From the NCBI GenBank assembly GCA_020725885.1, contig DYEA01000008.1:1-64000 (forward strand): 64,000 nucleotides of DNA, written 5' to 3'. Below the pieces are notes generated by a model. That model did no database searches, was not told the DNA's origin, and saw only the letters and a list, made by a program, of their open reading frames with translations. Positions 1 through 64,000 of this stretch are shown piece after piece. This DNA comes from Slackia sp. (lineage in GTDB: Bacteria; Actinomycetota; Coriobacteriia; Anaerosomatales; Anaerosomataceae). Position 1 is the first letter of the stretch. Every line of letters starts with the position of its first letter. Position numbers and translations under genes: made by a program.

Positions 1-1407
1 CGAGGCGATCGTCGTGCCGTAGGGCAGCACGACAGAGGCGGTGAACACGCCCGGCGCGGCGGACGGCGAAAGCGCGAGGTCGTGGGTGGCCGCGCCGATG
101 GTGTAGCGGACGAAGTAGCCCGTCGCGGCCGGCATGCCGGAGGTCACGGAAAGCGAGAAGGTCTTGGTGACGCCCTGTCGCCGGTCGCCGACGAGGATCG
201 GCTGCGACTGCGTGCATTCCCTCCCGTCAGGGCCGGTGACGGTCCCTGTGTACGACACGCGTATCACGCCCGACAAGTCCGTGGTGAGCTCCCAGCCTTC
301 CGGAACTGTCTCAGACAGCCGGTAGTCGCCTGGCGGCAGCTTGTCGAAGCCGAACGTCCCGTCTGCGGCCGACGTGGCCGTGAGCGAGAACGGATGCGCG
401 GAATCGAGGTAGGTCAGCGTGAAGACGAAGGGCCGGCCAGGGGCGCCCTCGTCAGCATCCTTGAACCCGTCTCCGTCCCTGTCCTCGAACTTCAAACCGT
501 ACAGACGACCTTCAGGCTCGGTGGCCTTGTCGACCGGGATCGGGACGGTCTTCTCGCCGATGCCGATCCCATTCCACTCGACGAGCCGCGCCTGCGCGCT
601 CGATCCGGTGTAGCCGGAAGCGCCGAGGCGCCCGAATCTCAACATCCACTCCCAGGTCACAGCCAAGTGGCCCTCGAAGTAGATGTAGCCGACCTTGCCC
701 TTCGGGATGACGAACGCAGGATTCTCAGGAAGCCGGGTCAGCAGGTACTTCTCGCCTTCGATCGGCTGGTCCTTGACGGATGGCGCGTAGGTCCCCGACG
801 GGCCGCCTTCCACTTCCCAGCGCCACCCGCGGGTCTCGTCGCACGCCACAGCGTTCTTGAGCGACCAGTAGTGGTCCATTTTGTAGGCCATGGAGGGAAC
901 GATCACCGGCCCGTCCGTCTTGTTCACGACGGTCAGCCGGTAGGGGACCCATTCACCCTCGACGTAACCCTTCACGTCACCGCTCGTCCACTTCGCCTGC
1001 GGCAGGCGAGTCCAGCCCTCGAACGCGCCGGCCTCGGCATACTCGGTCGTGGTCGACGGTTCCACCGGAGCGGCTACGCCCTGGGCAGGCTTGGGCGCTG
1101 GAGCGCTTGCCCACGGCGCGCTGGGTTTCGTCGAGGGCGCCTCCACGACCGGATCTTCGGGCACCGCTGGCGCAGGCTCTTGGACCGATCCGGACGCTTC
1201 GTCCACGGCTGGCGGAGACGCATCCTCTTGGACTCCGGCTTCGGCAGCCGCCGGCGGGCTTGACGAGCCTTCTACAGGCGGCTCGCTCGACAGATCGTCG
1301 GCATATACGGCGATCGCGGGGCTGACCATGGCGATCGCCAGGAGGACAGCGAGCAGCGCTGAGAACGCCCTCCCTGCGCCTCCGCGGTCGCTTCGCCAGT
1401 GCATCAT
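1..1407 (-). CDS. Secreted SdrD/Cna-B-like surface protein (3' end outside window)
   Basis: The 469 codons seen begin with a signal peptide: a basic start, a hydrophobic core near residues 14-30 and a likely cut after an AVYA motif near residue 34. A Pro/Ala/Ser-rich linker follows to about residue 110. Around residues 300-380 there is an SdrD_B-type fold with a DRDGDGFKDADEG calcium-loop-like motif and a LPPGDYRLSETVPEGW motif, typical of Cna-B/SdrD repeats in cell-surface proteins. Two adjacent ATGs occur at the start. The first (1407) follows a GAAGGGGTGG ribosome site. A hairpin at 1468-1495 separates it from lon, so it probably has its own promoter. The C-terminal anchor is not visible, so attachment to the wall or membrane is unknown. 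Ligand and role are unknown; adhesion or envelope structure is inferred from the fold only. Confidence 0.75.
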   Translation of the reverse strand, partial: MMHWRSDRGGAGRAFSALLAVLLAIAMVSPAIAVYADDLSSEPPVEGSSSPPAAAEAGVQEDASPPAVDEASGSVQEPAPAVPEDPVVEAPSTKPSAPWASAPAPKPAQGVAAPVEPSTTTEYAEAGAFEGWTRLPQAKWTSGDVKGYVEGEWVPYRLTVVNKTDGPVIVPSMAYKMDHYWSLKNAVACDETRGWRWEVEGGPSGTYAPSVKDQPIEGEKYLLTRLPENPAFVIPKGKVGYIYFEGHLAVTWEWMLRFGRLGASGYTGSSAQARLVEWNGIGIGEKTVPIPVDKATEPEGRLYGLKFEDRDGDGFKDADEGAPGRPFVFTLTYLDSAHPFSLTATSAADGTFGFDKLPPGDYRLSETVPEGWELTTDLSGVIRVSYTGTVTGPDGRECTQSQPILVGDRRQGVTKTFSLSVTSGMPAATGYFVRYTIGAATHDLALSPSAAPGVFTASVVLPYGTTIAS

Positions 1408-1467
1408 GAGGACCACCCCTTCCTCTCTGACCGCCTGATAGGCGGCCGGACGATGCGCAGAAGACAA

Positions 1468-1495
1468 AGACCGGCCCCTAGAACAGGGCCGGTCT
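1468..1495 (-). terminator. Rho-independent terminator after lon
   Basis: A 10-bp perfect inverted repeat (1468-1477 with 1486-1495, arm GACCGGCCC plus one A-T pair) has an 8-nt loop. On the minus strand it is followed by TTTGTCTT, a T-rich run. It lies after the lon stop (1643) and before the surface-protein start (1407), in the right orientation to end lon transcripts. Confidence 0.65.
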
Positions 1496-1589
1496 CACCA
1501 TTGACTCGCGATCGTCGCTTGGTGACCGGGTGGCCGACGAGCGCTCGAGCGTCTCCCCTCAGTGCTTTGCTCTGCGGCTCTCAAGGACT

Positions 1590-1609
1590 ACACACTACCA
1601 CAAGTGTGT
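1590..1609. repeat. Short inverted repeat between lon and the surface-protein gene
   Basis: ACACACT at 1590-1596 and AGTGTGT at 1603-1609 form a perfect 7-bp inverted repeat with a 6-nt centre. It lies 34 bases past the lon stop and about 185 bases upstream of the surface-protein start. It could be an operator or an RNA hairpin; nothing in the sequence decides between them. Confidence 0.35.
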
Positions 1610-1642
1610 TCCCCGTCACACTTTTCCGCAAACGGTCGCGTG

Positions 1643-3997
<2,355 letters not shown>

Positions 3998-4056
3998 GCC
4001 GCATGCCCTTTCGTCAGCCCGTTCGCGTCGTGAGATAATCCTTTCCCAGAACTTCT

Positions 4057-4074
4057 GCGTCAAACACGTGACGC
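4057..4074. promoter_or_regulatory. Inverted repeat between divergent genes, possible operator
   Basis: GCGTCA at 4057-4062 and TGACGC at 4069-4074 form a perfect 6-bp dyad with a 6-nt centre. It sits in the 96-bp gap between lon (minus) and the secreted-protein gene (plus), where it could act on either promoter. No known operator family is recognised. Confidence 0.3.
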
Positions 4075-4093
4075 CTGCACCGACGGGGTCTGG

Positions 4094-6082
4094 ATGCCTG
4101 CGCACTCCTTGCACGCACGGACGCTGCTCATGCGTCCGCTCGCGACGGCTCTTGCGGTGGCGCTTTCGTTCGCGATCGCGCCGGCGCTGCCCGCACGCGC
4201 GCAGCCCGCCGACCAGCGCGTGACGCTCTCCATACGGCACGCCCAACCGGCGTACACGCCTGACGCGACCTTCACGGTGGAGGTCGCGGCAGACCTGTCG
4301 CAGCCGGCGGAGTACTTCGAGGTCCGGCTGCGGCTGACGTCGCCCTCGGGCCGGCTCCTGTACCAGAAGACCGAAGTCCGCCACCGGGTTCCCGCTGGCC
4401 GCACGAGCGTCGCCTTCACGCGAGGTCTGACGGGCCTGGGCGTCCGCCAAGGCCGCTACCCTATCGAAGTCCGCGTGCTGGCCACGGGCAGCGATCCGAC
4501 CGTGGCCCGCAGCCGGCTCCTCGTGTTGGACGACTTCGCTCGCGTGCGCGTGCCGGTAGTCCTCGTGGCACACCTCGTGGGACCGCCCGCCACCGACCCG
4601 GGCGGGCGCTTCGCGAGCGACCCGGCGCTGTACCCGCGGCCACGCTCTGACGCGGACCGGCTCCTCGACGTAGCGGCCCGTCACTCGTCCTCCACGGTGG
4701 TGCTGGCTGCAGCGCCTGTCCTCATCGAGGAGTGGCTGCGCGCGTCTGACGGGTACGAGGTCCTCGACCCCGGCGGCGTCCGAACTGTCCCGCCCGAGGA
4801 TCCGACGGCCATCGCAGCGTCGGCTCTCCTCAGGCGCCTGCGGAACGCCGCCGAGAACCGCCTCGTCGAGCTCCTCGACGTCCCGTACGCCGAGCCAGAC
4901 CCGGCTCAGCTCGCGACGATCGACGCGACAGAGGACCTCGCCAGCCACTGGGCGTTCGGCGACGGCGTGTACGCGCGGGCCATCGGTTCATCGCCGGCGA
5001 GCGGGACTGCGTTCTTCGGCCCATCGGTGCCGCCAAGCGCGCTGGACGCAGCGCGTGCTCGCGGGTGCTCGTTCGTGGTGCTGCCGGTCGACGCGGTGCG
5101 CACGGGCGACGCCACGCCCGCTCCGGGCACATACCCGCTCGGCAAAGGCCTTCTTGCGCTCGCGGGCTCCAGCGGCTTGGCGGACGCAGCGCGCGCCGGC
5201 GACGCGGACGCCTTCTACGACGCGCTGTTCGAGCGCGCGGTCTCGCGTGAGCCGACCGCGCCGCTCATCGCGCTGTTCCAGATCGGGCCCGGCTCGCGCC
5301 ACGCCGCCACAGACCTCGAGCAGGCGCTCGCGTGGCTCGACGCCGTGCCCTGGGCGTCGTCCGTCAGCGCGAGCGCCGCAGCGCACGCCGGGACCGGCCC
5401 TGCCGTCGAACCCGTCCAGGCCACGCCGAGCGTGCCGGCCTATTGGCCTGAAGTCGCGCGAGCACGAGAGCTGTCGCTCGCGCTGATGGACGCCGTCGGC
5501 GGCAACGACGCGGATGCGGTCGAGACGCGGCGTCGCGCGCTCATCGCGCAAAGCGCGCTGTGGGCCGGAGCGGACGGCGCGTACGCCCTGGCCGAACGCG
5601 CCGAAGCGTTCGCCCGGTCTGCGTCCGACGAGGCGCGCCGCGTCTTCGATGCGGTGGTCATCGATGCCAAGGACGTCACCCTGCCCGACGTCGAAGGAGA
5701 CATCCCGGTCTCGATCGTCAACCGGTCCGGCAAGACGCTCCGTCTGCTTCTCGAGGCCCAGGCCTCTCGAGCGACCGTGCTCGGCGTGCCGACCACGGTG
5801 ACGGTGCAACCGGGCGAGAACATCGTCTCCCTGCGAGCAGACGTGCGCGGCGAGCTCGGCGACACCGTCCGCATCACCCTGACGTCTCGGCGCACGACGG
5901 TCGCATCGACCGAGATCGCCGTGCGGGCTTCGTACCTCGACCGGATCGTGACCATCGGCGCCGTCGTGGTGTTCCTGCTTGCGCTGCTGGCGTTCATCCG
6001 CAGGCGCGCCCGTCGAGCCGATGCTGCTACCATTGCGTCGGACGGCTTGTCCGACGGCTCCGGACCCACGGACGGATGGTGA
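4094..6082 (+). CDS. Secreted/membrane-anchored protein, DUF6049-like, function unknown
   Basis: This 662-aa protein has a signal peptide (hydrophobic core then PARAQ near residue 36), a long outside domain, one membrane segment near residues 618-638 and a short basic tail (RRRARR). The N-terminal 120 residues look like a beta-sandwich ([21 protein letters not shown]). The middle has an alpha/beta pattern with phrases such as [10 protein letters not shown] and [12 protein letters not shown]. This layout resembles the actinobacterial DUF6049 envelope proteins, but that match is from general pattern only. ATG 4094 gives a long n-region; ATG 4130 gives a more usual signal peptide, and neither has a strong ribosome site. 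Its stop overlaps the start of the next gene by one base (TGATG), so the two are probably co-expressed. Confidence 0.6.
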
Positions 6083-7230
6083 TGCTCGTGCGCACCGTCG
6101 TGCTCGACACCAACGTGCTCCTCAGCGACCCCGAGACGCTGCTCGCGTTCCCTGACGCCGAGGTCATCGTCCCTGACGTGGTCTTGAGCGAGATCGACAA
6201 GCTCAAGATGCAGCGGGTGGATCCCGACTTGCGCTACAAGGGGCGCGAGGTCAGCCGGATGCTGTTCGAGATGTCCGAGGGCGGCAGCCTGACGGACGGC
6301 GTCGAAACCCCCGAGGGCGGCCGCATCCGCGTGGTCGGTCTTGAGCCCGACGCCCCGATGCCAGAGGGGCTGAACGCGAAGAACGCCGACGACAGGATCC
6401 TCGCCGTGGCGCTCCAGGTCTGCGCTTCGGGCTGCGAGGACCTCACGCTCGTGACCAACGACCTCAACATGCTGATCAAGGCGCAGACCCTCGGGATCAA
6501 GGTGGAGCGCCGCGCCGAAGTCGAGGGCGGGTTCGCGCGCAAGTACATCATCCGGCCGTTCCAGCGCTATCGCGTGCCGATCACCATCCTCGCAGTGGCC
6601 CTCGGCGTGTTCGCCGGCGTGCTCGTGCTCGCGTTCTACACCACCAGCCTCACGGGACGTGGACAGGCAGCCGTGCCGACGGAGTTCCGAGACCTGCTCA
6701 CGTCCGATCAGCGCGCCTTGCTCGACGGCCTGACGCGGCTGCAGTCCTCGCCGAACGACGCGGACGCGATGAAGATGGTCGCCGACGCGTACTACAACTT
6801 GCGCGACCAGACCGGCAACGTCCAGTTCGCGCGCAAGGCGATCGACTACTACGAGCGGTACCTGAAGATACGCCCTGACGACGTCGACGTCCGCACGGAC
6901 ATGGCGGCGATGCTCTTCTACGCTGGCTCGACCGATCAGGCGATCCAAGAGGCGACGCGCGTGCTCGAGGCGCAGCCGGACCACATCCAGGCGAACTTCA
7001 ATCTGGGTATCTTCTACTGGCGCGGCAGGTCCGACTACGAAGCCGCTGCGCTGCAGTTCAAGAAGGTCATCGACCTCACCTCTGCGAGCAGCGACGCCCA
7101 CGCGGCGCTCATCAAGCAGCAGGCGCAGGCGAACCTTCAGAGCATCATCAAGGAAGCCGAGGCGGCCGGGCAGCCGCTCGACGTCAAGGCGCTTGGCATA
7201 GAGGCCATGAACGGAGGCACCGTCCAGTGA
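6082..7230 (+). CDS. PIN-domain ribonuclease fused to a membrane-anchored TPR domain
   Basis: One uninterrupted 382-aa frame holds two normally separate modules. Residues 3-145 are a PIN nuclease domain of the PhoH-like class, with acidic metal ligands at D9 (VLDTNVLL), E37 (VVLSEIDKLK), DD near 103 (NADDRI) and D near 126 (VTNDLNM). A hydrophobic segment at about 164-187 follows. Residues 200-370 are TPR-like repeats with the periodic pattern of CcmH/NrfG-type proteins (ARKAIDYYERYLKIRPDD, AIQEATRVLEAQPDH). The arrangement suggests a cytoplasmic RNase and an outside-facing TPR, depending on topology. Alternative starts are ATG 6076 and GTG 6088; 6082 was chosen for the TGATG overlap with the gene before. 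The substrate is unknown. Confidence 0.75.
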   Translation: MLVRTVVLDTNVLLSDPETLLAFPDAEVIVPDVVLSEIDKLKMQRVDPDLRYKGREVSRMLFEMSEGGSLTDGVETPEGGRIRVVGLEPDAPMPEGLNAKNADDRILAVALQVCASGCEDLTLVTNDLNMLIKAQTLGIKVERRAEVEGGFARKYIIRPFQRYRVPITILAVALGVFAGVLVLAFYTTSLTGRGQAAVPTEFRDLLTSDQRALLDGLTRLQSSPNDADAMKMVADAYYNLRDQTGNVQFARKAIDYYERYLKIRPDDVDVRTDMAAMLFYAGSTDQAIQEATRVLEAQPDHIQANFNLGIFYWRGRSDYEAAALQFKKVIDLTSASSDAHAALIKQQAQANLQSIIKEAEAAGQPLDVKALGIEAMNGGTVQ

Positions 7231-8177
7231 GCGACATGGAGACCATCGACATCGCCATCATCGGCGGCGGGCCGGCAGGGCTCACCGCCGCGCTGTATGC
7301 CGCCCGGGCGCGCACGCGCACCGTCGTCTTCGAGAGCGGCCTCCCGGGCGGCCAGATCGTCACGACGGAGCGCGTGGAGAACTACCCCGGCTTCCCCGAG
7401 GGCATCTCAGGGCCCGAGATCGGGCAGCTGATGCAGCAGCAGGCCGAACGGTTCGGCGCCGAGTTCCGCACGTTCACCCCCATCGAGCGCATCGAGCCGT
7501 CCGACCTGGACTTCGTGCTCACCACAGGCGAGGGCGACAAGGTCCTTGCACACGCGGTCATCCTTGCGACCGGGGCCGTGCCGAAGCGATTGGGCGTACC
7601 CGGCGAGGACGAGTACACGGGCCGCGGCGTCTCGTGGTGCGCTACCTGCGACGGCGCGTTCTTCCGCGACAAGGTCGTCGCGGTCATCGGCGGCGGTGAC
7701 GCTGCGGTCGAAGAGGCGTTGTTCCTCACCAAGTTCGCCTCGAAGGTCTACCTCGTGCACCGGCGCGACGAGCTGCGCGCAACGAAGTGCATCCAGGAGC
7801 AGTGCTTCGCGAACGAGAAGATCGAGATGCGCTGGAGCCGCGTCGTCACGGAGATCATCGGCGAAGGCGGCAAGGTGGCCGCGATACGGCTGGCGTCCAC
7901 GAAGGGCGAGCCCGAGGAAGTGCTGCCCGTCGACGGCGTGTTCGAGTTCGTGGGCGTGGAGCCGCAAAGCGCGCTCGTGAAGGACCTCTGCGACCTCGAC
8001 GAGCGCGGCTACGTGAAGGTAGACCACAACGGCCTCACATCGTATCCTGGCCTGTACGCAGCAGGCGACGTCACCGATTCCGAGCTCAAGCAGGTGATCA
8101 CCGCTGCTGCGAAAGGCGCGTCGGCGGCGTTCGAGGCCGTGAAGTGGATCGACGAGCGGCTCTGCAGGGTCTCTTAA
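7227..8177 (+). CDS. trxB: Thioredoxin-disulfide reductase
   Basis: This 316-aa flavoprotein moves electrons from NAD(P)H through FAD to thioredoxin. It shows the FAD motif IGGGPAGLTAALYAARA at the start, the redox pair in WCATCDGAFF near residue 137, the nucleotide motif VIGGGDAAVEEA, and a C-terminal GLYAAGDVTD FAD motif. The GTG at 7227 is preferred over the ATG at 7236 because GGAGG lies 9 nt upstream of the GTG. It overlaps the stop of the PIN-TPR gene by four bases and is followed 15 bp later by its partner thioredoxin. Whether it uses NADPH or a low-potential donor cannot be told from the sequence alone. Confidence 0.96.
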   Translation: MSDMETIDIAIIGGGPAGLTAALYAARARTRTVVFESGLPGGQIVTTERVENYPGFPEGISGPEIGQLMQQQAERFGAEFRTFTPIERIEPSDLDFVLTTGEGDKVLAHAVILATGAVPKRLGVPGEDEYTGRGVSWCATCDGAFFRDKVVAVIGGGDAAVEEALFLTKFASKVYLVHRRDELRATKCIQEQCFANEKIEMRWSRVVTEIIGEGGKVAAIRLASTKGEPEEVLPVDGVFEFVGVEPQSALVKDLCDLDERGYVKVDHNGLTSYPGLYAAGDVTDSELKQVITAAAKGASAAFEAVKWIDERLCRVS

Positions 8178-8192
8178 GAGAGGAGAGGCGCG

Positions 8193-8519
8193 ATGAGCGA
8201 CCTGATCAAGCAGGTGACCGACGACAGCTTCGAGTCGGACGTGATCGACAGCGCGATTCCCGTCGTCTTGGACTTCTGGGCGCCGTGGTGCGGCCCGTGC
8301 CGCATGATGGAGCCGGTGCTCGAGGAGCTCGCCGCTGAGGCTGCGGGCAAGATCCAGGTCGCCAAGCTCAACGTCGACGACAACCCGAAGACCGCACAGC
8401 GGTTCGACATCCTCTCGATCCCGACCCTGCTCGTGTTCAAGGATGGATCGGTCGTCAAGAAGCTCGTGGGCGCCATGCCGAAGAAGCGGCTCGCCGACGA
8501 GCTCGCCGAGTGGCTGTAG
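8193..8519 (+). CDS. trxA: Thioredoxin
   Basis: This 108-aa protein has the classic active site FWAPWCGPCRMMEPVLEEL and the cis-proline loop ILSIPTLLVFKDG, at full family length. It is the disulfide-reducing partner of the TrxB encoded 15 bp upstream and a likely reductant for the peroxiredoxin at 58.9 kb. A good ribosome site (AGAGGAGAGG) precedes ATG 8193. It lies at the head of the nickel-handling genes, with 13 bp before the next start. Confidence 0.97.
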   Translation: MSDLIKQVTDDSFESDVIDSAIPVVLDFWAPWCGPCRMMEPVLEELAAEAAGKIQVAKLNVDDNPKTAQRFDILSIPTLLVFKDGSVVKKLVGAMPKKRLADELAEWL

Positions 8520-8532
8520 CCGAGGAGCGCTC

Positions 8533-8961
8533 GTGCGGGTCCTCGTCGTCGACGGGATGGGCGGACGCATCGGCCAGGAAGTGGTCGCCCGCCTTAGGGC
8601 GGCGTTCGGCGAGGGCGTCGAGGTGCTCGCGGTCGGCACCAACTCCACCGCCACGACGGCGATGCTCAAGGCCGGCGCGAACCGCGGAGCCACCGGCGAG
8701 AACGCGCTGCGCGTCACGGTCCGGGAGGCCGACGTCGTGATCGGCCCGCTCTCGCTGCTGGTGCCTGACTCCATGATGGGCGAGGTGACGGCGGCTATGG
8801 CGCAAGCGCTCGCCGCATCGAGCGCGCGCAAGGTCATGCTGCCGTTGACGAATCCCAGGATCGACCTGGTAGGGGTCACGAAGACCCCGCTTCCTCATCT
8901 GCTGGACGAGGCGGTCGCGATCGTCTCGTCGATGCTCGGGAAGGAGGTCGGCGATGTGTGA
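8533..8961 (+). CDS. DUF3842 family protein
   Basis: This 142-aa protein starts with a Rossmann-like glycine motif (VLVVDGMGGRIGQEV) and continues as an alternating alpha/beta protein, matching the small DUF3842 family. No function is established. The GTG at 8533, with CGAGGAG just upstream, gives the expected start; the frame is open further upstream but overlaps trxA. Its stop overlaps the ATG of the CooT-like nickel protein (ATGTGTGA at 8954-8961), so the two are translationally coupled. A role in nickel or nucleotide-linked metal handling is inferred from this coupling. Confidence 0.7.
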   Translation: MRVLVVDGMGGRIGQEVVARLRAAFGEGVEVLAVGTNSTATTAMLKAGANRGATGENALRVTVREADVVIGPLSLLVPDSMMGEVTAAMAQALAASSARKVMLPLTNPRIDLVGVTKTPLPHLLDEAVAIVSSMLGKEVGDV

Positions 8962-9148
8962 GGCTCGTGTGGTGATCAAAGACGCCTCCGGCAACGAGCT
9001 GGAGACCGTCGAGGACGTGACGACCATCGTCCCCGACGAGAGCGGGCTGAAGCTCTACGACCTGTACGGCGGCCACCGCAGCGTGTCCGCCACGTTCACG
9101 GAAGTCCGGCTGCTCGACCACACCGTCGTGCTGACGGCGATCGAGTGA
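8954..9148 (+). CDS. CooT-like small nickel-binding protein
   Basis: This 64-aa protein begins Met-Cys-Glu and follows the CooT/PF10133 pattern through to the end (EDVTTIVPDESGLKLYDLYG, then a final beta strand ending VVLTAIE). In CooT the Cys at position 2 binds Ni(II) and the protein serves nickel delivery to carbon monoxide dehydrogenase. Here the neighbours are an ECF nickel/cobalt importer and Hyp genes, so delivery to hydrogenase or CODH is inferred. It is coupled to DUF3842 by overlap and followed 30 bp later by another small gene starting Met-Cys-Glu. Confidence 0.78.
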   Translation: MCEARVVIKDASGNELETVEDVTTIVPDESGLKLYDLYGGHRSVSATFTEVRLLDHTVVLTAIE

Positions 9149-9178
9149 GAGCGCCGGTATCGGGAGGAGGTGAGCGGC

Positions 9179-9424
9179 GTGTGTGAGGGCGGCATCAACA
9201 CCGGCCAGGTGAAGATGGCGGTCGCGATGGTCGATGACTCGCTCGCGCTGGCCCAGAAGTGGCTGGAGCAGCTGCACCACCTGGCAGACCAGGGCGGGCG
9301 CCGCGCGTCGAGCGCGGAATTCGCGCAGGTCTCCGTCGCGCTGGGAGAGGCGCGCCAGAAGCTCGAAGACGCCGTCGACAAGCTCGGGATGGTCGACGAC
9401 GGCGTCACCGTCGAGCGCCTGTAG
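9179..9424 (+). CDS. Small helical protein starting MCEGG, unknown
   Basis: An 81-aa protein with no recognised family. The GTG at 9179 is chosen over the in-frame GTG at 9170 because GGGAGGAGG sits 8 nt upstream of 9179 and overlaps 9170. This start gives the N-terminus MCEGGINTGQ, echoing the Met-Cys-Glu of the CooT-like protein just upstream. The rest is alpha-helical and charged (LAQKWLEQLHHLADQ, SVALGEARQKLEDAVDKLG), with one pair of adjacent histidines. It sits between CooT and the CbiM-type transporter. A metal-binding or nickel-chaperone role is a guess from position and the N-terminal cysteine. Confidence 0.6.
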   Translation: MCEGGINTGQVKMAVAMVDDSLALAQKWLEQLHHLADQGGRRASSAEFAQVSVALGEARQKLEDAVDKLGMVDDGVTVERL

Positions 9425-9445
9425 CACGGCGCTCGGTCCGATCGG

Positions 9446-9464
9446 GCCCTCACGGAGAGGGCCA
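9446..9464 (+). other. Hairpin upstream of the CbiM-type gene
   Basis: GGCCCTC and GAGGGCC flank a 5-nt loop in the 94-bp gap between the small MCE gene and the transporter genes. It has no T-run after it. It may be an attenuator or an mRNA-stability hairpin; no cobalamin or NiCo riboswitch features were recognised around it. Confidence 0.35.
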
Positions 9465-9518
9465 GCGAGCCACGAAGGGTCGCACGACGACTGGCTTTCT
9501 AGGCAAGGGAGGGTCATC

Positions 9519-10457
9519 GTGCACATCCCTGACGGCATGCTCGACACCAAGACCTGGGCGACTGCCTGGGTCGGATCCGCGGGAGCGCTCGCGTACGCCG
9601 CGCGTCGCGTGCGGCAGGCGGTGGACGACTCCCGCCTCGTGCTCATGTCGGTCATCGCAGCGCTGATCTTCGCGCTGCAGATGCTCAACTTCCCCGTCGC
9701 CGGCGGCACCTCGGGCCACTTCGCGGGAGGAGCGGCCGCTGCGATCCTGCTCGGGCCATGGCAAGCGCTTCTCGTCATGGCGGGAGTCCTTGGAGTCCAG
9801 GCGCTGTTCTTCGCGGACGGCGGCATCACGGCGTTCGGGGCGAACGTCGTGAACATGGGCGTCGTCGCGGTCTTCGTGGGCTGGGCGGTGTACCGGGCCG
9901 CTTCTGGCCGGAGCCCCTCGCCGGGCCGTCGAAGCGCCGCCGCCTTCGCCGCCGGATGGGCCGGTTGCTTCGTCGCGTCGCTCTTCGCGGCGCTCGAGCT
10001 GTGGATCTCCGGCAGGGCGCCGCTCCTCGCGGTCGTGTCGGCCATGGGCTTCTGGCACGCCGTCATCGGCATCGGGGAGGGCTTGATCACCGCGGGACTG
10101 GTCGCGTACCTGGCGCAGACCCGGCCTGGCCTGCTGGATGCCGATGCGCCTGCGTCGGCGTCTTCCGTCCGCCCTGTCGCGGTGACGCTCGGCGCGGTGG
10201 CCCTGGCTGCGGCGGGACTCTCGTTCCTGGCGTCGTCGCACCCAGACGGACTCGAGTACGTCTACTTCGAGCAAGGCATCGGCAGGCCCTTCGCGGAGCG
10301 CGTGCTGCTGCACAGCCCCATGCCTGACTACGTGATCCCCGGGGTCGCGAACGAGACGCTCGCGGGCGTGCTCGCAGGCGCCGTCGGCGTCGTGATCACG
10401 GGCGCGCTGCTCTACACGGCAGTACGGGCGCTGGCTGCACGCCGTCAGGCGGCCTGA
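9519..10457 (+). CDS. cbiM: CbiM/NikM-type ECF substrate-binding membrane protein with PDGLE domain
   Basis: This 312-aa membrane protein is the metal-specific S component of an ECF importer for Ni2+ or Co2+. The start matters: in this family the processed N-terminus and His2 hold the metal, and GTG 9519, with AAGGGAGGG upstream, yields MHIPDGMLD. The CbiM core spans about residues 1-205 with six hydrophobic segments and the NMGVVAVFVG region. After residue 230 comes a CbiN/NikN-like PDGLE domain (SSHPDGLEYVYFEQG) and a last membrane helix, so M and N parts are fused. The gene is followed by CbiQ and CbiO. Nickel is the likely cargo given CooT upstream and HypFCDE downstream; cobalt cannot be excluded. 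Confidence 0.88.
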   Translation: MHIPDGMLDTKTWATAWVGSAGALAYAARRVRQAVDDSRLVLMSVIAALIFALQMLNFPVAGGTSGHFAGGAAAAILLGPWQALLVMAGVLGVQALFFADGGITAFGANVVNMGVVAVFVGWAVYRAASGRSPSPGRRSAAAFAAGWAGCFVASLFAALELWISGRAPLLAVVSAMGFWHAVIGIGEGLITAGLVAYLAQTRPGLLDADAPASASSVRPVAVTLGAVALAAAGLSFLASSHPDGLEYVYFEQGIGRPFAERVLLHSPMPDYVIPGVANETLAGVLAGAVGVVITGALLYTAVRALAARRQAA

Positions 10458-10475
10458 GCTGCGGCGGAGCGGCGG

Positions 10476-11348
10476 ATGCACGAGCCCACTGGACTCCACG
10501 ATCACGAGCACCGGCACGCTGACGGCACGGTCCACGCGCACGAGCACCACCACGCGCGCGGGTACGACCCGGCGTTCCGTCTGCACGAGCACGCCCATGC
10601 GGACGCGTTCGAGGCGCTGGCGCACATCTCGTCGCCGCTGTCGCGCATGGACGCGAGGGCGAAGCTCCTCGCCGCGCTCATCGTCGTGTTGGCGGTGGTG
10701 CTCTCTCCGCCGCTCCGCCTCGCCGAGGCGCTGTTCCTCGCCGCCTGCCTCGGAGGGTGCGTCGCGCTCGGCCGGTTGCCGCTCCGTCGCGTGCTCCTGC
10801 GGTCCGCTGCGGTGCTGCCGTTCGCGGCGCCCATCGCGCTGCTCGCGCCTTTGCAGAGCGCCGGCGGGTCCCTCAACGTCGGCGGACTGTTCGGTCCGGG
10901 TGCGGCCGGCGGTTGGCTCGCGGCGTACGCGATCCTCTCGAAGGCGTGGGTCTCCGCCGCCACGGTGACCCTCGCGGTTGCCACCACGGAGACGCCGGAG
11001 CTCCTCGCGGGGTTGCGGCGGCTCGGGGTGCCGACGGTGCTGACGACGCTGCTCGCCTTCGTCGCGCGATACGCGGCCGCGCTCGGGGAGCAGCTGCGCT
11101 CGATGCGGATCGCGCTCGCGAGCAGGGCTCCTCGATTGGGACGGGTCAAGCTCGCGACGCTGTACGGCCACCTCGCTGGCGCGATGTTCCTGCGCGCCCT
11201 CGACCGAGGCGAGCGCATCCACGCGGCGATGCTCTGCCGCGGCTTCGACGGGACGCTGCCGGTGCGGCGCTCCACGCGGCTCGGGGCCGCGGAGGCGTTG
11301 CTGCTGTCGTGCGCGGCGCTCGCATCCGCGGCGATCGCGCTGTACTGA
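10476..11348 (+). CDS. cbiQ: CbiQ-type ECF transmembrane (T) component with His-rich N-terminus
   Basis: This 290-aa EcfT protein couples the ATPase to the CbiM-type binding subunit. About 50 cytoplasmic residues come first and are packed with histidine: 13 of the first 45 are His, mixed with Asp and Glu. The CbiQ fold follows, with about five membrane helices and the coupling motifs near RMDARAKLL and in the segment MRIALASRAPRLG ... AMLCRGFDG. His-rich tails are common in nickel chaperones such as HypB but are not part of the standard CbiQ fold, so this tail may hold Ni2+ at the membrane. It starts 18 bp after cbiM. Confidence 0.88.
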   Translation: MHEPTGLHDHEHRHADGTVHAHEHHHARGYDPAFRLHEHAHADAFEALAHISSPLSRMDARAKLLAALIVVLAVVLSPPLRLAEALFLAACLGGCVALGRLPLRRVLLRSAAVLPFAAPIALLAPLQSAGGSLNVGGLFGPGAAGGWLAAYAILSKAWVSAATVTLAVATTETPELLAGLRRLGVPTVLTTLLAFVARYAAALGEQLRSMRIALASRAPRLGRVKLATLYGHLAGAMFLRALDRGERIHAAMLCRGFDGTLPVRRSTRLGAAEALLLSCAALASAAIALY

Positions 11349-11358
11349 GAGGACACGC

Positions 11359-12099
11359 ATGCCTGACGGACCGCTTCTCGAATTCATCGGCGTGAGCCAC
11401 ACGTATCCTGACGGTACTGTGGCGCTGTCGGACATCGACGCGGCTATCGCGGCCGGCGAGCGGGTGGCGCTGCTCGGCCCGAACGGCGCGGGCAAGTCGA
11501 CCCTCATGCTGCACGCGAACGGCGTGCTGCGCGCCACTGCCGGCGAAGTCCGCGTGGCGGGCGTCTCGGTCACGGACGCCACCGTCCGGCAGGCGCGTGA
11601 GCGCATCGGCCTGGTGTTCCAGGACCCTGACGACCAGCTGTTCATGACGAGCGTGTTCGACGACGTCGCGTTCGGACCGCAGATGAGCGGGCTCGCGATG
11701 CACGAAGTCGAGCACCGCGTCCACGAAGCGCTGCACGCCGTCGGCCTGGCCGACGTGGCGAGCAAGAGCAGCCACCGCTTGAGCTTCGGCCAGAAGAAGC
11801 GGGTGGCGCTCGCGACCGTGCTCTCGATGCGGCCGGACGTGCTCGTGCTCGACGAGCCGACGTCCAACCTCGATCCTCGCTCGCGCCGTCAGATGGTCGA
11901 GCTGCTGCGCTCCCTCGACGCGACGCTCGTCGTCGCCACCCACGACATGGACCTGGCGTGGACGCTCGCCGAACGCGCCATCGTGCTCGACGGCGGACGC
12001 GTCGTCGCGGACGGCCCTGCGCACGAGGTGCTTCAAGATGCCGCCCTGATGGAAGCCCACGGCCTCGAAGTCCCGCACGCTGCGCGCTGCCGCTCCTGA
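11359..12099 (+). CDS. cbiO: ECF transporter ATPase (CbiO/NikO)
   Basis: This 246-aa ABC ATPase powers the nickel/cobalt importer. Visible motifs are Walker A GPNGAGKST near residue 41, the Q-loop in VFQDPDDQLF typical of ECF ATPases, signature LSFGQKKRVALA, Walker B VLVLDEPTSNLD and the switch His in VATHDMD. It starts 10 bp after cbiQ and ends 13 bp before the zinc-ribbon HEPN gene. Only one ATPase is present, so it probably acts as a homodimer as in other CbiMNQO systems. Confidence 0.92.
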   Translation: MPDGPLLEFIGVSHTYPDGTVALSDIDAAIAAGERVALLGPNGAGKSTLMLHANGVLRATAGEVRVAGVSVTDATVRQARERIGLVFQDPDDQLFMTSVFDDVAFGPQMSGLAMHEVEHRVHEALHAVGLADVASKSSHRLSFGQKKRVALATVLSMRPDVLVLDEPTSNLDPRSRRQMVELLRSLDATLVVATHDMDLAWTLAERAIVLDGGRVVADGPAHEVLQDAALMEAHGLEVPHAARCRS

Positions 12100-12112
12100 T
12101 ACAATCCGTTCG

Positions 12113-12754
12113 ATGAGACGACCTCGGCCGCCCAAGAAGCACAAGACCGTCTTCGCGCCCGTCGACGGCGCGGCGCCGGAGTACTTCGAGTGCCCCGCGT
12201 GCGGCTTCTTGTCCGGCGACCCCGCCTTCCTCTCTCCGGACGTCCATTGCCCGCTGTGCGGTCAGGTCGCGGGCGAGCGGCGCCGATGGCCTGCAGACCG
12301 CATCCGCAGGCTCGACGAGCGCATCCGCCGGTACCAAGCCGACGGCGAGTCCGAAGTCGTCGTCATCCTCGCGATGACGCTGCTCGAGACGATCCTCGAA
12401 GACCTGCTCGACCGCATGCTCGCGGCGCACGGCGCCGACCTCAAGGTCCGCCGGATGGTGATGGACACGCAGCGCGCCATCGGGATCCGCCTCGGCAAGC
12501 TCTTCCCGGCGCTTGCCGGCGAGGAGTTCGAAGAAGCGGCGTCCGAGCTCGGATACGCTGACTTCCCGAAGCGGTGGCGCCGCCTGCGTGAAGCGCGCAA
12601 CGCGTTCATCCACGACTCGCCGTTCACCGGACCGCAGGAGCACCTCGACCAGCGGGCCGCCGACGAGGCGATGATGCTGCTTGACCAGGCATATCGCCTC
12701 TTCGTGCTGATGAACAACAGGTTCGTCGCCGACGACGGTCTCCATGGCGAGTGA
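12113..12754 (+). CDS. Zinc-ribbon protein with a HEPN-like C-terminus
   Basis: This 213-aa protein has an N-terminal zinc ribbon formed by CPAC near residue 27 and CPLCG near residue 46. An all-helical region follows with the motif REARNAFIHD around residues 159-168. R-N-x3-H (R162 to H167) matches the Rx4-6H signature of HEPN domains, many of which are metal-independent RNases or helical scaffolds. This assignment rests on motif and helical pattern only. It lies between the ECF nickel importer and hypF and overlaps the hypF start by 11 bases, so it belongs to the same transcription unit. Whether it cuts RNA, binds metal through the ribbon, or has another role is unknown. Confidence 0.6.
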   Translation: MRRPRPPKKHKTVFAPVDGAAPEYFECPACGFLSGDPAFLSPDVHCPLCGQVAGERRRWPADRIRRLDERIRRYQADGESEVVVILAMTLLETILEDLLDRMLAAHGADLKVRRMVMDTQRAIGIRLGKLFPALAGEEFEEAASELGYADFPKRWRRLREARNAFIHDSPFTGPQEHLDQRAADEAMMLLDQAYRLFVLMNNRFVADDGLHGE

Positions 12755-15161
12755 CACGACGCGCATCGCACGGCTGTACCACCTGACCGGCGTCGTCCAA
12801 GGTGTCGGCTTCCGGCCCTTCGTGTACAACCTCGCCAACCGGCTCGGCGTCCGGGGCTGGGTGCGCAACGCCTCCGACGGCGTGTGGATCCACGCGGAGA
12901 CGGACGAGGCCACGCACGCTGCGTTCGAGCGGGCGCTCGTCGAAGAGGCCCCGCCGATGGCGCGCATCGCCGGCCTCGCATCGCGCAGCGTCGCTGCCGA
13001 GGGCTTCCGCGCGTTCTCCATCGTGCCGTCGCACGCGGACGAGGGCGCGCGCACGCTCGTGTCACCCGACCTCGCCACGTGTCCGGCGTGCGTCGCGGAG
13101 CTCTTCGACCCGGCGGACCGCCGGTACCGCTACCCCTTCATCAACTGCACGAACTGCGGACCGCGGTTCACCGTCATCGCCGACGTCCCGTACGACCGGC
13201 CGCTCACCTCGATGCGCGTCTTCGAGATGTGCCCAGAGTGCGCGGCCGAGTACGCCGATCCGGCCGACCGCCGCTTCCACGCGCAGCCCGACGCGTGCTT
13301 CGTGTGCGGCCCACGGCTGTACCTGAATCCCGGGGCAAACGGTCCCGAGATCGATCCGGGCTGGCTGTGGTCGCCCGACGTCGAGACCGATCCACGGCCG
13401 CATCGCGACCGGATCGCGGCGCGGGAGCGCTCGGACGCGATCCTCGCTCGCGCAGCTGAGCTGCTGCGCGCAGGGGCGATCGTCGCCGTGAAGGGGCTCG
13501 GCGGGTTCCAGCTCGCGTGCGACGCGACGAACGAGGAGGCCGTGGCCCGGCTTCGCGAGCGCAAGCGCCGGTACGGCAAGCCGCTCGCGGTGATGGTGCG
13601 CTCGCTCGAGGATGCGCGCGCATGGTGCGAGGTGTCGGAGGCCGAGGCAGAGCTGCTCTCATCGCCTGCCGCTCCCATCGTGCTGCTGCGCGTGCGCCGC
13701 GAGCCTTCGGGCGAGCTCCCGCCTCCGGCGCCGTCTGTCGCGCCGCGCCTGCGCGAGATCGGCGTCATGCTCCCCTACACGCCGCTGCACCACCTGCTGC
13801 TCGCCGATGCGGGCGTCCCGCTCGTCATGACCTCGGGCAACGTGAGCGAGGAGCCGATCTGCACGGGCAACGCAGAAGCGCTCGAGCGCCTGGCGGGCAT
13901 CGCGGACGCGTTCTTGCTGCACGACCGCGACATCCTCGCCCGCTACGACGACTCCGTCGCGCGCGTCGGGCCGCGAGGGGTCGAGCTGATCCGCCGCGCC
14001 CGCGGGTACGCGCCCTTCCCGCTGCCGGCGCCGGGTCACGCCGCGATCGACGTGCTGGCGTGCGGGCCGGAGCAGAAGAACACCGTCACGCTGCTCTCTG
14101 GCGACCATGCGTTCGTCACGCAGCACATCGGCGACATGGAGAACGCCGAGACGTTCGCAGCCTTCGAGCGCGCGATCGCCGACTACGAGCGCCTGTTCCG
14201 CGTCTCACCCGCGCTCGTCGCGCACGACTTGCACCCTGAGTACCTGCCGACCAAGCACGCGCACTCGCTCGGCCTGCCCGCCGAGGGCGTCCAGCACCAC
14301 CACGCGCACATCGCGAGCGTGCTCGGCGAGCACGGCGAGGACGGTCCTGTGATCGGCGTCGCCTTCGATGGCACCGGTTACGGCGCCGACGGCGCGATCT
14401 GGGGAGGCGAGGTGCTCGTCGCCGGCCTCGAACGCTTCGAACGGTTCGCACACCTCGAGTACGTCCCGCTCCCGGGCGGCGAGGCGGCGATCCGCCGGCC
14501 GGCCCGCATGGCGCTCGGCGTGCTGGCGGCACTCGACCTGCTCGAGCATCCGGGAGCCGCGACGCTCAGACGGCGCATCTCGCCGGACGAGGAGGCCGTC
14601 GTGCTGCGCATGGTCGAGCGGCGCCTGAACACGCCGCTCACCTCGTCGGCAGGACGGCTATTCGACGCCGTGGCAGCGCTCGCTGGCGTGCGCGACGACG
14701 CGCTGTACGAGGGCCAGGCCGCCATCGAGCTGGAAGCGCTCGCCGACGAACAGGAGCCGGGCGCGTACCGCCACGCGTGGACGACGGGCGTCATCTGCAC
14801 CGCGCCTCTGATCCGCGGCGTGCTCGACGACCTCGCCGAGGGCGTCCCTGTGCCCATCGTCTCGATGCGCTTCCATCGGGGGTTGGCGCTGGCTATAGTT
14901 GACGCGTGCGAACGGGCGCGCCGCCTCACCGGCCTTGCGACGGCCGCGATATCGGGCGGCGTGTTCATGAACCGGATCCTGGCGAGGACCGTGCTCGAGG
15001 AGCTGGAGGCGCGCGGATTCCGGGTCCTCACGCACGTCGCCTTGCCGGTCAATGACGGCGGGGTGTCATTCGGGCAAGCGATCGTCGCCTGGGCGCGGCA
15101 CCGGGCGGCTGGAGAAGGAGGAGCGCATGTGCCTCGGGATACCGGCTCAGATCGTCAGTGA
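12744..15161 (+). CDS. hypF: Carbamoyltransferase HypF
   Basis: This 805-aa protein makes the carbamoyl group that HypE turns into the cyanide ligands of [NiFe] hydrogenase. Domain order is complete. There is an acylphosphatase domain (residues 9-95, GVVQGVGFRPFVY) and two C4 zinc fingers (about 115-195, CPACVAEL ... NCTNCGPRF, CPECAAEY ... CFVCG). Next come a YrdC-like domain (about 228-415) and a Kae1-like carbamoyltransferase domain with QHHHAHIASV near residue 517 and AFDGTGYG. Length fits the family (about 750-820). It overlaps the upstream HEPN-like gene and the hypC start (15127). Confidence 0.96.
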   Translation: MASDTTRIARLYHLTGVVQGVGFRPFVYNLANRLGVRGWVRNASDGVWIHAETDEATHAAFERALVEEAPPMARIAGLASRSVAAEGFRAFSIVPSHADEGARTLVSPDLATCPACVAELFDPADRRYRYPFINCTNCGPRFTVIADVPYDRPLTSMRVFEMCPECAAEYADPADRRFHAQPDACFVCGPRLYLNPGANGPEIDPGWLWSPDVETDPRPHRDRIAARERSDAILARAAELLRAGAIVAVKGLGGFQLACDATNEEAVARLRERKRRYGKPLAVMVRSLEDARAWCEVSEAEAELLSSPAAPIVLLRVRREPSGELPPPAPSVAPRLREIGVMLPYTPLHHLLLADAGVPLVMTSGNVSEEPICTGNAEALERLAGIADAFLLHDRDILARYDDSVARVGPRGVELIRRARGYAPFPLPAPGHAAIDVLACGPEQKNTVTLLSGDHAFVTQHIGDMENAETFAAFERAIADYERLFRVSPALVAHDLHPEYLPTKHAHSLGLPAEGVQHHHAHIASVLGEHGEDGPVIGVAFDGTGYGADGAIWGGEVLVAGLERFERFAHLEYVPLPGGEAAIRRPARMALGVLAALDLLEHPGAATLRRRISPDEEAVVLRMVERRLNTPLTSSAGRLFDAVAALAGVRDDALYEGQAAIELEALADEQEPGAYRHAWTTGVICTAPLIRGVLDDLAEGVPVPIVSMRFHRGLALAIVDACERARRLTGLATAAISGGVFMNRILARTVLEELEARGFRVLTHVALPVNDGGVSFGQAIVAWARHRAAGEGGAHVPRDTGSDRQ

Positions 15162-15387
15162 GCCGAACGAGAACGGCATGGCCCAGGTCAAGATCCTCGG
15201 CGTCACCCGCTGGGTGAGCCTGCACATGGTCCCCGATGCCAAACCCGGCGATCACGTCCTGGTGCACGCTGGCTTCGCGTTGGAGGTCATCTCGGAGGAG
15301 TTCGCCGCGGAGACGCTCGAACTGCTGCGCGAGGCCGGCATCGTCGAGGACGAGGCCGAAGCGCTCGAGGCGGAGACCGCGCAGTGA
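15127..15387 (+). CDS. hypC: Hydrogenase maturation chaperone HypC
   Basis: An 86-aa HypC/HupF protein beginning MCLGIPAQIV. The Cys at position 2 is essential for binding the Fe(CN)2CO unit together with HypD. The conserved GDHVLVHAGFALEVISEE segment follows. The acidic C-terminus is typical. ATG 15127 has GGAGAAGGAGGAG upstream and lies inside the hypF frame. Its stop overlaps the hypD GTG (GTGA at 15384), which suggests coupled synthesis of the HypCD complex. Confidence 0.95.
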   Translation: MCLGIPAQIVSEPNENGMAQVKILGVTRWVSLHMVPDAKPGDHVLVHAGFALEVISEEFAAETLELLREAGIVEDEAEALEAETAQ

Positions 15388-16484
15388 GCGCCGACCTCTC
15401 GGCCGCGTTCCGCGACCCCGCCCTGGCCGAGGGCCTGGTGCGGCGCATCCACGCAGCAGCCACGCGCCCGATGAAGCTCATGGAGGTCTGCGGCACGCAT
15501 ACGATGGCCATCGCGAAGAACGGCATCCGCGGCCTGATGCCTGAGGCCGTCACGCTGCTCTCAGGCCCGGGCTGCCCGGTGTGCGTCACCGGCAACGCCG
15601 ACATCGACCTGGCCATCGAGATCGCCCGGCAGCCCGGCGTCGTGCTCGCGACGTTCGGCGACATGATGAAGGTCCCCGGCTCGTACTCGTCGCTCGCGCG
15701 CGAAAAGGCCGACGGGCGCGACGTGCGCGTCGTGTACTCGCCGCTCGACGCGCTGGAGATCGCCGAGCGCGAGACGGACAAGCAGGTGGTCTTCTTAGGC
15801 GTCGGCTTCGAGACCACCGCACCCACGATCGCGATCACCGTCCAGCAGGCGCAGCGGCGCGGCGTCGCGAACTTCTCGGTGCTCTCTATGCACAAGACCG
15901 TACCCATCGCGCTCGAGGCGCTCGTGAACGACCCTTCCGTCGAGATCGACGGCTTCATCCTGCCGGGCCACGTGTCCGTGGTGATCGGCACCGAGCCCTA
16001 TCGCTTCCTGGCGGAGCGGTACGGGGTGCCAGGCGTCATCACGGGCTTCGAGCCGCTCGACGTGCTGCAGGGCATCCTGATGCTCGCCGAGCAGCTGCGC
16101 GACGGACGGGCCGCCATCGAGGTCGCGTACACGCGGGCGGTGGCGCCGGAGGGCAATCCGCACGCGGTCGCGGCGATCGACGACGTGTTCGAGCCGTGCG
16201 ACGCGGAGTGGCGCGGCCTCGGCGTCATCCCCGGCACCGGCCTCGCCATCCGGGAACGGTACGCGGCCTTCGACGCCTCGCGGCGCTTCGCCGTCGAGCC
16301 GCCCGAGCCTCGCGAGCACAAGGGGTGCCAGTGCGGGGACGTGCTGCGCGGAGCGGTGCTCCCGTACCAGTGCCGTCTGTTCGGCACCGCGTGCACGCCG
16401 GAGCATCCCGTCGGCCCCTGCATGGTGTCGTCGGAGGGCTCGTGCGCGGCGTACTATCGCTACACCGACCACGGCCGCGCCTGA
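15384..16484 (+). CDS. hypD: Hydrogenase maturation iron-sulfur protein HypD
   Basis: This 366-aa protein is the scaffold on which the Fe(CN)2CO group is assembled. It carries the conserved CGTHT (residue ~36), GPGCPVCV, GVGFETTAPT, PGHVS and C-terminal [4Fe-4S] cysteines (CQCGDVLRG ... CRLFGTACTPEHPVGPCMVSSEGSCAAYYRY). The GTG start overlaps the hypC stop. The gap to hypE is 34 bp. All motifs needed for function are present. Confidence 0.96.
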   Translation: MSADLSAAFRDPALAEGLVRRIHAAATRPMKLMEVCGTHTMAIAKNGIRGLMPEAVTLLSGPGCPVCVTGNADIDLAIEIARQPGVVLATFGDMMKVPGSYSSLAREKADGRDVRVVYSPLDALEIAERETDKQVVFLGVGFETTAPTIAITVQQAQRRGVANFSVLSMHKTVPIALEALVNDPSVEIDGFILPGHVSVVIGTEPYRFLAERYGVPGVITGFEPLDVLQGILMLAEQLRDGRAAIEVAYTRAVAPEGNPHAVAAIDDVFEPCDAEWRGLGVIPGTGLAIRERYAAFDASRRFAVEPPEPREHKGCQCGDVLRGAVLPYQCRLFGTACTPEHPVGPCMVSSEGSCAAYYRYTDHGRA

Positions 16485-16518
16485 CCCGGCTGACGGCACG
16501 ACCGCGAAAGGACGACCG

Positions 16519-17529
16519 ATGCAGCACGACCGCATACTGCTCGCCCACGGGAGCGGCGGCACCATGATGCGCGACCTCATCGAAGAGGTCTTCGTGAAGG
16601 ACTTCGGGGACGAGGCTCTAGAGCGCCTCGACGACGCGGGCGTGGTCGACCTACCCGCGGGCCGCCTCGCCTTCTCGACCGACACGTACGTCGTCACGCC
16701 GCTCGAGTTCCCGGGCGGCGACATCGGTCGGCTCGCGGTGTGCGGCACCGTCAACGACGTCGCGACCTCAGGCGCCGTCCCGCTCTACCTCTCGGTAGGC
16801 TTCGTGCTCGAGGAAGGTCTGCCGCTCGACGTGCTCCGGCGCGTGCTTGCCTCGATGCGCGACGCGGCGGCCGAGGCGGGCGTCCGCATCGTCACGGGCG
16901 ACACGAAGGTGGTCGAGAAGGGCCACGGCGACGGCATGTACGTCAACACTGCGGGCGTCGGCGTGGTGCGGGACGGCTTCGACCTGTCCGGCTCGAACTG
17001 CCGGCCCGGCGACGCCGTGCTGCTTTCGGGTACCCTCGGCGACCACGGCATCGCGGTGGTGTCAGTGCGCGAGGGGCTCGCGTTCTCCACGGAGATCGTC
17101 TCTGACGCCGCGCCGCTCGCGGCGCTCGTGCACGCGGTGCTCGACGCCGCGCCCGGCACGCGGTGCTTCCGCGACCCCACCCGGGGCGGCCTCGCGTCGA
17201 CGCTGAACGAGCTCGCGCGCGCGTCGGGCGTCGGCATCGTCGTCGACGAGACGGCGGTTCCCGTCCGCGAGCAGGTGCGCGGCGCGTGCGAGATGCTCGG
17301 CTACGACGTGTTCCAGGTCGCGAACGAGGGCAAGATGGTGGCCGTCGTGCCCGCGGAGCAGGCCGAAGCGGCCCTCGAGGCCATGCGGCGCGCCCCGTAC
17401 GGGGCGGACGCCGCCGTCATCGGCGAGGTGACCGAGGGGCCGGCCGGGCGGGTCCACGTCAAGACGCCCTTCGGCGCCACCCGCGTGATGGACATGCTCG
17501 TCGGGGAGCAGCTCCCCCGGATCTGCTGA
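16519..17529 (+). CDS. hypE: Hydrogenase maturation protein HypE
   Basis: This 336-aa ATP-dependent dehydratase converts the carbamoyl group on its own C-terminal cysteine to thiocyanate for cyanide transfer. The start LLAHGSGGTMMRDLI and the PurM/SelD-like core (FSTDTYVVTPLEFPGGDIG, RDPTRGG) are clear, and the chain ends PRIC, the reactive C-terminal Cys. It belongs to the AIR-synthase fold shared with selenophosphate synthase, but the HypE start motif and terminal Cys exclude SelD. HypA and HypB are not in the window. Confidence 0.96.
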   Translation: MQHDRILLAHGSGGTMMRDLIEEVFVKDFGDEALERLDDAGVVDLPAGRLAFSTDTYVVTPLEFPGGDIGRLAVCGTVNDVATSGAVPLYLSVGFVLEEGLPLDVLRRVLASMRDAAAEAGVRIVTGDTKVVEKGHGDGMYVNTAGVGVVRDGFDLSGSNCRPGDAVLLSGTLGDHGIAVVSVREGLAFSTEIVSDAAPLAALVHAVLDAAPGTRCFRDPTRGGLASTLNELARASGVGIVVDETAVPVREQVRGACEMLGYDVFQVANEGKMVAVVPAEQAEAALEAMRRAPYGADAAVIGEVTEGPAGRVHVKTPFGATRVMDMLVGEQLPRIC

Positions 17530-18482
17530 TGGGCGGACGACCCGGAAGCGCGGCGCCGCCGGCGGGCCGGGCCGAGTCCGTCTCCGGGCTCGCGCGCGTC
17601 GCTCTCGCCGCCACGACGTGGGGCACCATCCCGATCTTCGTGCGCATGGTGCACGCGCACCCGGCGGTCATCGTGTTCTGGCGCGTGGTGTTCGCCGCGG
17701 GCGTCGCGCTGGCGAACCTCGTGCTCACCAGGCAGCTGGGAGCGCTGAAGACCTTGACTCGCCGCCGGTTCGCCGCGCTCATCGCGATGGGGTGCTTGCT
17801 CGCGCTCAACTGGGGGCTGTACCTCGGTTCGCTCAAGCTCACGACGGTCGCGGTGGCGGTGCTGCTCGCCTACCTGGGCCCCGTCCTCGTTGCGGCGCTG
17901 ACCCCCGTGCTGAGCGCCGAGGGCTTCGACCGCAGGCTGCTGCTGCCGATGGCGCTCGCGCTCGCAGGCGTCGTCGCGATCGTCGGACCGCGAGACCTCG
18001 GCATCCGCAGCCATAGGGAGATCCTCGGCGCCGGCATGGCGCTCGCGTCGGCCTTCACGTATGCCGCGCTCGTGCTGAACGCCAAACGCTTGATGCGCGG
18101 CATCCCGACCGGGGTGTATATGCTGGGCGAGTACGTCGGCGCCGTCGTCGTGCTGCTGCCCGCCGTCGTGCTCTTCGATGGGCCGTCGACCGGGACCGAC
18201 TGGCTCGGCGTGGCCGCTCTCGGCGTGCTGGACACGGGCATCACGGGAATGCTCTTCTTGTCAGGACTGCGCCTCGTGCGCGCCGACCACGCAGCGATGC
18301 TCACGTACGCTGAGCCCGTGAGCGCCGTGCTGTTCTCCGCGGCGTTCCTCGGCGAGCGCGTCACTGCGCTGACGGCCTTCGGTGGCGCGCTGGTGGTGGC
18401 GAGCGGCGTGATGGTAGCGCGCATGGAGCCGCAGCCGGCGTTCGAGGCGCCTGAGCCGATCGAGGACGGGCCGGCCAGGTAA
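17529..18482 (+). CDS. EamA/DMT-family transporter
   Basis: This 317-aa membrane protein has about ten hydrophobic segments in two repeated EamA halves (SGLARVALAATTWGTIPIFVR near residue 20 and GAGMALASAFTYAALVLNAKRLM near residue 170) and a late conserved AEPVSAVLFSAAFLGE motif. It starts one base inside the hypE stop (TGATG), so it is probably read on the same mRNA. Family members export metabolites or amino acids; the substrate cannot be told here. Confidence 0.85.
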   Translation: MGGRPGSAAPPAGRAESVSGLARVALAATTWGTIPIFVRMVHAHPAVIVFWRVVFAAGVALANLVLTRQLGALKTLTRRRFAALIAMGCLLALNWGLYLGSLKLTTVAVAVLLAYLGPVLVAALTPVLSAEGFDRRLLLPMALALAGVVAIVGPRDLGIRSHREILGAGMALASAFTYAALVLNAKRLMRGIPTGVYMLGEYVGAVVVLLPAVVLFDGPSTGTDWLGVAALGVLDTGITGMLFLSGLRLVRADHAAMLTYAEPVSAVLFSAAFLGERVTALTAFGGALVVASGVMVARMEPQPAFEAPEPIEDGPAR

Positions 18483-18491
18483 GGAGGCACC

Positions 18492-20144
18492 ATGGGTTCT
18501 CTCGAACGGATCGTCGAAGCGGACGCCGTCGCCCGGCTGGCCGCCCGGGACGCGAGCCTGTTCTCCGACGACGTCGACGCTCGCATCGCCGTCGGGCAGC
18601 GGCTCGGGTGGCTCGACCTCGCCAGCAAGGCCTCAGCGAGATTCCCCCTCCTGCGGAACCTGGCTGAGGCCATACGGTCCGAGGGCGCGACCGACGTCGT
18701 TCTGCTCGGGATGGGCGGCTCCTCGCTTGCGCCGCTCGTGCTGTCGCGCGTGATCGGCAGCGCACCTGGCTACCCGCGTCTGCACGTCCTCGACACCACC
18801 TCCCCGATCGCGCTCGCGTCGCTGCTGCAGACGCTCGACCCGGCCGGCGTGTTCGTCATCGTCGCGAGCAAGTCCGGCACCACCATCGAGCCCTTGTCCC
18901 TGTACGCCATCGTGCGGGGATGGCTCGATGACGCCCTCGGCAGGCCCGCGGCCGGTCGACGGTTCATCGTGATCACCGACCCCGGCTCGCCGCTCGAGAA
19001 GCTGCGCCAGAAGGAGACGATGCGCCTCACGCTCTCGGCGCCGCCGACGGTGGGCGGGCGCTACTCGGCGCTCTCGCTGTTCGGGCTGGCGCCTGCTGCG
19101 CTGATCGGCATCGACATCGAAACCCTCGTGTCCCGTGCCGCGGTGATGGAGGCGACCTGCAAGAACGAGGCTCCCGAGAACCCGGGGGCGCTGCTCGCTG
19201 CCCGGATCGCAGACGCCTACGATGACGGCAGAGACAAGCTTTCTCTCGTGACCTCTCCGGCGCTCCGGCCGTTCGGGCTCTGGGTCGAGCAGCTCATCGC
19301 CGAGTCGCTCGGCAAGAACGGCGTCGGCGTCGTGCCCGTGCTGGAAGTCGAGCCCCCGGAAATCGCGTCTTCGGGCGGCAGGCGGCTCTACGCCGTCGTG
19401 CGGTTGCGCGCGGATTCGGCGCTCGCGTCGTGGGTCGAGGAGGCCCTGCACGCCGGGCTCGACGTCGTAGAGCTCGTCGTCGACGACGGCCTGGACTTGG
19501 GGGCGGAGTTCGTCCGCTGGGAGTTCGCCACGGCGCTTGCCGGCTTCTTGCTCGGCGTCAACCCGTTCGACGAGCCGAACGTCGCGGAAGCCAAACGGGC
19601 GACGGCGGACATCTTGGCAGGAGCCGCCTCAGCGCCCCGCGCTTGCTGCGACCTCGACGGCACGTGGGCGACTTTCGCAGGCGGTCTCGCCGCGCCGGAT
19701 CCGCTCCCCGCGAGCCGCATCGACGCTGTGCGCGCCTGGCTCGCGAGCGCCCGCGCGGAGGACTACCTGGCCATGCTGGTGTACGCTCCAGACGACGGTG
19801 CTTACCTGGAGCCCTTCGAGCAGGCGGCTTCAGCGGTCGAGAGAGCCACAGGCCTCCCCGTCTGCCTCGAGCTCGGCCCCCGGTACCTCCACTCCACCGG
19901 GCAGCTCCACAAGGGCGGCCCGAACACCGGCGTGTTCCTGCTCGTCACGGCCCGGGACCGAACCGACTTCATCGTCCCCGGAGAGCGCTATACCCTCGCC
20001 GCCCTTCACAGAGCACAAGCGGAGGGAGACCTGGCCACCCTCGCCGCGCACGGCCGGCGCGTCCTTCGCCTCGACCTGCCGACCGGCACCGCAGACGCAT
20101 TCAGCGCGCTCGCCCGGGACATCGCCGCTGCGGCTCTGACGTGA
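18492..20144 (+). CDS. pgi: Glucose-6-phosphate isomerase
   Basis: This 550-aa protein interconverts glucose 6-phosphate and fructose 6-phosphate. It has two sugar-isomerase (SIS) domains: residues 60-200 hold DVVLLGMGGSSLAPLVLS and VIVASKSGTTIEPLSLY, the phosphate-binding SKSGTT loop, and the second SIS domain follows. The late part carries GPRYLHSTGQLHKGGPNTG, a conserved PGI region with the catalytic His. The layout resembles the PGI half of transaldolase-PGI fusions; no transaldolase part is attached here. A ribosome site (AAGGAGG) lies upstream, 10 bp after the EamA stop. Transcription likely ends at the hairpin 20148-20181. Confidence 0.88.
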   Translation: MGSLERIVEADAVARLAARDASLFSDDVDARIAVGQRLGWLDLASKASARFPLLRNLAEAIRSEGATDVVLLGMGGSSLAPLVLSRVIGSAPGYPRLHVLDTTSPIALASLLQTLDPAGVFVIVASKSGTTIEPLSLYAIVRGWLDDALGRPAAGRRFIVITDPGSPLEKLRQKETMRLTLSAPPTVGGRYSALSLFGLAPAALIGIDIETLVSRAAVMEATCKNEAPENPGALLAARIADAYDDGRDKLSLVTSPALRPFGLWVEQLIAESLGKNGVGVVPVLEVEPPEIASSGGRRLYAVVRLRADSALASWVEEALHAGLDVVELVVDDGLDLGAEFVRWEFATALAGFLLGVNPFDEPNVAEAKRATADILAGAASAPRACCDLDGTWATFAGGLAAPDPLPASRIDAVRAWLASARAEDYLAMLVYAPDDGAYLEPFEQAASAVERATGLPVCLELGPRYLHSTGQLHKGGPNTGVFLLVTARDRTDFIVPGERYTLAALHRAQAEGDLATLAAHGRRVLRLDLPTGTADAFSALARDIAAAALT

Positions 20145-20147
20145 GGA

Positions 20148-20181
20148 CGCCGGCCCCTCGATGCTCTTCGAGGGACCGGCG
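20148..20181. terminator. Hairpin between convergent pgi and symporter genes
   Basis: CGCCGG-c-CCCTCGA (20148-20161) pairs with TCGAGGG-a-CCGGCG (20168-20181) around a 6-nt loop, with one C/A mismatch. It begins four bases after the pgi stop, and the opposing symporter gene ends at 20233, so it may stop transcription from both sides. No strong T-run follows. Confidence 0.6.
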
Positions 20182-20232
20182 CCTGGACTCCAGCGAGCTC
20201 CCTGGGGGTAGAGCCCGCGGATCCTCTCGTCG

Positions 20233-22068
20233 CTAGTGGCTCTTCGTGCCGAGCAGCCCGCCGACCTTGTCGAGCCCGAGGTCGCGCTCGTGCCGCTCGT
20301 GAGCCGTGCCGTGGATGCGCATCCAGATCTCGTCGACGTTCTTGGGGAGCTGTCCGTCCAGCTTGCTCACCACGATGATGGTAAGCAACGCGAGCGGGAA
20401 TGTGAACAGCACCGGGAAGGTCAGCGAGCCCAGGAACCCGATCACGCCCTCCTTCGGGATCCTTCCGAGCGTCTGCAAGATGTTCAGGAAGATGAACGCA
20501 ATCGAGCTGCCGAGACCGACGACGATGCCTGCGGTCGCGCCGCGCTCCGTGGTGCCCTTCCACCAGATGCCGGTGAGCAGCATCGGCACGAAGGCGGAGG
20601 CGCCGACCGAGAACGCCCAGGTCACCATCATCGCGATGAGCGCCGGGTACGCCTGGTCGAGACCGAACTTCGGGATCGCCAGGCCGATGAGCAGCGCCAG
20701 CGTCGCGAAGAACAGCACCGACACCTTGCCCACGAGCACGCGCTTGGCCTCGCTCGCGTTCGGGTTGATGTACTTCTCGTACACGTCGTGCCCGACCGCG
20801 GACGCCGCAGCGATCAGCAGGCCGCCGATGGTGGAGAACATCGCCGCGAACGCTCCTGCCGAGACCACGCCCAGCAGCGCCTGCCCGCCCAAGATGTTCG
20901 CGAGCGTCGGCATGACCTGGTCAGGCTTGACGAGGTGGCCGTGCACGTTCGCGGCCGCGATCGTCCCGCCGTTGGCGAGGTGCTCCTGGATGAAGCCGAG
21001 GCCGGCGAGACCCGCGATCGGCGCCATGATGTAGAAGGTGCCGATGAACACGAGCACCCAGAAGGTGGAGCGCCGCGCGGCAGAGCCGGAGGGGTTCGTG
21101 TAGTACCGGTTCAGGATGTGCGGCAGGCCGGCGGTGCCGAGCACGAGCGCGAGCACCATCGAGAACTGGTCGAACTTGTTGTAGCGGTGCCCCGGCTCGC
21201 GGAAGAGCATGGCGCGCAGCTCGTGCAGCTTGTTCTTGGACGGGAGCGCGACCGCGATCTTGCCCTCGGCGTTCGAGGCGACGAACTCCTCGACCTTGGC
21301 ATACTCTTCAGGCGTCATGATGGTCTCGGCGGCCTCGAGCGGCGTCTTTCCGGTCGCCGGGTTCGGCGTGGTCAGCTCTGCGACCGTCATGGCCTTCGTG
21401 TCGACGATCGGGGTCTTCGACGCCTCAGCAAGCGCCTTCGGGTAGTTGAAGCCGTTGCCGAACGCGAATGCGACCACGAGGAACATGGCGAACCACAGCC
21501 ACCAGAACTGGAAGATCTGGTTCAGCGTGGTGCCCTTCATGCCGCCCATGCCGACGTAGAGGGCCATGATCGCTGCGACGACGACGACGCCGGACGTGTA
21601 CGGCTCCATGCCGAAGATGCCCTTGCCGACGAGCACCTGCCAGGTCGTCCCCGCGCCGAACATCTGCGGGGCCATGTAGAACAGCGACGTGAGCAGGACC
21701 GCGAGCACCGTGATCAGCCGGATGCGGTCGCTGCCGAAGCGGCCGTACGCGAAGTCCGCGACCGTGTACTCGCCGAAACGGCGCAGCGCAGACGCGATGA
21801 ACAAGACGACCACCATGAAGCCGCCGGCGAAACCGGCCGCGTACCACACGCCGTCGAGGCCGGACGCGTACACCGCGCCCGCGACTCCCAGGAACGACGC
21901 CGCCGACAGGTAGTCGCCAGAGATCGCCGACGCGTTCGAGAACGAGCCGACCTTGCGGCCCGCCAGGTAGAAGTCAGCCGTGGTGCGCGTGAACCTGCGG
22001 GAGAAGATCGAAAGCCCGATCGTGAACAGGATCAGGACGACCACGAGGGCGATTGCGAACGTGTTCAT
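20233..22068 (-). CDS. Sodium:solute symporter, ActP/VC_2705-like
   Basis: This 611-aa membrane protein of the SSS family has about 13 hydrophobic segments. The start (TADFYLAGRKVGSFSNASAISGDYLSAASFLG) is typical of cation/acetate symporters. An 80-residue soluble loop at about 215-300 (TPEEYAKVEEFVASNAEGK) matches the large-loop subfamily described for VC_2705-type symporters. It imports an organic acid such as acetate with Na+, as inferred from the family. It is the last gene of a three-gene unit after a universal stress protein and a DUF485-like small subunit, with only 2 bp between the small subunit stop and its ATG. Confidence 0.88.
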   Translation of the reverse strand: MNTFAIALVVVLILFTIGLSIFSRRFTRTTADFYLAGRKVGSFSNASAISGDYLSAASFLGVAGAVYASGLDGVWYAAGFAGGFMVVVLFIASALRRFGEYTVADFAYGRFGSDRIRLITVLAVLLTSLFYMAPQMFGAGTTWQVLVGKGIFGMEPYTSGVVVVAAIMALYVGMGGMKGTTLNQIFQFWWLWFAMFLVVAFAFGNGFNYPKALAEASKTPIVDTKAMTVAELTTPNPATGKTPLEAAETIMTPEEYAKVEEFVASNAEGKIAVALPSKNKLHELRAMLFREPGHRYNKFDQFSMVLALVLGTAGLPHILNRYYTNPSGSAARRSTFWVLVFIGTFYIMAPIAGLAGLGFIQEHLANGGTIAAANVHGHLVKPDQVMPTLANILGGQALLGVVSAGAFAAMFSTIGGLLIAAASAVGHDVYEKYINPNASEAKRVLVGKVSVLFFATLALLIGLAIPKFGLDQAYPALIAMMVTWAFSVGASAFVPMLLTGIWWKGTTERGATAGIVVGLGSSIAFIFLNILQTLGRIPKEGVIGFLGSLTFPVLFTFPLALLTIIVVSKLDGQLPKNVDEIWMRIHGTAHERHERDLGLDKVGGLLGTKSH

Positions 22069-22070
22069 GC

Positions 22071-22442
22071 TTACGCCCCCTTCTCTTCCTGGCTGCGCGC
22101 GGCGATCTCATCAGCCATCTGCGCGAGCTTCTCGTCCAGCTTGTCTGCCTGCTTGGAGTACGTCCAAGCCATCACCCAGAGGAACACGTAGTACAGCAGC
22201 GATACGAACAGGTAGTTCGCCGTGAACCCGCCCCAGATCGGCTTGGCGTACCACGCCTCCCACCACACCGACGACGCCGGGATGGCGAGCGTGACTGCGA
22301 AGAAGATCGCTCCGTACGTGAACGAGAGCTTGCGCTGCTCGCGGAACACGGCGTCGACGCTCTCGATCGTGTCGACGTGCTCGCCGTGCCGCACGTGTGC
22401 GACCTTCGGAGCGCCGGCCGCGCGTGCTGTCGTGTCCGTCAT
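22071..22442 (-). CDS. DUF485-like symporter small subunit
   Basis: This 123-aa protein has a soluble N-terminus ending FREQRKLSF, two membrane segments (YGAIFFAVTLAIPA, YLFVSLLYYVFLWVMAWTY) and a charged helical tail. This is the YjcH/DUF485 layout found next to ActP-type symporters. The true start is ATG 22442, just after GGAGGTGCAC; the frame is open further upstream but without a start that fits. It lies between usp and the symporter gene and probably assembles with or stabilises the symporter. Confidence 0.8.
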   Translation of the reverse strand: MTDTTARAAGAPKVAHVRHGEHVDTIESVDAVFREQRKLSFTYGAIFFAVTLAIPASSVWWEAWYAKPIWGGFTANYLFVSLLYYVFLWVMAWTYSKQADKLDEKLAQMADEIAARSQEEKGA

Positions 22443-22471
22443 CGTGTGCACCTCCTTTGCTTCCCGCGGCC

Positions 22472-22966
22472 CTACTCGGCCTTCACGACGAGGACGGGGA
22501 TGGGCGAGCCCTTGACGACCGTTTCGGCGACGCTGCCGAGCGCGATGCGCTTCAGGCCCGTGCGCCCAGTGTCGCCGCAGACGATCAGGTCGGCGCCCCA
22601 GTCGATGGCAGTGGCGACGATGCGCTTCGCCACGCCGCCCTTGACGACCTCGACTTCGCATTCGACCCCGTTGCGCTCGCACATCGTCTTCGCGATGACG
22701 AGCCCCTTCACGGACGGGTGGACGCCTTCGAAGACGTCCTCGTTCATGACCTCTTCCGGGTACTCGAGGGCCTCGAGGCCGGTGTCCACGAAGATCGCCT
22801 TGACCTTCGCGCCGAAGGTCTTCGCGAGGATGACGGCGTACTCGGTCGCCGCGATCGCGGGTTCCGAACCGTCGGTCGGCAGCAGGATCTTGTCAATCTC
22901 GTGGCACACCTCTTGGATGTCGCCGAGCTTGATGTCCTCGGCCGACCCTTTGATGCAGACCTTCAT
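22472..22966 (-). CDS. Universal stress protein (UspA family)
   Basis: This 164-aa protein has a Usp domain from about residue 25 (KILLPTDGSEPAIAATEYAV) with the ATP-binding pattern GDTGRTGLKRIALGSVAE (G-x2-G-x9-GS) near residues 130-147. An unusual 22-residue front (MKVCIKGSAEDIKLGDIQEV) precedes the fold. ATG 22966 is chosen because GGAGGAGGTGA lies just upstream; the GTG at 22975 falls inside that ribosome site. It heads the symporter unit, suggesting stress- or energy-linked control of the transporter. Confidence 0.88.
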   Translation of the reverse strand: MKVCIKGSAEDIKLGDIQEVCHEIDKILLPTDGSEPAIAATEYAVILAKTFGAKVKAIFVDTGLEALEYPEEVMNEDVFEGVHPSVKGLVIAKTMCERNGVECEVEVVKGGVAKRIVATAIDWGADLIVCGDTGRTGLKRIALGSVAETVVKGSPIPVLVVKAE

Positions 22967-23193
22967 CCGGTTCACCTCCTCCTTTCAGCCCGCGCGTCGT
23001 GCGCGGTGCCTGCGGCAACCGTACCGCTGGGGCGAGGAGGACGGGTCGAGGCTGCGGCGTGCGGCGAGCGGCTGTCGGCAGACGGACGGGAGCGGACGGC
23101 GAGCGGAGGGTCATGGACGTGCCCGTGCGCGGCATGCCGTTCGTCTACGGACGAAAGCCGCTCACCGGCGACGCCGGCACAGCGCGGCCGGTC

Positions 23194-23646
23194 TCAGAGC
23201 TCGACGATGCGCGCGCGGGCGGGGCGAGCGGCCACCTCGAGCAGGCCGACGGTCGGGCGCGCGCCGTGGCGAGGACGCGCGGCGGAGCCCGGATTGAGGA
23301 GCAGCGCCCCGTCGCGGTCCTCGACGTGCGGCACGTGGGTGTGCCCGAAGACCAGGACGTCGGCGGGCGATGCCCTGTGGAGACGCACGGCGTCTTCGAG
23401 ATGGTGCGCGACCACGATCGATACGCCGGCCAGCTCCAGCCGCGCGACGTGGTCGAGCAGCCCGGCGATCCCCCACGGGTCGGTGTTGCCCGCGACCGCG
23501 GTCACGGGCGCGATCGCCTCGAGCTCCCGCAGCACGTCGAGCGAGCCGACGTCTCCCGCGTGCACGATGCGCTCGCACCCCTCGAAGGCGGCACGAACGC
23601 TTGCCGGCAGCACGCCGTGCGTGTCTGAGATGACGCCGATCCGCAC
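23194..23646 (-). CDS. YfcE/MJ0936-type metallophosphoesterase
   Basis: This 150-aa protein has all five metal-binding motifs of the family: GVISDTHG, HAGDVGS, AVAGNTD, VVAHH and VFGHTHVP. Such proteins are Mn2+-dependent phosphodiesterases with poorly known substrates. The GTG start at 23646 lies 1 bp after the LytTR stop, making it the last gene of the long minus-strand run. About 205 bp of apparently non-coding DNA then separates it from the usp start; no clear promoter or LytTR repeat was found there. Confidence 0.85.
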   Translation of the reverse strand: MRIGVISDTHGVLPASVRAAFEGCERIVHAGDVGSLDVLRELEAIAPVTAVAGNTDPWGIAGLLDHVARLELAGVSIVVAHHLEDAVRLHRASPADVLVFGHTHVPHVEDRDGALLLNPGSAARPRHGARPTVGLLEVAARPARARIVEL

Positions 23647-23647
23647 G

Positions 23648-24361
23648 CTACAGCCCGAGAGCCTTCTTGAGCGCCGGCACGCGGCGGCGGGAAGCCGGCA
23701 CCTGCGTGCCCGCCGCGTCCTTGAGCGTGAGCATCATCGTCCCGCCGTACATCGGCACCACCTCCCGCACCTGAGCGAGGTTCACGACGAAGCGCCGATG
23801 CACCCGGAAGAACCCTTGCGGCTCCAGACGCGCCTCGAGCTGCGCGAGCGACATCGTCGAAAGGAACCGCTCGTTCTCGGTGAAGATGTACGAGTAGTCG
23901 TCCTTGGCCATCACGTAGTAGATGTCTTGCACCTGGATCAGGAGCTTCCTGCCGGCCTTCTCGACAGGGATGCGCTCCACGCGGACCGGCGCCTCCTCGG
24001 CGGGGCGCAGGCGGGCGACGGCGGCTTGCAGCCGCCTCAGCTCCACCGGCTTGACGAGGTAGTCGACCGCAGCGACCTCGAACGCCTTGACGGCGTGCTC
24101 GCTGTGTGCGGTCACGAACACGACCGCCGGCGGCCGCTCCGCTTGGGCCAGCGCCTCGGCGAGCTGCATGCCGGAGATGCCCGGCATGTCGATGTCGAGA
24201 AAGACCACGTCGTACGGGATGGCCCGGATGAGCTGCAGCGCTTCCTGCGCGTTCGAGGCCTCGCCGATCACCTCGACCCCGCCTGCTTCTTCGAGGAGGT
24301 ACCGGAGCTCGGAGCGCGCAGGCGCCTCGTCATCGACCACGAGCGCCTTGATCAGCCCCAT
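23648..24361 (-). CDS. LytTR-family response regulator
   Basis: This 237-aa regulator has a receiver domain (residues 4-115) with acidic pocket DDE near residue 10, the phospho-acceptor Asp in VVFLDIDMPG near residue 56 and Lys in YLVKPVE near residue 106. A LytTR DNA-binding domain (about 130-235, FFRVHRRFVVNLAQVREV) follows. The ATG at 24361 lies within the end of the LytS-like kinase gene (32-bp overlap), so the two form a pair. A regulated target could be the adjacent usp/symporter unit, by analogy with other LytTR systems, but no binding repeats are evident. Confidence 0.93.
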   Translation of the reverse strand: MGLIKALVVDDEAPARSELRYLLEEAGGVEVIGEASNAQEALQLIRAIPYDVVFLDIDMPGISGMQLAEALAQAERPPAVVFVTAHSEHAVKAFEVAAVDYLVKPVELRRLQAAVARLRPAEEAPVRVERIPVEKAGRKLLIQVQDIYYVMAKDDYSYIFTENERFLSTMSLAQLEARLEPQGFFRVHRRFVVNLAQVREVVPMYGGTMMLTLKDAAGTQVPASRRRVPALKKALGL

Positions 24362-25649
24362 CTGCCTCCCCTTCCGTCCTCGGAACTAAGCGAGCGGTCA
24401 CGGTCGTCCCTTGGCCTTCCACGCTCTCGATGGACAGCCCGCTGCCCGGACCGAAGTGCCCGCGCACCCTATCGTGCACGTTCTTAAGCGCGATGCCAAG
24501 ACCGCGGCCCACGCCGGACTCGAGCACGCGCGCGAGCTCGGCGGACGGCATACCTGCCCCGTCGTCCCGTACAGTGATCTCCACCCCGTCCGCTCTCGAG
24601 CGCGCAGTGAGCCAGATCGTGAGCGGCCGGTCCGGCATCAGCGCATGCTGCACGCAATTCTCGACGAGCGGCTGGACGATGAAGGCCGGGACCATGAACC
24701 GCTCCAGCCCGGGCTCCACGTCCTCGACCACCCTGATGCGATCGCCGAAGCGGGCCTGCTCGAAGCGCATGTAGCTGCGCGCGTACTCGATCTCGCGCTC
24801 AAGCGGCACGAGGTCCTCGTTCTCCTCGAGCGTCCGGCGATAGAACCGCGCGAACTCCCGCAGCAGCTCTCTCGCCCGAGGCGGGTCGGTCCGGATGAGC
24901 GCCGCGATCGTGTTGATGGTGTTGAACAGGAAGTGCGGATTGATCTGCGCCTGCAGCGCCTTGAGCTCCATGCGGCACGCGAGCTGCGTCTGCCGCTCCA
25001 GCTCCGAGAGCTCGAGCTGCGTCGAGAGCAGACGCGCGAGACCCTCGACCATCGTGACCTGCGTCTCGTTCAGCAGGCGCGGGGTCGTGTAGTAGAACTT
25101 CAGCGTGCCGACCACTTCGCCCCGGACGTGCAGCGGCACGACGATCGCCGCCCGCAGGTAGCAGCCCTTGACGGGGCAGCCGATGTCTTCGCGCGTTGAG
25201 AGGATCCTGTGCTCGTCGTGCTCGATGGCCTCTTTCGTCGCCCTCGTCATGATCGGGCCGCCAGGCTGGTGGTGGTCCTCGCCGAGCCCAGCGAAGCCCA
25301 GCACGGTCGTGCGGTCGGTGATCGCGACTGCCGCTGCGTCGCTCTCCTCGAGCGCCAAGCGGCAAACGGCCTGAGCGGTGTCCCGGTCGAGACCGCGACG
25401 CATGTACGCCAGGCTCCTCGAGGCGATCTCGAGGATCTGGTGCGATTGCATCGCCCGGATGTGGTCGGGCCGCGTGAGGACCCGAGCGACGACCGAGCCG
25501 ACCGCGATGACGATCAGCCCGGCGACTGCGACGATCGACACGGGGCGGGACACGCCGCCCAAGACCGACGCGACCGCGACGACGCCGATAGCGCTCGTCG
25601 CGATGAACAGCGCGGCGTCGATGATCAGCGCTCGCCTCAGGTGCAACAT
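24330..25649 (-). CDS. LytS-type GAF sensor histidine kinase
   Basis: This 439-aa kinase has two N-terminal membrane helices (about residues 8-28 and 33-55) and a GAF domain (about 80-215). The GAF domain contains the IGCPVKGCYLRAAIVVPL stretch seen in LytS/YpdA proteins. The His_kinase core has phospho-acceptor His in QINPHFLFNTINTI near residue 238, and the HATPase domain has GMPSAELARVLE and GLGIALKNVHDR. ATG 25649 has GAGAGG upstream; the long open frame ahead of it is a GC-driven extension. It overlaps both the GNAT gene before and the regulator after. Confidence 0.92.
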   Translation of the reverse strand: MLHLRRALIIDAALFIATSAIGVVAVASVLGGVSRPVSIVAVAGLIVIAVGSVVARVLTRPDHIRAMQSHQILEIASRSLAYMRRGLDRDTAQAVCRLALEESDAAAVAITDRTTVLGFAGLGEDHHQPGGPIMTRATKEAIEHDEHRILSTREDIGCPVKGCYLRAAIVVPLHVRGEVVGTLKFYYTTPRLLNETQVTMVEGLARLLSTQLELSELERQTQLACRMELKALQAQINPHFLFNTINTIAALIRTDPPRARELLREFARFYRRTLEENEDLVPLEREIEYARSYMRFEQARFGDRIRVVEDVEPGLERFMVPAFIVQPLVENCVQHALMPDRPLTIWLTARSRADGVEITVRDDGAGMPSAELARVLESGVGRGLGIALKNVHDRVRGHFGPGSGLSIESVEGQGTTVTARLVPRTEGEADGADQGARGR

Positions 25650-26494
25650 CCTGAGCCTCTCTCGGTGTCGATGTTCGAGAACGCGAGCAGGTGCTTGCGC
25701 GGGCCGACCGGCTCGAACCCGAACCGGGCGTACAGGCGCTGCGCTGCTTCGTTCTCCGCCTGCGTGTACAGCACCGTGCGGTGGACGCCCTGCCTGCAGA
25801 GATACCGCAAAGCGTCCGACAGCAGCGCGGCTCCCACGCCCCGCCCGCGCTCGGCAGGCACGACGGCGAGACGCCCTATCACTCCATGCCCGCGGTCCAC
25901 CCTGCACATAGCGTACCCTACGACCGCCCCGCCTCGTCTCGCGACGGTCACGCGGTCCGCCGAAAGGAACTCCCGCATGAGACGGACGTCGTAGCGCCAG
26001 AAGTCGCTGAAGCAGAGGATGTCGACGGCCAACAACGGCTCCAGCACGCCCTCGTCCGCCACCTGGATCTCGATGTCGCTCGCGTCGTGTCTCTCGACCT
26101 CTCTGCGGTGGACGAGCCCAAGGGTGACGCCCGTGTGCACCACGTGCATCCCGGCCTTCTGGTACGGCCCGTCTTGCCCCTCGGCGACGAACGGGCTGAT
26201 GAGGTCTTCGAACCCCTGCGCGCGCACCACCGCTCGCAGCGCCGCCATGTGCGAGGGTATGCTCCGCTCGACGCTCCACAACGCCGTGACCGCCACCAGG
26301 GGCAGGTGGTCGCGCCAGCGCCCGAGTATCGCCGCATCGCCTGCGTCGCTCACCTGCACCGTCCAGGGCGCGTTCGACCAGGCCCGGCGCAGATCGTCCA
26401 GCGAGTCGAACACGCCGTCTTGCCGGGCGTACGCCCAGACGCGCGCCAAGTCGCGCTCGCCAGCCGTCCTGAGCGCGTGAGCCCCCATGATCAT
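25637..26494 (-). CDS. GNAT acetyltransferase, two-domain
   Basis: This 285-aa protein ends with a clear GNAT domain (about residues 165-275): VVGYAMCRVDR, the acetyl-CoA loop LAVVPAERGRGVGAALL and NEAAQRLYARFGFEPVGP. The N-terminal half is a second, degenerate GNAT-like region. ATG 26494 overlaps the stop of the TSUP gene (ATGA), and its own stop overlaps the kinase start by 13 bases, so it belongs to the same mRNA. The substrate is unknown. It could modify a small molecule or a protein N-terminus. Confidence 0.82.
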   Translation of the reverse strand: MIMGAHALRTAGERDLARVWAYARQDGVFDSLDDLRRAWSNAPWTVQVSDAGDAAILGRWRDHLPLVAVTALWSVERSIPSHMAALRAVVRAQGFEDLISPFVAEGQDGPYQKAGMHVVHTGVTLGLVHRREVERHDASDIEIQVADEGVLEPLLAVDILCFSDFWRYDVRLMREFLSADRVTVARRGGAVVGYAMCRVDRGHGVIGRLAVVPAERGRGVGAALLSDALRYLCRQGVHRTVLYTQAENEAAQRLYARFGFEPVGPRKHLLAFSNIDTERGSGCCT

Positions 26495-27264
26495 CGCGAG
26501 ACCAGCTCCCCGGCCGCAAGCCACACCGCGACGCACACGAGCATGGCAGCGAATGCGTACCGCACCGTCGCCTCTTTGGCCAAGATGGTCAAGCGCGACC
26601 CTACGGCTGCTCCGGGGACGACGCCGAGCACGAGGCCGGCAGCAAGCGCCAGGTCCACGTGCCCGAGCGCGTAGTGGGCGACGCTGCCCGGCACTGCGAG
26701 CACCGCGACCGCCACGAGGCTCGTGCCGATGGCGCGCTTCGTCTCGAACTTGAGCCACCGGACGAGCAGCGGGACGATGACGAAGCCGCCGCCAAGCCCG
26801 AGGAACCCGGAGTAGAGCCCCGCAGCGGCACCCACCGCCGCGAGCTGCGCGAGCCTCGGCTCTGCCGCATCCTGCCGCGGCGAAACCGATGCCTCCCGCA
26901 CGGTCCAGAGGAGCGTGTCGCCAGCCACGTAGAGGATGAGCGCTGCGGTGACCAGCATGACGGCCGTGCCTCCTGCGGCGGCGCTTCCGAGCGCCCCGAG
27001 GACCGACGCGGCGGCGCCGACCAAGCCGATCGTGACGCCCGAGCGCACGTCCGCGAGCCCACGCTTCGCGTACGTCCACGCGCCGGTGAGCGCTCCCGGG
27101 AGGATGACCGGCAACGGCGTCCCCACCGCCACGAGGGCTGGCGCGCGCAGGATCAGCCTGATCGCGGGCGTCGTGACGATGCCGCCGCCGATGCCGAAGG
27201 CCCCAGACAGCACGCCGGAAACGGCCCCGATGGCGATCGCGGCAGCGGTCCTGGCCAGGTTCAT
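26491..27264 (-). CDS. TSUP/TauE-family membrane transporter
   Basis: This 257-aa membrane protein shows two related halves, each with the glycine signature SGVLSGAFGIGGGIVTTPAI (residues 17-36) and GLYSGFLGLGGGFVIVPLLV (around 145-165), and about eight hydrophobic helices. TSUP proteins move sulfite, sulfonates, thiosulfate or organosulfur anions. It is coupled by ATGA overlaps to the glycosyltransferase before and the GNAT gene after. Sulfur-related cargo is inferred from the family only. Confidence 0.88.
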   Translation of the reverse strand: MNLARTAAAIAIGAVSGVLSGAFGIGGGIVTTPAIRLILRAPALVAVGTPLPVILPGALTGAWTYAKRGLADVRSGVTIGLVGAAASVLGALGSAAAGGTAVMLVTAALILYVAGDTLLWTVREASVSPRQDAAEPRLAQLAAVGAAAGLYSGFLGLGGGFVIVPLLVRWLKFETKRAIGTSLVAVAVLAVPGSVAHYALGHVDLALAAGLVLGVVPGAAVGSRLTILAKEATVRYAFAAMLVCVAVWLAAGELVSR

Positions 27265-28505
27265 CGCTCCGGCGGGACCACGGGGAACCGGCCGGTTATC
27301 GCGCTTCTGTCGACGCGCCGCTCGCCGGTGAACAGCGTCTTGAGCGGGATGTCCTCCCACAGCCGGTCCATCAGCAGCGGCCACCGGCGCTGGAACGCGA
27401 AGTACCGCTCGCAGTGGTCGCGCGCGTACTCGTTCGCCCGCTTCACGCTGCTGCGAGCGATCTCGAGGTACTTCCCGGGCTCTTTGCCCGCGAGCGCGCG
27501 CAGCACGGCGGTGACCCGGGCCCTCCAGACCACGGACCCCTCGACGAACGGCCCCGGGTACGGCATCAGCGACTCCGGGGTGACTTGCCGCAAGTCGACC
27601 TGCGACTTCGAGAACTCGAGCTTGCGGTGCTCATAGATGAACCGGAACACGTCTTGGCGGAATGCGGCCGCCTCGCTCGGCAGCTTCGGCGGCTGATGGA
27701 TGACCGACCACTCGCCATCCAAGAAGACGTCGCCTCCGTGCATGCGCACGTTGATCACGTAGTCGATGTCCTCTCCGCGCGACACCCACGGGTCGAACGG
27801 CACCGTGCAGTAGAGGTCCCGGTGCAGCGCCAGGCAGCCGCCCATCGCGACGGTGCTCGGCGTGATGCGCGGCGGGCGCGCGACCGCTCCCAGCGCCTCC
27901 GTGAACGCCTCGTCCTGACGCCAGAACATGTCGTACCACGGGGCGTCGCTGGCGAACTGGTAGCGTCCCTGCTCGTCGGTGTAGTAGCCGCTCTTGGCAA
28001 GGACGCGCTTGCCTTTGCCAGTCTGCTCGCCCACGCCTTCCTGCGCACGCACGAGGAACGCCGGGTCGGTGACGACCTGGTCGTCGTCCACGAACACCAC
28101 CAGGTCGCTCCCGAGGGTCGCGGCGACCATGAGGCCCACGTTGCGCACGGCGCCGTAGCTTCCAAGGCTCACGCCGTCGAGCACGTCGGCGAACTCCAGC
28201 TGCTCCATGCGCCTGTGGAGCGATCCCATCTCCGCCGGACCGACGACGAGCGCGTCGAGCTCAGGGAAGTCTGCGAGGATCTCGCGGACGCGGTCCTCTG
28301 CTGCGTGCTCCACGGACTCGTGCGTGGCGGCGACGATGAGCACGACGCGGCCGAGCCCCTCGACGGACTCGAGGGAGCGCAGGCAATCAGGCAGCGTCCC
28401 GTCCTGGTCGATGGGCGTCGGATGGTCGTACTGGAAGGGGCCGTCGTCCGACGCGCGGGGCCGTCGGCGAGTCCAGAACGTAGGGATGATGACGCACGGT
28501 TCCAA
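27261..28505 (-). CDS. Glycosyltransferase-like protein (GT2 fold)
   Basis: This 414-aa protein opens with LEPCVIIPTFWTRRR and contains a nucleotide-sugar fold with VVFVDDDQVVTDPAFL (a DxD-type metal site near residue 140), an AMGGCLALHRDLY acceptor loop and SRGEDIDYVINVRMHGG. No membrane segment is evident. No ATG fits; a TTG at 28505, with GGAAGGTG upstream, gives the natural start just ahead of the conserved PTFWTR stretch. Its stop overlaps the TSUP start. The sugar and acceptor are unknown. The gap to the selenocysteine FrnE-like gene is 79 bp. Confidence 0.78.
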   Translation of the reverse strand: MEPCVIIPTFWTRRRPRASDDGPFQYDHPTPIDQDGTLPDCLRSLESVEGLGRVVLIVAATHESVEHAAEDRVREILADFPELDALVVGPAEMGSLHRRMEQLEFADVLDGVSLGSYGAVRNVGLMVAATLGSDLVVFVDDDQVVTDPAFLVRAQEGVGEQTGKGKRVLAKSGYYTDEQGRYQFASDAPWYDMFWRQDEAFTEALGAVARPPRITPSTVAMGGCLALHRDLYCTVPFDPWVSRGEDIDYVINVRMHGGDVFLDGEWSVIHQPPKLPSEAAAFRQDVFRFIYEHRKLEFSKSQVDLRQVTPESLMPYPGPFVEGSVVWRARVTAVLRALAGKEPGKYLEIARSSVKRANEYARDHCERYFAFQRRWPLLMDRLWEDIPLKTLFTGERRVDRSAITGRFPVVPPER

Positions 28506-28584
28506 CGCCGCACCTTCCGTCTCGTGGCCTCGGTATCGCAGCGGCCTCAATGATACCGCGTGCGGAGCGTCGGCTCGAATGCGC

Positions 28585-29235
28585 TCAGCCGGCTTCTTCG
28601 ATGGTCTCCGGACGCACGAGGCAGCGCTGGACGGCTTCACGGATGACGGCATACGGCCGGGAGCCGATGAGGAGCTCGTTGCAGATGAGCGCAGAGGGCG
28701 TCTCCCGGATACCGAGGTGCAGCGCGATGTGCCGGAACTGGTGCAAGCGCTCGTCGTACCGCCCCGAGTCCCAGACCTCGTCCATCTCGCCGCGGTCGAA
28801 GCCGTGCTTCTCGCCGATGGCAGCCAAGACTTCCCGATCGCCGATGTCGCGGCCGTGCACGAAGTACTCGCGGAAGATGTCGAGGTGCAGCGGCCAGAAG
28901 ACCTCTTCGCCCTTGTCGCGGCCAAGCTCGGCGAGCGCCATCGCGTCGTGCGTCTTGGGTATGAGGTCTGGCAGCACCATCCGCTCCCCCTCTTTGGCAG
29001 CCAGCTCGATCAGCCGCTCCTCGACGCGCTGCGAATGCCCGAGGCCGTCTCGCGACGCCGACAGACCCTCTGGCGGCATGTCCGGCCGGAGCTCGAACGG
29101 GACTCCGACGAGTTCCACCTGCATCTCTTCGCGCAACTTCAGGAACCGGAACTGGTCCACGAAGCAGAACGGTCAAGCGTAGTCGTAGAAGACCAGGATC
29201 CGCGGGACCACTCCGGATGTCGCTCCTTCGCTCAT
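28585..29235 (-). CDS. FrnE/DsbA-family thiol oxidoreductase, selenocysteine-containing (UPFC)
   Basis: Read through an in-frame TGA (29173-29175), this is a 216-aa FrnE-like thioredoxin-fold protein. ATG 29235 gives MSEGATSGVVPRILVFYDYA, then the TGA as residue 21, then PFCFVDQFRF. The TGA falls exactly at the first cysteine of the CPFC active site, making U-P-F-C. The rest has the FrnE pattern: VPFELRPDMPPEG near residue 53, a helical insert, and the cis-proline segment GIRETPSALICNELLIG. A SECIS-like hairpin follows the TGA (29137-29164). No signal peptide is seen, so it acts in the cytoplasm, on thiols, disulfides or isomerisation. It lies 8 bp after amrS. Alternatives are a pseudogene or a base error; family alignment and the hairpin argue against these. 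Confidence 0.85.
29137..29164 (-). promoter_or_regulatory. SECIS-like hairpin for the FrnE-family TGA
   Basis: On the minus strand, eight bases after the TGA, CUUCGUGGACC (29164-29154) pairs with GGUUCCUGAAG (29147-29137) in 10 of 11 positions, including two G-U pairs and one U/C mismatch. The loop is the hexamer AGUUCC. The loop begins 19 nt after the TGA. In bacterial SECIS elements the apical loop lies about 16-37 nt after UGA and carries a GU used by SelB. Both features fit here. Confidence 0.75.
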
Positions 29236-29243
29236 GCCGCTCC

Positions 29244-30254
29244 TCACTCGATCACGCCGAGCGGCTCGCCGCACGCGGCGCACGAGCCGTCGCTTGTCGC
29301 CCGTTTGACGATGCGATACCCGTCCCGCTCGATGGCAACGGCGCCGCACCGCGGACACACGGTGTCTTCGCCTCCTGGCTCAGAGACGTTGCCGAGGTAG
29401 ACGAACTGCAGTCCCTCCTCCTTGCCGATGCCGCGGAACCGGTGCAGGGTCTCGACCGGCGTCGGCGGCAGGTGCGACAGCTCCAGGTACGGGAAGAACC
29501 GCGTCACGTGCCACGGCGTCTTCGGGCCGAGGCTGTCCCGGATCCAGCGGGCGATGCTCCTCGCGGTTTCCTCTGAGTCGTTGACGGACGGGATCACGTT
29601 CGTGACGACCTCGACGTGCATCCCCCAGCGCTCCTTCGCCCTGACGGCGCCTTCGAGCACCGGGCGTAACGAGCGCACCTTGCAAAGACGCCTGTAGGTC
29701 TCGTCGTCGAAACCCTTCACGTCGACGCGCCACACGTCGATGACAGGGCCGAGGTAGTCGAGCCCCGCCTCCGTGACGTGGCCGTTGGTCACCATGACGG
29801 TGTAGACGCCTGCATCACGCGCCAGCGACGCGGTGTCGCGCACGAACTCGGCCCAGATCACCGGCTCGTTGTACGTGAACGCGATCCCCTCGCAGGACTC
29901 GGCGCGGGCTATCGCGATCACGTCCGCCGGCTCGATCCGCCTGACGCCCCCGTCTTCGAGCTTCGCGCGGCTGATCGACCAGTTCTGGCAGTGGAGGCAC
30001 CGCATGGTGCACCCGACGCTGCCGAGCGACAGGGCGCGCGTCCCCGGCTTGTAGTGGAAGACCGGCTTCTTCTCGATGGGGTCGACGGCGATCGAGGACA
30101 CGGCGCCGTAGCTTTCCGCGACGAGCCGTCCATCCCGGTTGCGCCGGACGCCGCAGATGCCAGCCCCGCCGTCGGCGATGCGGCAGCCGTGGGGGCACAA
30201 GAGGCAACGCACGCCGCCGCCTTCGGCGGGTTCCCAAAGGTCGGCCTCGCGCAT
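29244..30254 (-). CDS. amrS: AmmeMemoRadiSam system radical SAM enzyme
   Basis: This 336-aa protein belongs to the AmmeMemoRadiSam family, related to glycyl-radical activating enzymes. It has N-terminal cysteines (CLLCPHGCRI ... GICGVR), then the radical SAM site CTMRCLHC near residues 82-89, AFTYNEPVIW and the C-terminal zinc-ribbon-like CPRCG ... CAACG. The AmmeMemo partner proteins are not in this window, so it is separated from its usual cluster or the partners lie elsewhere. RBS AGGAGG precedes ATG 30254. It lies between the hydrogenase-like GGDEF gene (11 bp) and the selenocysteine FrnE gene (8 bp). The reaction in this organism is unknown. Confidence 0.9.
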   Translation of the reverse strand: MREADLWEPAEGGGVRCLLCPHGCRIADGGAGICGVRRNRDGRLVAESYGAVSSIAVDPIEKKPVFHYKPGTRALSLGSVGCTMRCLHCQNWSISRAKLEDGGVRRIEPADVIAIARAESCEGIAFTYNEPVIWAEFVRDTASLARDAGVYTVMVTNGHVTEAGLDYLGPVIDVWRVDVKGFDDETYRRLCKVRSLRPVLEGAVRAKERWGMHVEVVTNVIPSVNDSEETARSIARWIRDSLGPKTPWHVTRFFPYLELSHLPPTPVETLHRFRGIGKEEGLQFVYLGNVSEPGGEDTVCPRCGAVAIERDGYRIVKRATSDGSCAACGEPLGVIE

Positions 30255-30265
30255 GCCGCTGCCTC

Positions 30266-32077
30266 CTACCCAGACGGAGCGATCCGCGTCCGGTCAGGCC
30301 CCTCGAGAATCGCCGCCTTCAGCGCCTGCTCGGCAGCCTCCACGAGGTCGTCGCCCTCGATCGTGCCGCTGTGCGCCGCAGCGATGCCGGCGCACGCGGT
30401 CAACCGGACGTCACCTGTATACCCGTCCGCCTCGAAACTCCGCTCCCGTATGAGCGTCCGCAGCTTCTCCGCCACCGCGAACGCAGCAGTCTTCCCCACG
30501 CCGGGCAACAGCACGGCGAACTGGTCTCCCCGCACGCGCGCGACCATGTCCGTCGAGCGCACGTTCTGCGCGAGCAGCTCCGCGAGCTGCCGCAAGACGG
30601 CGTCTCCCCCGCGCTCGCCGACCAGGTCGTTGACAGCCCCGAACCCGTCGACGTCGAGCAGCACGAGCGACAGCGGCGTGCCGTACCGGGCGAACCGCGC
30701 GACCTCGAGCGCGACCCGCTCGTCGAACGCCCGAGCGTTCCACACGCCGGTGCCCTCGTCCACGGTCACGAGCGCGCTGACCGCCTCTTCCGCGCTGCGG
30801 AGGCGCCGCCGTTGCAGCGGGAAGCACATCTCCCAGCTGGACTCTCCTCGGAAGATGGCCTCGGCGTGCTCGACGCACGTCGGGTAGCCGCACGCGCCGC
30901 AGTCGGGCGTCTCCGCTCGCGAGGCGAAGCCCGCTTCCGCGAGCAGCGCGTCCACGACGGCGGGCGACGGACGCGGCACGTGCACCGGCGAGGGCCGGAA
31001 GGAGCGGACGAGGTCGACCTTGGGCAGCACTTCCACGAGCGTCTTCGTGCTCACCGTCGCCACGCCGACAGCGTTTCGCGATGCGCGGTCGACGTTGCGC
31101 TTGGCGAACAGCGACATGCCCGGGTTGACCGCCGGCCCGTCGATGCAGCCTTCGCAGTTGAGAGCGTCGATCAAGGTCGGCGCCGTGTCTCCTGCCGCGA
31201 TGGCGCGCAACAGCCGGTCGAGGACCGGAAGGCCCCTGACGACCTGCACCTCGCCGTCTCCGGGGAAGCAGCCGTCGATCGTCTCGCGCGGGAAGCCGTC
31301 GGTGAGCGACACCTCTTTGAGGATCCTGGGGCGGGCCGTCGGGGTGACCTGCGACACGCCGCGCTGAACGCTCCGCTCGGTCTCGGCGATCATCCGCTTG
31401 AGCTCGGTGAAGTCGATCGCCGCGTCGATGGCGCCTCCGAACTCCTCGTCGTAGACCTCGTCCTTGCGCGCGTAGCACGGGCTGACGTACACGATCGCGA
31501 CGTCGTCGCCGTACAGAGACCGGATCAGGCGAGCCTGCGCCACGTACGGAGGCACGATGGGAGCGAGCGCGGGAGCCAACGCCGGATGGTACTTCCGCAC
31601 GAATTCGACGACCACCGGGCACGTCGACCGGATGAGGAACAGCGACGCCTCTCGGGCATACGCCCGCTGATACTCCATCGCGACGATCTCTTCTCCGAGC
31701 GCCGCGGTCTCGACCGACGCGAAACCGAGCCCGGCGAGCGCCCGCTCGACCGCGAGCGGGGTCATCGGGTGCATGGCTGCGATGAACTCGCTGGCGAGAA
31801 GCGCCACGACCGTGCGCCGGCTGGCCAGCAAGTCCCAGACCGCCGGGGTGTCGTCTCGGACCTGGTGGGCGGCCGCTCCGCACTCGCCGACGCACAGCCC
31901 GCACGCCACGCACTTCTCTTGGATCACTTCCGAACGGCCGTCGACGACACGGATCGCACGCACCGGGCAGACCCGCACGCAGCCCCAGCACTCGGTGCAC
32001 GTCGCCTTCCGGTGGCCGATGAGCGGCTGGCGCTCAGCCGCCTCGCTCACCGCGGTCCCGTCCGACTCCCCTCGCAC
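30266..32077 (-). CDS. Ferredoxin-[FeFe]-hydrogenase-like sensor fused to a GGDEF domain
   Basis: This 603-aa protein joins four modules. Residues 24-70 are a 2x[4Fe-4S] ferredoxin (CTECWGCVRVCP, CVACGLCVGECG). Residues 80-370 are an [FeFe]-hydrogenase large-subunit-like domain with cysteines at the three H-cluster loops: RSTCP near 152, SPCYARKDE near 202 and NCEGC near 308. Around residue 390 is CGACGYPTC, an extra Fe-S motif. Residues 435-600 are a GGDEF domain with RGDQF at the signature site near 517. The fusion suggests a cytoplasmic redox or H2 sensor controlling cyclic-di-GMP. The loops differ from catalytic hydrogenase (no TSCCPxW), so sensing is more likely than H2 turnover. GTG 32077 is preferred; a second GTG lies 27 bases downstream. 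Confidence 0.85.
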   Translation of the reverse strand: MRGESDGTAVSEAAERQPLIGHRKATCTECWGCVRVCPVRAIRVVDGRSEVIQEKCVACGLCVGECGAAAHQVRDDTPAVWDLLASRRTVVALLASEFIAAMHPMTPLAVERALAGLGFASVETAALGEEIVAMEYQRAYAREASLFLIRSTCPVVVEFVRKYHPALAPALAPIVPPYVAQARLIRSLYGDDVAIVYVSPCYARKDEVYDEEFGGAIDAAIDFTELKRMIAETERSVQRGVSQVTPTARPRILKEVSLTDGFPRETIDGCFPGDGEVQVVRGLPVLDRLLRAIAAGDTAPTLIDALNCEGCIDGPAVNPGMSLFAKRNVDRASRNAVGVATVSTKTLVEVLPKVDLVRSFRPSPVHVPRPSPAVVDALLAEAGFASRAETPDCGACGYPTCVEHAEAIFRGESSWEMCFPLQRRRLRSAEEAVSALVTVDEGTGVWNARAFDERVALEVARFARYGTPLSLVLLDVDGFGAVNDLVGERGGDAVLRQLAELLAQNVRSTDMVARVRGDQFAVLLPGVGKTAAFAVAEKLRTLIRERSFEADGYTGDVRLTACAGIAAAHSGTIEGDDLVEAAEQALKAAILEGPDRTRIAPSG

Positions 32078-32099
32078 TTCGCCCCCTCACGCACCTCGT

Positions 32100-32717
32100 C
32101 TATCGTTCCACGATACGCGCCGCGCCGGACAGCCGCAACGCGAGCGCCAGCAGGCCGCCGATGACGTAGACGGCCACGAGCTCGCCTGCCCCGACGGTGA
32201 CGACGCCGAACGCGTACATCCACAGCCACGAGTCCGCGATGCGGACGCCGAGCACCGTTTGGTCGTACAGGCCGGTTGCGGCCAGCACGATCGGGAGGTA
32301 CGCGGCCACGATGAACGCGTTCGCGACGACGGGCCCGAGCAGCGCGATCGCTGGACGGCGCCGAAGGCGGTACGTCCACACGGCGCCGAGGAAGGTCGCA
32401 AGGGACCCGAACACCACGTCCAGCAGCGCCGTCGGGCCGAACTGGGCGACCATCGCTCCGTTCGCCACCGCGCACCCGATCGTCAAGCCGGGGATCGCGG
32501 CGGGAGTGAACAGCGCCAAGACCGTGAGCGCCTCGGACACGCGCAGCTGGATCGGGCCGTAGGTGAGCGGGTTCTGGATGACCGGGATCGTCGCGACCGC
32601 GTACAGGGCAGCGATGAGGCCCGCCTGCGTCACGTAGCGGGACCGCCGCCTGCTCGTAGCAAGCAGTCCGCGCACGTCCTCGGCGCCGTCCGGCTCCCGG
32701 CGCTTCCCCGTCCTCAC
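32100..32717 (-). CDS. queT: QueT-family ECF substrate-binding membrane protein
   Basis: This 205-aa membrane protein has about six hydrophobic segments and the QueT pattern (AGLIAALYAVATIPV, GPIQLRVSEALTVLALFTPAAIPGLTIGC). QueT proteins are S components of ECF importers for queuosine precursors, working with a shared EcfA/EcfT module. The GTG at 32717 overlaps the stop of the upstream histidine kinase (GTGA) and has AAGGGGG upstream. The kinase pair may control it, but the overlap may be chance packing. Substrate assignment is by family pattern. Confidence 0.78.
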   Translation of the reverse strand: MRTGKRREPDGAEDVRGLLATSRRRSRYVTQAGLIAALYAVATIPVIQNPLTYGPIQLRVSEALTVLALFTPAAIPGLTIGCAVANGAMVAQFGPTALLDVVFGSLATFLGAVWTYRLRRRPAIALLGPVVANAFIVAAYLPIVLAATGLYDQTVLGVRIADSWLWMYAFGVVTVGAGELVAVYVIGGLLALALRLSGAARIVER

Positions 32718-34234
32718 TCGCTCGCCCCCTTCGCTTTGTTCCGCGGCAGCGAGATGATGAAGGTCGTTCCCGAGCCGAGCTTGCTGCGCGCCCATATCAT
32801 GCCGCCGCTCGCGTCCACGATGTGCTTCGCGATGGACAGACCGAGCCCGAACCCGCCCGTCTCCTTGGAGCGGGATGCGTCGCTCCGGTAGAAGCGCTCG
32901 AAGATGTTGGGCAGGTCCTCTTCGGGGATCCCGATGCCCGTGTCGCTCACTTCTACGACGATCCGGTCCTTGTGGCGCCGCGTGCTGACTTGCACCCTCC
33001 CGCCGGCCGGCGTGTACTTGCAGGCGTTGTCGACGATGATCCCGAGCGCCTCTTCGATGCGGTCCGGGTCTCCCCACAGCGTCAGCGGCCCTTCGTCGGG
33101 GCCCGCGAACTCGAGGTTCTTGTCCATGTACCGCGTGGCGGCGTTCGCCAGCACCTCGCGGGCCACTGCGTTGATGTCGTACCGAACGTGCTTGAACTCC
33201 AAGATCTCTTCGCTCCGGATCATCGCGAGCAGGTCTGCGCACAGCTTGGCCATGCGGCGGGACTCGCGGTCGATGGCAGCGATGGCTTCCTCACGCATCT
33301 CCGGGTCTCCGGCGCCCCACGCTCGCAAGATGTTGACGTAGCCGCGTATGCCGGCGACCGGCGTGGCGAGCTCGTGCGAAGCGTCCGCCACGAACCGCGT
33401 CTGGGCGTCTGCCCGCTTCTTGAGCCGGTCGATGAGCGCGTTGAGCGAGCGTGCGAGATCCGAGATCTCGTGCTCGCCGCTCTCTGGCAGCCGCACGTCC
33501 AGCTGGCCAGCGTCGATGGAGTCCGCGGCCCGCCGGATCTCCTCTACGAGCGACAGCACCCAGCCCATCACGATCTGCATCATCAGCACTGCCAGCACGA
33601 GCGCGAACGCCCCCACCGCGATCATCGGCTGGCGCGCGTCGTCGAGCACGCGTTCCTCGCGCACCGGGTCGTACGCCACCTCAAGCACTGCGAAACCGCC
33701 AGACGGCATCTCGACCGGCACGTACGCGACGTGGGTCGCGAGGTCGGCCTTCGTCAGGAAGCCCGCCAAGAAGCCTCGCTCGCCGACCGACTCCAGCACG
33801 GCGCGGCCCTCGGACCCGGCCCTTGCGGCCGCTTCCGGGACCCTCGGCGCACCAGCCGGCGGTGATTCAGGCCACACCCGGCGCAGCTCGCTGCGCGAGC
33901 CTTCGGAGACCCAAACCGAAAGCTCAGCGCCCTCGACCGTCTGGACGGCCGGCTCTAGCACCGCGGGGAGGCGTTCCTGCACTGTCTGCGTCATAGCCGC
34001 CGCTGCAGCCGTCCCAGGTATGGGAGCATCGCCCGAATCGCGCACGACGTCTGCGACGACGCGCCGCGCTATCTCGGCCGTCGAGTCTGACAGGTGCGAC
34101 GCCGTCGCCTCCGCTGAGTCGGCCATGCTTCCCGCCATGACGAAGTACGTCACGAGCGTGACGCTTCCCACGAGCAGCGCCGCGAAGACGCAGGCAAGGT
34201 ACAGGACGCGGGCCCGTATCGACTTCAGACGCAT
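32714..34234 (-). CDS. HAMP sensor histidine kinase
   Basis: This 506-aa membrane kinase has one helix at residues 12-34, an outside sensing region of about 165 residues, a second helix near 205-230, HAMP (about 230-285), HisKA with phospho-acceptor His in DASHELATPVAGIRG near residue 300, and an HATPase domain. The HATPase has N-box VDNACKYTPAGG, G1 VSDTGIGIPEEDL and FGLGLSIAKHIVDASGG. It begins immediately after the stop of the OmpR-type regulator, so it pairs with it. The signal sensed is unknown. Confidence 0.95.
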   Translation of the reverse strand: MRLKSIRARVLYLACVFAALLVGSVTLVTYFVMAGSMADSAEATASHLSDSTAEIARRVVADVVRDSGDAPIPGTAAAAAMTQTVQERLPAVLEPAVQTVEGAELSVWVSEGSRSELRRVWPESPPAGAPRVPEAAARAGSEGRAVLESVGERGFLAGFLTKADLATHVAYVPVEMPSGGFAVLEVAYDPVREERVLDDARQPMIAVGAFALVLAVLMMQIVMGWVLSLVEEIRRAADSIDAGQLDVRLPESGEHEISDLARSLNALIDRLKKRADAQTRFVADASHELATPVAGIRGYVNILRAWGAGDPEMREEAIAAIDRESRRMAKLCADLLAMIRSEEILEFKHVRYDINAVAREVLANAATRYMDKNLEFAGPDEGPLTLWGDPDRIEEALGIIVDNACKYTPAGGRVQVSTRRHKDRIVVEVSDTGIGIPEEDLPNIFERFYRSDASRSKETGGFGLGLSIAKHIVDASGGMIWARSKLGSGTTFIISLPRNKAKGASE

Positions 34235-34912
34235 CTATCCCCGTGCGAAGAAATAGCCCACGCCGCGAATCGTCTGGATGATCTTCGCTTCCTTGTCGCG
34301 GATCTTCGTGCGCAGATGGCACACGAACACCTCGATGACGTTGCTCTCGGAGAGCGGCTGACCTCCCCAGACCGCCTCGAAGATCTCGTCCCGCGAGACG
34401 ACTCTGCCCGCGTTGGCCACGAGGTAGGCCAACAGGTCGAACTCCTTGCCCGTGAGGTTGAGCGGCTCTCCATGGAGCGTCGCCTGACGCTTCTCGAGGT
34501 CGATGGCGACGCCGGACGCCTCGTAGCGCGAATCCTGACGCGACTTCGTACGCTTGAGCAGCGCGCGGACCCTCGAGAGCAGCTCCGGGATCTCGAAGGG
34601 CTTGCGCAGGTAGTCGTCTGCCCCGGCCTCGAAGCCGAGCACCACGTCGTGCGTCTCGGCCCGCGCAGTCAGCATCAGGATCGGAACGTCCATGCCCTTC
34701 TTGCGGATGAAGCGGGCCACGTCCAACCCGTCCACCCCGGGCAGCATGAGGTCCAGGATGACGAGGTCCACGTCGCGCTCCGCCAGCATGTCCATCGCAG
34801 TCGACCCCTCGCTCGCTCGCAGGACTTCGTAGCCCGCGTGCTCGAGCTCGAGCTGCACGAACCGGGCGATCGTCTGGTCATCCTCGACGATCAGGATGGT
34901 GGCTTCTGCCAT
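34235..34912 (-). CDS. OmpR-family response regulator
   Basis: This 225-aa regulator has a receiver domain (residues 5-118, phospho-acceptor in LVILDLMLPG near residue 52, Lys in YLRKPFE) and a winged-helix trans_reg_C domain (about 130-223, LTGKEFDLLAYLVAN ... VFVCHLRTKIRDKE ... IRGVGYFF). The ATG has AGGAGGAGT upstream. It opens the 12-gene run and follows asd by 37 bp. It is transcribed together with its cognate kinase. Confidence 0.96.
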   Translation of the reverse strand: MAEATILIVEDDQTIARFVQLELEHAGYEVLRASEGSTAMDMLAERDVDLVILDLMLPGVDGLDVARFIRKKGMDVPILMLTARAETHDVVLGFEAGADDYLRKPFEIPELLSRVRALLKRTKSRQDSRYEASGVAIDLEKRQATLHGEPLNLTGKEFDLLAYLVANAGRVVSRDEIFEAVWGGQPLSESNVIEVFVCHLRTKIRDKEAKIIQTIRGVGYFFARG

Positions 34913-34949
34913 GGACTCCTCCTCGCACAGCCGTGCTGCTAGCGCAATA

Positions 34950-35975
34950 CTAACGCGCCACGAGCAGCTCGGCTATCTGCACCGCGTTCAGCGCCGCCCC
35001 CTTGCGCAGCTGGTCGGCCACGACCCACATCTGGAGACCGTGCGGCACGCTCTCGTCGCGCCGGATGCGGCCGACGTACACGTCGTCCGTCCCCTCGAGC
35101 GCCGCGGGCATCGGATACTCGTTGCCCTGCGGATCATCGAGCACCGTCACGCCCGGCGCCTGCTTGAGCGCTGCGCGGGCGTCGGCCGGATCGACCGGTG
35201 ATTCGAACTCGACCGCCACCGCCTCCGAGTGGCACCTAAGCACCGGAACCCGGACGCAGGTCGCGGCGACGGCGAGATCGGGCCTTCCCATGATCTTGCG
35301 CGTCTCCACGACCATCTTCCACTCTTCCTTCGTCGAGCCGTCCTCCAAGAACACGTCGATGTGCGGGATGCAGTTGAATGCGATCCTGTGCGCGAAGCGC
35401 TGCGGGACGATCGGGCGGCCTTCGAGGAAGTCCTTCGTCTGGTCGTAGAGCTCCTGCATCGCCGCCTGCCCCGCGCCGCTCGCCGCCTGGTAGGTGGCGA
35501 CGACGACCCGCTTGATGCGGGCGAGCCGCTCGAGCGGAGCAAGCGCGACCACCATCTGTATCGTGGAGCAGTTCGGGTTGGCGATGACGCCGCTGTGCGT
35601 GAACGCGGCCTCTGCGTTCACCTCCGGGACCACGAGCGGCACGTCCGGCTCCACCCGGAAGGCGGACGAGTTGTCGATCATGACCGCGCCGGAAGCCGTG
35701 ACCGCGTCGCGGAACTGCTTGCTCACCGACGCGCCCGCCGAGAACAGCGCGATGTCCACGCCCTCGAGCGATGACTCCGTCAGCTCTGCGACCTCGACCT
35801 CCTCGCCGCGGAACCGCAGACGCGTGCCCGCCGACCGGGCCGAGGCGAGCGCCCGGACCTCCTTGGCGGGGAAGCCCCGCTGCTCGAGCACGGCGAGCAT
35901 CTCTGCGCCCACCGCTCCGGTAGCGCCCGCGACGGCGACGACGGGCTGGGCCGGCATCGGCTTGCTCCAGGCCAT
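34950..35975 (-). CDS. asd: Aspartate-semialdehyde dehydrogenase
   Basis: This 341-aa enzyme reduces aspartyl phosphate to aspartate semialdehyde with NADPH, feeding lysine, threonine, methionine and diaminopimelate synthesis. It shows the N-terminal nucleotide motif VAVAGATGAVGAEML, the catalytic Cys in ANPNCSTIQMV near residue 134, IPHIDVF and the substrate-binding VRVPVLRCHSEAV. Its ATG lies directly after the lysC stop, giving a lysC-asd pair for consecutive pathway steps. No lysine riboswitch was recognised upstream of lysC. Confidence 0.96.
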   Translation of the reverse strand: MAWSKPMPAQPVVAVAGATGAVGAEMLAVLEQRGFPAKEVRALASARSAGTRLRFRGEEVEVAELTESSLEGVDIALFSAGASVSKQFRDAVTASGAVMIDNSSAFRVEPDVPLVVPEVNAEAAFTHSGVIANPNCSTIQMVVALAPLERLARIKRVVVATYQAASGAGQAAMQELYDQTKDFLEGRPIVPQRFAHRIAFNCIPHIDVFLEDGSTKEEWKMVVETRKIMGRPDLAVAATCVRVPVLRCHSEAVAVEFESPVDPADARAALKQAPGVTVLDDPQGNEYPMPAALEGTDDVYVGRIRRDESVPHGLQMWVVADQLRKGAALNAVQIAELLVAR

Positions 35976-37235
35976 CTACGAACCCTCCCCGCAACCCGGC
36001 GACACTTCGGCGGTGATCATGTCCGCGTCGAGCCCGAAGCCGCTGTGCAGTGCGCGCACGGCCTGCTCGACCTTGTCCGCCTCGATCACGCACGAGATGC
36101 GGATCGACGAGGTCGAGATCATGTCGATGTTCACGCCCGCGTCCGCGAGCACGCTGAACATCTTCGCCGCCACGCCCGGGTGCGTCTTCATCCCCGCGCC
36201 GACCAGCGACACCTTCGCGATCGACTCGTCGACGGCCCACGTCCGCGCGCCGAGCTCTGCAACGACCTCTTCGACCGCTCTGCGCGCCCGCGGCAGGTCC
36301 GTCTTCGGCACCGTGAAGGAGATGTCGGTCAGCCCTTGCTCGGAGACGTTCTGGATGATCATGTCGACGTTGACGTGGGCGTCTGCCATCTTGGTGAACA
36401 CAGTCGCGGCGACGCCGGGACGGTCGGGCACGTCCCGGATGGTCACCTTCGCTTCCGACGTGTCATGGGCCACGCCCGATATGATCGCCTGTTCCATGGT
36501 CTCATCGGCCTCCTTGACGATGGTGCCGGGAGCGTCGTTGAACGACGAGCGGCAGTGGATGACCACGCCGTGGTTGCGTGCGAACTCGACGCTGCGCAGC
36601 TGGAGCACCCCCGCGCCGCTCGCAGCGAGCTCCAGCATCTCCTCGTACGAGATGACGTCGATCTTGCGCGCCTCCGGCACGATGCGCGGATCCGCCGTGA
36701 AGACGCCGTCGACGTCCGTGTAGATCTCGCACACGTCCGCGCCGATGCCAGCGGCGACCGCGACCGCGGTGGTGTCAGAGCCGCCGCGCCCAAGGGTCGT
36801 GATCTGCCCATCTTCGGTCACGCCCTGGAACCCCGCGACGATGACGATGGTCCCCTTCTCGAGCGCGTGGCGCACGCGGTCCGCCTGGACCTTCTGGATC
36901 TTCGCCTTCCCGTGCACCGGGTCGGTCACGATGCCGACCTGCTGCCCCGTGAACGACACGGCGTCGTAGCCCTCCGCGTGGATCGCCATCGCCAACAGCG
37001 CGATGGAGACCTGCTCGCCCGTCGCCAAGAGCATGTCCATCTCGCGCTCTGGCGGCTCCGGGGAGATGCTGTGGGCGAGCTCCACGAGCTCGTCGGTGAC
37101 GTGACCCATCGCCGACACGACCGCCACGACGTCGTCTCCGGCCCGCTTGCGCGCGATGATGCGGCGCGCGACCGCGCGGATCCGCTCGGGTGTGCCGACG
37201 GACGTGCCGCCGTATTTCTGGACTACGAGAGCCAT
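35976..37235 (-). CDS. lysC: Aspartate kinase
   Basis: This 419-aa enzyme phosphorylates aspartate. It begins VVQKYGGTSVGTPERI (the kinase signature), has TLGRGGSDTTAVAVA and EIYTDVDGVFTADPRIVPEA, and ends with two ACT domains (about residues 265-335 and 345-410) that normally bind lysine or threonine for feedback control. The stop abuts the asd start. The gap to the HD-GYP gene upstream is 62 bp and contains a possible -10 (TACACT on the minus strand near 37280). Confidence 0.96.
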   Translation of the reverse strand: MALVVQKYGGTSVGTPERIRAVARRIIARKRAGDDVVAVVSAMGHVTDELVELAHSISPEPPEREMDMLLATGEQVSIALLAMAIHAEGYDAVSFTGQQVGIVTDPVHGKAKIQKVQADRVRHALEKGTIVIVAGFQGVTEDGQITTLGRGGSDTTAVAVAAGIGADVCEIYTDVDGVFTADPRIVPEARKIDVISYEEMLELAASGAGVLQLRSVEFARNHGVVIHCRSSFNDAPGTIVKEADETMEQAIISGVAHDTSEAKVTIRDVPDRPGVAATVFTKMADAHVNVDMIIQNVSEQGLTDISFTVPKTDLPRARRAVEEVVAELGARTWAVDESIAKVSLVGAGMKTHPGVAAKMFSVLADAGVNIDMISTSSIRISCVIEADKVEQAVRALHSGFGLDADMITAEVSPGCGEGS

Positions 37236-37297
37236 CCTAGGACCCCCGAGGCTCGAAGCGGACTACGGGTTGGCGGATAGTGTAGCAGCACCGTCGG

Positions 37298-39850
37298 CTA
37301 CTCGGCTTGCTGGCCTATCGCTTCATCGGCGATGGCCTGCGCGAGTGCGCGCATCCTCGGCGGAAGCTGCTGCAGCGCGTCGGCGACGAACTGCCCGGCG
37401 AGCCCAGGGCCGGCCGCTTGGCGCACCACCGTCAGCACGATCGCAAGCGCTCGGGACACGGCGTCGATGCTCGGCTTCCCATCGACCGAAGCGGTCAGGT
37501 GCCCCGAGCGCAACACGAACGGCATTCCGCACTCTTCGAGACGCGCGTTGGCGTCTCGCTCCACGTTGGCCGCAAGCCGCGGCCCGCCAAGCCGGCGCAG
37601 CGCCGCCATGACACCATCGCACACCGCAGAGAGCGCGGCCTCGCTCTGCTCGGGTGCTGCGCCGTCGTCGGCTGCGGGCAGGCCGGAAGGTCCCGCCTCC
37701 TCAGCCACGGACTCCAGCACCTGGATGAACGCGTCGACTAGTTCGGGATCGAACTGTGAGCCGGCGCACCGGCGAAGCTCGACGATCGCTTCCTGCGTGG
37801 AACGGCCTCGCCGGTACGGCCTGTCCGACGTCATCGCCTCGTACGAGTCGGCAACCGTGAGGATGCGCGCCAGCAGCGGGATCTCCTCTCCGCGAAGACC
37901 CGCCGGATAGCCTCGGCCGTCGTAGTGCTCGTGGTGGTGCCGCACCACGGGGAGGATGGGCCAGGGGAACGAGACCGGTTTCAGGATGTTCGCGCCGATC
38001 AGCGGATGGTGCCGCATCTGGCCCATCTCTTCGTCGGACAGCTTGCCGGGCTTGAGCAGGATGTCCTCCGGGATGCCGATCTTGCCGATGTCGTGCAGGT
38101 ACGAAGCCATCTCGAGGGCGTCCCGTTGCTCGGCCGAAAGACCGATGCGCTCGCCGATCAGCAGGGCGTATGTCGCCACGCGCTCGGAGTGGCCACGGGT
38201 GTAAGGGTCCTTCGCGTCGATGGCCGCCGCGAGCGCCCGGACAGTCGACAGATACGCGTCTTGCAACGACTGGTAAAGCTCGATGGTCCCCACGGCGATG
38301 GTCGCGTGGTTGGCGATGGTCGATAGAAGCCGCACGTCCTCGCTCGTGAACCGTGCGCCCGGATCCGAGCTGCCGACGGCAAGGGCGCCGATCACCCCAT
38401 CGGCGGAGTGCATCGGGACGCACGCAGCCGCAGCTGCTCCCGTGGTCGGCTCGACCTTCCGCCCCCCGTCCGACCCACCGGCAGGAGGATTGAACAGCAG
38501 CGGGCGGCCTTCCTTCACGACCCACTCAGCCATGGAGCCGCCCCCGGTCACCGCTTTGGGAGATGCGGGAGACATGCCCCGCCACGCTCGGACGAGCAGG
38601 TCCTGCGACTCCTTGTCCACCAAAGCGACGTAGCCGACGTCCGCATCGAAGATCCTCAGCGTCGAATCGAGCACGGCATCCAGCAGCACGTCCAGGTCGA
38701 GCGTGGAGCCGAGGACCCGGCTCATCTCGTACAGCGTCGCAAGCTCCAGGACTTTGCGCGTAAGCCCCTCGGTGCGCTCCTGGAGCGAGTCGGTCATCTT
38801 GGCGAGGTTCTCGGAGAGCACCGCGATCTCGTTCTGCCCGCGGACGGTGAACTCCACGTCGTAGTCGCCAGACGCCACTCGTTCGACCGCGTCGGACAGC
38901 TCCGCGATGGGCGTGCCGACGCGCTTCGCGAGGAACCAACCGAGGCCGAAGAGGGAGCCGACTGCGACCACGGTCCACAAGACGATCAGAAGAGTGGTCG
39001 AAGCCCGGATGTTGTCCACGATCGTGGTCGGCGCCGCGCCGAGCAGCCACAGCTCGCCTTCGAGCGGGTCGCCAGGAAGCGTGATGCTCTGTGCTCCCAC
39101 GCGGTATCTGCTCTCGCGAAGATTGACGCTCCACACGCCAAGACCGGCGAGCGTCTCCTTGTCGACCGGCGCGCTGAGCGCCTCCTTGAGCGCGGACGCG
39201 TCTTGCGCGTCTGGAGCGACTCTAGCTGCCAGCCTCCGCCCGCTCTGGTCCAGGATCGCGACGCCGGCGCCCGTGGGGAGCGGCACTCGCGCGAGCATCC
39301 GTTCGTCGACGGCCTCGCACAAACAGAGCGTGAGCGTCTGATAACCGCCTGCCCGCACCGGGCGGGCGGTGCAGACGTACGTGGCCTGCTGGATCTTCAG
39401 CAACGTGGTGAACGGCATGTCGATGCGCGCATAACGAAGCGGGGCATCGGGAAGGACGACGTCGCCCGGAAGCACTGACAGGTCGCCTACGAGAGCGACC
39501 GCGCGGCCGTCGTCGTCGACCACGAACAGGCCGTCAGCCCTGAGCGCGCTTCGCAGCTCGACCAGGCGCGCAGCCAGCCGCTGCGGGTTGCGTTGGGTGG
39601 CCGCATCGACGAGCTCGGCGTCGCTGCTCGCCAGCTGGCATGAGCGTTCCAGGTCGCTCACGTACTCCTTGAGGAAGGCAGAGGCTTCTGTGCCCACGGT
39701 CCGGGCCTGCTCGTCGACCCAGCGTTCGCTGAGGTCGCCCATGACCGTCACGCCGAGCACGACCGCCGTCACGCCCACGGCGAGGAGCGCGCCCAGCAGA
39801 GGATAGACGATCTCGTTGTGGAGTCGACGCCCTGGGGTCCGCGCGCTCAT
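37298..39850 (-). CDS. Membrane sensor with HAMP, GAF and HD-GYP domains
   Basis: This 850-aa protein probably degrades cyclic-di-GMP. It has a first membrane helix (about 18-40), a 240-residue outside sensor region, a second helix (about 285-310), HAMP, a GAF domain (about 380-530) and an HD-GYP domain (about 540-720). The HD-GYP domain keeps all key motifs: YLHDIGKIGIP near 586, HHPLIG, and HHEHYDGRGYP near 640. A further 130 residues of unknown type end the chain. It follows a PstS-like lipoprotein gene by 15 bp, so the lipoprotein may feed a ligand signal to the outside sensor. Confidence 0.92.
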   Translation of the reverse strand: MSARTPGRRLHNEIVYPLLGALLAVGVTAVVLGVTVMGDLSERWVDEQARTVGTEASAFLKEYVSDLERSCQLASSDAELVDAATQRNPQRLAARLVELRSALRADGLFVVDDDGRAVALVGDLSVLPGDVVLPDAPLRYARIDMPFTTLLKIQQATYVCTARPVRAGGYQTLTLCLCEAVDERMLARVPLPTGAGVAILDQSGRRLAARVAPDAQDASALKEALSAPVDKETLAGLGVWSVNLRESRYRVGAQSITLPGDPLEGELWLLGAAPTTIVDNIRASTTLLIVLWTVVAVGSLFGLGWFLAKRVGTPIAELSDAVERVASGDYDVEFTVRGQNEIAVLSENLAKMTDSLQERTEGLTRKVLELATLYEMSRVLGSTLDLDVLLDAVLDSTLRIFDADVGYVALVDKESQDLLVRAWRGMSPASPKAVTGGGSMAEWVVKEGRPLLFNPPAGGSDGGRKVEPTTGAAAAACVPMHSADGVIGALAVGSSDPGARFTSEDVRLLSTIANHATIAVGTIELYQSLQDAYLSTVRALAAAIDAKDPYTRGHSERVATYALLIGERIGLSAEQRDALEMASYLHDIGKIGIPEDILLKPGKLSDEEMGQMRHHPLIGANILKPVSFPWPILPVVRHHHEHYDGRGYPAGLRGEEIPLLARILTVADSYEAMTSDRPYRRGRSTQEAIVELRRCAGSQFDPELVDAFIQVLESVAEEAGPSGLPAADDGAAPEQSEAALSAVCDGVMAALRRLGGPRLAANVERDANARLEECGMPFVLRSGHLTASVDGKPSIDAVSRALAIVLTVVRQAAGPGLAGQFVADALQQLPPRMRALAQAIADEAIGQQAE

Positions 39851-39865
39851 CGATCTCCTTCAGCG

Positions 39866-40702
39866 TCAGCGCGCCGCCGCATAGCCCTCGCGCTCCATCG
39901 CATCCCGCGCCTCGGGTCCGACGACCCATTGCACGAACTTCTTCACCGCTGCGTCCGCATCGGATCTCGTGACGATCGCCAGCGGCCGGACCACCCGATA
40001 GTCACCCGACCTGAGAGTCTCGATCGAAGGCTTCACGCCATCGAGCGCGACCACGTCCACGGGCACGCGCTGGTGCACCGCAGCGCCCAGCGAGAAGTAG
40101 CCGATGGCGCCCGGAGTGGAGGAGAGCGCCGAAATCATGTCCGGCTCGTGCGACAGCACCGCCGCGCTGGACGTGACCTCGAGCGAAGATCCGAGCACGT
40201 GCTTACGGAGGACGATCTTCGCCGACTCGTCCTCGTTCCGGTCGAGCACCACGATTGGCAGATCAGCCCCGCCCAGCTCTTTCCAGTTGGAGTAGCGCCC
40301 TCGGTAGATGTCTTTGACCTGCTCGGTCGTGAGCTCCTGGATGCCGACGGAGGGATGGACCGCGATGACGAGGCCGTCCTCGCTCAGCAGCGTGTAGGTG
40401 AGCCCGAGCGCTTGCTCCTCGTCCGTCAGGTCGCGGGAAACGAGCCCGACGTCGATGGCGCCGCTCGCGACTCCTTCGATGCCTGCCGCGGAGTGGAGGC
40501 CGGGAAGGAACTCGAACTCCACCGACCGGTCGGGATACGCGCTCGCGAGCAGCCGGATCAGCGGAAGGGTCGTGCCTGAACCGGATACCTTGATGCGGCT
40601 CCGCTCCGCCGGCTCCTGGCTCGTCTGCGGGGCGCAGCCGACGCCGATGAGGCACAGGAGGATCGCTGCGTACGCGAGCATCGACTTGCTGTGGCGCGAC
40701 AT
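39866..40702 (-). CDS. PstS-like phosphate-type substrate-binding lipoprotein
   Basis: This 278-aa protein has a lipoprotein-like signal (CLIGVGC, Cys 23) and a PBP-like fold of the phosphate-binding class: KVSGSGTTLPLIRLLASAY, GAIDVGLVSRDLT, LTTEQVKDIYRGRYSNWKELGG, STPGAIGYFSLG. No phosphate-permease genes lie nearby. Instead it is 15 bp ahead of the HD-GYP sensor. Binding of phosphate or another oxyanion is a family inference. The palindrome GAATCGATTC at 40731-40740 lies just upstream of its start. Confidence 0.85.
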   Translation of the reverse strand: MSRHSKSMLAYAAILLCLIGVGCAPQTSQEPAERSRIKVSGSGTTLPLIRLLASAYPDRSVEFEFLPGLHSAAGIEGVASGAIDVGLVSRDLTDEEQALGLTYTLLSEDGLVIAVHPSVGIQELTTEQVKDIYRGRYSNWKELGGADLPIVVLDRNEDESAKIVLRKHVLGSSLEVTSSAAVLSHEPDMISALSSTPGAIGYFSLGAAVHQRVPVDVVALDGVKPSIETLRSGDYRVVRPLAIVTRSDADAAVKKFVQWVVGPEARDAMEREGYAAAR

Positions 40703-40730
40703 CGATTTCCAATCCGGAACGCATCCGACG

Positions 40731-40740
40731 GAATCGATTC
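40731..40740. promoter_or_regulatory. Palindrome upstream of the PstS-like gene
   Basis: GAATCGATTC is a perfect 10-bp palindrome about 28 bases upstream of the start at 40702. It overlaps a possible minus-strand -10 (TAGAAT). An operator for the lipoprotein/HD-GYP unit is possible, but a dyad of this length also arises by chance. Confidence 0.3.
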
Positions 40741-40748
40741 TAGCACCA

Positions 40749-40785
40749 CGAAGGCCCCGCCCGGAGGACCCGGACGAGGCCTTCG
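40749..40785 (-). terminator. Hairpin after the por operon
   Basis: CGAAGGCC (40749-40756) pairs perfectly with GGCCTTCG (40778-40785), and an inner CCGG/CCGG pair can extend the stem. It lies 36 bases after the porB stop on the same strand. A T-run is absent, so termination is likely but not textbook. Confidence 0.55.
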
Positions 40786-40820
40786 ACGTCAGCGCGTGCG
40801 TGGCAGCGCGTGAAGCAGGC

Positions 40821-41753
40821 CTACCCGCATGCGAACCGCTGCTGCAGCTGCTCCCACTTGCGGTCGACCTCTGCCTGGATCTCTGCGAGCAGATGCTCGT
40901 TGCCTGGCGCGAACACGTGCTTGAAGCGGCCCTGCGGCTTCAAGAACTCCTCGATCGGCTTGCGGTTGACGACCTTCACGGTCTGCCGCCACACGCCGTC
41001 TTCGACCTCGTACAGCGGCCAGAAGCCGGTCTGCACGGCGAGCTTGGCGATCTCCACGGTCTTGTCGAAGGGGATGCGCCAACCGCGCGGGCAGGGCGCG
41101 AACACGTTGATGAACGCCGGACCTTCCACGGCGAACGCCTTGGCGGCCTTGTCGGTGAGGTCCTTCCAATGGCTGATCGACGCCTGCGCGACGTAGGGGA
41201 TGTCGTGCGCGGCCATGATCTGCGTCAGGTCCTTGCGGCGCTGCTGCTTGCCAGCCTGTGCCGGACCCACCTGGGCGGTCGTCGCCCACGCGCCCCGGGG
41301 CGTCGCAGACGAGCGCTGGATGCCCGTGTTCATGTACGCGCCGTTGTCGTAGCACACGTATACCATGTCGTGGCCCCGCTCCATGGCGCCCGAGAGCGAC
41401 TGGAGGCCGATGTCGTAGGTGCCGCCGTCGCCGCCGAAGGCCACGAACTTCACGCGCTTGTCCGCAGGGATCTTGCCGGCGCGCTTGAGCGCCTGGAACG
41501 CCGCTTCGACGCCCGAGATGGTGGCAGCCGAGTTCTCGAAGGCGTTGTGGATGAACGGGGTGCTCCAGGACGTGTACGGGTAGATCGTGGTCGATACTTC
41601 GAGGCAGCCGGTCGCGCACCCGACGACGACGGGGTCTTCCCCGGCGCCGAGCAGGACCTGCCGTACGGCGATCGAAGCGCCGCAGCCAGCGCACAGCCTG
41701 TGCCCGCCGGCCAGACGGTCTTCGCGATGCGTCAGTTCCTTCAGTGTCGCCAT
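40821..41753 (-). CDS. porB: 2-oxoacid:ferredoxin oxidoreductase beta subunit (PorB)
   Basis: This 310-aa thiamine-diphosphate subunit has [4Fe-4S] ligands in HRLCAGCGAS (residues ~21-24) and Cys in VGCATGC, and the ThDP motif GDGGTYDIGLQSLSGAMERG with YDNGAYMNTG. It works with PorA, PorD and PorG to oxidise pyruvate to acetyl-CoA with ferredoxin as acceptor, or to fix CO2 in reverse. It is the last gene of porGDAB, 9 bp after porA. Pyruvate as substrate is inferred; VorB-type enzymes for branched keto acids look alike. Confidence 0.92.
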   Translation of the reverse strand: MATLKELTHREDRLAGGHRLCAGCGASIAVRQVLLGAGEDPVVVGCATGCLEVSTTIYPYTSWSTPFIHNAFENSAATISGVEAAFQALKRAGKIPADKRVKFVAFGGDGGTYDIGLQSLSGAMERGHDMVYVCYDNGAYMNTGIQRSSATPRGAWATTAQVGPAQAGKQQRRKDLTQIMAAHDIPYVAQASISHWKDLTDKAAKAFAVEGPAFINVFAPCPRGWRIPFDKTVEIAKLAVQTGFWPLYEVEDGVWRQTVKVVNRKPIEEFLKPQGRFKHVFAPGNEHLLAEIQAEVDRKWEQLQQRFACG

Positions 41754-41762
41754 CTGCGCCTC

Positions 41763-42950
41763 CTAACGTGCGCCGAGGTAGACGGGCGCGGGCGAAGCCG
41801 GAGCGCCGGCAGCCACGTCAGCGAGATCCGCGAACACCGACTCGACCAGGTCGAGCCGCACGTCGCTGCCTCCTAGGCCGTACACGTAGCCGACCACAGG
41901 AGGCCGGTCGCTCCGGTCGTACAGCGCCGACCGCACCTCCAGATACAGCGGCCCGCCCTCTGCGCCGAACGAATCCGCGCGGTCCATCACGGCGACGGCC
42001 TTCACGCCCGAGAGCGCGTCGGCGAGCTCCGCGTACGGGAACGGCCGGAAGCAGCGCACCTTCACGACGCCGACCTTCCTGCCTTCGGCGCGCAGCGCCC
42101 TCGCCACGTGGCGGACGTTGCCGGCCGTCGAGCCGATGACCACGACCGCGACCTCGGCGTCCTCCATGCCCCACGTCTCGAGCACCCCGAACGGCCGGCC
42201 CGAGAGCGCCGCGAACTCCTCGCCGACGCGCTTGACGACGGCCCTCGAGCGCTCGATCGCGTCGCGCTGCGCCTTCTTGAACTCCAGGTACGGGCCGCCG
42301 AGGCCGGCGAAAGCGCCGTGCGTCACGGGGTTCTCGACGTCGAGCAGCGCCCGGTCGGGCGTGCGCTCCCCGACGAACGACGCCACCGACCCGTCGTCAA
42401 GCAGGGAGATCCGATCGATGGAGTGCGTGGTGATGAAGCCGTCGAGGCAGCTCATCACGGGAAGCAGCACGTCAGGATCCTCAGCGATGCGCACCGCCAT
42501 GATGGTGTTGTCGTACGCCTCTTGCGCGGTCTCAGCGAACAGCATGATCCAGCCCGCATCGCGAGCGCCCATCACGTCGGAGTGGTCGCAGTGGATGTTG
42601 ATGGGGGCCGACAGCGCACGGTTCGCGTTGGCCATCACGATCGGCAGGCGCATGCCGCTCGCGATGTACAGCTCCTCCCACATGAGCGCAAGGCCCTGCG
42701 ACGAGGTGGCGGTCATGACGCGCGCGCCGGCCGCGGATGCCCCGATGCACGCGCTCATCGCCGAGTGCTCGGATTCGACCGTCACGTACTCGGTGTGCAC
42801 GCGGCCCTTCGCCACGAACGCCGCGAACTCCTCGACGATCGTCGTCTGCGGCGTGATGGGGTATGCGGCGACGACGTCCGGCTTGCACTGCCGCATGGCC
42901 TCGGCCACGACGGTGTTACCGGTGGCTGCAACGACCTTCTGCTCGGCCAC
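41763..42950 (-). CDS. porA: 2-oxoacid:ferredoxin oxidoreductase alpha subunit (PorA)
   Basis: This 395-aa subunit binds the keto acid and coenzyme A. It begins ATGNTVVAEAMRQCKPDVVAAYPITPQTTIVEEFA, with the conserved YPITPQT, and carries VESEHSAMSACIGASAAGARVMTATSSQGL and the later GSTAGNVRHVAR domain. The GTG at 42950 has GGAGGTGAAG upstream and lies 1 bp after the porD stop. Together with porB, porD and porG it makes the four-subunit enzyme typical of anaerobes. Confidence 0.93.
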   Translation of the reverse strand: MAEQKVVAATGNTVVAEAMRQCKPDVVAAYPITPQTTIVEEFAAFVAKGRVHTEYVTVESEHSAMSACIGASAAGARVMTATSSQGLALMWEELYIASGMRLPIVMANANRALSAPINIHCDHSDVMGARDAGWIMLFAETAQEAYDNTIMAVRIAEDPDVLLPVMSCLDGFITTHSIDRISLLDDGSVASFVGERTPDRALLDVENPVTHGAFAGLGGPYLEFKKAQRDAIERSRAVVKRVGEEFAALSGRPFGVLETWGMEDAEVAVVVIGSTAGNVRHVARALRAEGRKVGVVKVRCFRPFPYAELADALSGVKAVAVMDRADSFGAEGGPLYLEVRSALYDRSDRPPVVGYVYGLGGSDVRLDLVESVFADLADVAAGAPASPAPVYLGAR

Positions 42951-42951
42951 G

Positions 42952-43272
42952 TCACTTCACCTCCGGAAGATCGCAGCCCTCAGGGACCATCGTGATGGCG
43001 TCCACGGGGCACTCGTTCGCACAGACCCCGCAGCCTTTGCAGTGCGCGAGGTCGAAGGTCGTGACCTTCTCGTTCTCAACCCGGATCGCGGAGTCGGGGC
43101 AGACGATCCAGCACAGCAGGCACTGCGTGCACTTCTCGTCGTCGCGCTCCGGCCGTTGGCTGCGCCATCCGCCGGTGACGTAGTCGTCCGAGTTGCCCGC
43201 CGTGGGGATGACCGCTCCGAGCGGGAACTCAGCGGACTTCCACTCGTTCAGCCTCGAGATGTCCCACTTCAT
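42952..43272 (-). CDS. porD: POR ferredoxin-like delta subunit (PorD)
   Basis: This 106-aa protein carries two [4Fe-4S] clusters in CTQCLLCWIVCP (residues ~60-71) and CKGCGVCANECP (~85-96), passing electrons from PorB to ferredoxin. The N-terminal half (MKWDISRLNEWKSAEFPLGAVIPTAGNSDDY) matches PorD. Its ATG overlaps the porG stop (ATGA), and it precedes porA by 1 bp. Length is normal for the family. Confidence 0.93.
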   Translation of the reverse strand: MKWDISRLNEWKSAEFPLGAVIPTAGNSDDYVTGGWRSQRPERDDEKCTQCLLCWIVCPDSAIRVENEKVTTFDLAHCKGCGVCANECPVDAITMVPEGCDLPEVK

Positions 43273-43847
43273 CCGACGCTCACCTCCTCGTAGGCCCGCT
43301 TGACCGAGGCGATGTTCGCGTCGATCACGTCCTGGGAGAACTTCTTGCCGAACGTCTTGGTGAGGTGCCCGATGATCTCGTCGAGCGTGAACAGCCCCGT
43401 CACCTTCGCGAGCGCGCCGACCATCGGGGTGTTCGGGATGTCGCGCTTGAGCGTCTCGAGCGAGATGCCAGACGCGTCCACCGATGCGACGCGCACGTCG
43501 CGGCCCTCGAGCCCCAATTCTGCGCGCAGCGCGTCCGGCGTCTTGCAGGTGTTCACGATGATGACGCCGCCGTCGCGCAGCCCCTCGGTCACGTCGACGA
43601 TGGACAGGAGCGTCTCGTCGAGGACGACGACCACGTTCGGGTGGTCTATGTTGCAGTGGATCTCGATCGGGTCTGGCGAGATGCGCGTGAACGCCTTGAT
43701 CGGAGCGCCCATCCGCTCGGGACCGTACTCGGGCATCGCTTGCATGAACTTGTCGAGCTCGAGCGCGGTCTCGGCGACGAGCTTCGCCGCCGTCACGGCC
43801 CCTTGGCCGGCACGCGCATGCCAACGGATCTCCGTCAGCTGCTCCAT
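43269..43847 (-). CDS. porG: POR gamma subunit (PorG)
   Basis: This 192-aa subunit begins EIRWHARAGQGAVTAAKLVAETALELDKFMQAMPEYGPERMGAPI, with the conserved ARAGQG and YGPERMG motifs. It binds part of the coenzyme A. ATG 43847 has GAAGGGGAGA upstream; the open frame before it is non-coding. It is the first gene of porGDAB. The 157-bp gap to recR holds a hairpin (GGGGCG TCC GCCCC near 43931-43946) and possible minus-strand -10 sequences, none decisive. Confidence 0.92.
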   Translation of the reverse strand: MEQLTEIRWHARAGQGAVTAAKLVAETALELDKFMQAMPEYGPERMGAPIKAFTRISPDPIEIHCNIDHPNVVVVLDETLLSIVDVTEGLRDGGVIIVNTCKTPDALRAELGLEGRDVRVASVDASGISLETLKRDIPNTPMVGALAKVTGLFTLDEIIGHLTKTFGKKFSQDVIDANIASVKRAYEEVSVG

Positions 43848-44004
43848 GGTCTCCCCTTCCTCATCAGCGGCAGCACCCGGTCTTTGCGACGTCGCTCCGG
43901 GGGAAGGCGACCGGGTCGTTACAGGATACGGGGGCGTCCGCCCCGAGCGGGCCGTTCCCGCAGGCAAACGGGCTCTTTCGTCGGTGAACGGTAGGCAATT
44001 CCTG

Positions 44005-44610
44005 TCATTCCCCGATGTCCCGCCGCCCTTCGAGCGCGCGGCTGAGCGTGACTTCGTCGGCGTACTCGAGGTCTCCCCCGACGGGCAGCCCTGACGCGAT
44101 GCGCGTGACGCGCACACCCAGAGGGCGCAGGAGCCGAGCGATGTACAGCGCCGTCGTCTCGCCCTCCACGTTCGGGTTGGTCGCCACGATCACCTCCCGC
44201 ACCTCGCCGGCTGACGCGCGCTCGACCAACTCGCGCATCTTCAGCTGGTCCGGCCCGATGCCGTCCATCGGCGAGATGGCGCCGTGCAGCACGTGATACA
44301 GCCCCGTGAACCCGCCCGACCGCTCGATCGCGACCACGTCGCGCGGCTCTTCGACGACGCACAAGACCGAGCGGTCCCGCTTCTCGCTCGCGCACACCTC
44401 GCACAGATCGCCTTCCGCGAGGTTGAAGCACTGCGAGCAGAAGCGCACAGACCGCTTCACCTCCACGATGGCGTCAGCCAGGCGCCTGGCGCTCTCCTCG
44501 TCCGTGCGAAGGATGTGGAACGCGAGCCGCTGCGCCGACTTCGGGCCGATGCCGGGGAGGCGCTGGAACTCCTCGATAAGCCGAGCGATGGCAGGCGCGT
44601 AGAGCGACAT
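44005..44610 (-). CDS. recR: Recombination protein RecR
   Basis: This 201-aa protein helps load RecA in gap repair. It has the helix-hairpin-helix start ([22 protein letters not shown]), the C4 zinc finger ([16 protein letters not shown] near residues 57-72) and a Toprim domain ([17 protein letters not shown] ... [22 protein letters not shown]). It is the third gene of the conserved dnaX-ybaB-recR set, directly following ybaB. Confidence 0.96.
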
Positions 44611-44925
44611 CTACAGCAGCCCCGGTATCTTCATCCCGCCGGTCACGGCCTGCATCCTCGCCGCAGCGCGCTCCTGCGCCTGGCGCAGCGCCTCGTTCAC
44701 GGCCGCCGTCACGAGGTCTTCCAGCATGCCGACGTCGTCGGGGTCGACCGCCGCCGGATCGATGCTCAAAGACTCCAGCACGAGGTCGCCGGTCATCACG
44801 GCCTTGACAGTGCCGCCCCCCACAGAGACCTCGATGCGCTCCGCGGCGATCTCTTGCTGCGCCCGCGCAAGCTCAGCCTGCATGCGCTGGGCCTGCTTCA
44901 TCAGATTGCCCATATCCGGCCTCAT
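44611..44925 (-). CDS. ybaB: YbaB/EbfC nucleoid-associated protein
   Basis: This 104-aa protein matches the YbaB/EbfC family: LMKQAQRMQAELARAQQEIAAERIEVSVGGGTVKAVMTGD, then LESLSIDPAAVDPDDVGMLEDLVTAAVNEAL. It binds DNA as a dimer and is nearly always found between dnaX and recR, as here (12 bp after dnaX, abutting recR). ATG 44925 follows AAAGGACG. Confidence 0.95.
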   Translation of the reverse strand: MRPDMGNLMKQAQRMQAELARAQQEIAAERIEVSVGGGTVKAVMTGDLVLESLSIDPAAVDPDDVGMLEDLVTAAVNEALRQAQERAAARMQAVTGGMKIPGLL

Positions 44926-44937
44926 CGTCGTCCTTTC

Positions 44938-46788
44938 TTACGCGCCGGCGCCTTCGCTGCCGTCGCCGACCACACGCTCCTCCACGACCGCCGCACCGAG
45001 CTCAGCGATCAGCCGCGCCTCGACGTCCTCGAACGCCGCGCCGCTCGAACCGGCTTGCGGCTTGGCGCCCTCCTCGGCGCCGCCCGGCGACGGGTCGGCT
45101 GACGCGGCCGCCGGCGTGGGGCCCTCTTGTCCCGCAGCGACAGAGGAAGAGACGCCTTGCCGTCCGAGCCTATACTCGATCGGCGGAGACGCGCCCAGCA
45201 CGCGCTCGAGCGCGTTCCTCAGGAGCGCGACCGTATCCGGGTCGCGGGCCATGTCGAGAGACACGCTCCGGTCGCGCGGAAACTCCACGACCAGCACGCC
45301 GTCGACCACTTCAGGCTCCGTCGAGTCGAAGTGGTACGAGCGCGACGGCTTCCTCTTGCGCATCTCGGCGATCACCGCCGGCCACAAGCGCTTCACGGAA
45401 CGCGCGTCGAGCGGCGAAGCAGACTCGTCAGCATGCTGCACGGCAGAGGCGGGCTCCGGCTCCGCGACACTCTCGGGCGCGGACGCGGCCTTGCGGCCCG
45501 CTGCAGCACGCTCGGCCTTCGCAGAGCCGGCGTCTGCTGCTTCACGACGGCGCCTGGAACCGCCGTCAGACGCTTCAGCATCAGGAGCCGAAGCGGCGTC
45601 GGCCTCCTGCCGGGTCCGCCGTCCCTGCGCGAGTCCCGAACGCAGAGCGTCCTCGAGCGCCTCGACCCGCTGCGCCAAGGCCTCGAGCGTCAGGTCTGTC
45701 TCCGGCCGGGCCAGCCGCGTCAGCGCGAACTCCAGCGCAAGGCGGGCGTCGGCGGCGGAACGCATGGTGCCCGTCAGGTCGTCCAGCAGGTCCAGCATGC
45801 GCGCGAGCCGGGCGCGCCCGACCGCCTGCGCTTGCCGGCGCAAACGCCGCAGCTCCTCCGCGCGCACGTCGAGCGCAGGGCCCGGGTCCTCGAGCAGGTC
45901 CGAGACGAACAGGTCCCGTGCGTGGCGAGCCAGAGCGAGCGAAAAGTCGACGAGGTCAGCGCCTCGCTCGACGAGCTCGGCGACAAACCCGAAGATCCCG
46001 CCGAGGTCGCCTGCCACCACGAGATCGACGAGCGCGAAGAGCTCGTCGCTGCCCACCTCGCCGAGGAGCGACTCCGCATCAGCGAGCGTGATGGTCCCAG
46101 CGGCGAACGACGCCAGCTGCTCGAGCGTGGTGATGGCGTCGCGCATGCCGCCCGATGCGTGCCGGGCGATCAGGGCGAGCGCAGAGTCCTCGACCTCGAC
46201 GCCTTCGGCGTCCGCGATACGCCGCAGCCGTGCAGCGATCTCTTCCACCGACAGGCGCCGGAACTCGAAGCGCTGGCAGCGCGAGTGGATGGTCTCGGGA
46301 ACCTTGTGGGGGTGCGTGGTGCACAAGACGAACACGGCGTGCGGCGGCGGCTCTTCCAGCGTCTTCAGCAGCGCGTTGAAGGCCGACGCGGAGAGCATGT
46401 GCACCTCGTCGATGATGTAGACCTTGTAGCGGCCTCGAGCGGGCGCGAAGTTGACCCGTCCGATGATCTCCTCGCGGACGTTGTCGACGCCGGTGCGCGA
46501 GGCGGCGTCCAGCTCATAGACGTCCGGATGCGTGCCCTCGGCGATCGCCCGACAGTCCTCGCAGGTGTCGTCAGGCTGACCTGTCGGACCGGTCTGGCAG
46601 TTCAGCGCTTTGGCGAGCAGGCGCGCCGTGGTCGTCTTGCCGGTGCCCCTGGGACCTGTGAACAAGTACGCGTGCGCGACCGCGCCCTCGTCGACCGCGT
46701 TGCGCAAGGTGCGCTCGACGTGGGCCTGCCCGACGACGTCGTCGAAGGTCTGAGGCCGGTACTTGCGGTACCACGACTGGTGTGCCAA
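44938..46788 (-). CDS. dnaX: DNA polymerase III subunits gamma/tau
   Basis: This 616-aa clamp-loader subunit has Walker A GPRGTGKTTTARLLAKAL near residue 45, a zinc site (CQTGPTGQPDDTCEDC), the SRC motif in HSRCQRFEF, and domain III followed by an acidic, Ala-rich tau-like tail (about 370-470) and a C-terminal tau region. The start is a TTG at 46788 (MAHQSWYRKYRPQTF) with GAGAGG upstream. The longer frame to 46869 would lie within the SRP RNA gene and lacks conserved residues. No slippery A-run for a gamma frameshift was seen in this GC-rich gene. Confidence 0.93.
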   Translation of the reverse strand: MAHQSWYRKYRPQTFDDVVGQAHVERTLRNAVDEGAVAHAYLFTGPRGTGKTTTARLLAKALNCQTGPTGQPDDTCEDCRAIAEGTHPDVYELDAASRTGVDNVREEIIGRVNFAPARGRYKVYIIDEVHMLSASAFNALLKTLEEPPPHAVFVLCTTHPHKVPETIHSRCQRFEFRRLSVEEIAARLRRIADAEGVEVEDSALALIARHASGGMRDAITTLEQLASFAAGTITLADAESLLGEVGSDELFALVDLVVAGDLGGIFGFVAELVERGADLVDFSLALARHARDLFVSDLLEDPGPALDVRAEELRRLRRQAQAVGRARLARMLDLLDDLTGTMRSAADARLALEFALTRLARPETDLTLEALAQRVEALEDALRSGLAQGRRTRQEADAASAPDAEASDGGSRRRREAADAGSAKAERAAAGRKAASAPESVAEPEPASAVQHADESASPLDARSVKRLWPAVIAEMRKRKPSRSYHFDSTEPEVVDGVLVVEFPRDRSVSLDMARDPDTVALLRNALERVLGASPPIEYRLGRQGVSSSVAAGQEGPTPAAASADPSPGGAEEGAKPQAGSSGAAFEDVEARLIAELGAAVVEERVVGDGSEGAGA

Positions 46789-46852
46789 TCGAATGCGCCT
46801 CTCGTGTTCTGGTCGCCGCTCGGCCGTCGCGGCCACGGCGCACTGGCTTGCC

Positions 46853-46978
46853 GTGCAGCGCCCCCTCACGACGCGCCCCGGACACCCGGCAGAGGCCGCT
46901 TATGGCTGCTTCCTCCCGGACCTGACCAGGTTCACGACGTGCCGCCGCCCGGGACGCGACGTGAAGGCGCGCTGCACC
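46853..46978 (-). ncRNA. ffs: Signal recognition particle RNA, small bacterial type (ends approximate)
   Basis: On the minus strand the core CCUGGUCAGGUCCGGGAGGA followed by AGCAGCC is the conserved helix 8 of SRP RNA, where Ffh binds. The outer stem is closed by CGTGAAGGCGCGCTGC (46960-46975, plus sense) pairing with GCAGCGCCCCCTCACG (46855-46870), with few mismatches. There is no Alu domain, so it is the 4.5S-like form. A TATACT -10 (minus, 46983-46988) lies just upstream. It sits directly before dnaX, a common place for this gene. Confidence 0.92.
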
Positions 46979-46982
46979 CTGC

Positions 46983-46988
46983 AGTATA
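46983..46988 (-). promoter_or_regulatory. -10 element for SRP RNA
   Basis: TATACT on the minus strand is placed 5-8 bases ahead of the inferred 5' end of the SRP RNA. No convincing -35 is visible; the upstream bases fall in the end of the receiver gene at 46996. Confidence 0.5.
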
Positions 46989-46995
46989 CCGCGGT

Positions 46996-47382
46996 CTACG
47001 ACGCCGACCCGGGCTGCGGTCCCAGGACTTCCTCGATCCTACGGAGCAGCACGTCGATGTCGACCGGCTTGGTGATGTAGTCGTCGCAACCCGCTTCGAG
47101 CGCTTTGGCGCGATCGCCCTTCATCGAGTGAGCGGTCAGCGCCAGCACAGGGATGGCAGAGAACCGCTCGTCTGACTTGATGCGGCGAGTCGCCTCGTAC
47201 CCGTCGATCTTCGGCAGCTGGACGTCCATCAAGATGACGTCCGGCCGATGCTGCGGCACGGCCTCGACCGCTTCCTCCCCGTCCTCGGCGATCACGACCT
47301 CGTAGCCGCTCTTCTCTAGGAGGAAGGTGATGAGGTAGCGGTTCTGCGGATTGTCTTCGACGAGCAAGACCTTGCGCTTCAT
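46996..47382 (-). CDS. Single-domain response regulator (DivK-like)
   Basis: This 128-aa protein is only a receiver domain: EDN acidic pocket near residue 10, phospho-acceptor in VILMDVQLPKIDGYEATRRIK near residue 52, Thr in LTAHSMKGDR and Lys in YITKPVD. It resembles DivK-type regulators, which relay phosphate between kinases. ATG 47382 has GAGGGG upstream. No kinase is adjacent. Confidence 0.93.
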   Translation of the reverse strand: MKRKVLLVEDNPQNRYLITFLLEKSGYEVVIAEDGEEAVEAVPQHRPDVILMDVQLPKIDGYEATRRIKSDERFSAIPVLALTAHSMKGDRAKALEAGCDDYITKPVDIDVLLRRIEEVLGPQPGSAS

Positions 47383-47457
47383 GAGTCCCCTCAGGCACAA
47401 CACCGTGGATACAGTAGCACTTCGCAAGGCATCCGTCTCGCATTGCCGGACGAACGG

Positions 47458-47463
47458 TATACT
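47458..47463 (+). promoter_or_regulatory. -10 element before the hydrolase gene
   Basis: TATACT lies 22 bases upstream of the ATG at 47486. A good -35 is not visible at 17 bp spacing. Confidence 0.4.
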
Positions 47464-47485
47464 CGTCGCGGCGGAGGGAGGCCGT

Positions 47486-48262
47486 ATGCGTCATCGGCTT
47501 AGACTGGTCATCGCCGCGTCCGCCATCGTCCTCGGCGCGGCGGCGCTCGCAGCCATGGTCTGGCTCGCCACCCCCCTCGGTCCGGACGCACAGGCCGTCC
47601 GGTCCCTGGAGCCCGGGGACGGCATCACGGTGGAACGGGCCGCGTGGGGCTGGGAATTCTCGCCCTCGAGCTCCACGCCTGCGACAGGCGTCGTCATCTA
47701 TCCCGGCGGGCGCGTCGACCCCCGCTCGTATGCGCCGCTCGCTCGCGGGCTGGCGCAGTCCGGCTACCGGGCGATCATCGTGCGGATGCCGCTCGGCCTC
47801 GCCGTGCTTTCGCCGCACCGCGCCGACAAGCCGGTCGAGGCGCATCCGGAGATCCGGCGATGGGCGATCGTCGGACACTCCCTCGGAGGGGCGGTGGCCG
47901 CGACGCACGTCGCCGCCCGGCCGGGTCGGTACGCTGCGCTCGTGCTGCTCGCATCGTATCCCCCCGATTCGGTCGACCTGTCCCAAGAGGCGACGCTCTC
48001 GGTCACAGCGCTCGCAGGGAGCGCCGACACCGTTCTCGACGCACGCGCGTTCGCGGCGTCCCGTCTTCGGCTTCCCGAGCGCAGCCTGGTGGCCACGGTC
48101 GAGGGGGCTAACCACGCCCAGTGGGGCTCGTACGGCACCCAGCGAGGCGACTCTGAGGCGGGCATCACGCCTGAAGCGCAGATCGCCATCGCCGTCGACG
48201 CCGTCAGACGGGCGCTCGGAGACCTGCCCCCGCTCGGCAACGGGGCGCCCAGCAAGTCGTGA
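47486..48262 (+). CDS. Membrane-anchored alpha/beta hydrolase
   Basis: This 258-aa protein starts with a membrane or signal segment (residues 5-28), then an alpha/beta hydrolase fold: VVIYPGGRVDPRSYAPLARGLA, the nucleophile elbow IVGHSLGGAVA (Ser near residue 135), an acidic residue in LAGSADTVLDA and a late His in EGANHAQWGSYG. It resembles the hydrolase_5 group. ATG 47486 has GGAGGGAGG upstream, and a TATACT -10 lies at 47458-47463. It is transcribed divergently from the receiver gene. The substrate is unknown. Confidence 0.82.
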   Translation: MRHRLRLVIAASAIVLGAAALAAMVWLATPLGPDAQAVRSLEPGDGITVERAAWGWEFSPSSSTPATGVVIYPGGRVDPRSYAPLARGLAQSGYRAIIVRMPLGLAVLSPHRADKPVEAHPEIRRWAIVGHSLGGAVAATHVAARPGRYAALVLLASYPPDSVDLSQEATLSVTALAGSADTVLDARAFAASRLRLPERSLVATVEGANHAQWGSYGTQRGDSEAGITPEAQIAIAVDAVRRALGDLPPLGNGAPSKS

Positions 48263-48280
48263 GTCCGAGCTGCGCCCGCA

Positions 48281-48751
48281 TCATCGGCGCAAGGTAGCGA
48301 CGAGACGGCACGGCGCTCGTAAGATGTCGAGCGCATCCACGATGCTCGTGACGACGACGTCCGAGGCGAGCACCGCTTGCACGGCCGCGCCTTCGGGGCC
48401 GATGACGCACACCCCCAGGACGGCCGCCTGAAGCATGCCGGCGTCGTTCGCGCCGTTGCCGATCGCGACCACCTCTTCTGAGCCGAGCTCCTCCACCAAG
48501 CGGAGCTTCTGCTCGGCCTCTCCGCCCGGCTCGATCGTCCGCACCTGCACGCCGGTCGCAGCCTCGAGGGCACGCGCGGTGCCGTGCGTGTCGGCGGTCA
48601 CGGCCACCACGGACAGCACGCCCTGGAGTTCCTCGAGCGCCGTGACGACGCCGGGAATCAGGACGCCGTCGCACGCGATCGTGCCGTTCACGTCCAGGAC
48701 AAGGTGGCGCAGGCGGACGACGCCGCGCCCTGGGACGTCGACCTCGATCAT
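48281..48751 (-). CDS. HAD-like protein (soluble P-type ATPase-like) with DVNGT motif
   Basis: This 156-aa protein looks like the small HAD group related to the P-domain of P-type ATPases: LVLDVNGTIACDG at residues 17-29, VVAVTADTHGTARAL, KLRLVEEL and VVAIGNGANDAGMLQAA. The motif I reads DVNGT rather than DxDGT/V; the first Asp is kept, but the acid/base Asp is Asn, so phosphatase activity is doubtful. It lies between two plus-strand genes, facing the hydrolase 18 bp away. Confidence 0.82.
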   Translation of the reverse strand: MIEVDVPGRGVVRLRHLVLDVNGTIACDGVLIPGVVTALEELQGVLSVVAVTADTHGTARALEAATGVQVRTIEPGGEAEQKLRLVEELGSEEVVAIGNGANDAGMLQAAVLGVCVIGPEGAAVQAVLASDVVVTSIVDALDILRAPCRLVATLRR

Positions 48752-48814
48752 GCGCGCTGCCCCTTCCGTACCCGGCCGTCGCAGGCTGATCCGGCGCTAG
48801 CGTACCATGTGCGC

Positions 48815-49594
48815 ATGAGCACGCCCTTGATCGAGATCCATCACGCCCAGGTCGTCCGCGATGGCCGGACCATCCTGTCCGTCGACCGCTTCGTGCTTCT
48901 GCGCGGCGAGCGCGTCGCCGTGCTCGGACCGAACGGCGCCGGCAAGTCCACGCTGATCCGGCTGCTCACGCGAGACGTGCTGCCCATCCACACGGAGCGC
49001 TCGAGGGTGCTCGTCGACGGCGACCCTCTCAAGCCGCTGTTCGAGGTGCGGGCGCTTCTCGGCATCGTTTCGGACGCCTTGCAGTCGGACTACGACCGAG
49101 CCGTCACGGTCGAGCACGTCGTGCTGTCCGGGTTCTTCGGTTCCATCGGCCTGTATCGCACCGGCGAGGTCACCGGGGAGATGACGCGCGCAGCAAGCGA
49201 GGCGATGGACGCGCTCGGCATCGGACACCTCGCGGACCGGACGATGGACACGCTGTCGACCGGGGAGGCGCGACGCGCGCTCATCGCCCGGGCGCTCGTC
49301 GCGGATCCGGCCGCGCTCGTGCTCGACGAACCGTGCCACGGGCTCGACCCGAGCGCGACGTGGCATTTCCGGCGCACCCTGAGCTCCCTTGCACGCTCCC
49401 GGCGAGCGCTCGTGGTCGTCACGCACCACGTCGAGGACATCGTGCCGGAGATCGACCGCGTCGTGCTCCTGGACGGCGGCCGCATCGTCGCCGACGGCCC
49501 GAAGCGCGACGTGCTCACCAGCGAGCGTCTCTCCGAGCTCTTCGGCTTCCCGATGCGGCTCGAAGAGCGCGACGGCGCTTACCGCTGGTGGTAA
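48815..49594 (+). CDS. Orphan ABC ATPase, ModF/PhrA-like
   Basis: This 259-aa ATPase has Walker A GPNGAGKST near residue 37, signature LSTGEARRALIARAL (LSTGE instead of LSGGQ), Walker B LVLDEPCHGLD and the switch His in VVTHHVEDI. No permease or binding protein is near. The H-H-V-E-D-I end and the LSTGE signature resemble ModF/YlmA-like single ATPases, whose roles are unclear. Its last 16 bases overlap the end of psuG on the other strand. Confidence 0.82.
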   Translation: MSTPLIEIHHAQVVRDGRTILSVDRFVLLRGERVAVLGPNGAGKSTLIRLLTRDVLPIHTERSRVLVDGDPLKPLFEVRALLGIVSDALQSDYDRAVTVEHVVLSGFFGSIGLYRTGEVTGEMTRAASEAMDALGIGHLADRTMDTLSTGEARRALIARALVADPAALVLDEPCHGLDPSATWHFRRTLSSLARSRRALVVVTHHVEDIVPEIDRVVLLDGGRIVADGPKRDVLTSERLSELFGFPMRLEERDGAYRWW

Positions 49595-50490
49595 GCGGCG
49601 GCGATGCGGGCGGCAAGACGAACGTTGCTGTAGACGAGCTCCTTGTTCGCCCGCTCGCTCGCGCCGCCCGAGCGCTCGTGGATCCGGGCGAGCAGGAACG
49701 GTGTGACCGCCTTGCCCGAGACTCCGCTGCGCTCCGCATCCGCCAACGCCGCATCGATCCAAGCCTCAAGGTCTGCGCTCGGCAGTTCGTGCTCAGGCGG
49801 TATCGGGTTGGCAACCACCTCGCCGCCAGGCAAGTCGAGGTCGTCGCGCGCTCGAAGGACGCGGGCGATCGCCGCCGGCTCATCGACCCGGGCGGTCACG
49901 GGATGTCCGCTCGCGCGCGAGTAGAACGCCGGGAACTCGTCCGTGCAATACCCGAGCACCGGCACTCCCCGGGTCTCGAGGTACTCCAGCGTAAGCCCGA
50001 TGTCGAGCACGGACTTCGCGCCCGCGCACACCACGGCGACACGGGTCCGCGCAAGCTCTTCCAGGTCAGCAGAGACGTCGAGCGTCGTCGCTCCGCCGCG
50101 GTGCACGCCGCCGATGCCGCCCGTGGCGAAGACGCGGACGCCGGCACGGGCGGCGATCGCCATCGTCGCCGCGACCGTGGTGGCGCCGGTACCGCCAAGC
50201 GCCAGGAGCGTCCCGATGTCCCGCGTGCTCGCTTTGGCGACCCCGCGTTCGGTAGCCAAGCGCTCGATGTCCGAGGGAGTCAGCCCGACCCGCGCCTCCC
50301 CGTCGAGGATCGCCGTCGTCGCAGGCACGGCGCCTTCTTCTCGAGCGATCCGCTCCGCCTCGAGCGCGCACTCCAGGTTGGAGGGATACGGAAACCCGTG
50401 CGAAATGATGGTCGACTCCAGGGCGACGACGGGAGCGCCGCTCGACAGCGCGGCTGCGACCTCGTCCGACAGCCGGATGCGCGCGCTCAC
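49579..50490 (-). CDS. psuG: Pseudouridine-5'-phosphate glycosidase
   Basis: This 303-aa enzyme splits pseudouridine 5'-phosphate to uracil and ribose 5-phosphate. It begins VALESTIISHGFPYPSNLECA (the conserved ESTIISHG start) and contains ILDGEARVGLT, KASTRDIG, ATGGIGGVHRG and LVANPIPPEHE-like GEVVANPIPPEHEL. GTG 50490 overlaps the psuK stop (GTGA), so the two enzymes form a pseudouridine salvage pair. Its 3' end overlaps the convergent ABC gene. Confidence 0.94.
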   Translation of the reverse strand: MSARIRLSDEVAAALSSGAPVVALESTIISHGFPYPSNLECALEAERIAREEGAVPATTAILDGEARVGLTPSDIERLATERGVAKASTRDIGTLLALGGTGATTVAATMAIAARAGVRVFATGGIGGVHRGGATTLDVSADLEELARTRVAVVCAGAKSVLDIGLTLEYLETRGVPVLGYCTDEFPAFYSRASGHPVTARVDEPAAIARVLRARDDLDLPGGEVVANPIPPEHELPSADLEAWIDAALADAERSGVSGKAVTPFLLARIHERSGGASERANKELVYSNVRLAARIAAAYHQR

Positions 50491-51401
50491 GGGTGCACCC
50501 CTTCGGAGCGCCTCATCACGGCCTCGAGCGTGATCTGCTCGCTCACGGTCCGTTCGCTTTCGAGCGCGAACGCCGCCATGGCCGCCGCGAAAGCGACCAG
50601 CCGCGCCGGTTCGAGTCCGACGACCGTCCCGTATGCGATCCCTGCTGTGAACGCATCCCCCGCCCCCGTCGCGTTCGCCGGCTGAGCGGGAGACGCCTCG
50701 AAGCGAAGGCGGACCAGCCCTTCCGCGAGCAGCCCGCCGGCGGCCCCTTGCGTGATGATCGCCCTGCGCAGGCCACGCTCGAAGAGCGCGTCGGCCACGG
50801 CCTCGAGCCCGCCGTCCGCGACCCCCGCGAGGGCTCGCGCTTCGTCCACGTTCGCTCTCAGCGTGTGCAAGCCGCTCAAGCAGCCGGCCGCGCGCTTGGC
50901 CTTCGCCACCGAAACCGCATCGAGGATGATCGGGCGGTCGCCCCACTCGTTGCACGCCCACGCCATGGTCTCCGCAGGGAGGTTCGCGTCCAGCACCAAT
51001 GCGTCGGCGCCGTCGAGAGCCGAGCGGAACTGCGCGATCGACTCCGGCACGAGCCTGTCGGCGGCCCGCATGTCCGAGACGGCCGCGACCGGTGCCCCGC
51101 CGGCTCCTATGACGCACACGTACCGCGGACACGGCATCCCCGGGGCCGGCACTGTCCTGACGTCGATGCCCAGGTGCCTGCACTCTGCCACCAGAGCGTC
51201 CGCGTCGACGCCTTCGCCGACCGCCGTCACGAGCCGCACGTCGCAGCCGAGCCGCGCGAGATTCTCCGCGACGTTGCGCCCGACGCCCCCAGGGCTGATG
51301 CGGACGAACCCCGGCGACGAGTCTCCGGGCGCCACCGGCGCTTCCGCGAACCCGAAGACGTCGGTGTTGGCTCCCCCGATGACCGCGACCGTGACGGGCA
51401 C
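50487..51401 (-). CDS. psuK: PfkB-family pseudouridine kinase
   Basis: This 304-aa kinase has the PfkB start VIGGANTDVFGFA and FVRISPGGVGRNVAENLARLG and the end motif ANATGAGDAFTAGIAYG with the catalytic Asp. Being coupled to psuG by overlap marks it as pseudouridine kinase, which makes the PsuG substrate. Start GTG 51401 follows GAGAGGAG. Alternative PfkB substrates (ribose, adenosine) are less likely given the neighbour. Confidence 0.9.
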   Translation of the reverse strand: MPVTVAVIGGANTDVFGFAEAPVAPGDSSPGFVRISPGGVGRNVAENLARLGCDVRLVTAVGEGVDADALVAECRHLGIDVRTVPAPGMPCPRYVCVIGAGGAPVAAVSDMRAADRLVPESIAQFRSALDGADALVLDANLPAETMAWACNEWGDRPIILDAVSVAKAKRAAGCLSGLHTLRANVDEARALAGVADGGLEAVADALFERGLRRAIITQGAAGGLLAEGLVRLRFEASPAQPANATGAGDAFTAGIAYGTVVGLEPARLVAFAAAMAAFALESERTVSEQITLEAVMRRSEGVHP

Positions 51402-51452
51402 CTGCGCTCCTCTCTTCCCCCTCGCATGATATTCCCGGGTCTGACATCAAAG

Positions 51453-51484
51453 CAGCGGGGCGGCCCATACGGACCGCCCCGCTG
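51453..51484 (-). terminator. Terminator after the cold-shock gene
   Basis: CAGCGGGGCGG (51453-51463) pairs perfectly with CCGCCCCGCTG (51474-51484) around a 10-nt loop. On the minus strand CTTTGATG follows. It is 20 bases after the csp stop. Confidence 0.7.
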
Positions 51485-51504
51485 TCACGTCACTGCGCGA
51501 AGCG

Positions 51505-51708
51505 CTACAGCTTGCGGACGTTCGCCGCCTGCTTCTTGCCGTTCTGGCCGTCAGCGATCTCGAACTCCACCGCCTGGCCCTCGTCGAGGCTCTTGAAGCC
51601 CTCGCCCTGGATGGCGCTGAAGTGGACGAAGACGTCGTCACCGCCATCGTGGGAGATGAAGCCGTAGCCCTTGTCCGGGTTGAACCACTTGACCGTACCC
51701 TGTGCCAT
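51505..51708 (-). CDS. cspA: Cold-shock protein (CspA family)
   Basis: This 67-aa RNA chaperone begins [33 protein letters not shown], with both RNA-binding motifs (KGYGFI, VFVHF). It has a single-gene unit with an upstream leader of about 130 bases that contains GC hairpins (for example GCCCCGCGGGGC near 51725-51740), as is common for csp mRNAs, and a strong ribosome site (GGAAGGAATGG). Confidence 0.97.
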
Positions 51709-51855
51709 GCAAACCATTCCTTCCGCCCCGCGGGGCAAAACAAAGCGACGTGACGCTTCCCGCGACACGCGGGTGTCACGCCGCGAATCCGTGGGCCTTC
51801 CATCCGGCCCGAAGCGCACTATACGCGACTGTCGCACAGAATGCGAGCATTTTCT

Positions 51856-52683
51856 TCAGGAGATGCCGAGCAGCTCCGCCGCGTTCGACCAGCACACGCG
51901 CTCGAGCTCCTCTTCCGTCAGCCCGCAGGCGCGAAGCGCGGCGAGCGCGGCCGCCGCGTCCGTCCACGGCCCGTCGCTTGCGAACAGCACCTTGTGAACG
52001 CCGTGCGCGCGGATCATGTCGCGCAGCTCGGTCGCGTCGAGCAGCTCGGTCGCGTGAGACGTGTCCAGGTACACGTCGGCGCCGGCGAGCGCCTCCAGCA
52101 CGCGCTCCCATCGGCGGTATCCGCCCATGTGCGCGAGCACGAACGTCGTCTCGGGGTGTTGCCCTGCGAGCTGGGCGAACACCTCGGGCTCTCCAGAAAC
52201 CGTCTCGAAGTTCGGATCCTCGCCTGCATGGAAGAGCACGAGCAGCCCGTGGCGCGCGCACGCGTCGTACACCGGGCGCATGCGCTCGTCGTACGGGTGG
52301 AACGCCTGGAACTCCGGGTGCAGCTTGATCCCCGAAAGCCCGAGGGAGGCGATGCGTGCGACCTCGCCGACGGGGTCGTCCATCGCCGGATGCAGCGCGC
52401 CGAGCGCCCGTATCCGGACCGACAACCGCCCGGCGGTCCAGTCGTTGATGCCCCTGACCTGAGAGGGCTTCGTCGCGACCGGAGCCAGGACGGACACGTC
52501 CACCCCCGCGCGGTCCATCGCGCTGAGCAGCCCCGCTAGCGTCCCGTCGTAGTACGCGCGCAGACCCGTCCGCGCAGCCATCGAGCCGATGGCGCGAGCG
52601 GCGACGTCGTCGGGGAACACGTGCGTGTGGACGTCGATCGCGCGCCGGCTCGAAGAGGCGCCGGCTCGCGCCCACCACGTCAC
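51856..52683 (-). CDS. Amidohydrolase (COG2159/ACMSD-like)
   Basis: This 275-aa TIM-barrel metal-dependent hydrolase shows AIDVHTHVFPDD near residue 16 (HxH), GIKLHPEFQAFHP, LVLFHAGEDPN, FVLAHMGGYRRW and LFASDGPW (metal Asp). Members carry out hydrolysis or decarboxylation of ring compounds; the substrate here is unknown. GTG 52683 overlaps the stop of the ThiS/MoaD-like gene (GTGA), so the two are likely functional partners or at least co-translated. Confidence 0.87.
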   Translation of the reverse strand: MTWWARAGASSSRRAIDVHTHVFPDDVAARAIGSMAARTGLRAYYDGTLAGLLSAMDRAGVDVSVLAPVATKPSQVRGINDWTAGRLSVRIRALGALHPAMDDPVGEVARIASLGLSGIKLHPEFQAFHPYDERMRPVYDACARHGLLVLFHAGEDPNFETVSGEPEVFAQLAGQHPETTFVLAHMGGYRRWERVLEALAGADVYLDTSHATELLDATELRDMIRAHGVHKVLFASDGPWTDAAAALAALRACGLTEEELERVCWSNAAELLGIS

Positions 52684-52988
52684 GTCCAGCTCCCGCTCTT
52701 GCCCGCGTCGTACAGACCGAGGAACACGCGATGCGGCCCTGGCGTGCCCTTCGGCACGAACGCGACCCGCTGGCCGGGCACGATGAGGTGGTCGGGACCG
52801 TGCACCCTGCCGTCGACGAAGACCCCCTCGATCAGCTCGAGCGGCAGCCCCATGGCGACAGCGAGGTCGCGCGCGAGGACGCCCTCTCGTGGCACCTCGA
52901 CTTCTGCTCGCACGGGCGCGTCATGCGAGGACGCCCACGTGTATAGCGCACCGAACAGCCGGACCTCCACGACCGGATTCCCGTCCAT
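52680..52988 (-). CDS. ThiS/MoaD-like ubiquitin-fold protein without C-terminal GG
   Basis: This 102-aa protein has a beta-grasp pattern (VVEVRLFGALYTWAS, VEVPREGVLARDLAVAMGLPLELIEGVFVDGRVHGPDHLIVPGQRVAFVPKG) like MoaD/ThiS or the Mut7-C ubiquitin domain. It ends GKSGSWT, so it lacks the diglycine needed for thiocarboxylate transfer. Its stop overlaps the amidohydrolase GTG. A role as a sulfur carrier is therefore unlikely; a binding partner role for the amidohydrolase is possible. Confidence 0.65.
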   Translation of the reverse strand: MDGNPVVEVRLFGALYTWASSHDAPVRAEVEVPREGVLARDLAVAMGLPLELIEGVFVDGRVHGPDHLIVPGQRVAFVPKGTPGPHRVFLGLYDAGKSGSWT

Positions 52989-53150
52989 CTCTGCTCCTCT
53001 CGCACCCGCCGTATCATACCCGCAGCGTGCGCCTGCCATGCAGGGATTGCTAGCCACGGGGAGAATGCTACTGTGAACCTGCGAACAGAGGGACGCGAGT
53101 CGCGTTCGGCGAGGGGGTGCGCGACTGTGCGGGACGAGGAGTGCAGAAGC

Positions 53151-54107
53151 GTGAAGCCTGCTGCAGCGAACAAAGGGACCGTGCTCATCGTCGAGGACTC
53201 CCAGACGCTGCGCCAGATGACGCAGATGACCCTCGAGGAGCGCGGATACACCGTGCTCACGGCGTCGGACGGCCTCACGGCGCTGCAGATGCTCGCCGAG
53301 ACCATCCCCGACATCGTGGTGCTCGACATCAACCTGCCGGACGTGGATGGCTTCGAAGTGTGCAAGCGCATCAAGGCCGACCCGCGCACCCGGTATGTCC
53401 CCGTGATCATGGCCACCGGGCTCGGCCGTTCGGGCTTCGAGATCATGTCCATCGAGTCCGGGGCCGACGACTTCATCGCGAAGCCCATCGACCCGCTCGT
53501 CCTGGACGCGCGCATCGAGATGGTGATCCGCCGCATGCGCCGGGAGCGCTTCGCGAACGCGCTCACGGGCCTGCCGGCGAACGCGCTCACCGAAGAGCGG
53601 CTCGGGTTCTTGCTCGCACGGCGCAAGCCGTTCGGCGTCGCATTCTTCGACATCGACGACTTCCGGGCGTTCAACAGCCGGTACGGCCACGCACGCGGCG
53701 ACCTGCTCATCCGGCACCTGGCCGAGATCCTGCTCGAGGCCGTGAACTTCGCTGAGTGCTCCGAGGGGTTCATCGGCCACCTCGGCGGAGACGACTTCGT
53801 GGTGACGTGCGATCCCGACAAGGTCGAAGACATCGCACGCACCGCGGTCGCCGCCTTCGACGGCAGCATCCTCGACTTCTACGAGGACGAGGACCGCGAG
53901 GGCGGCGGCTTCTCGCTCACGGACCGTTCCGGCGAAGTCCGGCGCTACGGAGCGCTCACGCTTTCGGCAGCCGTGATCCCCGTCGTCGAGCGGTTCCCGA
54001 CGTCTGTGATCGCGCTCATGGACGAAGGCCACGACCTGCTTGGATACGCCAAGAAGCAGCCAGGGAGCTTCGTGGCCGTGGAGCGGCGCGGCACGAGGCT
54101 CGGCTGA
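53151..54107 (+). CDS. Response regulator with GGDEF domain
   Basis: This 318-aa protein has a receiver domain (residues 12-125; phospho-acceptor Asp in IVVLDINLPDVDG near 60, Lys in FIAKPID) and a GGDEF-type domain (about 140-310) with GFIGHLGGDDFVV. GGDDF keeps the key residues, so diguanylate cyclase activity is plausible, though the domain is divergent (short start ALTGLPANALTEERL). GTG 53151 has GACGAGGAG 9 nt upstream; in-frame GTGs at 53073 and 53127 are alternatives. The gap to the next gene is 21 bp. Confidence 0.85.
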   Translation: MKPAAANKGTVLIVEDSQTLRQMTQMTLEERGYTVLTASDGLTALQMLAETIPDIVVLDINLPDVDGFEVCKRIKADPRTRYVPVIMATGLGRSGFEIMSIESGADDFIAKPIDPLVLDARIEMVIRRMRRERFANALTGLPANALTEERLGFLLARRKPFGVAFFDIDDFRAFNSRYGHARGDLLIRHLAEILLEAVNFAECSEGFIGHLGGDDFVVTCDPDKVEDIARTAVAAFDGSILDFYEDEDREGGGFSLTDRSGEVRRYGALTLSAAVIPVVERFPTSVIALMDEGHDLLGYAKKQPGSFVAVERRGTRLG

Positions 54108-54128
54108 TCGCGCCGTCCCGCCTGCGCC

Positions 54129-54656
54129 ATGCGACGCGCAGTGCGCAAAGCCCAGTACGTGAGCCGCATGTGCTTCTGCTGCGGGCTGGAGAACCCCGCT
54201 GGGCTGCACGCGCAATTCCTGGAGACCGACACGGGCGAGATAGTCGTGGCATTCACGCCCCAGCCACCGCAGCAAGGCTACCCGGGGAGACTCCACGGCG
54301 GGCTCGCCAGCGCGCTCCTGGACGAGGCGATCGGACGGGCGGTCTCGATCGCCGACCCCGACGCGTGGGGAGTGACCGTCGAGCTCGCCGTCCGCTACCG
54401 CAGCCCCGTGCCGATCGGGCATCCAGCGTTCGTGGTGGCCCGGATCGACCGCGACAGAGGCCGCATCTTCGAAGGCTCCGGCGAGATCAGACTGGAAGAC
54501 GGGACCGTCGCCGTCAGCGCCACGGGCCGTTACCTCCGGCTGCCCATCGCACGCATCGCGCAGGGCGACATCCACGCTGAGTGGTTGCCGGACCCGCGCC
54601 CTGTCCCAGACTACGTCGACGTCCCTGACGGCGCCTCGCGCGAACCACGAGCGTAG
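54129..54656 (+). CDS. PaaI-type hotdog thioesterase
   Basis: This 175-aa protein has an N-terminal CFCCGLENPAGLHAQF stretch and a hotdog fold with PGRLHGGLASALLDEAIGRAV, the acyl-CoA thioesterase HGG loop with the catalytic acidic residue. The CFCCG front (likely metal-binding) occurs in a subset of such proteins. Substrate unknown. Its last 46 bases overlap the end of the membrane-protein gene on the other strand. Confidence 0.8.
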   Translation: MRRAVRKAQYVSRMCFCCGLENPAGLHAQFLETDTGEIVVAFTPQPPQQGYPGRLHGGLASALLDEAIGRAVSIADPDAWGVTVELAVRYRSPVPIGHPAFVVARIDRDRGRIFEGSGEIRLEDGTVAVSATGRYLRLPIARIAQGDIHAEWLPDPRPVPDYVDVPDGASREPRA

Positions 54657-55225
54657 AACGACATCGCCGAGCCTCCGGCAAGCAGCAGCGCGGAGGCGAC
54701 GAACGCCGGCAGCATCACGGGCGAATCCTGCCACGCGACCACCGTCAGCGCGAACAGGATGAAGCCGAGGTGCAGCAGCCCCGATCCCGCCTTTGCGATC
54801 CGCCCCTCTGACATGTACGCAAGCCCCCCGGCCCCGGCGACCGTGAGCACGACGACAGCGCCCTGCAGGAGCGCCGCCAGGCCGAGGTAGACCGTCAGTC
54901 CCGCCTGCACGGAACGCGCGAGGACGCCAGCGCCGACGCCGGCCGCGACGCCCACGACCGATACCCACACGAGCACTCGCCGCTCGAACAGCCGCTTCGG
55001 GACGCACAGCCCCATGACGAGCACCAGCGCGACTGCCAAAGGCGCGGCCACTGCGTTCATCGCCGTGACGAACCCCGGGTAGCCCGTCGTCTCCCAGCCG
55101 GGCACGGACCGGTACGCCCACCATGCGTACAGCGTCCCGACGAGCGACTGGACGCCGAGCGCACCGAGCAGCACGACCGTCGCCATCATCAATGCGAAGT
55201 CCCAGGCGGTACGCTGCCGCTCCAA
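54611..55225 (-). CDS. Multi-pass membrane protein next to CcsA-like gene
   Basis: This 204-aa protein has about six hydrophobic segments. The phrases GLAYMSEGRIAKAGSGLLHLGFILFALTVVAWQDS resemble the early GxxLxHLGF stretch of CcmF proteins, so it may be a split part of a cytochrome c assembly factor, but this is weak. The start is uncertain: a TTG at 55225 has AGAGGAGGG just upstream, while GTG 55240 overlaps the CcsA-like stop (GTGA). It follows the CcsA-like gene on the same mRNA. Confidence 0.6.
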   Translation of the reverse strand: MERQRTAWDFALMMATVVLLGALGVQSLVGTLYAWWAYRSVPGWETTGYPGFVTAMNAVAAPLAVALVLVMGLCVPKRLFERRVLVWVSVVGVAAGVGAGVLARSVQAGLTVYLGLAALLQGAVVVLTVAGAGGLAYMSEGRIAKAGSGLLHLGFILFALTVVAWQDSPVMLPAFVASALLLAGGSAMSFYARGSREAPSGTST

Positions 55226-55236
55226 CGGCCCTCCTC

Positions 55237-56205
55237 TCACGCCACCGAGTGCACCCCAGGCACGAGGTACGTCGTCAGGTACGTCAGCACCAGCGCGACG
55301 AAGGCCACGATAGACAGCGCCGCCACGACCTTCCACATGCCTGGCCGCCGCAGATACAGCCGCCCGTGCAGGTACGCCGTGTAGAGCACCCACATCATGA
55401 GCGACATGTTGACTTTGCCCGACCACCACCACGCCTCGCCGCGCCACGCGATGATCGCCCAGGGCATGCCGATGACCATGCCGGCAGTGAGCGGCAGGTA
55501 GCCCAAGCGCGCCCATCGGTATGCGGTCTGCTCGTACGAGGACCGCTTCTTGACGACCATCAGCACGGTGGCTGCGAACGACGCGGCGAACGCTGCGTAG
55601 CTCACGAACAGCAGCGGTGGGTGCACCCACATGTACCACGCGTTGTAGTAGAAGCGACGCGCGCCCTCGATGCCCGCGAACGCCTGTGCGGCCGCGGCCG
55701 CATCCCCCGACGCCCATGCGGCGAGGTACCCGCGGTACTGCGCAAGGAAGTCAGGCAGCGGTGCCGTGAACGGTTTGCCGACGAGCAGCGCCGCAGCGGC
55801 GAGGGCTGCGGCGGCGCCAGCGAGCAGCGGCCGGAGCTCATCGCCGTGCCGCCGGACCCCGACGGCGATGACGGCCAGCAGCAGCGCGAGCACGTAGAGC
55901 TTCTCGGACTCGATCCACAGCGGGACAGCGAAGGACCCTGTTACCCTGCCGGACTGCGGTTCGACCGTCAGGCAGGCCTGGCCCAGCCGCAGGTGGAACC
56001 ACACGAGCACGGCTTCGCCGATCGCGAGCGCCGCAAGCAGCGCACCCACGGCCGCGCGCAGCCGCGCACGGAGCGCAGGCACGCAGGCGGCCAGAACCAC
56101 CGCGACGATCCCTGCAACGATGAGCGCAGAGACGGGTCGGCCAATCGCCAAGAGCGTCGCGAGCGCGCTCGACAGGTCCTCGGATATCGACGCTGGTGTC
56201 GGCAT
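55237..56205 (-). CDS. CcsA/CcmF-family cytochrome c assembly protein
   Basis: This 322-aa membrane protein has about eight hydrophobic segments. Its signature is YYNAWYMWVHPPLLFVSYAAFAASFAATVL near residue 190, matching the conserved HPPLL helix, and EAWWWSGKVNMSLMMWVLYTAYLHGRLY near residue 270, at the position of the WWD heme-handling motif, which is not fully kept. It likely transports or ligates heme for c-type cytochromes. A TATACT -10 lies six bases upstream of its ATG, so its message may be leaderless. Confidence 0.75.
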   Translation of the reverse strand: MPTPASISEDLSSALATLLAIGRPVSALIVAGIVAVVLAACVPALRARLRAAVGALLAALAIGEAVLVWFHLRLGQACLTVEPQSGRVTGSFAVPLWIESEKLYVLALLLAVIAVGVRRHGDELRPLLAGAAAALAAAALLVGKPFTAPLPDFLAQYRGYLAAWASGDAAAAAQAFAGIEGARRFYYNAWYMWVHPPLLFVSYAAFAASFAATVLMVVKKRSSYEQTAYRWARLGYLPLTAGMVIGMPWAIIAWRGEAWWWSGKVNMSLMMWVLYTAYLHGRLYLRRPGMWKVVAALSIVAFVALVLTYLTTYLVPGVHSVA

Positions 56206-56211
56206 GAGCAC

Positions 56212-56217
56212 AGTATA
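56212..56217 (-). promoter_or_regulatory. -10 element, probable leaderless start of the CcsA-like gene
   Basis: TATACT on the minus strand ends six bases before the ATG at 56205. A transcript starting at the usual distance would begin at or next to the A of ATG, giving a leaderless mRNA. No ribosome site is visible ahead of this ATG. A clear -35 is not seen. Confidence 0.5.
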
Positions 56218-56287
56218 CGGGCTGCCTGCGCGAGGCACCCGCTGCGCGGGTACGATGACGACGAGGGTCCCGGAGATGGAGGGCGCG

Positions 56288-57232
56288 GTGTTCAGGCGCG
56301 ACGCATACACGGCCGCGCGTATGACTCTGGCGCTCGCGCTCGCCCTCGCGCTCGCGCTGGCCGCGTCGGGATGCGGGCGCGGGGATGGGACGCGGCCGCC
56401 CGCCTCGCTTCCTGAAGCCACAGCCGCGCTGCCGTCCGTCGTGGTCTCGGAGACGGCCCCGCAGCCGGCGAACCCTTCAGAGCGCCTGCCGTCGCCTCTG
56501 CCGGGTAGGCACGAAGAAGAAGACGGCCTCGGCGCTCCGCCGTCCGACAACGCCGTGAAGAGCTGGTACTACACGCCGAACGACCGGCACCTGCCGCCGG
56601 CCGTCCCATCGTCCGCCAAGACGCTGCTCGACCGCTACCGCGGCCGCTACCTCGGGCCTGACCCGAAGCTCGTGTACCTCACCTTCGACGCGGGCTACGA
56701 GAACGGGCAGACCGCGCGCATCCTCGACGCCCTCGCGCGCAACGGCGTGCACGCGACGTTCTTCGTCACCGAGAGCTACGTCCGCGCCAACCCCGAGCTC
56801 GTCAGGCGCATGGTCCGCGAGGGGCACGTCGTCGGCAACCACAGCGCAACGCACCCCTCGATGCCGTCGCTCGCAGATGACCCAGACGCCTTCGCGCGCG
56901 AGCTGACGCGGGTCGAAAGCGCGTTCTTCGAGGTGACGGGCGCCCGGCTCGCGCGGGTGTTCAGGCCGCCGAAGGGCGAGTACAGCGCGCTGTCGCTCTA
57001 CCGGACGGCCGCCCTCGGGTACGAGTCGGTCTTCTGGAGCTTCGCGCACCGCGACTGGGTGACGGACGACCAGCCGCCGGTCGAGACGACGGTGCGGCGC
57101 ATCCTGGACGGCAGCCACCCGGGCGCGATCTACCTGCTGCACGCGGTCTCGTCGAGCAACGCCGACGCGCTCGACGACGCCATCGCGGGCCTGCGGAAGC
57201 AGGGATACGGCTTCGGCACGCTCGGCCGGTGA
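56288..57232 (+). CDS. PdaA-like polysaccharide deacetylase, secreted or lipoprotein
   Basis: This 314-aa protein has a signal segment rich in alternating Leu-Ala (ALALALALALAASGC) with a possible lipobox Cys, a Pro-rich spacer, and a NodB domain (about residues 115-310). The NodB domain has LTFDAGYENGQTARILDAL, FFVTESYVRANPELVRRMVREGHVVGNHSATHPSM and FRPPKGEYSALSLY. The TFDAGYENG and NPELVRRM phrases and HRDWVTDDQP match the PdaA/PdaC branch that deacetylates muramic acid in peptidoglycan, which in spore-formers makes muramic lactam. GTG 56288, with GGAGGG upstream, is preferred to ATG 56276. The first Asp of the TFDDG motif's pair is kept, the second is Ala, as in PdaA. Confidence 0.82.
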   Translation: MFRRDAYTAARMTLALALALALALAASGCGRGDGTRPPASLPEATAALPSVVVSETAPQPANPSERLPSPLPGRHEEEDGLGAPPSDNAVKSWYYTPNDRHLPPAVPSSAKTLLDRYRGRYLGPDPKLVYLTFDAGYENGQTARILDALARNGVHATFFVTESYVRANPELVRRMVREGHVVGNHSATHPSMPSLADDPDAFARELTRVESAFFEVTGARLARVFRPPKGEYSALSLYRTAALGYESVFWSFAHRDWVTDDQPPVETTVRRILDGSHPGAIYLLHAVSSSNADALDDAIAGLRKQGYGFGTLGR

Positions 57233-58044
57233 GGCGGGGGACGGCGGTGGAGGCGCGTCTTTCGCATACCGGTGGCTCGCATCCCGCGCGTGCTGCGGCG
57301 GCAGCGCCTGAGTCCGCACACCCTTGGCGCGTCTCGCGCCCAGAGGCTGCGGCGATCCAGCTCCGCCTGGCGCAGCAGCTCGTCATGGAGCCTCTGCCTG
57401 CCGAGGGTCCAGGCTCGCCTCGCGTCGCTGCCGGGCTCGACGCCGCGTACGGCCCGGACGGCTCCCGCGCGTGGGCCGCGGCGGTCGCGATGGGCCGGGA
57501 CATGCGCGTGCTCGGCATGGCGATCGCCGAAGGCGAGCCGGACGCCCCGTACGCACCTGGCTATCTCGCATTCCGGGAAGGACGCCTGCTGCTGGAGGCG
57601 CTCGCACGGCTCGCGCCCGCCCCTGACCTCCTGTTCATCGACGGGCACGGCGTCGTGCACGAGCGCGGGTGCGGTTTGGCGTCGCACGTCGGCCTGCTCG
57701 CCGGGATTCCAGCGATCGGCGTGGCCAAGACGCCGTTCCACGCGATCGACCGCTCGCCCGGGCCTGAGCGCGGAGACGCATGCGTGCTGACGAAGGAGTG
57801 GGGCGCGCAGGGGGCCGCCGTGCGGCTGAAGAGGCGCTCGAAGCAGGTCTACGTGTCCCCTGGCCACCTCGTGGACCTGCCGAGCGCCGTCGCCCTTGCG
57901 CTCGCGTGGTCTACTGGCGAGCGCCGCGTGCCCGAGCCGCTGGCGGCCGCGCACACGGCCTCGGTGCTCGCCCGCGCCGCGGCGGAAGGCGTGCCCGAAG
58001 CCGCACGGGCGCTCGCGGAGATGCGGGCGGGGGTGGTCGCATGA
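57229..58044 (+). CDS. nfi: Endonuclease V (deoxyinosine 3'-endonuclease)
   Basis: This 271-aa nuclease starts DNA repair at deaminated adenine. It has the family order HPWRVSRPEAAAIQLRLA near residue 32, AAGLDAAYG with the metal Asp, PYAPGYLAFREGRLLLEAL, and LLFIDGHGVVHERGCGLASHVG with the catalytic DGHG. GTG 57229 overlaps the previous stop (GTGA); GTG 57247 is an alternative with GGGGG upstream. The roughly 30 residues before HPW are low in complexity and may not be translated. Confidence 0.92.
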   Translation: MRRGTAVEARLSHTGGSHPARAAAAAPESAHPWRVSRPEAAAIQLRLAQQLVMEPLPAEGPGSPRVAAGLDAAYGPDGSRAWAAAVAMGRDMRVLGMAIAEGEPDAPYAPGYLAFREGRLLLEALARLAPAPDLLFIDGHGVVHERGCGLASHVGLLAGIPAIGVAKTPFHAIDRSPGPERGDACVLTKEWGAQGAAVRLKRRSKQVYVSPGHLVDLPSAVALALAWSTGERRVPEPLAAAHTASVLARAAAEGVPEAARALAEMRAGVVA

Positions 58045-59108
58045 GCGCCGATCGTCGCTTCGGACGGCTGCTCGTGGGCACGAGCGGATGGTCGTACGCG
58101 CACTGGACCGGAGTCGTGTACCCACCCGGCCTGCCGGCAGGACAGCGGCTCGCGCGCTACGCGCAGACATTCACCACCGTGGAAGTGAACGCCACCTTCT
58201 ACAGGACGCCGAGCGAGAAGACGGTCGACGTATGGCGCGAGGTCACGCCCGCAGGTTTCGTGTTCGCCGTGAAGGGCACCCGTCTCGTCACCCACATCCG
58301 GCGGCTCCGGGACGTCTCGGACGCGGCCGCCGCGTTCCTCGACCGCATCTCGCGCCTGGGCGGCAAACTGGAAGTCGTGCTTTGGCAGCTTCCGCCGTCG
58401 CTTCGCCGCGACGAGGCGCTGCTCGCGGAGTTCCTGCAGGTGCTCGAGGAAGCGGCCGTCCCGGGACGCGCAGTCAGGCACGCCATCGAGTTCCGGCACG
58501 ACTCGTGGCTGGACGACAGGGTGTTCTCGACCCTCGCCGAGCGCGGCGTCGCCATGGTCAACGTGAGCGGCGAGACCCTGCGGACGGTGCTCGTGCCGAC
58601 GGCCTGCTTCGTGTACGCGCGCTTCCACGGGCTGCCGCTCTATCGCGGCGCGTACGACGAGCGCGCGCTTGAGCCGTGGGCGCGCTACCTCCGCGAGCAT
58701 CTCGCGGAAGGCCGCGACTGCTATGCGTACTTCAACAACGACGCGGAGGGCCACGCCCCGCGAGACGCGCTCAGACTCCTCGCGATGACGTCCTCGCTCC
58801 GCGAGGGTAAGAACTCCGTGACTTTGTCAGCGGATCCACGAGGAGGTGAGCCTGTGTCGGAAGAGATCGCTGTGGGCTGCGGGCGGCCGACCGGATCGGT
58901 CGTGGGCGCCGCAGCGCCGGATGCCGAGAAACCCGCCGAGGCCACGAAGGAGGTCGTGCCCGTGAGCAGCATCATGGTAGGACGCCCCGCGCCTGATTTC
59001 GTCGCGCCCGCGTACCACAAGGGCAAGTTCGTGAGCTTCAAGCTCTCTGAACTGCTGGGTTCGTGGGTCGTGCTCTGCTTCTATCCCGGCGACTTCACGT
59101 TCGTTTGA
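58041..59108 (+). CDS. DUF72/YecE-like protein, reads on into the peroxiredoxin frame
   Basis: The first 253 codons are a full DUF72 protein: LLVGTSGWSYAHWTGVVYPPGL, FTTVEVNATFYRTPS, EFRHDSWLDD and the final DCYAYFNNDAEGHAPRDALRLL. ATG 58041 overlaps the endonuclease V stop (ATGA). The usual family length is about 240-260, but no stop follows: the same frame continues through the peroxiredoxin start (GTG 58854) to the TGA at 59106-59108. If the TGA is read as selenocysteine, a 510-residue DUF72-peroxiredoxin chain would result; if it stops, a 355-residue form results. A lost or mis-read DUF72 stop is also possible, since stops exist in the other frames nearby (for example TAA at 58807). Confidence 0.8.
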   Translation: MSADRRFGRLLVGTSGWSYAHWTGVVYPPGLPAGQRLARYAQTFTTVEVNATFYRTPSEKTVDVWREVTPAGFVFAVKGTRLVTHIRRLRDVSDAAAAFLDRISRLGGKLEVVLWQLPPSLRRDEALLAEFLQVLEEAAVPGRAVRHAIEFRHDSWLDDRVFSTLAERGVAMVNVSGETLRTVLVPTACFVYARFHGLPLYRGAYDERALEPWARYLREHLAEGRDCYAYFNNDAEGHAPRDALRLLAMTSSLREGKNSVTLSADPRGGEPVSEEIAVGCGRPTGSVVGAAAPDAEKPAEATKEVVPVSSIMVGRPAPDFVAPAYHKGKFVSFKLSELLGSWVVLCFYPGDFTFV

Positions 59109-59573
59109 CCGACCGAGATCTCGGCGGTCGCCGCGAAGTACGACCAGTTCAAGGCGCTCGGCGTCGAAGTCGTGGCCGTGAGCGTCGACTCCCAGTTCGT
59201 CCACAAGGTGTGGGACGAGCAGGAGCTGAGCAAGATGGTGGACGGCGGCATACCCTTCCCGATGGTGGCCGACGCAGCAGGACACATCGGCAGCGCGTAC
59301 GGCGTGTACGACCCGGAGGCGGGCGTGGACGTCCGCGGCCGGTTCATCATCGACCCCGACGGCATCATCCAGGCGATGGAGGTGCTCACGCCGCCGGTCG
59401 GACGCCGCGTCGACGAGACGCTCCGGCAGATCAAGGCGTTCCAGCACGTGCGCGCCACGAAGGGCGCAGAGGTCACGCCGTCCGGCTGGGAGCCGGGCAA
59501 GAAGGTCCTCAAACCCGGCCCGGACCTCGTCGGGCGGGTCTGGGAGGTCTGGAACCCCAAGGACGACGAGTAG
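58854..59573 (+). CDS. Peroxiredoxin with selenocysteine at the peroxidatic site
   Basis: Read through the TGA at 59106-59108, this is a 239-aa AhpC/TSA peroxiredoxin. The peroxidatic region reads VVLCFYPGDFTFV-TGA-PTEISAVAAKYDQF. The TGA stands exactly where the family has the peroxidatic Cys (FTFVCPTE), giving selenocysteine at residue 85. It continues VVAVSVDSQFVHKVW and ends GWEPGKKVLKPGPDLVGRVWEVW. No resolving Cys is found in the C-terminal part (TPSGWEPG). The only other cysteines are C9 in a 40-residue front extension and the one in VVLCFYPG. GTG 58854 has AGGAGGTGAG upstream. Reductant and peroxide substrate are unknown. Confidence 0.9.
59109..59133 (+). promoter_or_regulatory. SECIS-like hairpin for the peroxiredoxin TGA
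   Basis: Seventeen bases after the TGA, CGGC (59122-59125) and GCCG (59130-59133) close a GGUC loop (59126-59129). A GGU in the apical loop, 16-37 nt after UGA, is the hallmark of bacterial SECIS elements bound by SelB. An alternative longer stem, GACCG/CGGUC, encloses part of it. The stem is short, so the fold is less secure than that at 29.1 kb. Confidence 0.6.
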
Positions 59574-59593
59574 GCGCGCGGCTCGCGCATGGC

Positions 59594-59619
59594 AGCGGCC
59601 TCGCTTCGGCGGGGCCGCT
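59594..59619. terminator. UUCG-capped terminator between convergent genes
   Basis: An 11-bp stem (59594-59604 with 59609-59619, one G-U pair) is closed by a TTCG tetraloop. It lies 20 bases after the peroxiredoxin stop and 4 bases before the feoB stop on the other strand, so it can serve both convergent genes. Confidence 0.75.
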
Positions 59620-59623
59620 TCGC

Positions 59624-61405
59624 TTAGAAGACCAGGTTCATCGCGATGCCAGTCGTAAGCGACGCGACGACCATGATCGCCGTGGCGAGCGCAGTCTTCT
59701 TCAAGCCGAACTCGCGCAAGAGCACCATGTACGACGCCACGCACGGGAAGGTCACAGCGAGCATGACGGACGCCTTGACGAGCTGGAGCGGCCCGAGCGA
59801 AAGCGGCGCGAGCATCCCGACGGCGATGTCCTTGCGGAAGAAGCCGAGCACGATCGCGAGCGCCGCTTCCGGCGGCAAGCCGAAGAGCGTGTCCATCGCG
59901 GGGCCGATCGCGCCCGCGATCGCCTCGAAGATGCCGCTGCGGTGGATGACGGCGATCACGGCGACGCCGCCGAGCACCACCGGCGTGGCCTCCAGGAGGT
60001 AGCCCTTCAAGCGCATCCAGAGCTTCTTCGCGAGGGTCTGCCACGACGGCAGACGGTACGCCGGTATCTCGAGCACCATCTCGGGCAGGAAGTCCTTGCT
60101 CGTCAGCCGCAGGACCGTCCCGAGCACGAACCACACGACCGCGAGCACCCCGTACACGAGCGCCACGTACCCGATCCCGAACGGTCCGAGCAGCGCCATG
60201 ATCATGGCCTGCAACGCGGCGCATGGCACCCCGACGGAGATCAGCGTCGCCGCGATGAACCGCTCGCGCGGCGTGTCGAGCACGCGCGTCGCGAGGATGC
60301 CCGGCACGTTGCACCCGAACCCGAGGATGACCGGGATCACCGCGTACCCGTGCAGGCCCAGGCGGTGCATCACCCCATCGAGCAGCACCGCGAGCCGCGG
60401 CAGGTAGCCGACGTCCTCCAGGATGCCGAGCACGACGTAGAACGCGATGACGTACGGCAGGACGGCTCCGAGGCTCACGTACAGACCCGTCGTGAGGACT
60501 CCGAGCGACAGCGAGAAGTCGAGCGTCCGCGCGCCGTCCACCACGACGTACGAGCCCACGAGGATGTCGTGCAGCCACCCGCCGCCGCCCAGCGCTCGCG
60601 ACAATGCCTCGACCACCGGCCGCCACACGCCCTCGAAGAGCGGATCCATGACGTACGTGATGATGGATTCGCCGATCGCCCGCACGGCAGCGAACGACGA
60701 CAGCACGACGAGGATCCCGAACGGGATGCCCGTCACGGGCCGGATGCTGATCTCCTCGACGATGTCGCGCCAGGTGTGGTGCCGGTGCTCCAGCCGTTGG
60801 ACCTCGCTCACGATGGCGCCCACCGTCGACCACAGGTCGTCGAACTCCAGCGGCTCGGGGGGAGGCGCGTCCGCGACCCGCTCGATCGCCGCGACCAGGT
60901 CAGCGAGCCCTTCTCCGGAGACGGCCGCGGTCGGCACCACCGGCACGCCGAGCAGCTCCGAGAGGCGCTCCACGTCGATGTGCACGCCGCGGTGCCGCGC
61001 CTCGTCCCAGAGGTTGAGCGCGACCACCATCGGCATCCCCATCTGCCGGAGCTGGAGCGCGAGCGCGAGGTTCCGCTCGAGGTTGGTGGCGTCGAGGACG
61101 TTGACGATGATGCCACCGTCTTCGAGCACGCGGCACGCGACCTCCTCGGCCGGGCACGTGGGGTCGAGGCTGTACGAGCCGGGCACGTCGATGACCGGCA
61201 CCTGCTCGCCCGCCAGACGCATGCGGCCTTCCAAGAAGCTCACGGTCGTGCCGGGGTAGTTGGACGAGACTGTGCCCACGCCCGTCAACCGCGAGAAGAC
61301 GACGCTCTTGCCGACGTTCGGGTTTCCGACGAGCAGGACGCGGCGGGAACCCTTGCCCGCCTCGCTCAGCTCGCCAGGAGCGGCGCAGCAGCTCGCGTCG
61401 GCCAT
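59624..61405 (-). CDS. feoB: Ferrous iron transporter FeoB
   Basis: This 593-aa protein imports Fe2+. It has a G-protein domain (G1 GNPNVGKS near residue 27, G2 region SSNYPGTTVS, G3 DVPGSYSL, G4 NLWDEARH), and then a membrane part with Gate motifs ending in LGFGCNVPGILATRVLD. It is shorter than E. coli FeoB (773 aa) but typical of the compact forms. It ends after about eight membrane helices, with no NfeoB-like C-terminus. FeoA lies 2 bp upstream. An N-terminal CC pair (ASCCAAPG) may bind metal. Stops 4 bases after the shared hairpin. Confidence 0.95.
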   Translation of the reverse strand: MADASCCAAPGELSEAGKGSRRVLLVGNPNVGKSVVFSRLTGVGTVSSNYPGTTVSFLEGRMRLAGEQVPVIDVPGSYSLDPTCPAEEVACRVLEDGGIIVNVLDATNLERNLALALQLRQMGMPMVVALNLWDEARHRGVHIDVERLSELLGVPVVPTAAVSGEGLADLVAAIERVADAPPPEPLEFDDLWSTVGAIVSEVQRLEHRHHTWRDIVEEISIRPVTGIPFGILVVLSSFAAVRAIGESIITYVMDPLFEGVWRPVVEALSRALGGGGWLHDILVGSYVVVDGARTLDFSLSLGVLTTGLYVSLGAVLPYVIAFYVVLGILEDVGYLPRLAVLLDGVMHRLGLHGYAVIPVILGFGCNVPGILATRVLDTPRERFIAATLISVGVPCAALQAMIMALLGPFGIGYVALVYGVLAVVWFVLGTVLRLTSKDFLPEMVLEIPAYRLPSWQTLAKKLWMRLKGYLLEATPVVLGGVAVIAVIHRSGIFEAIAGAIGPAMDTLFGLPPEAALAIVLGFFRKDIAVGMLAPLSLGPLQLVKASVMLAVTFPCVASYMVLLREFGLKKTALATAIMVVASLTTGIAMNLVF

Positions 61406-61407
61406 CG

Positions 61408-61722
61408 TCAGACGGTCTCCTCCTCGGGAACCGGCTCGACGCGCTCGACGATCACGTGCGACGCGATCCCGCGCCCGAGCGCCACGCGGACGCCGTCGCA
61501 ATCCAGCATGACCGGCCCGCGCCCTGGCATGGTGCCGAGCTTGACGACGCGCTTGCCCGGCAGGACCCCTAAGTTGTGGAGCCGCGCCGCCAGACGCTCC
61601 CCGCCCGCGATCCTCACGACGCGAGCCGGCTCGCCGTCTTTGAGCGCGGAGGCGGGCATACCGTCTTGAACGGCCGGGGTCACGGTGGCGCGGCCGCTAT
61701 GGTGTCTGTGTCTGCGCTGCAT
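61408..61722 (-). CDS. feoA: FeoA family protein
   Basis: This 104-aa protein has a FeoA SH3-like fold (about residues 28-100: LKDGEPARVVRIAGGERLAARLHNLGVLPGKRVVKLG). It supports FeoB, which starts 2 bp downstream. ATG 61722, with AGGAG upstream, gives a basic His-rich front (MQRRHRHHSGR). Transcription is from the promoter at 61767-61801. Confidence 0.93.
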   Translation of the reverse strand: MQRRHRHHSGRATVTPAVQDGMPASALKDGEPARVVRIAGGERLAARLHNLGVLPGKRVVKLGTMPGRGPVMLDCDGVRVALGRGIASHVIVERVEPVPEEETV

Positions 61723-61763
61723 TGGAAGATCTCCTGCCTGGTCGACCGAGTAATTCGTAGATG

Positions 61764-61801
61764 TTCACTGTGAATATTAGCACATACTAAGGGAGTCGCA
61801 A
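61764..61801 (-). promoter_or_regulatory. Promoter and two dyad operators of feoAB
   Basis: On the minus strand TTGCGA, 16 bases, then TAATAT form a good sigma-70 promoter upstream of feoA. TTAG-N6-CTAA (61777-61790) lies between -35 and -10 and overlaps the -10, and TTCACAGTGAA (61764-61774, a perfect 11-base dyad) covers the expected start site. The TTAG-N6-CTAA half-sites recall DtxR/IdeR-type iron boxes; the second recalls no box I can name. Iron-dependent repression is the likely control. Confidence 0.6.
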
Positions 61802-61877
61802 GACCATCTGCGTGTCCGTTCGACAGGCAGGGTGGTAGACTCTTCTCACGGTGAGCGTGCGCTGAGAGGATCGCAGC

Positions 61878-62708
61878 ATGGACTTCATCTCGCTGATCTG
61901 GCTGTTCATCATCCTGTCGTCGCTGCAGCCCGCGCTCAGGCAGCGCATGCTGCAGATGGAGCGTCTGCGCGCCATCGCCCGGCTCGAGCGCGAGCGCGGC
62001 AGCCGCGTCATCGTGTTGATCCACCGGCAAGAGACGATGAGCCTGCTCGGCTTCCCGATCTTCCGCTACATCGACATCGACGACTCCGAAGCCGTCCTGC
62101 GCGCCATCAAGATGACGGACGACGACGTGCCGATCGATGTCATCGTGCACACCCCGGGCGGGCTCGTGCTCGCGGCTGAGCAAGTGGCCCGGGCGCTGTG
62201 CCGGCATCCCGCCAAGGTCACCGTCTTCGTGCCGCACTACGCGATGTCGGGCGGCACGCTGATCGCCCTTGCGGCCGACGAGATCGTCATGGACGAGAAC
62301 GCCGTGCTCGGGCCGGTCGACCCGCAATTAGGCCAGCAGCCAGCGGCGTCGGTGCTCCGAGTGCTGGAGCAGAAGCCGATCGAGAAGGTCGACGACGAGA
62401 CGCTCATCCTGGCCGACATCGCCGCCAAGGCGATACGCCAAGTGAAGGAGACCGTCGTCGAGCTGGTCGAGGAGCGCATGGAGCGCGACGCTGCCGAACG
62501 GCTGGCCGAGACGCTGGCGGCCGGGGTGTACACGCACGACTACCCGATCACGGCCAAGCAGGCCCGCGAGCTCGGACTGCCGGTCACCACCGAGATGCCG
62601 CAGATCGTCTACGACATCATGGCGCTTTATCCGCAGACCACGCAGCGGCGGCCGTCGGTGGAGTACATCCCGAGCCCGCGCTCACGCGAGCCAGGCGGGC
62701 CGGCGTAG
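61878..62708 (+). CDS. SDH/SppA-like serine protease (Clp fold)
   Basis: This 276-aa protein has an N-terminal membrane helix (about residues 3-20) and a ClpP-fold protease domain of the SDH/SppA class: VDVIVHTPGGLVLAAEQVARAL and VFVPHYAMSGGTLIALAADEIVMDENAVLGPVDPQLG with the Ser nucleophile in AMSGG. Such proteins are thought to degrade membrane-associated substrates or signal peptides. ATG 61878 has GAGAGGATCGC upstream. It is divergent from feoA, and the intergenic feo operators may affect it as well. Confidence 0.85.
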   Translation: MDFISLIWLFIILSSLQPALRQRMLQMERLRAIARLERERGSRVIVLIHRQETMSLLGFPIFRYIDIDDSEAVLRAIKMTDDDVPIDVIVHTPGGLVLAAEQVARALCRHPAKVTVFVPHYAMSGGTLIALAADEIVMDENAVLGPVDPQLGQQPAASVLRVLEQKPIEKVDDETLILADIAAKAIRQVKETVVELVEERMERDAAERLAETLAAGVYTHDYPITAKQARELGLPVTTEMPQIVYDIMALYPQTTQRRPSVEYIPSPRSREPGGPA

Positions 62709-62769
62709 CGGCGCACAGCGGACGCGGCAGGCCGCCGCGGGCGAGCCGCGAGGCACGAAAGGGGGGCTC

Positions 62770-64000
62770 ATGGGAGGGACGCGCAGGTTCACGATCCTGC
62801 ACTCGAACGACATGCACGGGGACTTCCTCGCGGAGCAGGCCGCTGGAGGAGGGCCCTTGAGCGGCGGGCTGCCGCTGCTCTCGGGCTATCTGAACAAGGT
62901 GCGCGCCGAAGAGGAGAACGCCATCTACGCGATCTCCGGCGACATGCTCCAAGGCTCGATCATCGACTCGGACTTCAAGGGCGTCTCCACGATCGAGATC
63001 ATGAACTACCTTGCGCCCGACATCGTGGGGCTCGGCAACCACGAGGTCGACTACGGCGTGCCGCACCTGCTGTTCTTAGAGAAGATCGCGAACTTCCCCA
63101 TCGTCAACGCCAACCTGTACATCAAGCCGTTCAACAAGCGGATGATGCGCCCGCACTATGTGATGCGCAAAGCCGGATTCGACATCCTGTTCACGGGCAT
63201 CCTCACCGAAAAAGCGCTCGACGCGATCAAGCTGGACGAGCTCATCGGCACGTTCGTCGACATCCACGAAGCGGCGGACGAGGTCGGACGCATCTGCAAC
63301 GCCTACCGCAACGACGACATCGACCTCACGGTGCTGCTCACCCACATCGGCTTCGAGTCCGACAAGGAGCTCGCGGCCGCGCTCGACCCGGCGTGGGGCG
63401 TCGACCTCATCATCGGCGGGCACTCGCACACCGTGCTCTCGGAGCCTGAGCTCGTCAACGGCGTGCTCATCGTGCAAGCCGGGTGCGGCACCGACCAGAT
63501 CGGCCGCTTCGACATCGTGGTGGACGACGACACCAACTCCATCGTGGAGTGGTCGTGGCGGCTCATCCCCATCGACGAGTCCATCGCCGAGCCCGATCAG
63601 GAGCTCGCGAAGTTCATCGAATCCTTCAAGTCGATCGTCGACCGCAAGTACGGCGTCATCCTGTGCAAGCTGGCTCGCGAGCACACGCACCCGGAACGCT
63701 CGGTGGAGACCTCGCTCGGCAACCTGATCGCGGACGCGCTCGCCGAGCAGCTCGGCATCGACGTGATGCTGCTCGGCTCGGGCTCCGTGCGCGTCGAGAA
63801 GCTCGGGCCGACCGTCACGCTGCTCGACCTGATGTCGTGCTTCCCCTACGACGACAGCGTCACGCGGTTCACGGTGACGGGCGCGACGCTTGCGAAGATG
63901 CTCGAGCACTGGATGCGGCCCGAGAACCGGCTGTCGGGCGAAGGCGAGTGCTACCAGGTGAGCGGCGCGGTGCGGTCGCGGTACAGCGACGCCGAGCGGC
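62770..64000 (+). CDS. 5'-nucleotidase/2',3'-cyclic phosphodiesterase-like protein (partial)
   Basis: The first 410 codons are seen and the gene runs past the window end. It is a two-domain nucleotidase of the UshA type: metal motifs LHSNDMHGDF at residue 10, ISGDMLQG, GLGNHEVDYG, LLTHIGFESD and IGGHSHTVLS, then the substrate-binding domain beginning near residue 310 (VETSLGNLIADALAEQ). There is no signal peptide, so this member should stay in the cytoplasm, unlike periplasmic UshA. ATG 62770 has AAAGGGGGG upstream. It lies 61 bp after the SDH-like protease gene and may be transcribed with it. Confidence 0.88.
   Translation, partial: MGGTRRFTILHSNDMHGDFLAEQAAGGGPLSGGLPLLSGYLNKVRAEEENAIYAISGDMLQGSIIDSDFKGVSTIEIMNYLAPDIVGLGNHEVDYGVPHLLFLEKIANFPIVNANLYIKPFNKRMMRPHYVMRKAGFDILFTGILTEKALDAIKLDELIGTFVDIHEAADEVGRICNAYRNDDIDLTVLLTHIGFESDKELAAALDPAWGVDLIIGGHSHTVLSEPELVNGVLIVQAGCGTDQIGRFDIVVDDDTNSIVEWSWRLIPIDESIAEPDQELAKFIESFKSIVDRKYGVILCKLAREHTHPERSVETSLGNLIADALAEQLGIDVMLLGSGSVRVEKLGPTVTLLDLMSCFPYDDSVTRFTVTGATLAKMLEHWMRPENRLSGEGECYQVSGAVRSRYSDAER

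Follow-up and report, generated by a model that had tools for sequence, protein, structure and literature searches.

In a gene for a FrnE/DsbA-like thiol-disulfide oxidoreductase of the class Coriobacteriia, selenocysteine (Sec) is almost certainly inserted at the catalytic site of this disulfide-handling enzyme by means of an in-frame UGA codon, as judged from sequence and its comparison among relatives. The gene lies in a 64,000-nucleotide stretch of DNA (hereafter the window, meaning the whole stretch analysed) on contig 7 of a 1.83 Mb genome. The in-frame TGA exceeds what chance would produce, since the same codon is TGA in 21 of 39 relatives and the sequence downstream of it evolves under purifying selection (dN/dS of 0.07-0.19 between the frnE relatives within the window's genus).

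The gene and its reading frame

Translation of the minus strand from 29235 to 28585, starting from the ATG at 29233-29235, gives MSEGATSGVVPRILVFYDYA-U-PFCFVDQF..., with 192 residues after PFC before the TGA stop is reached (Table 1). The frame, the UPFC motif and the 195-residue continuation described in the original prediction, which had placed a TGA at the first active-site Cys of a FrnE/DsbA-like gene, were all recovered. That prediction had also held that standard gene callers would start the gene at 29160 and lose the active site; indeed, the mechanically produced list of open reading frames holds a frame at 28585-29160 that begins with GTG, 3′ of the UGA, and in which both U21 and C24 are lost.

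Table 1. Coordinates, strand and supporting evidence of the features in the window.
Feature	Position	Strand	Evidence or remark
Sec-containing FrnE/DsbA-like thiol-disulfide oxidoreductase gene (predicted)	28585..29235	-	216 aa, ATG start, TGA stop 28585-28587; PF01323
UGA codon, predicted selenocysteine 21 (U21), first position of UPFC	29173..29175	-	TGA in 21/39 relatives, TGC/TGT in 18
Resolving cysteine C24 codon (putative role), invariant	29164..29166	-	alignment of relatives
bSECIS hairpin (predicted), 11 pairs with one mismatch in this species	29136..29165	-	RNAfold and comparison
bSECIS apical loop AGUUCC	29148..29153	-	GUUC invariant in 21/21 TGA genes
Shine-Dalgarno AGGAG, 4 bases 5′ of ATG, overlapping amrS stop	29240..29244	-	
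Thr-Pro motif, expected cis-proline P180 facing the thioredoxin-fold active site	28696..28698	-	T179 and P180 invariant; role inferred from DsbA family
Extra invariant cysteine C185	28681..28683	-	absent from other actinobacterial FrnE relatives
Extra invariant cysteine C205	28621..28623	-	absent, where aligned, from other actinobacterial FrnE relatives
amrS, AmmeMemoRadiSam system radical SAM enzyme	29244..30254	-	TIGR04337 314.4 bits, cut-off 220; directly upstream
PrxU peroxiredoxin, second selenoprotein gene of the window	58971..59573, start codon provisional	+	TGA 59106-59108; NF040737 377.7 bits, cut-off 270

Selenocysteine and cysteine forms among relatives

Relatives were sought in 298 genomes of the class (E <= 1e-15), and 39 genomes, including that of the window, were found to contain one. 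Alignment of these homologues, which had been proposed as a check, shows the first active-site Cys codon to be TGA in 21 and TGC or TGT in 18, with TAA and TAG seen in none, and the relatives of the TGA form are spread over many genera. When the Sec or Cys label is mapped on a tree of 38 proteins, at least 6 changes are required (5-7 over bootstrap trees), and the strongly supported branches alone force 2 of them.

SelA and SelB are found in most genomes with the Cys form too, so that the exchange between Sec and Cys takes place inside Sec-using organisms; the machinery being this common, the form carried has no telling correlation with the presence of SelA/SelB. Two drafts bearing the TGA form, G073 (96% complete) and G111 (82%), gave no match to selA, selB, selD or tRNA-Sec. 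These missing genes are probably assembly gaps, that is, missing contigs, because selA, selD and tRNA-Sec are present in G141, which belongs to the same genus as G073.

The codon 5′ of the Sec UGA (29176-29178 here) is GCT in 16 of the 16 TGA genes that code for Ala at this place, although GCT accounts for about 14% of the Ala codons elsewhere in the TGA genes and occurs at the pre-Cys codon in 2 of 17 Cys genes. Selection in favour of Sec insertion, or against termination, may have acted on the U that directly precedes the UGA.

The bSECIS hairpin

Folding of the 43 nt from the UGA with RNAfold gives one hairpin, whose stem of 11 pairs, with a single U.C mismatch, starts at the 8th base past the UGA and whose hexaloop AGUUCC begins after 19 bases (MFE -12.5 kcal/mol); this essentially agrees with the earlier description of 10 pairs out of 11 at spacings of 8 and 19 bases. 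These properties fall within the published bSECIS model, namely a loop of 3-9 nt with G in its first two positions, mostly followed by G/U, a spacing of 16-37 nt and an MFE <= -7.5 (PMC13188914). At gathering thresholds, Rfam has no match at the hairpin. Its stability is only moderately above that of shuffled sequences (z -1.65, with 12 of 200 shuffles folding equally well), and thermodynamic stability was rejected as stand-alone evidence on that ground. The hairpin had been called ‘strong’, a description that holds for its conservation across the 21 TGA genes and fails for its folding energy.

When the TGA genes are aligned, which needs no gaps, and numbered from the UGA, all 21 of them, which are not phylogenetically independent of one another, read G19 A20 C21 C22 - (A/G)23 G24 U25 U26 C27 (C/A)28 - G29 G30 U31, leaving pairs 20-31, 21-30 and 22-29 as well as the GUUC of the loop invariant. 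Pair 18-34 is likewise formed in all 21, as C-G in 17 and as G-C in the 4 species of the window's genus, a compensatory swap that ties the third base of Val+5 to the first base of codon +11. The covariation that the original prediction had proposed to look for is thus present (score 0.101 against 0.023 in shuffles, with 0 of 500 shuffles as high), and 89.8% of stem cells are paired in the TGA genes against 19-45% for slid partners. The compensatory change concerns only this one stem pair and probably happened once, at the base of the genus. The conserved part of the stem comprises only 7 pairs; position 32 may be regarded as bulged, and the MFE fold in the window's genus is the bulge-free register (G18-C33, G19-U32).

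Selenocysteine machinery and a second selenoprotein

The genome carries selA and selB side by side on contig 4 (TIGR00474, 618 bits, and TIGR00475, 378.5 bits), with selD nearby, itself having an in-frame UGA (SGU23AAK). ARAGORN detected no tRNA-Sec in the contig stretch with selAB; the gene, with anticodon TCA (UCA), sits on contig 10. The working Sec system supposed at the outset is therefore represented by SelA, SelB, SelD and tRNA-Sec, and the absence of SelB or SelC, which was to count against it, is not what was found, selB and tRNA-Sec (selC) both being present. A search for other TGA-interrupted genes was also recommended; the search covered the window and selD, and such genes are prxU, in the window, and selD itself, elsewhere in the genome.

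PrxU belongs to a family already named by NCBI (NF040737); its Sec stands in FTFVUPTE, and a possible SECIS loop, GGUC, lies ~17 nt past its TGA. The window also contains a c-di-GMP-II-GAG riboswitch at 1478-1565 on the minus strand (Rfam RF03169, 46.8 bits).

Alternative readings of the codon and the hairpin

Standard translation ends at the TGA and the list of open reading frames starts after it, as would be expected if the codon were a true stop in a pseudogene or a sequencing error; this reading is nevertheless exceedingly improbable, given that 21 relatives from many genera share the TGA, that selection beyond it is purifying, that TGA is used and never TAA or TAG, and that the Sec machinery is complete. 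Hardly any more credit can be given to a restart at 29160 that yields a short FrnE devoid of its active site. A GTG is indeed present there, but it encodes Val26 within the conserved FCFVDQ helix, residues before the UGA are conserved (P11, L14, F16, D18 and Y19) and AGGAG precedes the upstream ATG. Since an in-frame TGA seems to be read through, one could also suppose that TGA stands for an ordinary amino acid genome-wide (a Trp, Gly or Cys code); yet TGA is an ordinary stop in this genome as well, ending for example both the frnE gene and amrS, and with a dedicated tRNA-Sec and SelB at hand such a code is next to impossible.

A different kind of objection is that the conserved hairpin merely reflects protein coding (VDQFRFD) and has no role in decoding, and the Cys genes do still pair 79.8% of the cells in this stem. 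The protein sequence dictates part of it (VD..FD), and this part persists in the Cys genes, so that what discriminates is the loop GUUC together with pairs 18-34 and 21-30: of the 18 Cys genes, 16 have lost GUUC and only L048 and L059 keep it, and 10 of 17 distinct Cys-gene rows have pair 18-34 disrupted. Against the coding explanation, the silent third positions of codons +6 to +9 (GAC, NNG, TTC, NGG) are fixed in 21/21 TGA genes, Phe+8 is found in all 21 as opposed to 2 of the 18 Cys genes, and Arg+9 is written only as CGG or AGG in the TGA genes, whereas Cys genes also use CGC, CGT and AGA. The stem is weak evidence; strong evidence comes from the loop, from Phe+8 and from the silent bases within codons +6 to +9, counted over genes that, again, are not phylogenetically independent. 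It is very unlikely that coding accounts for the hairpin. The original prediction would have taken TGC relatives without a conserved hairpin as a refutation. This was backwards, because a hairpin that serves Sec insertion should be lost from Cys homologues, and the decayed hairpins of the Cys genes support Sec at the UGA.

Protein family and fold

The protein has a DSBA domain (PF01323, 81.1 bits against a cut-off of 25.6) and the FrnE fold with its active-site CXXC, here UXXC. The AlphaFold model (mean pLDDT 91.7) finds its best structural match in 5cp1, the FrnE of D. radiodurans, followed by SCO1869 of Streptomyces. With D. radiodurans FrnE (DR_0659; 5cp1/5cnw/5xwh) it shares the fold over 200 residues (Z 25.2, rmsd 2.0, 22% identity), an active-site motif at the matching place (CPWC in that protein) and the lack of a signal peptide; the D. 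radiodurans protein differs in having Cys where Sec stands here and a C-terminal CX4C (239-244), which is thought to regenerate the active site (PMC8945050). There is no C-terminal CX4C in the present sequence, which is no bar to membership, since some FrnE proteins lack it (PMC8945050). SCO1869 of Streptomyces coelicolor (3gl5) has the same fold (Z 24.3, 25% identity) and is a general match at the level of the FrnE/DsbA superfamily.

No signal peptide-like start is seen in the protein, so that a cytoplasmic location is likely, and homology suggests that the enzyme would act as a disulfide reductase or isomerase. D. radiodurans FrnE is a proposed cytoplasmic disulfide reductase whose loss leads to higher sensitivity to cadmium and diamide (PMC8945050). 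The cysteines C185 and C205 are invariant in 37/37 aligned relatives; the predicted secondary structure places them where strands and helices end, at a remove from the active site, and they could thus be structural or form a second redox pair.

Relation to known selenoproteins

DsbA/FrnE-like proteins had been said to occur among bacterial selenoproteins, and this is borne out by the literature: DsbA-like proteins of COG2761 with Sec in a UxxC motif were described from Sargasso Sea sequences in 2005 (PMC1088965), a 2006 count in bacterial genomes gave four (PMC1794560), and a 2026 listing of selenoproteins has a ‘DsbA-like protein form 1, PF01323, UxxC’ (PMC13188914). The present protein has in common with them the DsbA-like thioredoxin domain, Sec as the first residue of UxxC, a bSECIS directly downstream and widespread Cys homologues, and differs in its occurrence in Coriobacteriia, its two extra invariant cysteines and its fixed linkage to amrS; it may belong to COG2761 itself, and its fold and sequence are nearest to FrnE. 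Eight FrnE relatives in other actinobacterial classes (L072-L074, L076, L079, L080, L082 and L083) also have TGA at the first Cys of the motif with a predicted hairpin after it, but are ~30% identical and are without C185 and, where aligned, C205; the flanks fetched for them gave no match to amrS.

The literature search returned no named FrnE selenoprotein and no account of this gene or lineage. The gene is an addition to the known DsbA-like Sec proteins, in a lineage without an earlier description in the literature found, and the new details are the position of amrS directly upstream in 37 of 39 relatives and the roughly six Sec/Cys changes on the tree.

The amrS neighbourhood and a proposed mechanism

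The two genes amrS and frnE are probably co-transcribed, and their adjacency among the relatives of the order holds for Sec and Cys forms alike. Partners of AmrS are encoded in the same genome by a LigB-AMMECR1 fusion on another contig (G000:C6), the LigB match of which suggests a Memo-like protein. In the papers searched on AMMECR1, MEMO1 and radical SAM enzymes, no function for the AmmeMemoRadiSam system was found. One tentative idea, which we consider rather doubtful, is that FrnE is a dedicated redox partner of this system that sets the thiol/disulfide state of AmrS or its substrate and whose Sec and Cys versions have been swapped repeatedly. Also on the minus strand, 30266-32077 encodes a 603-aa protein in which a domain like that of iron-only hydrogenases (Fe_hyd_lg_C with Fer4) is fused to a GGDEF diguanylate cyclase domain.

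In the mechanism proposed, SelB would bring Sec-tRNA(UCA) to the UGA, guided by a bSECIS that is part of the coding sequence and has its loop 19 nt 3′ of the UGA, and the ribosome would insert Sec and continue for 195 more residues. Sec21-Pro-Phe-Cys24 would then form the redox pair of a cytoplasmic FrnE-type (DsbA family) oxidoreductase, in which Sec21 would act as a low-pKa nucleophile that attacks substrate disulfides (or is oxidised), with Cys24 resolving the selenenylsulfide. Comparative sequence evidence lends strong support to the recoding step, and the enzymatic role and the link of the Sec-containing FrnE to its upstream partner AmrS are ones that we infer.

Implications

Gene callers that treat TGA as a stop begin this gene past its active site, and the relatives with TGA are therefore likely to be mis-annotated unless selenoproteins are specifically sought. 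The family offers a clean natural experiment on the exchange of Sec and Cys in organisms that mostly retain the Sec machinery, revealing the bases on which a SECIS depends and the way these decay after Cys has taken the place of Sec, while the conserved amrS neighbour provides a handle on the AmmeMemoRadiSam system.
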